Both the position numbers and the translations under genes were made by a program. The notes beneath the pieces were generated by a model. It worked only from the letters and a program-made list of their open reading frames with translations, did no database searches and was not told where the DNA came from. Shown piece after piece: positions 1 to 33,522 of a stretch of DNA of 33,522 bases. The stretch covers positions 1 to 33,522 of the forward strand of contig JACCXO010000031.1 in NCBI GenBank assembly GCA_013696975.1. The letters run 5' to 3'. Numbering within the stretch: the stretch's first letter is position 1; every line of letters starts with the position of its first letter. This stretch comes from Nocardioidaceae bacterium. Its GTDB lineage: Bacteria; Actinomycetota; Actinomycetes; Propionibacteriales; Nocardioidaceae.

Positions 1-2
1 AC

Positions 3-65
3 ATCCACGTGTTCGACACCGGGAGCGGCGAGCGCGTCGGCAAGCGCGAGGGCGTCCGCGCCTGA
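3..65 (+). CDS. C-terminal end of a CDS entering from the left (product unknown)
   Basis: Open frame IHVFDTGSGERVGKREGVRA* followed 17 nt later by a strong hairpin. Confidence 0.45.
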   Translation: MHVFDTGSGERVGKREGVRA

Positions 66-81
66 CACTTCGATGCGCTGA

Positions 82-115
82 AGCTGGCGGCGTACCTTCA
101 GGTACGGCGCCAGCT
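82..115. terminator. Hairpin, probable intrinsic terminator without U-tract
   Basis: AGCTGGCGGCGTACC-TTCA-GGTACGGCGCCAGCT: 15-bp stem with one mismatch and 4-nt loop. Confidence 0.6.
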
Positions 116-291
116 CTCTCGTCTGACGGCGCGTTGCACTTGCAGCGCTCGACGCAGCGCCTACGCGTTCGCGTAGACGTGCGGACGGCGATTACTGAGG
201 CTCGGCACCGTCTGCGCGGGTGTCTTCGTATTGTCAATAGCTACGGCGGGACCGTTCAAAATCCAGTCCGGAAGTTCCTCCGTGGCGGGGC

Positions 292-1683
292 TCAGGTGCC
301 CTGTGGCCGGACTCGATAGCTGACGACGACCGCAAGCAGCATCACAAGCACCGAGATCGCAAAGATCAAGGTGAACAAGGCGGTGGCCGACAACGTCTCG
401 CGCCAGATCGCATAGACGACACCAGCCCCTCCGATGACGAGGACTCCACCCAACGAGTCACTCATCTGGATCGCCGCGGAGTTCGCGCCTCTGTCCTTCA
501 CCGGTGACAGGTCGAACAGCAGAACGGCGTTACTCGACATCGACAGGCCCATGCCCAGGCCCGCCACCATCAGTCCGACACCTGCCAGCCACGCAGGCAC
601 CACCAACTGGCTCGTGACGATGGCCGTCGAAGCAGTCATGAGGACGCCGACGGTGGTGATCACCGATCCCTGCCGGACCAGTCCCGACCGCCGAGTGCGC
701 AGGGTGGGCCGACCTTGCCACCAGGAGCCGGCCGACCAACCGACCGCGGTTCCGGCCACCGCCAGCCCCGCAAGGGTGGGGGAGGCTCCTCGATGCGACA
801 CAAGCATCAGCGGGATGTAGGCCTCACAGCCGAAGAACCCGCCCGCGATGACCCCTCGGAAAGCGATCACCGAAGGCAAGCCTCGTCGCAGCCTCAACGT
901 GCCGGCTGGAAACATCTCGCGCGCCGACCACACCACCAGCACCACTCCGCCCATCACCGCAAGCGCCGCCGTGACCCATCGTGCCCGCTCGGCCTCGATG
1001 CCAGCCCACTGCAGCAGCGCGGCACCAATGGCCATGCCCGCGGCGAGCCAGACCCGACCAGAGCGTCTGATGTCGGAGCCGGTCGTTCCGGAGATTCGAG
1101 GCAGGATGGCGAACAGCGGCAGCGGAACGAGCGGCGCTAACGACAAGAAGGCCCACCGCCATGACACCAGCTCGGTCAGACCACCCGCTATCAGGGGCCC
1201 GACCACCGATGGGATCACCCAGGTCGTGGCGATCAGCGACATCATGCGTGGTCGAGACGCGTCGGGGTAGCACTGGGCGATGACGACATACACCGCGACG
1301 ATCATGAAACCGGCGCCCAGCCCTTGCACGACCCGGCCCAGGATCAGCATCGACATCGACTGCGCCAAGCCCGACAACAGCAGTCCGAAGCCGAAGGTCA
1401 GCGAACCGAAGATAACAGGCAGGCGTGGGCCCAGCCGGTCGCACACCTCACCCGCCACGCCGTTGGCGAACATGGCCGCGCCCAGGAAGCCGGTCAACGC
1501 CCAGGGGTAGAGCCCGAGACCGCCCAGCTCTTCAGCAGCGGCCGGCAGTGCTGTGGCCACAGCCATGAACTCGAAGGCGAAGCCTAGGATCAGCGAGCAA
1601 ACGCCGAGCGAGAGAACCCGATAGTCAGCCGACAGCGGGCCGGGCGCGGTGATCGTGGTGCCGGCATCCGTGGAGGTACCCAA
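292..1683 (-). CDS. MFS transporter
   Basis: 463 aa, repeated hydrophobic helices, MFS-like motifs (GEVCDRLGPRLPVIFG; GRVVQGLGAGFMIVAVYVVI); TTG start. Confidence 0.9.
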   Translation of the reverse strand: MGTSTDAGTTITAPGPLSADYRVLSLGVCSLILGFAFEFMAVATALPAAAEELGGLGLYPWALTGFLGAAMFANGVAGEVCDRLGPRLPVIFGSLTFGFGLLLSGLAQSMSMLILGRVVQGLGAGFMIVAVYVVIAQCYPDASRPRMMSLIATTWVIPSVVGPLIAGGLTELVSWRWAFLSLAPLVPLPLFAILPRISGTTGSDIRRSGRVWLAAGMAIGAALLQWAGIEAERARWVTAALAVMGGVVLVVWSAREMFPAGTLRLRRGLPSVIAFRGVIAGGFFGCEAYIPLMLVSHRGASPTLAGLAVAGTAVGWSAGSWWQGRPTLRTRRSGLVRQGSVITTVGVLMTASTAIVTSQLVVPAWLAGVGLMVAGLGMGLSMSSNAVLLFDLSPVKDRGANSAAIQMSDSLGGVLVIGGAGVVYAIWRETLSATALFTLIFAISVLVMLLAVVVSYRVRPQGT

Positions 1684-1736
1684 TCAAGCGCCGCAGAAGT
1701 CGGGTGTAACAGACTGTGCCAGCGGGCAACGCGCTC

Positions 1737-2003
1737 TCACTCGTCGTCGCTATCGTCGCGGCCCCTGGCCATCGACTCCCAGACCTCTTTGCAGGCTGGG
1801 CAGACCGGGTACTTCTTGGGGTCGCGACTCGGTACCCACACCTTGCCGCACAGAGCTACCAGTGGGGTGCCCATCACCATTGACTCGGTCAGCTTGTCCT
1901 TGCGGGCGTAGTGGCTGAACCGGTCGTGGTCACCTTCGTCGACGGACTCCTGGGTGCGCTGGTCCTCGAGAGTCTCGACGCCGGGGCTGAGTTGAATGCT
2001 CAC
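1737..2003 (-). CDS. DUF3039 domain-containing protein
   Basis: 88 aa; DHDRFSHYARKDKLTESMVMGTPLVALCGKVWVPSRDPKKYPVCPACKE typical of actinobacterial DUF3039. Confidence 0.9.
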   Translation of the reverse strand: MSIQLSPGVETLEDQRTQESVDEGDHDRFSHYARKDKLTESMVMGTPLVALCGKVWVPSRDPKKYPVCPACKEVWESMARGRDDSDDE

Positions 2004-2024
2004 GCGGCGAGTCTACGACGCCCC

Positions 2025-2576
2025 TCAGTTGAGGCTCGGGTCGTCGGGCATAGTCGCCAAGAAGGCAAGCTCACCAGGCTGACGACGCAAGATGGAGCGC
2101 CACAGGTCCTCGGGGTGAGAGGTCAGCAGGTCCGTCGGCACGGCGTTGACGATGTACCAGGAGCCTTCCTCGATCTCTGCCGTCAACTGTTCGTGCCCCC
2201 AACCGGCATACCCAGAGAACACGCGCAAGCCGATCAGGTTGTCAAGCACCGTGTCCGGTTCGGCGTCGAGGTCGATGAGCCCGAAGTCTCCGGTGAGTCG
2301 CCGGAAGTTGTCGGTCGGTCCCTCTCCGAGCGACAACCCCACTGCCAACGCGGACTCGCGCGAGACCGGCCCGCCGCTGAACAGCTGATGCGGCTCGGCC
2401 ACCACATCTGCCCAGCCGGGCAGCACCGCCCGCAAAGGCAGCTCCATCGGCCGGTTGAGGACAACTCCGATGGCCCCGTCCTCGTCGTGGTCGAGCAGCA
2501 GGATGACGGCGCGGTTGAAGTTCGGGTCGATCATCTCCGGAGTGGCAACCAGCAGCTCGCCTGCGTGAAACGTCAT
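2025..2576 (-). CDS. YqgE/AlgH family protein
   Basis: LLVATPEMIDPNFNRAVILLLDHDEDGAIGVVLNRP...FSGGPV signature; overlaps the upstream malic enzyme stop by 4 nt. Confidence 0.93.
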   Translation of the reverse strand: MTFHAGELLVATPEMIDPNFNRAVILLLDHDEDGAIGVVLNRPMELPLRAVLPGWADVVAEPHQLFSGGPVSRESALAVGLSLGEGPTDNFRRLTGDFGLIDLDAEPDTVLDNLIGLRVFSGYAGWGHEQLTAEIEEGSWYIVNAVPTDLLTSHPEDLWRSILRRQPGELAFLATMPDDPSLN

Positions 2577-3973
2577 CGCGATGAGCTCACCTCTTGCGCG
2601 GCATCCTTGACGGCGGTTGCGACGGCCTTGTGCACCTCTTCATGGAAGACACTGGGTATCACGTAGTTGGCGTTCAGCTCGTCGTCGGTGACCGTCGACG
2701 CGATGGCCCGGGCCGCAGCGACCAGCAACGAGTCGCTGATGGTCGATGCGGATGCGTCGAGAAGTCCACGGAAGACGCCAGGAAAGGCGAGCACGTTGTT
2801 GATCTGATTGGGGTAGTCCGAGCGCCCCGTCGCCACGACGGCTGCGTGCTTGCGGGCCTCACCGGGGTCGACCTCGGGATCTGGGTTGGCGAGGGCGAAC
2901 ACGATCGCGCCGTCGGCCATCGCGGCGATGTCAGTCGCATCCAGCACGTTCGGAGCCGAGACCCCGATGAAGACGTCCGCCCCCCGTACGGCGTCCTTGA
3001 GCGAGCCGCTCACCGAAGCGGCGTTGGTGTGCTCGGCGATCCAACGCAACGAGGGGGTGAGGCCAGCGCGTCCTCCATGGATAACGCCTTCAATGTCGGC
3101 CACGACGACGTCGCGGGCGCCTGCCTCGAGAACGAGTCGCACGATCGCTGACCCAGCCGCCCCTGCCCCGGAGAGCACGATGCGCACATCCGAGAGCTCC
3201 TTGTCCACCGCCCGCAATGCGTTGGTCAACGCTGCCAGCACCACGATCGCGGTGCCGTGCTGGTCGTCGTGAAAGACGGGTATGTCGAGCAGCGCACGCA
3301 GTCGAGCCTCAACCTCGAAACAACGCGGCGCCGAGATGTCCTCGAGGTTGATGCCGGCGAAGACCGGTGCGATCACCTGCACGGTGCGGACGATCTCGTC
3401 CACGTCCTGGGTGTCCAGACACAACGGCCACGCGTCGATGCCCGCAAAACGTTTGAACAGCGCCGCCTTCCCCTCCATCACCGGCAGTGCGGCAGCGGGG
3501 CCGAGATTGCCCAGTCCCAAGACAGCAGAACCGTCCGTGACCACGGCGACCGCGTTGCGCTTGATGGTGAGCCGGCGCGCGTCCTCGGGGTTGCGGGCGA
3601 TCGCCAGACACACTCGTGCGACGCCTGGGGTGTAGACCATCGACAGCTCGTCACGGTTGCGGATGGGATGCTTCGATGCCACCTCGATGGTGCCACCGAG
3701 GTGCATCAAGAAGGTGCGATCGGAGACCTTGTGGACATCGACTCCCTCGATCTGATGAAGCGCCTCGACGAGGTCGCCCGCATGATCGGTGTCCCGAGCG
3801 GCACACGTCACATCGATGCGGAGCTTGTCTACCCCGGAGGCCGTGACGTCGAGGGCTGTGACGTAGCCGCCGGCGGCCTCGACGGCACTCGTCAGCTGGC
3901 TGACCGCTGAGCCGCCAGCGGGCACGACGAGGCGGACAGTGATCGAGTAGGACACGGAGGGAGCGCTGGCCAT
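2573..3973 (-). CDS. NAD(P)-dependent malic enzyme with N-terminal ACT-like domain
   Basis: YTPGVARVCLAIARNPEDARRLTIKRNAVAVVTDGSAVLGLGNLGPAAALPVMEGKAALFKRFAGIDAWPLCLDT and Rossmann GAGAAGSAI. Confidence 0.95.
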   Translation of the reverse strand: MASAPSVSYSITVRLVVPAGGSAVSQLTSAVEAAGGYVTALDVTASGVDKLRIDVTCAARDTDHAGDLVEALHQIEGVDVHKVSDRTFLMHLGGTIEVASKHPIRNRDELSMVYTPGVARVCLAIARNPEDARRLTIKRNAVAVVTDGSAVLGLGNLGPAAALPVMEGKAALFKRFAGIDAWPLCLDTQDVDEIVRTVQVIAPVFAGINLEDISAPRCFEVEARLRALLDIPVFHDDQHGTAIVVLAALTNALRAVDKELSDVRIVLSGAGAAGSAIVRLVLEAGARDVVVADIEGVIHGGRAGLTPSLRWIAEHTNAASVSGSLKDAVRGADVFIGVSAPNVLDATDIAAMADGAIVFALANPDPEVDPGEARKHAAVVATGRSDYPNQINNVLAFPGVFRGLLDASASTISDSLLVAAARAIASTVTDDELNANYVIPSVFHEEVHKAVATAVKDAAQEVSSSR

Positions 3974-4084
3974 GCCCCCATCATTGCAACAAGGCCCGGA
4001 CGGATGCCGGATGACCTGCCGACTGGCAACCGCTCAGGCCGACCTACTGGCAGAGATGGGGCAACCCAGCCGCGACTTGCGCGG

Positions 4085-5164
4085 TCAACTGCTCAGGACG
4101 ACCGCTCCATCTTCGGCTGGCACCAGCTCGATCCAGGTGCGCCCAGCCGGGACTGTCACTTCATCGCCGTCAGTGTTCTGCAACGTCAGAGCGCTGCCCG
4201 CGCTTTCCTTGCTCCAGGTGGCCTGGAGCGCCTTGCCGCCGTGCACGAGCACGGCCTCACCCCGGCCGTAGAACTTGGTCTCGGGGACCGGGTTCCCTGC
4301 TGGGTCCTGGTAGCCGGCATCGCCAACCTTCACCTTGAGCAGCAAGACGTTATCCGCCATGAAGTCATCGCCCTCCTCGGCAAACGACTCAGGACGGGTC
4401 CAGCCGTCGTCAGTCTGCTTCCATTCGGTGCTGTGAGCAGCGGAAAAGGTTGCGGTTATCTTGTCCACCGCGATGGTGCCCTCGAAGTCTGACTGGTCAC
4501 CGAATGCGAGATAGGACTCCGCCGGAGCCTGCCATCCGTCCTGGGGGTTATCGGCCAGGTCACCGAGTGACATGAAGAGGTCGTAGGGCGCTGAGCGGTC
4601 GTCAGCGCGATAGAAACCTGCTGCCCCCTCAACGGACGTTGCCACCTCGGCATCGGCTATTCGCGCAATCGTGCGTCCGGCCCCACCCGAGGCCACCAGT
4701 ACCGCAGCAGTCGGTTTGACGATTCCGATGTCAGAGGCACGCAGAGAGCGAACCGGCCCGACCTGGTCGGGTACGTCGGAGTAGTAGAAGACCGCGAGGC
4801 GGGTGAGCCCGCCCTCGACCAGTTGCTCGACGACCATGTCGGCCGAACTCAGGCCGATCTGTGGCGTCGAACTCGCCGTGTTGTCCATCTTCACGACATA
4901 GACAGGGTGCTGCGGCCCACCGCCCTCGAACGTGGCGCCAGTCAGTGGCCACTCCCCGGACAGCATCACTGCGCCGCCGGTTCTGACCGACTCGATGGGT
5001 CTGTCAGCGGCCGCTGCCTCCACCTCCGGCTCGCTGCCGCCGCTTGCTTTGTCGCCACCACAAGCTGCCGCGCCGGCGCACACAGCCAAGACCAGTTCGG
5101 CCACCGCGCTCTTGCGACGCCAGTCTTGGTCGGCACGGCCGCGGCGCCCCCGTCTCACAAGCAT
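4085..5164 (-). CDS. DUF3048 domain-containing (YerB-like) lipoprotein
   Basis: HPVYVVKMDNTASSTPQIGLSSADMVVEQLVEGGLTRLAVFYYS..VGPVRSLRASDI typical of DUF3048. The longest ORF begins at 5215, but a hairpin lies at 5180-5209 and an internal ATG at 5164 gives a lipobox-like N-terminus. Confidence 0.85.
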   Translation of the reverse strand: MLVRRGRRGRADQDWRRKSAVAELVLAVCAGAAACGGDKASGGSEPEVEAAAADRPIESVRTGGAVMLSGEWPLTGATFEGGGPQHPVYVVKMDNTASSTPQIGLSSADMVVEQLVEGGLTRLAVFYYSDVPDQVGPVRSLRASDIGIVKPTAAVLVASGGAGRTIARIADAEVATSVEGAAGFYRADDRSAPYDLFMSLGDLADNPQDGWQAPAESYLAFGDQSDFEGTIAVDKITATFSAAHSTEWKQTDDGWTRPESFAEEGDDFMADNVLLLKVKVGDAGYQDPAGNPVPETKFYGRGEAVLVHGGKALQATWSKESAGSALTLQNTDGDEVTVPAGRTWIELVPAEDGAVVLSS

Positions 5165-5179
5165 GGCCCAAGTGTGGCT

Positions 5180-5209
5180 CAGGGCCGACTCTTTCCTGAG
5201 TCGGCCCTG
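5180..5209. terminator. Perfect 12-bp hairpin between NlpC/P60 and DUF3048 genes
   Basis: CAGGGCCGACTC-TTTCCT-GAGTCGGCCCTG. Confidence 0.65.
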
Positions 5210-5259
5210 CGTCACGGCCTGTCAGTGGTTGTTACCAGCGGCGCAGTCGCCGCGTGCTT

Positions 5260-5751
5260 TCAGCTCCGGTGACGCAAGGTGCCAGCGAACCAGGACGAGG
5301 TCCAGACGGGATCGCGCTTGACCGGCGTACCACTTCGGCTGGCGTGCAACAGCCAAGTCTTTCCATGATTGCGACCGAGGAATATCGCCTCGTGGTAAAC
5401 GTTGCCGCCGCTGTGGAAGAACATCAGGTCGCCGCGGCGGAGATTCTTCTTCGCGATACGTCGCACGGCAGTGGCTTGGGCGTCTGAAGTCCGCGGCAGA
5501 CTAATGCCGGCCTTGCCGAACGAGTACATCGTGAGTCCGGAGCAGTCGAAGGCGTTGGGGCCCGCCGCGCCGTAGACGTAGGGGTCGCCCTTCTGGTCGA
5601 GCGCGACTTGCAGACCGTGGTGAATCTTGCGCTCGCGCTTGGTGCGGGCCGCGTCGGCGGGAGCCACGATAAAGACCGAGAGCACGAGAGCTGCGGTGAG
5701 GAGGGCAGGGATGACGGTCGAAAGACGCCGCCATAGGATCGCTGCAGGCAT
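5260..5751 (-). CDS. NlpC/P60 (C40) family cell-wall hydrolase, secreted
   Basis: Signal peptide-like N-terminus; GDPYVYGAAGPNAFDCSGLTMYSFGKAGISLPRTSDAQ...LRRGDLMFFHSGGNVYHEAIFLG. ORF open to 5844, but ATG 5751 directly follows the riboswitch. Confidence 0.9.
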   Translation of the reverse strand: MPAAILWRRLSTVIPALLTAALVLSVFIVAPADAARTKRERKIHHGLQVALDQKGDPYVYGAAGPNAFDCSGLTMYSFGKAGISLPRTSDAQATAVRRIAKKNLRRGDLMFFHSGGNVYHEAIFLGRNHGKTWLLHASRSGTPVKRDPVWTSSWFAGTLRHRS

Positions 5752-5754
5752 GAA

Positions 5755-5900
5755 GAGTCTCCTTCTCACGCCTGTGAGGTGAGCTGTCGGGTTCGAGCGA
5801 GAAGGTGCTCGGCCGCTGTCAGAAGGCGGCTTGACCCCAAGCACTCAGGAAGCAAGTGCACAGAATTGGGTCCCCCACTCCTGCCCCGGTGTGAGAATTG
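5755..5900 (-). promoter_or_regulatory. c-di-AMP riboswitch (ydaO/yuaA leader)
   Basis: Minus strand reads GGGGGACCCA...GCTTGGGGTCAA...CTCGAACCCGACAGCTCACCTCACAGGCGTGAGAAGGAG directly upstream of the NlpC/P60 start; boundaries approximate. Confidence 0.85.
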
Positions 5901-6171
5901 CTTTCTGTGTCGATGGTTTTGGGGATCACCCGCGCTGAGGGGGCAGGACTCGGCGTCCAGAGCGGGTGCTATGTAATTAAGGCTCGGCCGATGCTGTCAG
6001 GAGTTATGCGTATCGCCAAGTGGTTGAGCGGAGAAAGATCACCTGGCGAGGCTCAACTTAACCTGGGTGTGGCGCAGATCACACCGCGTGAGAGACTGCT
6101 CTTCACGGCACGTAGCGGCTCTCGGACGCAGCGCAGGAGCAAACCATCTCATTGCCGCCGATGCAACTGGC

Positions 6172-7140
6172 TCAGGAAGGAACTGACTCAGACAGAAGCC
6201 TCTGCCAGTCGCCGAGAAACCGCCCCAACCCGTATCTCTCCAGAGCCACCTCTCGAGCCACCTCGCCCACAGCGCGTGCCTGTTGCGGCTCGTCGATGAA
6301 CGTGGAGGCTGCCCGCTTGAGGTCCTCGAGCCGAGTCGACAAGACACCAGCCTCCGGCGGCACGGCCATCACGGCTTCCGTCGTGGCAAGCGCCACCACC
6401 GGCATTCCCAGCTGCATGGCCTCGAGCAAAGACAACCCCAGCGACGTCCAACGCGAGGTGTGGACATAGACCCGGCGGCGGGCCATGGCGGTATGCAGCT
6501 CGCGCTGCGCCACGTCATCGAAACAGCGCAACCTCTCGGCATCCAGCCCGAGCACTGCACCCAGTTGCTCGACCCGCATGCCGAACACGTCGAGTGGCGC
6601 TGCCGCTGACAACTGACCGAGCAAGTCCGCGCCGACGGCGCGGCCGCGACGAACGGGGTCGTTCACGCAGACAGCCGCTCGCGCGATCTCGCCGGTGTAG
6701 AGATGGCCGGGGTCGACGATGCCGTGCTCGATCACCGTTGTTCGCGCCGACCCGCAGTCCCAAAGGAGCTGGTTGAAGTGCGTCACGTGAACAACCGGTA
6801 TGTCGGTCTGCCCCGCCAGTGGGTGCCTCGTGAACGGCACGTCACCGCCTGGAGTGTTGTGCTCGACATAGACAGCCGGCACGTCTCGCCCGACCCGGCG
6901 CTCGGTCCAGGTTTCGACCAGCTGGGCTTCATGTGGGCGTTGCAGCACCACCACGTCGATGTCCTCGTCGCGGAGCCCGCCAAAGGGCACTTCACGGACG
7001 CTCGTCGGCCAGTCCCAGGTGCGGGCGCGTCCGAGGCCGTCAGGTCCCCGATCGGGAGTGACCGGGACGACATACTCGTGGTTTCCCTGCACGAACGCTG
7101 TGCTCCACGAGCCGTGTACGTGCCACAGCAAGATCTTCAA
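6172..7140 (-). CDS. Glycosyltransferase (GT4/GT1-like)
   Basis: LKILLWHVHGSWSTAFVQGNHEYVVPV... C-terminal HTSRWTSLGLSLLEAMQLGMPVVALATTEAVMAVP donor-binding pattern; TTG start at 7140 preceded by AAGGG, ORF open to 7326. Confidence 0.85.
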   Translation of the reverse strand: MKILLWHVHGSWSTAFVQGNHEYVVPVTPDRGPDGLGRARTWDWPTSVREVPFGGLRDEDIDVVVLQRPHEAQLVETWTERRVGRDVPAVYVEHNTPGGDVPFTRHPLAGQTDIPVVHVTHFNQLLWDCGSARTTVIEHGIVDPGHLYTGEIARAAVCVNDPVRRGRAVGADLLGQLSAAAPLDVFGMRVEQLGAVLGLDAERLRCFDDVAQRELHTAMARRRVYVHTSRWTSLGLSLLEAMQLGMPVVALATTEAVMAVPPEAGVLSTRLEDLKRAASTFIDEPQQARAVGEVAREVALERYGLGRFLGDWQRLLSESVPS

Positions 7141-7163
7141 CGGTTCACCCTTGTCGCGGCAGC

Positions 7164-8495
7164 TCAGCCGAGCGGCCTGTTCGGCGAGCGGCGACCCAGG
7201 GCGTGCAGCTCCCAGCCCGCGGCGCGCCACTTGTCGGGATCGAGGAATAGCCGCCCGTCGATGGCTCGAGGTGCGGCCACGACGTCGAGGAGCGCCACCG
7301 GGTCGATGCTCTGGAAGTCTGGCCAATCGGTCAACACCATGACGAGCTCGGCGTCACGGCAGGCCGAGATGCTGTCCTCGTCATACTCCAGAGCCGGCTC
7401 CGCTCGGCGCGCGTTGCGCAGCGCCGCCGGATCGCTGACCCGAACGCGTGCACCAAGCCGGTGCAACCTGCTGGCGATGTCAAGAGCTGGGGAGTCTCGG
7501 ACGTCATCGGAGCCGGCCTTGAAGGCAGCGCCGAGCACGGTGATGTTGGCCCCGGTCACGACTCCTTCGAGCAACGAGACCGCAAGCTCTACGGTGCGCG
7601 CGCGTTGACGCAGATTGATCACGTCGATCTCGCGCAAGATCGCGGCTGGCTCTCCGACTCCCAGTTCCTGCGCACGCGCCAGGAAGGCTCGGGTGTCCTT
7701 GGGCAGGCAGCCACCGCCGTAGCCGACGCCGGGAGTGAGGAAACGCGAGCCGATCCTGGCGTCGTAGCCCAGGATCGTCGTCAGGTCTCCCACATCGGCG
7801 TCCGCTGCCTCGCACACCTCGGCGAAGAGGTTGACCAGTGATATGCGGGCCGCCAGCATTACGTTGGCGGCCGCCTTGGCCAGCTCTGCCGTCGCCAGAT
7901 CGGTCCGGACGCAAGGCACCCCGGCAGTGATGACTGGCGCGTAAACCTCACGCAGCATCAGGTCGGCCTCGTTGCTCTCCACCCCGAACACCAGCCGCTC
8001 AGGTCGCAATGAGTCCTCGACGGCATGGCCTTCGCGCAGAAACTCGGGGTTCCATGCGAGTTCGACCGCGTTTCCGCCCGGTGCGATGCGACGGACGTAG
8101 TCGCGGGCGGCGGCCGCTGTCCCGACCGGAACCGTGGACTTGCCGACCACCAGACTCGGCCCGTCGAGCAACGGTGCAAGCTGCGCAAGTGCAGACCATA
8201 AGGCCGACAGGTCCGCGGCGTGGCTGCTCTCGGACTGCGGCGTGCCGACGCAGACGAAGTGCACCTCGGCTTGCGATGCGTCGGCGTAGTCGGTCGAGAA
8301 CAACAGCTTGCCCGATCGCACTCCCTGCGTGAGCAAGCGGTCGAGACCGGGCTCTTGGAAGGGTGCCCGCCCGGTGGCGAGCCGCTCGACACGAGCAGGG
8401 TTGCTGTCGATGCCGACGACCTGATGGCCGCAGGCTGCCAGGCACGCCGCATGGGTAGCGCCGAGATAACCGGTCCCCAAGACTGAGATCCGCAC
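7164..8495 (-). CDS. UDP-glucose 6-dehydrogenase / nucleotide-sugar dehydrogenase
   Basis: VRISVLGTGYLGATHAACLAACGHQVVGIDSN...NPEFLREGHAVEDSLRPERLVFG...GVGYGGGCLPKDTRAF; GTG start at 8495 (ORF open to 9035). Confidence 0.95.
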   Translation of the reverse strand: MRISVLGTGYLGATHAACLAACGHQVVGIDSNPARVERLATGRAPFQEPGLDRLLTQGVRSGKLLFSTDYADASQAEVHFVCVGTPQSESSHAADLSALWSALAQLAPLLDGPSLVVGKSTVPVGTAAAARDYVRRIAPGGNAVELAWNPEFLREGHAVEDSLRPERLVFGVESNEADLMLREVYAPVITAGVPCVRTDLATAELAKAAANVMLAARISLVNLFAEVCEAADADVGDLTTILGYDARIGSRFLTPGVGYGGGCLPKDTRAFLARAQELGVGEPAAILREIDVINLRQRARTVELAVSLLEGVVTGANITVLGAAFKAGSDDVRDSPALDIASRLHRLGARVRVSDPAALRNARRAEPALEYDEDSISACRDAELVMVLTDWPDFQSIDPVALLDVVAAPRAIDGRLFLDPDKWRAAGWELHALGRRSPNRPLG

Positions 8496-8536
8496 GGCGA
8501 TGCTGTGCCCGTGGCGTGAGGGTTCATGCGCCGGAG

Positions 8537-8578
8537 CGGAGAACCGCTTCTCTGCCCGCCGGGAGAAGCGGTTCTCCG
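8537..8578. repeat. Perfect 16-bp inverted repeat made of two GAGAA-N4-TTCTC dyads (candidate operator or RNA hairpin)
   Basis: CGGAGAACCGCTTCTC-TGCCCGCCGG-GAGAAGCGGTTCTCCG in the divergent intergenic region 8496-8651. Confidence 0.85.
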
Positions 8579-8651
8579 GGAAAACCGTTTGTCGACCAGA
8601 GAAGTGGGCACAAGCCGGTTCTCGGCAGGCGGCTAACGAGCGGAGCGCTCC

Positions 8652-10286
8652 TTGAAGGTTCTTGGCATCAATGCCATCTTCCACGACCCGTCGGCGGCAC
8701 TCGTCGTCGACGGTGAAACCGTCGCCGCCGCCGAAGAGGAGCGTTTCTCCCGACGCAAACATGGCAAGCGGCCCGTGCCCTTCGCGGCCTGGGAACTGCC
8801 GGAGCTCGCCGCAGCCTGGTGCTTGAAGTCCGCGGGAATCGATGCCTCGGACCTTGACGCGGTGGCCTACTCGTTCGACCCTGCCCTGGCCAAGCCGGCG
8901 GATGAAATGGGACTCAACGACCCTTGGGACCACCTCCGACTGACGTATGCCCACAACGCCCCCAACTTCTTGGCCACAGCTTTGCCAGGGCTGGACCCGG
9001 CGGCTGTGCGTTATGTGCCCCATCACGTGGCGCACGCGGCTTCAGCCGGGCTCGCCTCCCCGCACGACCAAGTCGACGTTCTCGTGCTCGACGGCCGCGG
9101 AGAGTCAGTGAGCCACCTGGCGGGCCGGTATGACGACGGCGCGCTCGAGATACTCGCCAGCCAAGCCCTGCCCCACTCGCTGGGCCTGCTGTACGAAGAC
9201 GTGACCCAGCACCTCGGATTCCTGCGCAGCAGTGACGAGTACAAGGTGATGGCCCTGGCGTCATACGGCCACCCCAGGCACCTCGACGAGCTGCGCCATT
9301 CGATCTACACCACAGGTGATGGCGGTTTCCACACCGATCCGGTCGACTGGGCCAGCCTGGTCAAGCCGCGTGGCGCTGACGAGCCTTGGAGCCAAGATCA
9401 CGCCGATCTGGCCGCGAGCGTGCAGACGCGCCTCGAGGAGGTGCTGCTCGAGCTAGCCGGGTGGCTGCAAGACCGCACCGGCGGCACCGCACTGAGTCTG
9501 GCCGGTGGGGTGGCCCTCAACTGCGTGGCCAACACCCGGCTCTACGCCGAGACGGCCTATCAGCACGTCTGGGTGCAGCCGGCTGCCGGCGACGCCGGCA
9601 CCGCGTTGGGCGGGGCACTGCACGTGGCTCGCTCCGAAGGCGACGTCACCACCGCCATGCCTGGGGCCGACCTAGGTCGGGGCTGGACCGATGACGAGCT
9701 CGAGGCCTACCTCATCACGGCCCGCGTGCCGTATACGCGACCCGACGACGTCGCTGTCGAGGTCGCCCAGTGCCTGGCGGACAACGGCGTCGTCGCCTGG
9801 TTCCAAGGACGCAGCGAGTACGGCCCGCGCGCGCTCGGCCATCGGTCCCTGCTCGCACACCCAGGCCACCCGAACAACCTGGAGCGCCTCAACGATGTGA
9901 AGGGCAGGGAGCAGTTTCGCCCCGTGGCCCCGATGGTGCGCGCCGGACGAGTGCGCGACATCTTCTCGCGCGGGCCGGCCACGTCGCCGTACATGCTGTT
10001 CGTCCACGATGTGGACCCGAGCTGGCGCGATCGCATCCCGGCGGTCGTCCACGTGGATGGCACCGCGCGCGTGCAGACGGTCGATGAGAGCAATCCCGCG
10101 CTCGCCCGCATGCTGGCTGAGTTCGAGGTCCGGACCGGTCTGCCCGTCGTCATCAACACCAGTCTCAACACAGCCGGGCGCCCGATGGTCGACGACCCTC
10201 GTGACGCCCTGGAGTGCTTCGGTTCTGCGCCAGTTGACCTGCTCGCCATCGGTCCTTTCGTCGTACGGCGACCAACGTCAAGCTGA
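8652..10286 (+). CDS. Carbamoyltransferase, NodU/CmcH/TobZ family
   Basis: LGINAIFHDPSAALVVDGETVAAAEEERFSRRKH...HHVAHAASAG...QGRSEYGPRALGHRSLLA...FRPVAPMV; TTG start. Confidence 0.95.
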   Translation: MKVLGINAIFHDPSAALVVDGETVAAAEEERFSRRKHGKRPVPFAAWELPELAAAWCLKSAGIDASDLDAVAYSFDPALAKPADEMGLNDPWDHLRLTYAHNAPNFLATALPGLDPAAVRYVPHHVAHAASAGLASPHDQVDVLVLDGRGESVSHLAGRYDDGALEILASQALPHSLGLLYEDVTQHLGFLRSSDEYKVMALASYGHPRHLDELRHSIYTTGDGGFHTDPVDWASLVKPRGADEPWSQDHADLAASVQTRLEEVLLELAGWLQDRTGGTALSLAGGVALNCVANTRLYAETAYQHVWVQPAAGDAGTALGGALHVARSEGDVTTAMPGADLGRGWTDDELEAYLITARVPYTRPDDVAVEVAQCLADNGVVAWFQGRSEYGPRALGHRSLLAHPGHPNNLERLNDVKGREQFRPVAPMVRAGRVRDIFSRGPATSPYMLFVHDVDPSWRDRIPAVVHVDGTARVQTVDESNPALARMLAEFEVRTGLPVVINTSLNTAGRPMVDDPRDALECFGSAPVDLLAIGPFVVRRPTSS

Positions 10287-11875
10287 TGACAACGCCACCG
10301 CACTCTCTTACCACCTCAGAGGCGGCGACTGCGGACAAGTCAGGAGCCAACTCAGGAGTCGAGACCTTGCCGACAACGGTCGTGGTGCCAACCCTCGCGC
10401 GGCCCAGTCTCCAGGCGATGCTGGAGGGTTTGGCGAGCGGCCACGGCCCCGCGCCCGCCGCCGTGATCGTGGTCGATGACCGCCGCACCTCTGATGACGC
10501 CCAGTCGGCTCGACAGCTCGCCGGGACTCTCAGTTATCTCGACCTCGCCAACCTGCGCGTGGTCAGCTCGGGAGGCGGTGGTCCTGCCAGAGCACGCAAC
10601 CTCGGCTGGCGCCTGGCGACCACGGAATGGGTCAGCTTCCTCGACGATGACGTGATACCCGACCCGGACTGGCGCCAGCTCCTGGCCGTCGACCTGGCAG
10701 CGGCTGACCAGGGAGTCGCCGGCAGCCAGGGCCGCGTCCGGGTGCCACTGCCGAGCGAGCGCCGGCCTACGGACTGGGAGCGGTCGACCGCCGGTCTGGC
10801 GTCGTCGCTGTGGATCACCGCAGACATGACCTACCGGCGCGCGGCGCTCAGCGCCGTCGGCGGTTTCGATGAGCGTTTCCCGCGGGCCTTTCGGGAGGAT
10901 GCCGACCTCGGACTTCGGATCTCGACAACGCAAGGACGCCTGACAACCGGTCAGCGCTGGATCACGCATCCGGTCCGTCCCGTCGATGACTGGGTCAGCG
11001 TGCGCCAGCAGCGGGGTAATGCCGACGATCTGCTCATGCGGCGCCTCCACGGCAAGAACTGGCGTAACCGCGTCGGCGCCCCGACCGGCCGCCGGTCTCG
11101 CCACCTTGCCGTGACAGCGGCAGCGACGGCCGCGGCGGGCTTCGGCGCCGCCGGCCGACGTCGACTGGCAGCCGTCGCGGCGCTCGGGTGGCTTGCCGGG
11201 ACGGCTGAGTTCGCGCGAGCCCGGATCGCTCCCGGACCACGGGACTGGCCTGAGCTGCGCCGCCTGGTCGCCACCAGTGCGCTCATTCCCTTCGCCGCGA
11301 CGTGGCACACCGCGAATGGGGCGCTGTTCCATCGCCGAGCACGACCCTGGCGGGGTCTCCCCGAGCTGGTGCTCTTCGATCGCGACGGCACCTTGGTGCA
11401 CGACGTTCCCTACAACGGCGACCCCAGCCTCGTCTCACCTGTCGACGGCGCAGCCGAGGTGCTCGACCAGCTCCGCGCTCGCGGGGTGCGCACGGGGGTG
11501 ATCACGAACCAGTCAGCGGTAGGCACTAGCCAGATCAGCCTGGACGAGATGCTGGCCGTCAACAATCGGGTCGAGGAGCTGCTGGGGCCTTTCGACTCGT
11601 GGCAGGTGTGTCCACACGGCCATCACGAGGGCTGCGCTTGCCGCAAGCCCGCCCCAGGCATGGTCAAGGACGCATGTCAGACCCTTGGTGTCGACCCCAG
11701 CCGATGCGTGGTGGTCGGCGACATCGGCAGCGACATGGAGGCAGCGCAAGCAGCTGGAGCAGCGGGGATCATGGTGCCGACCCCGGCGACTCTCGGCGAA
11801 GAGGTGAGCGCAGCGGACCTCGTCTCCCGCGACCTCGCCACGGCAGTCGCTGAGATCCTGGCCGGCCGATGGTGA
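10286..11875 (+). CDS. Fusion protein: GT2 glycosyltransferase + HAD-IIIA D,D-heptose-1,7-bisphosphate phosphatase-like (GmhB-like)
   Basis: N-terminus TTVVVPTLARPSL..VIVVDD..GGPARARNLGWRLATTEWVSFLDDDVIPDPDW (GT2); C-terminus LVLFDRDGTLVHDVPYNGDP...CPHGHHEGCACRKPAPGM..VVGDIGSDMEAAQAAG (HAD with GmhB-type Cys/His loop). Confidence 0.9.
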   Translation: MTTPPHSLTTSEAATADKSGANSGVETLPTTVVVPTLARPSLQAMLEGLASGHGPAPAAVIVVDDRRTSDDAQSARQLAGTLSYLDLANLRVVSSGGGGPARARNLGWRLATTEWVSFLDDDVIPDPDWRQLLAVDLAAADQGVAGSQGRVRVPLPSERRPTDWERSTAGLASSLWITADMTYRRAALSAVGGFDERFPRAFREDADLGLRISTTQGRLTTGQRWITHPVRPVDDWVSVRQQRGNADDLLMRRLHGKNWRNRVGAPTGRRSRHLAVTAAATAAAGFGAAGRRRLAAVAALGWLAGTAEFARARIAPGPRDWPELRRLVATSALIPFAATWHTANGALFHRRARPWRGLPELVLFDRDGTLVHDVPYNGDPSLVSPVDGAAEVLDQLRARGVRTGVITNQSAVGTSQISLDEMLAVNNRVEELLGPFDSWQVCPHGHHEGCACRKPAPGMVKDACQTLGVDPSRCVVVGDIGSDMEAAQAAGAAGIMVPTPATLGEEVSAADLVSRDLATAVAEILAGRW

Positions 11876-12984
11876 GGCGGCTACTTGGGGTCAGGCTGGA
11901 CAACGCGGGCGATGTCTTGCTGGCCGGCCCAGCTGTTCGTGCCATGGCTGCCAGGTGCGACGAACTCGTTGTGCTCGCCGGCCCGCACGGTGTGGGGGCC
12001 GCAAAGCTGCTGCCTGGTGTGAATGACGTCATGGTCTGGCGCTGCCCCTGGATCGACGCGGGGCGCCCAGCTGTCGACACTGACGACATCTCTTCCCTCG
12101 TCGACCAGATCCGTCAACGCTCTTTCGACGCAGCCGTGGTCTTCACGTCCTTCCACCAGTCGGCCCTGCCGACCGCGTTGCTCCTCCGGCTTGCCGGTGT
12201 GAGCTGGGTGGGCGCCATCAGCGATGACTATCCGGGTTCCCTGCTCGACCTGCGTCACCACGTTGACGACAACATCCCCGAAGCGCAGCGAGCGCTCTCG
12301 TTGGCCGCCGAGGCGGGATATCTTCTTCCGCCGGCCGATGACGGGCGACTGGAGGTACGACGGCCGCTCCCAGACGTGAGCCACCTTGTCGGCGAAGACC
12401 CCTATCTCGTGCTGCATCCTGGCACCTCCGTCCCCGCCCGCGCCTGGCCTGTGCATCGCTTCGCCGAGTGCAGCCAGCAGCTGTCGACTCTCGGGTGGCG
12501 GGTCGTCGTCACGGGAGCGCCGTCGGAGGCTCACCTGACGGAGGCCGTCGCCTCGCCCGGTTCCCTCGGCTCACCCGGCTCGCTCTCCTCGCCTGGGCTT
12601 GCGACGTCGGCCGGGCCGAGAGTGCTGGACCTCGGCGGTCGGACCTCGCTGCCTGAGCTGGCCGCCGTGCTCGCCGGAGCCACAGTGGTCGTCGTGGGCA
12701 ACACCGGGCCCGCGCATCTTGCGGCTGCCGTCGGCACACCCGTGGTCTCCCTCTTCGCGCCCACGGTTCCGGCTGCTCGCTGGGCGCCGTACGGCGTGCC
12801 GCACATCTTGCTGGGTGACCAGCAAGCGGCCTGTCGAGACACCCGAGCCACCCGGTGCCCGATTCCCGGTCATCCCTGCCTCACTTCGGTGACCGCACAC
12901 GACGTCTGTGAAGCTGTCACCGAGCTGGTGGGTGACCGCCAGGCGGAGCACCCTACGGTGCAGCTGGAGGAGGTAGCACAGTGA
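11869..12984 (+). CDS. Glycosyltransferase family 9 (heptosyltransferase-like)
   Basis: VRLDNAGDVLLAGPAVRAMA...YLVLHPGTSVPARAWPVHRFAE...VVVGNTGPAHLAAAVGTPVVSLFAPTVPAARWAPYG. Confidence 0.92.
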   Translation: MVRRLLGVRLDNAGDVLLAGPAVRAMAARCDELVVLAGPHGVGAAKLLPGVNDVMVWRCPWIDAGRPAVDTDDISSLVDQIRQRSFDAAVVFTSFHQSALPTALLLRLAGVSWVGAISDDYPGSLLDLRHHVDDNIPEAQRALSLAAEAGYLLPPADDGRLEVRRPLPDVSHLVGEDPYLVLHPGTSVPARAWPVHRFAECSQQLSTLGWRVVVTGAPSEAHLTEAVASPGSLGSPGSLSSPGLATSAGPRVLDLGGRTSLPELAAVLAGATVVVVGNTGPAHLAAAVGTPVVSLFAPTVPAARWAPYGVPHILLGDQQAACRDTRATRCPIPGHPCLTSVTAHDVCEAVTELVGDRQAEHPTVQLEEVAQ

Positions 12985-14195
12985 AGATCGCCATGGTTTC
13001 AGAGCACGCCAACCCGTTGGCGACGCTCGGTGGTGTCGACGCGGGAGGCCAGAACGTCCACGTGGCGGCCCTGGCGGGAGGTCTGGCTGAGCAAGGCCAC
13101 GATGTCACCGTCTTCACCCGTCGCGACGACCCGTCGGTGGCCAGGCGGGTGAACACTCCGGGCGGCTATGTGGTGGAGCACGTTCCTGCGGGACCGCCGA
13201 CCGACGTACCCAAGGACCAGTTGCTGACGCATATGCCGGCATTCGCCGCGTATCTGCACGCTCGCTGGTCCGACGACGCCTTCGACCTCGTGCACGCACA
13301 CTTCTGGATGAGCGGCATGGCCTCCGTCGAGGCGGTCAAGGGGCTGCCGGTGCCGATGCCGGTGATCCAAACGTTCCACGCACTCGGCAGCGTGAAACGG
13401 CGCCACCAGGGTCCGCGCGACACGAGCCCGCCTGGTCGCCGCAAGCGAGAGCCTTGGCTGTGCCAGACCGTCGACCATGTCATCGCCACCTGCCGTGACG
13501 AGATCGACGAGTTGCGCGCCCTGGGCCTCGACCCGGCCCGAGCGACGATCGTTCCCTGCGGGGTCGACGTGCACGCGTTCGCACCGGCACCGCCGCCGAA
13601 CAATTCTCGACCGCGACTCTTGGTGTTGGGCCGGCTCGTCGAGCGCAAGGGCGTCGATGACGTGATCGAGGCGTTGCGCCTGCTGCCAGACGCCGAGCTG
13701 GTGGTCGCCGGCGGTCCTGCCCTGGACTCGTTGAGTGCCGACCCTGAAGTATGTCGACTGCGCGGTCTGGCTACCGAAGCCGGCACCTCCGATCGGGTGC
13801 ACTTCATCGGCAGGGTGGCCCGAGAGGCCGTGCCCGCACTGATCCAGTCCGTCGACATCGTCGTCGCCGTTCCCTGGTATGAGCCCTTCGGGATGGTGCC
13901 GCTTGAGGCGATGGCCTGTGGGCGGCCGATCGTCGGCTCCGCGGTTGGGGGACTGCTCGACAGCATCGTTCCCGGTGAGACCGGTGAGCTCGTGCCGCCG
14001 CGTCGCCCTGATCTGTTGTCCCACACGCTCGCCGACCTGTTGGGCGACCGAAGCCGCAGAGCCGCCTACGGCACAGCTGGCTTCACACGTGCATCCACCT
14101 TGTACCGGTGGGAGCGAATCGCAGCTGAGACCGAGGCGGTCTACGAATCGGTGCTCGCCCGAACCAAGCCTGAAGCCGCGGAGGCACTGAGATGA
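12981..14195 (+). CDS. Glycosyltransferase family 4
   Basis: VSEHANPLATLGGVDAGGQNVHVAALAGGLAEQGHDVTVFTRR...VPWYEPFGMVPLEAMACGRPIVGSAVGG; GTG start overlapping previous stop. Confidence 0.93.
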   Translation: MKIAMVSEHANPLATLGGVDAGGQNVHVAALAGGLAEQGHDVTVFTRRDDPSVARRVNTPGGYVVEHVPAGPPTDVPKDQLLTHMPAFAAYLHARWSDDAFDLVHAHFWMSGMASVEAVKGLPVPMPVIQTFHALGSVKRRHQGPRDTSPPGRRKREPWLCQTVDHVIATCRDEIDELRALGLDPARATIVPCGVDVHAFAPAPPPNNSRPRLLVLGRLVERKGVDDVIEALRLLPDAELVVAGGPALDSLSADPEVCRLRGLATEAGTSDRVHFIGRVAREAVPALIQSVDIVVAVPWYEPFGMVPLEAMACGRPIVGSAVGGLLDSIVPGETGELVPPRRPDLLSHTLADLLGDRSRRAAYGTAGFTRASTLYRWERIAAETEAVYESVLARTKPEAAEALR

Positions 14196-14881
14196 GAGCA
14201 CAGACACCAACCGGGCGGAGCCACGTCGACGAGCTCGTGGCGGCCGCTCGATTGTTCGGACCGGGTATCGAGACCGCCGAGCGCTGGGGTGGCCTGCTCG
14301 CGCGGCGGCTGGGCGCCGGCGCTCGGCTGTTGGCAGCGGGTAACGGTGGCAGTGCGGCGCAGGCCCAGCACTTGACGGCTGAGCTGGTGGGTCGCTATCG
14401 AGACGACCGTCGGCCGCTCTCGGCGATCTGTCTCAGCGCTGAGACCTCGAGCCTGACAGCGATCATCAACGACTACCCCGCTGAGGAGCTCTTCGCCCGG
14501 CAGGTGGAGGCCCATGGCCGCGAAGGGGATCTGCTCGTACTGATGTCGACGAGTGGGCGAAGTCCCAACATCGTGGCCGCGGTGGAGCGTGGTCGCCAGT
14601 GTGGCCTCACCGTGCTGGCCTTCACCGGTCCACGACCCAACCCGCTGGCGACCGCGGCGGACGACGCGGTATGCGTCTCGTCACAGTTCACAGCCACCGT
14701 CCAAGAGCTGCACCTGGTCGCACTGCACCTCGTCTGCGCTGGGCTGGATCTCGAGCTGGCACACGGCGCGGACTCAGCCGCTGATTGCATCGCAGACACT
14801 CCCCTGACGATCCGGCAGCGGGTGGTCGCCGCCGTTGCCAACGGTCACGCGGTGCGGACACCGTCAGGGAGCCGCATGTGA
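14192..14881 (+). CDS. gmhA: SIS-domain D-sedoheptulose-7-phosphate isomerase-like protein
   Basis: LLAAGNGGSAAQAQHLTAELVGRYRDDRRPLSAICLSAETSSLTAIINDYPAEELFARQVEAHGREGDLLVLMSTSGRSPNIVAAV. Confidence 0.9.
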   Translation: MRAQTPTGRSHVDELVAAARLFGPGIETAERWGGLLARRLGAGARLLAAGNGGSAAQAQHLTAELVGRYRDDRRPLSAICLSAETSSLTAIINDYPAEELFARQVEAHGREGDLLVLMSTSGRSPNIVAAVERGRQCGLTVLAFTGPRPNPLATAADDAVCVSSQFTATVQELHLVALHLVCAGLDLELAHGADSAADCIADTPLTIRQRVVAAVANGHAVRTPSGSRM

Positions 14882-16326
14882 AGGGTCCGTTGGTCGTGCT
14901 CGGTGATGCCCTGCTCGACATAGACGTCGTCGGCCGGGCCGAGCGCCTCAGCCCGGATGCTCCGGTACCGGTCCTGGACTCTCTCGTCGAGCACGCCCGT
15001 CCCGGTGGAGCAGCATTGGCGGCTTTGATGGCTGCTCGAGACGGTCACGATGTGGTGCTCATCACGGCCATCGGTGCTGACGAAGCGGGGCGGCAATTGC
15101 GCGGCCTGCTGGCCGACATACGTCTCCTGGAGGTCGACTACGACGGGCCCACTCCCGTCAAGCGTCGCGTGCGTGCCGGCCGCCAGCCCGTCGTGCGACT
15201 CGACTCAGGAAGCACTGTCGGGCGCTACGGCGCCGTCTCGATCCAGGTCGCGACAGCGCTCACCGACGCCGCCAGCGTCCTGATCTCCGACTACGGTCGC
15301 GGCCTCACAAACGTGGCCGATGTGCGCGACCTGCTGGATCGGCGCCCACGAGTTCCGCTGGTATGGGACCCGCACCCACGCGGCGCCAGGCCCGTGACCG
15401 GCGCTCATCTCGTCACCCCCAACCAGGGCGAGGCCCGCGACTGGGCCAGTCGATACGACATTCCCCAGTCGAACGCGACTACAGCGCTGGCTCACACTCG
15501 ATCCGATGCCGCCGGGCTCACCCGGGTGTGGGAGGCCCGCGCCGTCGTCATCACCATGGGGGCGCAAGGCGCCCTGATGTCGTATGCCGACGGGGCACCC
15601 ATGGTCACACCGGCACCCGATGTGCATTGCGTCGACCCTTGCGGGGCGGGTGACAGGTTCGCTGTGTCTGCTGCGGTTGCGTTGGGCTCGGGCGACGTCC
15701 TCGCTGAGGCGGTGCAAGCGGCCGTCTCGAGCGCCTCCGCGTATGTCGCCGCCGGCGGCCCGGCTCACCTCTCCACCGTCATCTCCGCAGGCGTCCCGCA
15801 GACAGCTGGACAGGCGCTGTCAGAACCGCGGTCACGATCGAGTGGCGGTTCCGCGGACGTTGCCGAGCTGGTCGCCAGAGTGCGCGGCGCGAACGGCGTC
15901 GTGGTCGCCACCGGCGGCTGCTTCGACTTGGTGCACGCGGGCCACGTGGCGACTCTCGAGGCGGCGCGTCGCCTCGGGGACTGCCTCATCGTGTGCCTCA
16001 ACTCCGACGATTCCGTGCGCCGTCTCAAGGGGCCGGGCAGGCCGCTCGTCTCGATGTCGGACCGCGCTCGGGTGCTCAACGCCTTGGGTTGCGTCGACGC
16101 CGTGATGATCTTCGACGAGAACACCCCGGTCGAGGTGCTGCGACAACTCCGACCAGACGTCTGGGTCAAGGGCGGCGACTACGCCGGACACCTCATGCCC
16201 GAGACGGCTGTGCTCGAGACCTGGGGTGGACAGACGGTCGCCCTCCCGTATCTCAGCGGTCATTCCACCTCGCACCTTGTACAGACCGCCGCGTCTTCCA
16301 CGCAGCATCCAATTCAATCCCTTTGA
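14878..16326 (+). CDS. hldE: Bifunctional heptose-7-phosphate kinase / heptose-1-phosphate adenylyltransferase (HldE-like)
   Basis: PfkB part ...GDALLDIDVVGRAERLSPDAPVPVL...DPCGAGDRF; cytidylyltransferase part VVATGGCFDLVHAGHVATLEAARRLGDCLIVCLNSDDSVRRLKGPGRPLVSMSDRARVL...VKGGDY. GTG start within ATGTGA (ORF open to 14785). Confidence 0.92.
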   Translation: MKGPLVVLGDALLDIDVVGRAERLSPDAPVPVLDSLVEHARPGGAALAALMAARDGHDVVLITAIGADEAGRQLRGLLADIRLLEVDYDGPTPVKRRVRAGRQPVVRLDSGSTVGRYGAVSIQVATALTDAASVLISDYGRGLTNVADVRDLLDRRPRVPLVWDPHPRGARPVTGAHLVTPNQGEARDWASRYDIPQSNATTALAHTRSDAAGLTRVWEARAVVITMGAQGALMSYADGAPMVTPAPDVHCVDPCGAGDRFAVSAAVALGSGDVLAEAVQAAVSSASAYVAAGGPAHLSTVISAGVPQTAGQALSEPRSRSSGGSADVAELVARVRGANGVVVATGGCFDLVHAGHVATLEAARRLGDCLIVCLNSDDSVRRLKGPGRPLVSMSDRARVLNALGCVDAVMIFDENTPVEVLRQLRPDVWVKGGDYAGHLMPETAVLETWGGQTVALPYLSGHSTSHLVQTAASSTQHPIQSL

Positions 16327-16342
16327 TCCAGGAGTCAGTCGT

Positions 16343-17026
16343 ATGCCGGTCGGAACAGTTCTCATCACAGGCGGATCATCCGGGCTCGGTGCCGCCACCG
16401 CCGAAGCGGTCGCTCAGGCCGGCGGCCGCCCCGTGGTGCTGGACCGGGTCACGCCGGCTGCCGACTACGACTGTGAGGTGGTCGACCTCGCTGACCGCCG
16501 AGGCACCGAAAACGCCGTACGTTCGGTCTCGGATCGCGTCGGCGGGATCGACGGGGTGGTCACCTGCGCGGGCATCGACTCGTGCGGTCGACTCGAAGAC
16601 GTCGACGCAGACGAGTGGGACCAGGTGGTGCTCGTCAACCTGCTCGGCACCGCGGCCGTGGTGCGGGCAGCCATGCCTGACTTGATCGAGCGGCGCGGCC
16701 GAGTGGTGACAGTGGCCTCGACGCTGGGCCTGCGGGCTGTCAGCGATGCGACCGCCTACTGCGCGTCGAAATTCGGTGTCGTCGGTTTCACGCGTGCCCT
16801 CTCGGCGGAGACCGCCGGCCGCATCGGTGTGACCTTGCTCGTCCCCGGAGGCATGCACACGCCGTTCTTCGATGGGCGCACCGAGCAGTACAAGCCGCCA
16901 CCGGACGCGAAGCTCAACCAACCGCACGACGTGGCTCGGGCGATCCTCTTCGCGCTGGAGCAGCCAGCCGGCTGTGAGATGCGCGAGATACTGATCGCGC
17001 CCTCGATGGAAGGATCCTGGCCCTGA
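16343..17026 (+). CDS. SDR family oxidoreductase
   Basis: VLITGGSSGLGAATAEAVAQAGG...CAGIDSCGRLEDV...YCASKFGVVGFTRALSAE; ATG 16343 (ORF open to 16226). Confidence 0.92.
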   Translation: MPVGTVLITGGSSGLGAATAEAVAQAGGRPVVLDRVTPAADYDCEVVDLADRRGTENAVRSVSDRVGGIDGVVTCAGIDSCGRLEDVDADEWDQVVLVNLLGTAAVVRAAMPDLIERRGRVVTVASTLGLRAVSDATAYCASKFGVVGFTRALSAETAGRIGVTLLVPGGMHTPFFDGRTEQYKPPPDAKLNQPHDVARAILFALEQPAGCEMREILIAPSMEGSWP

Positions 17027-17046
17027 CCGACCGTCCCCTCGCCTTC

Positions 17047-17982
17047 GTGCTGAGGGCTCTAGGTCTGGGCGACCTGCTGGCCGGCATACCGGCGCTGCGT
17101 GCGGTGCGCCGGGCGCTCCCCGAGCATCAGCTGGTGCTCGGCACCCCCGCAGCGTTTGCGCCCCTCGTCGCTCTCGCTGACGCCGCGGACCGGGTACTGC
17201 CGGTGACCGGCCTCGAGGACATCGAATGGACGGGGCCCGCGCCGGACGTCGCTGTCAACCTGCACGGCAAGGGTCCGCAGAGTACCGAGCTCCTGCTCCG
17301 GCTTGGGCCACGTCGCCTGGTCGCGTTCGCACATCCCGGCCTGGGAGTCGTCGGACCAGCGTGGCGAGCTGACGAGCACGAGGTCGCGCGATGGTGCCGC
17401 CTGGTCGCAGAGTCCTTGGCGGTCCCGGCCGAACCTGGCGAGCTGGATCTCCGTCTCCCGGCCATCGACCCGCCGATGCGCCGGGCGGTGGTCATCCACG
17501 CCGGAGCGGCATACCCGTCTCGGCGTTGGCCCCCCGAGCGATTCGCCGCCGTGGCGAGGTGGGCCGCTGACCAGGCTCTACCGTTGGCCGTGACGGGCAG
17601 CGGCGCAGAACGCGGGCTGGCTTCGGAGGTGGCCGCCGCCGCCGGTCTCCCAGCGGGCGCGGTGCTCGCCGGGCGGACGAGCCTGCTCGAACTCGCCGCA
17701 CTCGTCGGACATGCCCGACTGGTGGTGTCAGGTGACACGGGGGTAGCGCATCTCGCTACCGCCTTCTCGACACCGTCCGTCGTCTTGTTCGGACCGATCC
17801 CGCCGACGCTGTGGGGACCGCCGAAACGGCGCCAGCACGTGGCGATCTGGCATGGGACCGGAGCTGGTGACCCTTGGGGCAGGACGATCGACCCAGCCTT
17901 GCTGCGGATCAGCGTCGATGAGGTGCTCAGCTCGGCAGAGGCACTTCTCGCTGCGACGCAAACCACTCGATCGTGTTCGTGA
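17047..17982 (+). CDS. Glycosyltransferase family 9 (heptosyltransferase-like)
   Basis: LRALGLGDLLAGIPALRAVRRALPEHQLVLG...VVIHAGAAYPSRRWPPERFAAVARW...LVVSGDTGVAHLATAFSTPSVVLFGPIPPTLWGPP; possible CTG start at 17023. Confidence 0.92.
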   Translation: MLRALGLGDLLAGIPALRAVRRALPEHQLVLGTPAAFAPLVALADAADRVLPVTGLEDIEWTGPAPDVAVNLHGKGPQSTELLLRLGPRRLVAFAHPGLGVVGPAWRADEHEVARWCRLVAESLAVPAEPGELDLRLPAIDPPMRRAVVIHAGAAYPSRRWPPERFAAVARWAADQALPLAVTGSGAERGLASEVAAAAGLPAGAVLAGRTSLLELAALVGHARLVVSGDTGVAHLATAFSTPSVVLFGPIPPTLWGPPKRRQHVAIWHGTGAGDPWGRTIDPALLRISVDEVLSSAEALLAATQTTRSCS

Positions 17983-18892
17983 GGCCCACCTCGGCATCAA
18001 CGTGTGGTTGCCAGCCAAGCAGCTGGTGAGCCAGCGAGATGTCGGGGCAGCGGACCCTCGGGTCATCGGTGGGCAGGTCGACGAACGTGATCGGCGCCGA
18101 CGAGCCGACGAGCCGTTTGATCCGCTCCGCAAGCTCGAGCATGCTCATCTCGTCACCGTTGCCGATGTTGACCGGGCCGGACTCACAGCTGGCAGCGAGC
18201 GCCAAAACCCCGGCCACAGTGTCGTCGACGTAACAGATGGAACGGGTCTGGCTGCCGTCGCCGGCGACGGTGATCGGCTCGTCGTGCATCGCCTGGGAGA
18301 TGAAGGTCGGGATGGCGCGGCCGTCATCTGGCCGCATCCGGGGACCGTAGGTGTTGAAGATCCGCACGATCGCGGTGTCCAGCCCGTATGCCGTCCGGTA
18401 CGCCGTCGTGAGCGCCTCACTGAAACGCTTGGCCTCGTCGTACACGCTGCGCGGTCCGACGGGGTTGACGTTGCCCCAGTAGGTCTCGCGCTGCGGGTGC
18501 TCCAGCGGGTCGCCGTAGACCTCTGACGTGGACGCCATCACGAAGCGTGCGCCCTTGTCTCGCGCCAGTTCAAGTGCGTGCATGGTGCCGAGGCTGCCGA
18601 CCTTCATCGTCTCGACCGGCAGCCGCAGATAGTGCGGCGGCGACGCTGGTGAGGCGAAGTGCATCACCCAGTCAACTGGGCCCTCGATAACGAGGCCTGC
18701 CGAGACGTCAGCCTCGACGAACTCGAAGCCTTGGCGGTCCAGCAGGTGGGCCACGTTGGCCGTCATACCCGTGCTGAAGTCGTCAACGCAGACGACCGCG
18801 GCACCCCGAACACTCAACACCTCGCACAGCCAGGATCCGACGAAGCCGGCGCCTCCGGTGATGACGACGCGACGGGGTTCGGATCTGACCAT
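17927..18892 (-). CDS. NAD-dependent epimerase/dehydratase, UDP-glucuronate decarboxylase (UXS)-like
   Basis: VVITGGAGFVGSWLCEVL..VVCVDDFSTG...VMHFASPASPPHYLRLPVETMKVGSLGTMHALELAR..RFVMASTSEVYGDPLEHPQRETYWGNVNPVGPRSVYDEAKRFSEAL. Confidence 0.92.
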   Translation of the reverse strand: MVRSEPRRVVITGGAGFVGSWLCEVLSVRGAAVVCVDDFSTGMTANVAHLLDRQGFEFVEADVSAGLVIEGPVDWVMHFASPASPPHYLRLPVETMKVGSLGTMHALELARDKGARFVMASTSEVYGDPLEHPQRETYWGNVNPVGPRSVYDEAKRFSEALTTAYRTAYGLDTAIVRIFNTYGPRMRPDDGRAIPTFISQAMHDEPITVAGDGSQTRSICYVDDTVAGVLALAASCESGPVNIGNGDEMSMLELAERIKRLVGSSAPITFVDLPTDDPRVRCPDISLAHQLLGWQPHVDAEVGLTNTIEWFASQREVPLPS

Positions 18893-18909
18893 GCGAGCTC
18901 CTTGCGCCG

Positions 18910-19755
18910 TCAGCGAGCAGAGACGAGATCGACGGTCTCGCCCCGCTTGACTGGTCGGACCACATCACCGAGCTGCGCCCGATCGGCCTGCTGAAGGAAC
19001 GCTGACAGAGGCGACCGCATGACCTTGTAGTCGTCGTAGTGCACCGGAATCGCTGAACGTGGCGCAACGCGACGCAAGAAGTCCACGCCTTGGGGTGCGT
19101 CCATCGTCACAGTCGAGGCGAGGATCCTCGTTCCTCCGAGGTGAACGATCGCCACGTCGATGTCCGGGAAGCGCTCGTGCACGGCGTCCAGGTGGTCGCC
19201 GGTCAGAGTGTCACCGCTGATGTAGACGCGCAGTTGGGGCTGCCCTGCCACCGAGTGCTCGAGCAGGCTACCCATCACCGCTGGCAGCACTCGACGCAGC
19301 GCACCTTTGGCGTGAATTCCCGGCATCGAGGTGACGCGCACTTCCTCACCACCCCGCGTCAGCACGTGGTCTTCCCAGGTCCGCAGTCCCTGAGTGGCAA
19401 AGCCCTGAGGCGCGAGGCGACGGGCAGCATGTGTCGTCGTAATCAGCGGCGAGGACCGGTCGAGGCCCGCCCGAGCGACCCGGTCCCAGTGGTCACCGTG
19501 CAAGTGCGACAACACGATCGCATCAAGCGTGGGCACCTTGTCGACGCTCAGAGCGGGATCGTGCAACCGACGCGACCACAGGCCCTTCCCTAGGTATGCC
19601 CGCTGTCCCTTACGCAGGAAGTTCGGGTCGGTCATGAGCGTGAAGGAGCCCAGCTGCAAGATGGTGGTGGCATTGCCGATGAAGGTCAACGAGTGGGACG
19701 AGGTCGTCTCGGTATGGCGGGGCATGCGGAAGCGTACCCGCGGGCCCCATCGCAC
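18910..19755 (-). CDS. MBL-fold metallo-hydrolase (UlaG/NAPE-PLD-like)
   Basis: FIGNATTILQLGSFTLMTDPNFLR...DAIVLSHLHGDHWDRVA (HxHxDH)...VAIVHLGGTRI. Confidence 0.9.
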   Translation of the reverse strand: MRWGPRVRFRMPRHTETTSSHSLTFIGNATTILQLGSFTLMTDPNFLRKGQRAYLGKGLWSRRLHDPALSVDKVPTLDAIVLSHLHGDHWDRVARAGLDRSSPLITTTHAARRLAPQGFATQGLRTWEDHVLTRGGEEVRVTSMPGIHAKGALRRVLPAVMGSLLEHSVAGQPQLRVYISGDTLTGDHLDAVHERFPDIDVAIVHLGGTRILASTVTMDAPQGVDFLRRVAPRSAIPVHYDDYKVMRSPLSAFLQQADRAQLGDVVRPVKRGETVDLVSAR

Positions 19756-19761
19756 AAACCA

Positions 19762-20688
19762 TTAGTGCCCGGGTTCGACCACCAGGGAACGGTCACGTCG
19801 ACGCGACAGAGCGACACCGCCGAGGCAGACCGCTCCCCCAGCCAGAGCAAGAAGTGCTGGCACCTCTCCCAAGAGGACCCAAGCGGTGACGATCGTCAGA
19901 GGTGGTACCAGGTAGGTGGAGATGCCCAGGCTGCCTGCGCTCGTCCTGGCCAACGCATAGGCCCACGTGCTGAAGGCAAGCGCCGTGGGCACGATACCGA
20001 GGTAGAGCAGGCCGCTTATCGCGCCGCTCGACGCGGCACCGACGTCGTCGGCCAAACCGGACCCGTAGGGCAGACAGGCGACGGCGCCGATGGTGCAGGC
20101 GAGCCATGTCACCTGCAGCGCTGGAAGTCTGCGCAGGATCGGTTTCTGCGACAACACCCCGATGGCGTAGCTCATCGCAGCAACCAGGCAGAGCAGAACA
20201 CCCGCGAGATCTGCCTCGCCCGACTGGGCCGTCGACGCACCGATGAGCAAGACACCGGCGAAGGAAACGGCCGCGCCGATGACGAGCCAACGAGGAAATC
20301 CCTCCCCCAGCAACAAGCCCGCAAAGACCGCGATCAGGAGAGGACCGATGTTGACGAGCATGGCCGTCGTGCCCGCATCGACACGTTGCTCAGCCGCATT
20401 GAGGGCAATGTTGTAGAGCGCAAACCACACCACCCCACATATGACGACAAGCAGCCACTCTCGGCGGTTGAGTGGCACCCAGCGCTGCCGGGCAAGCAGG
20501 AACGCACCCAGCACCGCGCTCCCCACAACAAGCCGACCCAGCGCGAGCGGTCCCGGCTCGAAGATGTCGCCGACCCACCTGATCACGACAAAGGCAGATG
20601 CCCAGGAGAGCACAGTGAAGGCGATGGCGGCGATGGTCACCCAGGGGCGCCGTGTCTGCTGCGGTGGTGATACCAGGGTTGAGGTCAT
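19762..20688 (-). CDS. DMT superfamily (EamA) transporter
   Basis: Two EamA-like halves; FTVLSWASAFVVIRWVGDIFEPGPLALGRLVVGS...STYLVPPLTIVTAWVLLGEVPALLALAGGAVCLGGVAL. Confidence 0.92.
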   Translation of the reverse strand: MTSTLVSPPQQTRRPWVTIAAIAFTVLSWASAFVVIRWVGDIFEPGPLALGRLVVGSAVLGAFLLARQRWVPLNRREWLLVVICGVVWFALYNIALNAAEQRVDAGTTAMLVNIGPLLIAVFAGLLLGEGFPRWLVIGAAVSFAGVLLIGASTAQSGEADLAGVLLCLVAAMSYAIGVLSQKPILRRLPALQVTWLACTIGAVACLPYGSGLADDVGAASSGAISGLLYLGIVPTALAFSTWAYALARTSAGSLGISTYLVPPLTIVTAWVLLGEVPALLALAGGAVCLGGVALSRRRDRSLVVEPGH

Positions 20689-20771
20689 TGACGCAAACTC
20701 TAGGGCGAGCTACCGACAAGATTGCGCGGGTTTCGGTCATGGCGTTTCCGCGCCTGGCCCGTTCGTCGTCC

Positions 20772-21641
20772 TCAGGTTCCTGAAGGTTGCCACGGCTCGT
20801 CGAGGCGAGCGGGGTCAGCTAGTAGCTCACGCAGGACAGTCACGATCCGGCCGGCTTGGGCTCCGTCGACGATCCGGTGATCACCGGTGGCAACCAGCAC
20901 AAGCTGTGGCCGGATGACGACCGACCCGTCAGCCACGAGCGGCGCATCTCGCACCGCGCCGATCGCCAGATAGATAGGCGTTCTCGCGAGAGGCAGCGGA
21001 GCCATGAACGCCTCATCGAGCCCGAGGGTGCCCACATTGGACACAAACGCTGCCCCCAGGGGAAAGGCGGGTTGGCCGAACGCCGGTATTCCCAAACCGC
21101 CAACCAGCAGGCTGGCTGTGTTGAGCACCGGTCGCAGGGACCACCATGGTAGATGCCGCACGATCGAGGAGCTCCGGCTGTGAGCGCGGTCTGTCCCAGC
21201 TCGGACGCTTGCGACCTTGGGGGCTAGCTTGCGGGCCACCTCCAGCGGAGTCAGCTGGTCGACCCGGCGAACCTTGACCGGGGCCAGGTCCGCGCCGTCC
21301 TGCACATCGACCGCGAAACCGATGTCGCAGCTCTCAAGAGACCTGATGCGCCCGAACACGATCCGAGACTGCACTTCGGGGACCGCCATCAGGGCGCGCG
21401 CCAACGCCGCGCCGACGACATGAGTCACAGTGAGGTGCTCGCCGGTTCGCAGTCGCGTCGCTTCGACATACGCCAGAGTCTCGGTGGCATCGACTGCGGT
21501 ACGGGTGTAGATGCGGCCATCACTGGGTGGGCGCCATGATGCGACCGCGATGCGTCGGCGTGTGGAGATGCGGCGCCCTATGCTCTTGCCGCCGCTTGGT
21601 CGCTCAAGGCCTGCCGCGCTGCCCGCAGGTGCGCGATTCAC
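20772..21641 (-). CDS. Stand-alone 2-oxo acid dehydrogenase E2 acyltransferase catalytic domain
   Basis: IGRRISTRRRIAVASWRPPSDGRIYTRTAVD...SNVGTLGLDEAFMAPLP..VLVATGDHRIVDGAQAGRIVTVLRELLADP (E2 active-site DHRxVDG); no lipoyl domain. Confidence 0.88.
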   Translation of the reverse strand: MNRAPAGSAAGLERPSGGKSIGRRISTRRRIAVASWRPPSDGRIYTRTAVDATETLAYVEATRLRTGEHLTVTHVVGAALARALMAVPEVQSRIVFGRIRSLESCDIGFAVDVQDGADLAPVKVRRVDQLTPLEVARKLAPKVASVRAGTDRAHSRSSSIVRHLPWWSLRPVLNTASLLVGGLGIPAFGQPAFPLGAAFVSNVGTLGLDEAFMAPLPLARTPIYLAIGAVRDAPLVADGSVVIRPQLVLVATGDHRIVDGAQAGRIVTVLRELLADPARLDEPWQPSGT

Positions 21642-21774
21642 GCAGGAGGTCTATTCGGCATCTCTCAAGTATGCCAAAGCCGACCTTCCCGCCCCCATCA
21701 GGAGAGCCGCGGGATCTGGCTGTCTATCGCGGCTGACACCCTTGTCCGGCGGCGATGGGTCGCGATAGGGCAGC

Positions 21775-22455
21775 ATGGTCGCCATGAGAAGCGAACTCTT
21801 TTCCCAAGCTCACAACGAGACCCAGTCAGGCGACCGTTTCGTCCTGCAGAGCAAACGCATGCTCAAGACGTCACTCGGCCCAGACATTTTGGCCGCCAAA
21901 GGGGCGATGGTCGCCTACCAAGGCCAGGTGACTTTCAATCACGAGGGCTCCGGCAGCCTGGGCAAGTTCGTGAAGCGGGCGCTGTCGAGTGAAGATGCGC
22001 CGCTTATGCGTGTCGCGGGACAGGGCGAGGTCTTCTTCGCCCAGAACGCGGCAGAGATCTTCTTGATCAACCTCGAGAGCGACGGCATCAGCATCAACGG
22101 GCGCAGTCTGCTGGCCTTCGACGCGAACCTCGAATGGGACGTGCGCCGCACCCAGGGCGCGGGCGTGTTGTCCGGGGGCCTGTTCAACACTCTGGTGCAG
22201 GGCCAGGGCACCGTCGCGTTGACCTCCGACGGTGATCCGATGATCTTGGACTGTTCGCAGCAACCCACCTTCGTCGACACACAGGCCGCGGTTTGCTGGT
22301 CAGCCAATCTGGTGCCGAACGTGGTCAACAGCATGAACGCCCGCTCACTCCTGCGCGGAGGCACCGGCGAGGCATTTCAATATGCATTCCACGGCCCCGG
22401 TTTCGTCGTCGTGCAGCCGTCCGAGGGACCGGTCGTTCCTCCGCACACGCACTAG
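21775..22455 (+). CDS. AIM24 family protein
   Basis: LKTSLGPDILAAKGAMVAYQGQVTFNHEGSG...GQGEVFFAQNAAEIFLINLESDGISINGRSLLAFDANLEWDV; alternative ATG at 21784. Confidence 0.9.
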   Translation: MVAMRSELFSQAHNETQSGDRFVLQSKRMLKTSLGPDILAAKGAMVAYQGQVTFNHEGSGSLGKFVKRALSSEDAPLMRVAGQGEVFFAQNAAEIFLINLESDGISINGRSLLAFDANLEWDVRRTQGAGVLSGGLFNTLVQGQGTVALTSDGDPMILDCSQQPTFVDTQAAVCWSANLVPNVVNSMNARSLLRGGTGEAFQYAFHGPGFVVVQPSEGPVVPPHTH

Positions 22456-22485
22456 AACTGCTTGCGGGCGCCGGCCAGCCTCTGC

Positions 22486-24948
22486 CTAGACCAGTGAAGC
22501 AGTGACGGGCAAAGCGGTGGCAGGAATCGGAGCGGGACTCGAGCTGTCTTGCCGGCTCGCGAGCAGGGCGACCATTTCGCCGGCGTTCATCGGACGCGCG
22601 AACAGGTAACCCTGCCCCATCGAAGCACCAGTGTGCAGGGTCAGGTGTCTGAGCTGACTCTCGCGCTCGACTCCCTCGATCACCACGTCTACGCCCAAGG
22701 CCTCGCCCATGACGACGACGGAGCGCACCAACGAGCAGGCTCTTTCATCGTCGTCGATGCGCTCGATGAACGACTTATCGATCTTCAGGATGCACACCGG
22801 CAGACGTTGTAGGTAGCCGATGGACGAGAATCCGACCCCGAAGTCGTCGATGGCGAACCGGAAGTCAGCCGCAGCAAGCTCGGTCATCGTGGCAAGGGTC
22901 GTCGGGTCATGGTTGATGAAGTCGCGTTCAGTCACCTCGAGGACGAGATGCACATCGCCCATCAGAGTCCTGGCCGACTTGACGCGCTCGACGAACCCCT
23001 CGATCTGTAGGTGCTTCGCCGGTAAGTTGATGCCAATCGCGATTGCTCTTCCGGCTGCCGCGCGCAACCGCGGTGCGTCCGCGGTCACGATGTCCAGCAC
23101 CAGCTCCCCCAAGTCAACAATCAGACCGCTTTCTTCGGCAGTTGGCACGAACAGATCCGGTGAAATGAGCTCCCCGTCGCGGCGCCACCGAACCAGCGCC
23201 TCGACTCCGTAGATTTCGCGTGTGTTCAGGTCGACCATCGGTTGGTAAAAGACCTCGAGTTCGCGTGCCTGAACCGCTTGGCGCAGCCTTTCTACCAGCT
23301 CCAGCCGTTGACGATGTTCCTCACCGAAGGCCGACCTGTAGGTCTCGAACCGGTCCTTGCCACGGCTCTTGGCGTAGTACATGGCGAGGTCGGCATGACT
23401 GAGCAACGCATCCCCATTTGCATCCGCGGTGAACCATGCGACACCGATCGACGTCGTCACGGACACATCCCCGCCGAGCAGGTGGATGGGTTCGCGTAGC
23501 GCCCGCAGGATCCGTGCGCAGATCGTCTCCACCTCGTGCGGCTCTTGGACACTCTGCATGAGGACAGCGAACTCATCGCCGCCGAGACGAGCGACAGTGT
23601 CCCCTCGCCGGATGCTGGCGGCGAGGCGCCGGCCAACCTCGGCGAGCAAATGGTCCCCTGCGCTGTGCCCAAACAGGTCGTTGACCCGCTTGAAGCTGTC
23701 AAGATCGCAGAAGAGGATCGCAGCCTGCGCATTGCTCGAGGCCCTGTCCTCGAGCGCTCGCTGAACTCGATCCATGAACAAGGCTCGGTTGGCGAGGCCG
23801 GTGAGCGGATCATGCCAGGCGAGGTGGGTCATCGCATCGCTGAGGTGGAGACGGGCGAGAGCGTCTTCGGCGACGGCAGCAAGCGCAGCCAGACCGTTCT
23901 CGTCGTCCGCTGCAGTGGACTGAGCTCGACTGAGAGACGGGCCGACGATCCAGAAGTCTTCGGTGGGGTCGTGGACCGCTACGCCGATCTGTCCGAGGGC
24001 GGGTGGGGCTGTGCCGAGACTGACCCGCGAGTCGTGAATCAGCTCCGTCGCACCACTTCGCACAGCCGTCAGCAGGGACGGGCGATCATCGACGTTCTGC
24101 ACTTTCATCGCTGTCTCGAGCAGCACCTTGAGGCGGCGGGAGTGTTCAACACCGCGTGTCTGCGCCCGAGAGGCGATGACTATCGTTGCCACCGGGACCG
24201 CTAGCAGCACCGAGGCCCAGCCGGGCAAGGCTGACACCACAAGAGCGGCTAGATACCCGAGCGAGCTCGTTGCGAGTGAGGTGGTGAGCGCCGTGAGTCC
24301 ACCCGTTGGGGTGAGCTCGACACCCAACGTCGTGGAGTCCTCCAAGCTCAGGGCAACCGCTGTCACCAGGATGTCGGTAGTCAGGAAGACGGTGGCGCCG
24401 AGTCCCATCGCCAACAGCTCCCGGGGAGCAGTCACCTCGCCGGCTCGCGCCAGCTCGATGGCCAGCAAAGCAACGGCAGCTGCAATGATCCCGATCCCTG
24501 CGTTGAAGGCCCTGGTCAAGCGTGGCTTGTGCCTGAAGGACTGCCCCAGCGTCGTCCCTATCGACCACACCGTCAACGCCTCAGCCGCGCTCGTCGTGGT
24601 AGCAAGGAAGATCAAGACGCAAACGTCCATGCCTATCTCCATGCCACCGGACGTGCGTCGCTGGGCGAGCAGCAGCGGGAACCAGCCGAGGACCATGATC
24701 ACCGGAATGGACAGCAACAAGGCCGGCTGCATCGACTCCGGCTCCCACCACAACCACGCAGCGGCGCCGACTCCGATGGCGCCGCCGCTCACCGCCACAC
24801 CGATGTCAAAAATGCGACTCAGGTGCGCTTGGGCCACTGGGCCGGATGTGGGTTCGCGCTCAGCAGTGACAACGGCAGGCTCAACCGTCAGCCGTTCTAC
24901 GGTCACGTGAACAGCCTCGGCACTTCCCAGGAGCGGAGACGCATGCAA
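22486..24948 (-). CDS. Membrane-anchored GGDEF/EAL diguanylate cyclase-phosphodiesterase
   Basis: N-terminal TM region; RRGDTVARLGGDEFAVL (I-site RxxD and GGDEF intact); YQPMVDLNTREIYGVEALVRW and DDFGVGFSSIGYLQRLPVCILKIDKSFI (EAL). Confidence 0.95.
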   Translation of the reverse strand: MHASPLLGSAEAVHVTVERLTVEPAVVTAEREPTSGPVAQAHLSRIFDIGVAVSGGAIGVGAAAWLWWEPESMQPALLLSIPVIMVLGWFPLLLAQRRTSGGMEIGMDVCVLIFLATTTSAAEALTVWSIGTTLGQSFRHKPRLTRAFNAGIGIIAAAVALLAIELARAGEVTAPRELLAMGLGATVFLTTDILVTAVALSLEDSTTLGVELTPTGGLTALTTSLATSSLGYLAALVVSALPGWASVLLAVPVATIVIASRAQTRGVEHSRRLKVLLETAMKVQNVDDRPSLLTAVRSGATELIHDSRVSLGTAPPALGQIGVAVHDPTEDFWIVGPSLSRAQSTAADDENGLAALAAVAEDALARLHLSDAMTHLAWHDPLTGLANRALFMDRVQRALEDRASSNAQAAILFCDLDSFKRVNDLFGHSAGDHLLAEVGRRLAASIRRGDTVARLGGDEFAVLMQSVQEPHEVETICARILRALREPIHLLGGDVSVTTSIGVAWFTADANGDALLSHADLAMYYAKSRGKDRFETYRSAFGEEHRQRLELVERLRQAVQARELEVFYQPMVDLNTREIYGVEALVRWRRDGELISPDLFVPTAEESGLIVDLGELVLDIVTADAPRLRAAAGRAIAIGINLPAKHLQIEGFVERVKSARTLMGDVHLVLEVTERDFINHDPTTLATMTELAAADFRFAIDDFGVGFSSIGYLQRLPVCILKIDKSFIERIDDDERACSLVRSVVVMGEALGVDVVIEGVERESQLRHLTLHTGASMGQGYLFARPMNAGEMVALLASRQDSSSPAPIPATALPVTASLV

Positions 24949-25264
24949 ACAGAGTACGGCGAATCCGAGCTGGTATGTCGGTTTTAACCTATTCCTGCCA
25001 TGCCGAGGTCATGCCGAAGAGACGCACATCGTGAACCCCGACAACTGGCGTCGAGCGTGGGAGGCGCTCTGCGAGTTGGTCGAAGGAGAATCCGGCGCTC
25101 AGATGCGTGATTTACGGCTACCTCGAGACCATTCTCGATTGCATAGCAGGGCTGGTCTGTCGCGCAGGGCGCCGGTGGCAGCGAGTCGGCGAGAGGGCCT
25201 GGGTAGTCGGCCTGTCCCCAGCCCTTTCAGGGTTTACCTTGAGCCTCCCGCCACTTGCACGTAG

Positions 25265-26125
<861 letters not shown>

Positions 26126-26264
26126 CCCCGGCGTCGAGCAGCGACCCACCGCCGGCGCTGCGCCTCGCGGATGGCTTTGCCGACGTGCTGGCTGAGCATG
26201 TGGGGATAGCCACAGCGCGACGTAGCGCGGGAGGCTGCGATATCGACCCGGCTCATCCACGCTG

Positions 26265-26388
26265 CGGGTGGGTCGTAGTCCACGCGGTGCGGTGAGCGGG
26301 TCAGCACCGCGGTCGCCGCGACGTAGGCATGCTCGAAGCCGACCCGCCGGCCCTCGCCGATGCGGTACCGGACGTACTCGACGATCAC
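26265..26388 (-). pseudogene. Truncated antibiotic biosynthesis monooxygenase (ABM)-like fragment
   Basis: VIVEYVRYRIGEGRRVGFEHAYVAATAVLTRSPHRVDYD resembles the ABM N-terminal half; homology appears to stop after DYD. Confidence 0.5.
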
Positions 26389-26395
26389 ACCGGAC

Positions 26396-26917
26396 TCACG
26401 ACGCTGGCCCCTCCGCCCGCGCCGCTTCCACCGCCACGAGCGCCTCACGCAACTGCTCGATCCAGTCGCCTTGGTGCTGGCCCACCAGGCGCACGGACCA
26501 GGCCAGTGCGTCCGACCTCGATCGCGCCACTCCTGCGTCAACGAGGGTGTCGAGAACCTGCCGCTCGCGCTGACGTAGCCGGGTCATCACGGGCACGGAC
26601 AGGCTCGTGAACACCTGCCGGGACTCGCCGCAGACGGCCCCCCAGGCCACCTTGCGTCCGAACCGCAGCTCTGCCTCGTCCGCGATCTGCATTCGCTGCG
26701 CCCGAGTCTCCTCCCGAAAACGTTTGATCCGGCCCGCCTCCGCCGCTCGCTGCGTCGGCTCCGTCGAATCAGTCACCGACTCGCTCAGCGACTCAATTGT
26801 GGGCTCGGGGAGCCGGCCCACGACGAGGATCTCGTCCCGATCGATGCTCACCTGCGGCGTCTCTGCGAACCACTCACCCGGCAGCCGCCCTACCAACCAA
26901 CCCATGATCTCGTCCAT
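26396..26917 (-). CDS. Conserved actinobacterial hypothetical protein (possible DNA-binding/regulatory)
   Basis: MDEIMGWLVGRLPGEWFAETPQVSIDRDEILVVGRL...; start chosen at ATG 26917 because of the promoter geometry (ORF open to 26941). Confidence 0.75.
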   Translation of the reverse strand: MDEIMGWLVGRLPGEWFAETPQVSIDRDEILVVGRLPEPTIESLSESVTDSTEPTQRAAEAGRIKRFREETRAQRMQIADEAELRFGRKVAWGAVCGESRQVFTSLSVPVMTRLRQRERQVLDTLVDAGVARSRSDALAWSVRLVGQHQGDWIEQLREALVAVEAARAEGPAS

Positions 26918-26924
26918 AGGAATG

Positions 26925-26955
26925 ATTACATACTTACACACCTCTTGATGTCAAG
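26925..26955 (-). promoter_or_regulatory. Putative sigma-A-type leaderless promoter with overlapping palindrome
   Basis: Minus strand TTGACA-N18-TGTAAT-N7-ATG; -35 lies inside CTTGACATCAAG. Confidence 0.6.
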
Positions 26956-26981
26956 GACGCGGTGAATCAGGTTGGGTCAGA

Positions 26982-27110
26982 ACGGGAGCAAGGCACCGTG
27001 GTGCTGGTCAGCCACTACATGGACGAGGTCCGAGCACCTCTGCGACCGCGTCAGCGTCCTCTACGACGGCCACCTGACGGCCTGCGACACTCCGCAGAAG
27101 TTGGATCGCG
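26982..27110 (+). pseudogene. ABC transporter ATP-binding protein remnant, frameshifted
   Basis: EQGTVVLVSHYMDEV in one frame, then EHLCDRVSVLYDGHLTACDTPQKLD in another; no Walker A/B upstream. Confidence 0.75.
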
Positions 27111-27147
27111 GGTGGCATGCCCGATCGGGCGCTGACCGTGGGCGGGC

Positions 27148-28365
27148 TCAGTTGTGCGGGGTTTCAGCGAACCAGTACGGGAGGCTGTCGCCAAGGGCCG
27201 GCCGGGGGTCGGTGACCTCCTCCAGCTCGCCTGACGTGGTGGCGCGGAGCATCGTCCACTCGCCGTCGTCGTACACCATCGCGATGACGCTGTCGCTGTC
27301 CTCCCAGGCGCTCTGGTTCACCGCGACCTCCTGGCCGCGCGCGGACATGAACTCGATCACGGGCTCACCGGTCTGCGCGTTCAGGATGGCCAGCGTCGGA
27401 GAACCCATGCCATCGGCTTGCGCCGTGCCGGCGACGATGAATTGTCCGTCGGCGCTGAACGTCTCCAGCGCGTAGTCGCACGTCTTCCACACCAGTTTGC
27501 TGGTGCTCGCAGCAGGGTCCATCACACCGGAGCACACCTCGTCGTTGGAGAAGGAGACCAAGCCTGCGACCAACCCGTTCGCCTCCGAGACCGCGCGAAC
27601 GTTCAGGAAGCCCTCGAGGGAGGTCGGTCCTCCGGGATGGTCGAGCGCGACGATCGGCTGAGCGTCGTTGGTCTGGTACAGCACCGTGTCGGAGTCGAGG
27701 AAGCCGACGGCGGTGATCTCACGGTCCTCTGGCATCACCGCGGATGCCACGTCGGAGCCGTCGGCCGAAGCGTTGACCAGCACGGTCTCGCCGACGCGAT
27801 TCACCGCTACGTACGCCACTCGGCTGCCGTCGGCTCGGGTCACAAGGGCCGGCCCTCCGGGCACGGTGCTCAGTACGTCCATGTCCTCGTCGAGCCTGAC
27901 GGTCTGGTAACCGGAGCGCCCGGTGCCGACGGCAAGCCAGCCGCCGTCGTACGGCGTGATCATCGCGTAGCCATTCGGCAGCTGGACCGTGCGGTCAGGA
28001 GTGACGAGCCGGCGCTCCTGGTTCAGGATGTACGGCACCTGGGGGTCCTCGCCGCGGGGCAGGCCGTCGGTGGTGAGCACGACGGGGCCGTCGGGCAGTG
28101 GGTCGGCGGTATCGGTGACGGTCGGGGAGGGCACCGGCGCCGCCGGGACCGGTGTGCTGTTGGCCCCGTCGGTCAACGCAACCGCAGTGGGCACCGCTAC
28201 CGACAGCACCGCGGCAGCCGCTACACCACTGCCGATGCGTCGACGCAGCCGGATCCTGCGCGCGCTCTGCTTGACGTTCTCCAGGGCGATCGGGTGACCG
28301 CCGATGTCGCGGGAGCGGTCCTGCAGTTCCCGGATCAGGGCATCCTTCTCGAAGGTGTGGTTCAT
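27148..28365 (-). CDS. Single-TM protein coupled to ECF sigma factor (putative anti-sigma / beta-propeller-like)
   Basis: 405 aa, TM segment GVAAAAVLSVAVPTAVAL then repeat-rich extracytoplasmic region; start overlaps sigma stop by 4 nt (28362-28365). Confidence 0.8.
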   Translation of the reverse strand: MNHTFEKDALIRELQDRSRDIGGHPIALENVKQSARRIRLRRRIGSGVAAAAVLSVAVPTAVALTDGANSTPVPAAPVPSPTVTDTADPLPDGPVVLTTDGLPRGEDPQVPYILNQERRLVTPDRTVQLPNGYAMITPYDGGWLAVGTGRSGYQTVRLDEDMDVLSTVPGGPALVTRADGSRVAYVAVNRVGETVLVNASADGSDVASAVMPEDREITAVGFLDSDTVLYQTNDAQPIVALDHPGGPTSLEGFLNVRAVSEANGLVAGLVSFSNDEVCSGVMDPAASTSKLVWKTCDYALETFSADGQFIVAGTAQADGMGSPTLAILNAQTGEPVIEFMSARGQEVAVNQSAWEDSDSVIAMVYDDGEWTMLRATTSGELEEVTDPRPALGDSLPYWFAETPHN

Positions 28366-28946
28366 CGCTCCTCCTCCCCGTCTCTGTTGAGCGTGGATTG
28401 TGTCGCCACGCGCCCACGCATCGATGCGAGAGCGCGACTGGCCTGGGACTTCACGGTGCCGACCGAGACGCCGAGGATCTCGGCCGTCTGCACCTCACTG
28501 AGGTCCTCGTAGAACCGCAGCACGATCACCGCGCGCTGCTGCTTGGGCAGGGTCCGCACGAACTCCCACAACGCCGACCTCTGCCCGTCGTAGTGGCGGT
28601 CGTGGACGGGCAGGTGGTCAGGAATCTGGTCGGTGGTGACCTCCTTGCGTTTCCAGGCGCGCCGCCACAGCGAGTTGTTCTCGTTGACCAGGATCCGGCG
28701 GACGTACCCATCGATCTGCTCCCGCCTCTGCACCTTGTCCCAGGACAGGTAAAGCTTGGCGAATGCCGTCTGCACCAGATCCTCAGCCGCGTGCCGGTCA
28801 CCTGTGAGGAGGTACGCCGTGCGCAGCAGGCTCGGCTGGCGAGCGCTCATGTACGCCTCGAACTCGGCATCCTTGGACGCCGAACCGGAACGCACCATGC
28901 CGCCGACCGCTCCTGCCTCGCTCACTAGTTCCACCGTGCTCACCAT
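28362..28946 (-). CDS. SigE-family ECF RNA polymerase sigma factor
   Basis: EFEAYMSARQPSLLRTAYLLTGDRHAAEDLVQTAFAKLYLSWDKV...VRRILVNENNSLWRR...VLRFYEDLSEVQTAEILGVSVGTVKSQASRALASMR; ORF open to 29309, start chosen at ATG 28946. Confidence 0.92.
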   Translation of the reverse strand: MVSTVELVSEAGAVGGMVRSGSASKDAEFEAYMSARQPSLLRTAYLLTGDRHAAEDLVQTAFAKLYLSWDKVQRREQIDGYVRRILVNENNSLWRRAWKRKEVTTDQIPDHLPVHDRHYDGQRSALWEFVRTLPKQQRAVIVLRFYEDLSEVQTAEILGVSVGTVKSQASRALASMRGRVATQSTLNRDGEEER

Positions 28947-28970
28947 CCTCCCGCGCGTACTTGCCACCAA

Positions 28971-28997
28971 GACGCGAAAACGCTCGGATGGGTTGCA
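28971..28997 (-). promoter_or_regulatory. Putative ECF-type promoter of the sigma operon
   Basis: Minus strand TGCAACC-N16-CGTC, the AAC/CGTC architecture common for ECF promoters, just upstream of the sigma gene. Confidence 0.4.
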
Positions 28998-29446
28998 TTC
29001 CGGTCGGCTGCCTCGAGATGAATACTGTGGCAGTGAGCACATCCAGACACGGAGCGGAACTCCACGCAGCAGGTTCGTCCAGCCGTCGCCGAACGAACGC
29101 CGCAGTGTAACGCCGCAGTGAGCAGTGCGGCGGTGTGAGCGCACCGCCATCAATAGTTCGGGGTGGCGGGAGACACGGAACCGTGAACATCCCTGAGTTG
29201 AGTGAGTTGAGTGAGTGGGGTGGTCACGATATTGCAACCTCGCAGGTCGGGGCGATCTCCTTGGCGGAGCTGGATGCGCCTGCACACACCTTGCTGGAAT
29301 CTTGCACACCGGGCTGACTTGTCAGTGTCGATTCGAGGTGACCACGTGGCCAGATCTGGCGCAATGTGGCCGAGGATCTGGCGTTGTCGCCGTCCGGCAA
29401 GCGGTGTGCTGTCACCTGCTGCTCCTGTTGACTCGTTCGGTACGCC

Positions 29447-30328
29447 TCAGCAGTCCATGCATTGGGTTTTTAGCCAACGACCTAAGGCGGTGTGACTGTT
29501 CTCTTGCCGGTGCCAATTCTTCACCGCGCAGCGCCAGTGGACCTGTGCGCAAGCTAGGTACAGTGCGGAATGCGAGCTGATCGTGTGGCTCAAGATTGGG
29601 TTACCTGCAAAATCACCTGTGAGCGCTGTCCGTCCCGCTCGCGAAAGCCAGGGTGGATCGGGGCTTGGGTCGATCAGGACCGCCATTTCCAGTAGCGTCA
29701 TCACGCTCGCGGGTGTGGCAGCCACTGAGGGTGCCATGAGCAACATGAGATGCGCAACCGCAGAATCGAAAGACGCCAGGTTCACCTCGAGCTGGCGTGC
29801 GTCTCCCGGGCTTAACACCATGTGGTCAGACCCAAGGTGAGGGTCATGACGCGTCGCGGCATCGACCACCTCGTCACTGAGAACCGGGGTCCCGTCTTCG
29901 ACCGCCCAGGTTCTTTGCCGCATCTCCTCTCCGCCGTCCACACCGAGCGTAAGCCGCTGCCACGCCCAGTCGCGGAACTCGGGGTCAGGCTCGGTACGCC
30001 ATCGTGTCTGCAGTTGCTCCATTGCCGTTGCCAGCTCGGTGGGCAGGGGCACGTCTGGCGGATGAGCCAGCATCATGGCAAGTTCGAGTGTGTTGTTTCG
30101 CCAATAACCCAACTCTGGGTCGGCTCTTCGGCGCGCGACACATACAGGCACCGCAGCCATCAAAGGCACACGCGCCGGCTCGACCAAGTCTGCGGCCACA
30201 TATTGGAAGTCGGTCCAGCGTCTGCCGCCCTGGTCGATCCTGTCCATGGCCAGTCCTCTAGACACCTTGAGCAGTTCTTCCACATCGCGCGCGATGCGCC
30301 CGGCCCGGCGGCCATCGGACTCACCCAT
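29447..30328 (-). CDS. Hypothetical protein
   Basis: Long ORF (open to 30403); ATG 30328 overlaps the upstream stop by 8 nt; no family recognised. Confidence 0.65.
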   Translation of the reverse strand: MGESDGRRAGRIARDVEELLKVSRGLAMDRIDQGGRRWTDFQYVAADLVEPARVPLMAAVPVCVARRRADPELGYWRNNTLELAMMLAHPPDVPLPTELATAMEQLQTRWRTEPDPEFRDWAWQRLTLGVDGGEEMRQRTWAVEDGTPVLSDEVVDAATRHDPHLGSDHMVLSPGDARQLEVNLASFDSAVAHLMLLMAPSVAATPASVMTLLEMAVLIDPSPDPPWLSRAGRTALTGDFAGNPILSHTISSHSALYLACAQVHWRCAVKNWHRQENSHTALGRWLKTQCMDC

Positions 30329-30722
30329 CGTGGGACCCCGGAACGACGTCCATGCGGGCGTGGAGAGCGACAACGTCGAACTGCAGATCCAGCACACACT
30401 CACTTAAGGCCATGGCGTCGGCAGCTGCCATATTGCGCAACACCAGTTCGGCCGCTCGCAGCACATGCTGAACCTCATATTCACCGCTGAGTACCTCCCT
30501 CAGCCGAATGAGCGTCAGATCCCGCAGCGCCGTCAGCTCACCGACCGCCTGCCGTGTCATATCCACACGCGCCTCGTTGATGGCCAAAACGACATCACGG
30601 TCATGCAAGCGTCGCTGAGCGGTACGTACCGACATATTCGCCGCCGTCGCAGCTTGCGCGAGCGGGCGCCCTGCTGCAACCGCAGCAATGAGCTCGGCCA
30701 CGTTACCAATCTTTCCGTTCAT
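30321..30722 (-). CDS. Small HTH-containing hypothetical protein
   Basis: MNGKIGNVAELIAAVAAGRPLAQAATAANMSVRTAQRRLHD resembles an HTH; start at ATG 30722 (ORF open to 30809). Confidence 0.7.
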   Translation of the reverse strand: MNGKIGNVAELIAAVAAGRPLAQAATAANMSVRTAQRRLHDRDVVLAINEARVDMTRQAVGELTALRDLTLIRLREVLSGEYEVQHVLRAAELVLRNMAAADAMALSECVLDLQFDVVALHARMDVVPGSHDG

Positions 30723-31048
30723 GATGTCTCCAGTTCTGTCAGAAGGGCTCCTCACCCCTTCCGAAAGGAGATAGGCCGAGGGACACAGGTCACGGGACCG
30801 GTCAGACACCCGGAAGCTGGGAAATCGCTGCGCTGCGGACTTAGAACAAAGTGGCTCGCCGACTTGAATCTCGGCGTTCAGCCCTGCTCATCGCCCGTGG
30901 ATGACACTGGGTGAGGGTGGATGGGCGTCGACCTCTCGTCTGGGCGGTCGAGGCAAAGCCGCCCGGCCAGCGGCTCACTCGAATGTCGCAGCTTCTCCGG
31001 CTTGGCTGAGCCGCCGGTCTCGGTACATCAGATGGCCGCCAAGCCGCG

Positions 31049-31843
31049 TCAGCGGTGAGCAGCTCGTATGGCACGGTGGAGGACAGTGTCGATCCGCTTG
31101 CCGCGCCGACGGAAACCAAGTGCCTTCATGGCTTCGATGAGGAGGTCGTCCTTGGTGCGCATTCGGCCATCGCTTTCGATCGAGCGGATCAGTGCCACCA
31201 GCTCAGACGGTGCGTAGGCGGTGATCGGCTGTGGCCGCAGTCCAGGTAGCCGGGATGAGGGAACGGGCGATTTGACGGCATCATCGCGCTTCTCGGTAAG
31301 TCCGTCGAGGTAGCCAAGTATCCGTTCCAGTTGACTATCGGTCATCCCCTCCGCCTTATCCATGAGTTCCTCGAGACGCTTCATCCGGCGGGGCTTGCGT
31401 CCCCGCTTTGGCGCCCCCGTCTCTGGCGCCAACGCCATAACCGATCGGTGCGCGGCAGGGTAGCGGTCCGGGGGTAAGTCCGTCCAAGACACGGATTTGG
31501 CAGCCTTGCTAACGCGTGACCTGCGTCCCGACTGGAGCCTCTCGTAGACGATCGAGGCCAGCTCCCATTTCAGGGCCGGCGAAACTCCTCGCAGCCGTGC
31601 TAGGGAGTCAGCTAGATCTCGTTGCTGCATGAGTTCATCGGCGTCAAGGCCTAAGGGTTTGGCGATCTGCCTCAAAAATTCGTCCGACGCGCGTCGTTTT
31701 CCGGTCTCCACCAGCGCGACGTAGCTCGGACTGCACTCGGCCCTGGTCGCTAATCCCGCCTGCGAGAGGTTTTCGTGCTCTCGCTGTCGTTGCAGTTGAT
31801 AGCCGAACGCACGGCGGAGGTCAGGCTCTTCACTTGCGGGCAC
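31049..31843 (-). CDS. XRE-family helix-turn-helix regulator
   Basis: RRAFGYQLQRQREHENLSQAGLATRAECSPSYVALVETGKRRASDEFLRQIAKPLGLDADEL. Confidence 0.9.
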   Translation of the reverse strand: MPASEEPDLRRAFGYQLQRQREHENLSQAGLATRAECSPSYVALVETGKRRASDEFLRQIAKPLGLDADELMQQRDLADSLARLRGVSPALKWELASIVYERLQSGRRSRVSKAAKSVSWTDLPPDRYPAAHRSVMALAPETGAPKRGRKPRRMKRLEELMDKAEGMTDSQLERILGYLDGLTEKRDDAVKSPVPSSRLPGLRPQPITAYAPSELVALIRSIESDGRMRTKDDLLIEAMKALGFRRRGKRIDTVLHRAIRAAHR

Positions 31844-31890
31844 AGCAAGATTCTACGCCCGGATCTTTACTTCTGGAGGTGGTCAATCCT

Positions 31891-31917
31891 TACGCATCAG
31901 CGTATACTTAAGGTATG
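31891..31917. promoter_or_regulatory. Dyad overlapping a TATACT -10-like element between divergent genes
   Basis: TACGC-ATCA-GCGTA perfect dyad, followed by GTATAC-N5-GTATGC. Confidence 0.4.
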
Positions 31918-31945
31918 CAAAACTAATCTTCACCCGTAAGGACAG

Positions 31946-32368
31946 GTGGTATCCGTGAGGTCTACCAGCAGTATGGTTCACCGGCGAGCTTCACTCCCGT
32001 CTTGCCGGCACACTGGCAAGCGTCGATTCCGCGACCACCAGGAGGCGGTCGTGGCCCTGCACAAGGCAGTCGGCGCACGTGCCCGCGCGAGTCAAGATGG
32101 CGCCGTCACACGCCGCCGGGAGCGGCGGGCCTACCTCTGCAGCTTCTGCAACGGCTGGCACCTGACCTCCGAGCCTCTCCGCCTCGACGTGCAACTGGGC
32201 TTGGTGGCGCCCGCACGGCGGGCCGGAACCGACTCAGCTAGTATCGGCGCGCTGCCACCTAGTGCGCCGGTGGCCGATGAGACGAATTCACTCATGCTGA
32301 TGTGCTCGAAACCCAGACTTCGTCACTTACCCATGCCGGATGCAGCATGCAGGGAGCGTCTGGCATGA
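31946..32368 (+). CDS. Small Zn-ribbon-like hypothetical protein
   Basis: RRRERRAYLCSFCNGWHLTSEPL: CxxC...H motif as in small actinobacterial/phage-associated proteins. Confidence 0.6.
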   Translation: MVSVRSTSSMVHRRASLPSCRHTGKRRFRDHQEAVVALHKAVGARARASQDGAVTRRRERRAYLCSFCNGWHLTSEPLRLDVQLGLVAPARRAGTDSASIGALPPSAPVADETNSLMLMCSKPRLRHLPMPDAACRERLA

Positions 32369-32844
32369 CCGCGATCTATATACACAACACCCCGTACGCG
32401 AGCCAGCAGGAGGCTCGTGACCGCAAGCTCACTTCGAAAGCCCTCGTGCGGTTCGAGTGCTGGTGGCACCTCTGGAAGATCGAGGCCTGGCCCTTCAAGG
32501 CGCTGGGCGATGGTGACCTGGTGGTGCTCCTCAGTACTTGGCGGGGGTGTGGCGAGTTGACGTGGCTCGTGAAGGCCCGCGACGTCCACAAACATAGTTA
32601 CGGCGGATGGGCGAATGCGACGGAGGCAATCGCCAACTGGGGAGCTATGAGCGTGCCCGAGGTTAGGTCCGAGATGTACACGTCTGCTAAGAGGCCATCA
32701 GACCCGGGAGTGGTACTCGCCTGGAAGGCCACCCCAGTCAAGGCGCTCAACACGCCCCGACCACTAGGCCTTCGATTGCGGCCGACCGGTTGGTTATTGA
32801 CCGATGCCGCCACCCTGAAGGGCATGGGCGTGCCTCTTCCCTGA
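32365..32844 (+). CDS. Hypothetical protein, possibly PUA/EVE-like fold
   Basis: ATGA overlap with the preceding gene; FKALGDGDLVVLLSTWRGCGELTWLVKARDV and VLAWKATPVKALNTPRPLGLRLRPTGWLL; fold assignment is a guess. Confidence 0.6.
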   Translation: MTAIYIHNTPYASQQEARDRKLTSKALVRFECWWHLWKIEAWPFKALGDGDLVVLLSTWRGCGELTWLVKARDVHKHSYGGWANATEAIANWGAMSVPEVRSEMYTSAKRPSDPGVVLAWKATPVKALNTPRPLGLRLRPTGWLLTDAATLKGMGVPLP

Positions 32845-32890
32845 TGTGCCTGGTGGTCGAAGGGGTGTTCGATCTGGCCGCTATAAAGGC

Positions 32891-32924
32891 GCTCAAGACA
32901 TTGTGCCGGTCACTCATCTTGAGC
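32891..32924. terminator. Candidate terminator hairpin
   Basis: GCTCAAGA-N18-TCTTGAGC, 46 nt after the stop at 32844. Confidence 0.35.
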
Positions 32925-33036
32925 TTGTCATCCCAAATCTGATTCCAGGCTCGGGTTGGCATCGGTCGCAGGCCGATGTTTGTAGTCTCCCTCGGATTTC
33001 TCGTGTCCGCCCCCCGCCCGCGGATCAAATGACGGA

Positions 33037-33252
33037 GTGGGTCGGCAAGTTGGCTCACCCTCGTCAGGCGCAGCCCGGTACATATGTACGGCATTCGAGG
33101 TCGAGGAGTTGGGCTTCCTGCGAGTAGTCGTGGAAGACATCAACCCAGGACTGGCGGATTTCCCAGTCGGTCGCGGGCAGTGGGTTCCCTCTACCCGGTC
33201 CAACAACGCAACAGTGCCACCGGACGGCTACGCCCGATGCGCAGTTTTGTGA
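33037..33252 (+). CDS. Possible small hypothetical protein
   Basis: 71 aa open frame with plausible composition; no recognised family. Confidence 0.25.
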   Translation: MGRQVGSPSSGAARYICTAFEVEELGFLRVVVEDINPGLADFPVGRGQWVPSTRSNNATVPPDGYARCAVL

Positions 33253-33273
33253 AAGCTACAATGTTCTAGTACG

Positions 33274-33522
33274 ATGCGAACTATGTGGTTTACTGTTGAC
33301 CCCGACAGCTCCGTCGGTTTGGCCGATCAGATCGCAAGCCAGATCCGTGGAGCTGTCGTGTCAGGTCGGCTCAAGCCGGCTGACAAGTTGCCGCCAGCAC
33401 GCGAACTCGCTGCGGGGCTCGACGTGAACATGCACACTGTTCTTCGCGCCTACGCGGCTCTGCGCGATGAAGGACTCATCGAACTCCGCCGAGGCCGCGG
33501 AGCCCAGGTCCGCGCCACACTC
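33274..33522 (+). CDS. GntR family (YtrA-like) transcriptional regulator, N-terminal part, truncated by window end
   Basis: MRTMWFTVDPDSSVGLADQIASQIRGAVVSGRLKPADKLPPARELAAGLDVNMHTVLRAYAALRDEGLIELRRGRGAQVRATL. Confidence 0.9.
   Translation, partial: MRTMWFTVDPDSSVGLADQIASQIRGAVVSGRLKPADKLPPARELAAGLDVNMHTVLRAYAALRDEGLIELRRGRGAQVRATL

Follow-up and report, generated by a model that had tools for sequence, protein, structure and literature searches.

A cwg-type gene cluster with a predicted heptose nucleotide pathway in a Nocardioidaceae genome

The gene cluster at positions 6172–18892 of a 33,522-nucleotide stretch of DNA (the window) from a Nocardioidaceae MAG (1.88 Mb, 82.5% complete) is best explained as a Nocardioidaceae form of cwg, an actinobacterial operon already known from Streptomyces. 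Judging from the predicted chemistry of its enzymes, its product is likely a heptose-containing, probably carbamoylated oligosaccharide or glycolipid of the cell envelope, for which UDP-GlcA and UDP-xylose would probably serve as additional sugar donors. A sequence-only reading of the locus had left cwg unmentioned; given the correspondence to this known operon, the cluster is not an unexplained novelty.

Genes of the window were called with Pfam and NCBIfam profiles and with PDB relatives, and all ORFs of the cluster are intact. From 8652 to 16326, neighbouring genes on the plus strand overlap by 1–7 nt at five junctions (10286/10286, 11875/11869, 12984/12981, 14195/14192 and 14881/14878), as the sequence-only reading had described, and HldE is separated from the following SDR gene by 16 nt. 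The most likely start of HldE is the GTG at 14878, rather than 14785. The five overlapping junctions suggest that the plus-strand genes form a single operon. All of the GmhA, HldE, GmhB, GT9, GT4 and GT2 activities previously placed in this locus were found by profiles. The earlier inventory, correct in the genes that it named, missed the carbamoyltransferase, the nucleotide-sugar dehydrogenase, the SDR and the UDP-glucuronate-decarboxylase-like protein. It also listed the GmhB-like HAD and the GT2 as separate, whereas they are one fused protein (10286–11875, plus strand; profiles and aligned motifs).

The GmhA-like sedoheptulose-7-phosphate isomerase (14192–14881, plus strand) scores 152 bits with TIGR00441, under the equivalog cut-off of 209, and its best PDB relatives are phosphoheptose isomerases (GmhA). 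When aligned to GmhA and DiaA of E. coli, it retains the counterparts of H61, E65, Q172 and H180 of E. coli GmhA, which we take to be the zinc and catalytic residues of this enzyme. E. coli DiaA lacks the equivalents of E65 and H180, and the identification of the window protein as DiaA was rejected on this Glu and His. In the tree, E. coli GmhA and DiaA are placed together on long branches, which does not separate the two families, so the window protein is called GmhA by its residues and its context. A grouping of the SIS or PfkB proteins with non-heptose families had been considered earlier; the kinase falls with HldE, and for the SIS protein it is the catalytic residues, not the tree, that favour GmhA.

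HldE (14878–16326, plus strand) would combine a heptose-7-phosphate kinase and a heptose-1-phosphate nucleotidyltransferase in a single chain, with a GAGD motif in the PfkB kinase and HAGH (HxGH) in the nucleotidyltransferase. Its best profile is PRK11316, with 265 bits versus 56 for ribokinase, and the kinase tree places it among HldE-type kinases, including that of E. coli, and apart from RbsK (100/100). A ribokinase identity was rejected by these scores and this tree. The enzyme stays under the equivalog thresholds (265 versus 521 bits for NF008454; 178.6 versus 181.5 for TIGR02199). Since GmhA, HldE and the GT9 proteins score under NCBI equivalog cut-offs, they are divergent family members; at all positions checked by alignment, the catalytic residues of E. 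coli GmhA, HldE and GmhB are kept. The predicted synthesis of NDP-heptose by the cluster is well supported. Of the heptose-containing glycan proposed in the sequence-only reading, the nucleotide pathway is upheld by profiles, catalytic residues and kinase tree, while the glycan itself stays a proposal.

The C-terminal GRSTT motif, linked to nucleotide selectivity, carries R in 60 of 80 relatives and H in 18. The window HldE (motif GHSTS) and its two congeners have H at this position, as mostly do the HldE proteins of Geodermatophilaceae. Arginine there is reported to permit the use of CTP and UTP, and it is not strictly needed for nucleotide promiscuity (PMC11461863, PMC11573728). Because H replaces R, ADP-heptose is the likelier product, and we make the weak prediction that the window enzyme would form it rather than another NDP-heptose. 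In relatives from Arthrobacter and Microbacteriaceae (loci L080, L095, L102, L104, L106, L121, L123, L124, L125 and L130), the cwg-type HldE has a second HldE within a few kb of it that is distant in sequence (~30% identity); the two of these second enzymes tested in a tree fall in a separate clade.

The phosphatase domain of the fused GT2 protein is of the HAD-IIIA type and, aligned to E. coli GmhB, keeps the DxDGT nucleophile and the Cys-His-Cys-Cys zinc ligands. The N-domain of HisB has the same DxDGT and zinc site, so the GmhB assignment is decided by context. The same fusion is found in 13 sampled loci, those of Geodermatophilaceae and others included, and the two genes are separate in Streptomyces. 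Two heptosyltransferase-like GT9 proteins were identified on the plus strand, GT9a (11869–12984) and GT9b (17047–17982), with 101.5 and 94.1 bits for PF01075 against a gathering score of 22. GT9a has WaaF/WaaC as PDB relatives and lies under the equivalog cut-offs of TIGR02195/02193; GT9b (89 bits with TIGR02193) has a DTG..HL motif, as in WaaC. Both are predicted to transfer heptose. GT4b (12981–14195, plus strand) is MshA-like by profiles, at a score far under the MshA cut-off. GT4a (6172–7140, minus strand, PF00534, start inferred) is a conserved cluster member, divergent in the window and inside the operon in Streptomyces.

Further sugar enzymes complete the cluster. The O-carbamoyltransferase of the NodU/CmcH/TobZ family (8652–10286, plus strand; PF02543 and PF16861) has TobZ/GdmN and novobiocin carbamoyltransferase as PDB relatives, with a best E of 4.8e-85. 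The dehydrogenase at 7164–8498 (minus strand), of the UDP-glucose/GDP-mannose dehydrogenase family (PF03721/00984/03720), exceeds the cut-off of TIGR03026 with 383.7 bits, its GTG start being inferred from a profile that begins at ORF residue 182. It is probably a UDP-glucose 6-dehydrogenase (UGDH), which would supply UDP-GlcA. The protein at 16343–17026 (plus strand) is, by its PF00106 match, assigned to the short-chain dehydrogenase/reductase (SDR) family. A UDP-glucuronate decarboxylase (UDP-xylose synthase)-like protein (UXS-like; 17927–18892, minus strand) has human UXS1 as its closest solved relative, at 326.7 bits versus 148.8 for the next family. It was also considered as HldD, and this was rejected because UXS1 is the best match and HldD exceeds its cut-off in none of 16 genomes. 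This absence of HldD over cut-off leads us to expect a D,D-heptose.

In 2002, Hong et al. reportedly counted cwg among the first known sigma-E targets. The cwg ('cell wall glycan') operon of S. coelicolor is vancomycin-inducible and sigma-E-regulated and comprises 12 genes, SCO6179–6190 (PMC6767563, PMC5839063). Published labels are a 'dehydratase' for SCO6182, transferases for SCO6185 and SCO6188, a phosphoheptose isomerase for SCO6186 and a bifunctional synthase for SCO6187 (PMC5839063). The gene order in the Streptomyces relatives, UXS-Carb-GT2-HAD-GT9-GT4-GT4-GmhA-HldE-GT, fits the labels of SCO6180–6188, provided that the 'dehydratase' label of SCO6182 belongs to the HisB-like HAD, as we infer; the match is one between the loci of these relatives and the published SCO labels. 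By position, the UXS-like gene is the equivalent of cwgA in Streptomyces. Every gene of this set is present in the window, which thus shares with Streptomyces cwg the UXS-like protein, carbamoyltransferase, GT2, GmhB-like HAD, GT9, two GT4 proteins, GmhA, HldE and a further transferase. In contrast to Streptomyces, the window has GT2 and HAD fused, the UXS-like and GT4a genes on the minus strand, and UGDH and SDR added. In the literature, neither a structure for the cwg glycan nor a report of heptose in a cwg product was found.

The published cwg sigma-E promoter (PMC6767563) is found ~190–220 bp upstream of the UXS-like gene in four Streptomyces, with one mismatch in S. flaveolus, two in each of two others and three in S. 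coelicoflavus. This near-exact copy is the only such match in each of the four loci, and none of the loci compared has the promoter without a mismatch. The window has GAGAAG(C/T)G repeats instead and no recognisable sigma-E site; the pattern AAC-N15..18-CGTC was not found in 8250–8760 or before UGDH. Because the sigma-E promoter characterises the Streptomyces regulon, we assign the cluster to cwg by the genes it contains and not by how it is regulated. Of the six GAGAAG(C/T)G half-sites in the window, three lie in the 153-bp divergent intergenic region (8499–8651), clustered within 8537–8611, where there is also a perfect 16-nt inverted repeat (8537–8552/8563–8578). Genome-wide, the full palindrome GAGAANSSNTTCTC is present just three times, and two of these copies are in this region, which may be an operator. 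It also contains an element, GAGAAGTGGGCAC, the like of which is found at a similar position ahead of the carbamoyltransferase gene in relatives from Nocardioidaceae.

In a sample of the phylum, 23 of ~296 other genomes encode a nearly full-length HldE at an E of ~1e-100 or better; within the family itself, six of 24 other genomes do. The loci around these matches carry the neighbouring cluster genes. In 80 named loci, picked by HldE similarity (hence biased to relatives of the window HldE, and some ending at contig ends), GmhA is present in 79, GT4b in 78, GT4a and GT9a in 75 each, HAD in 73 and GT9b in 67; the UXS-like gene is found in 49, the carbamoyltransferase in 41, the SDR in 33 and UGDH in eight, mostly Nocardioidaceae. 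Carriers include Streptomyces, Geodermatophilus, Blastococcus, Arthrobacter, Micromonospora, Parafrankia and Amycolatopsis, and the named loci closest in sequence to the window cluster are those of Nocardioidaceae MAGs. This neighbourhood survey, which had been proposed from the sequence, shows a gene set co-conserved across actinobacterial families. As the genes are syntenic in the 80 loci from many families, often in identical order, the cluster is more than a chance assembly.

The LPS-less background presumed from the sequence is supported for the host and its relatives. LpxC (PF03331) was found neither in the window genome (82.5% complete) nor in 25 relatives (20 of the 26 genomes being of good quality), and the same search did detect it in four control genomes, among them E. 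coli. With LpxC absent, LPS core is not the product of the cluster, and its interpretation as an LPS core locus was rejected. The NDP-heptose enzymes and GT9 transferases resemble those of the Gram-negative LPS inner core (GmhA/HldE/GmhB/HldD and WaaC/WaaF), but in the window host, without LpxC and with no HldD over cut-off, there would be no lipid A acceptor and the heptose would probably be of the D,D form.

In the proposed pathway, GmhA would isomerise sedoheptulose 7-phosphate, the kinase domain of HldE would form heptose 1,7-bisphosphate, and the GmhB-like domain fused to GT2 would take off the 7-phosphate. The C-terminal domain of HldE would then activate the sugar to NDP-heptose, most likely ADP-heptose. 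Heptose would be transferred by both GT9 enzymes, and other sugars would be added by GT2 and the two GT4 enzymes, with UDP-GlcA (via UGDH) and UDP-xylose (via the UXS-like enzyme) as plausible donors. The probable role of the carbamoyltransferase is to modify a sugar, possibly heptose as in the case of WapO, with a carbamoyl group. The oligosaccharide would be assembled on an acceptor in the cytoplasm and end in the cell envelope. The analysis shows the enzyme families, the catalytic residues, the layout of the operon and its correspondence to cwg, and from these we propose how sugars are transferred, that there is an acceptor, and that the product is exported and acts in the envelope. Within the cluster, no gene for a flippase, polymerase, ABC exporter or wall ligase was identified, and no export gene was recognised among the recurring neighbours, whose ORFs were judged without a profile scan; the most recurrent extra ones are antisense reading frames or a further GT2.

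Parts of this pathway have known counterparts. Tang et al. in 2022 reportedly described actinobacterial NDP-heptose synthetases, tridomain types included, so that heptose nucleotide synthesis as such is not new in actinobacteria; unlike the tridomain types, the window enzyme is didomain, with GmhA separate. In Pseudomonas, WapO accounts for carbamoyl-heptose in the LPS core (PMC8005017). There, by description, a carbamoyltransferase lies next to heptosyltransferases, as in the window, but in an LPS context. The septacidin and hygromycin B pathways, also compared by description, take their heptose from sedoheptulose 7-phosphate like the window pathway; antibiotic scaffold genes were not recognised among the window proteins scanned.

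That the operon makes a secreted, septacidin-like heptose natural product instead of an envelope glycan appears unlikely. The carbamoyltransferase does belong to the TobZ/GdmN antibiotic-tailoring family, the lack of recognised export or polymer machinery counts in the same direction, and ADP-heptose is a septacidin precursor, as cited in PMC10948575. However, the scan of window proteins gave no PKS, no NRPS and nothing else that would build an antibiotic scaffold, and several glycosyltransferases, two of them GT9, are encoded. Broad conservation and the envelope-stress sigma-E control of the Streptomyces counterpart (PMC6767563) also point to an envelope glycan. It is quite improbable that the pathway is degenerate, or that GmhA and HldE are paralogs with a shifted substrate acting on another sugar phosphate: the missed equivalog cut-offs and the H of the window HldE at a position that is R in 60 of 80 relatives would fit such a shift, but the catalytic residues checked are all kept, the ORFs are intact and the gene set is co-conserved. 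Protein-modifying bacterial heptosyltransferases are known (PMC11461863), and the activated heptose could serve an adhesin-type heptosylation of proteins; with neither an adhesin nor an oligosaccharyltransferase recognised among the cluster genes, and with five glycosyltransferases and a carbamoyltransferase that suggest an oligosaccharide, this is very improbable.

Elsewhere in the window, two c-di-AMP (ydaO/yuaA) riboswitches are located at the starts of genes for an NlpC/P60 protein (5754–5901, minus strand) and a transglycosylase/LysM protein (25321–25483, plus strand), which is ordinary for actinomycete wall hydrolases. A GGDEF-EAL protein of 820 aa is encoded at 22486–24948 (minus strand).

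For the preferred reading, a cwg-type envelope glycan, the enzyme identities (heptose nucleotide pathway, two GT9 proteins, carbamoyltransferase, UDP-xylose synthase) point to specific constituents to look for in the cwg glycan. Tentatively, many LPS-less actinomycetes might make an envelope oligosaccharide that derives from NDP-heptose, is carbamoylated and includes xylose and/or glucuronic acid, a chemically undescribed class of glycan, and would hence contain NDP-heptoses of the kind that ALPK1 senses. NDP-heptose synthesis is no mark of LPS, which matters wherever LPS or ALPK1-active metabolites are inferred from genome annotation.
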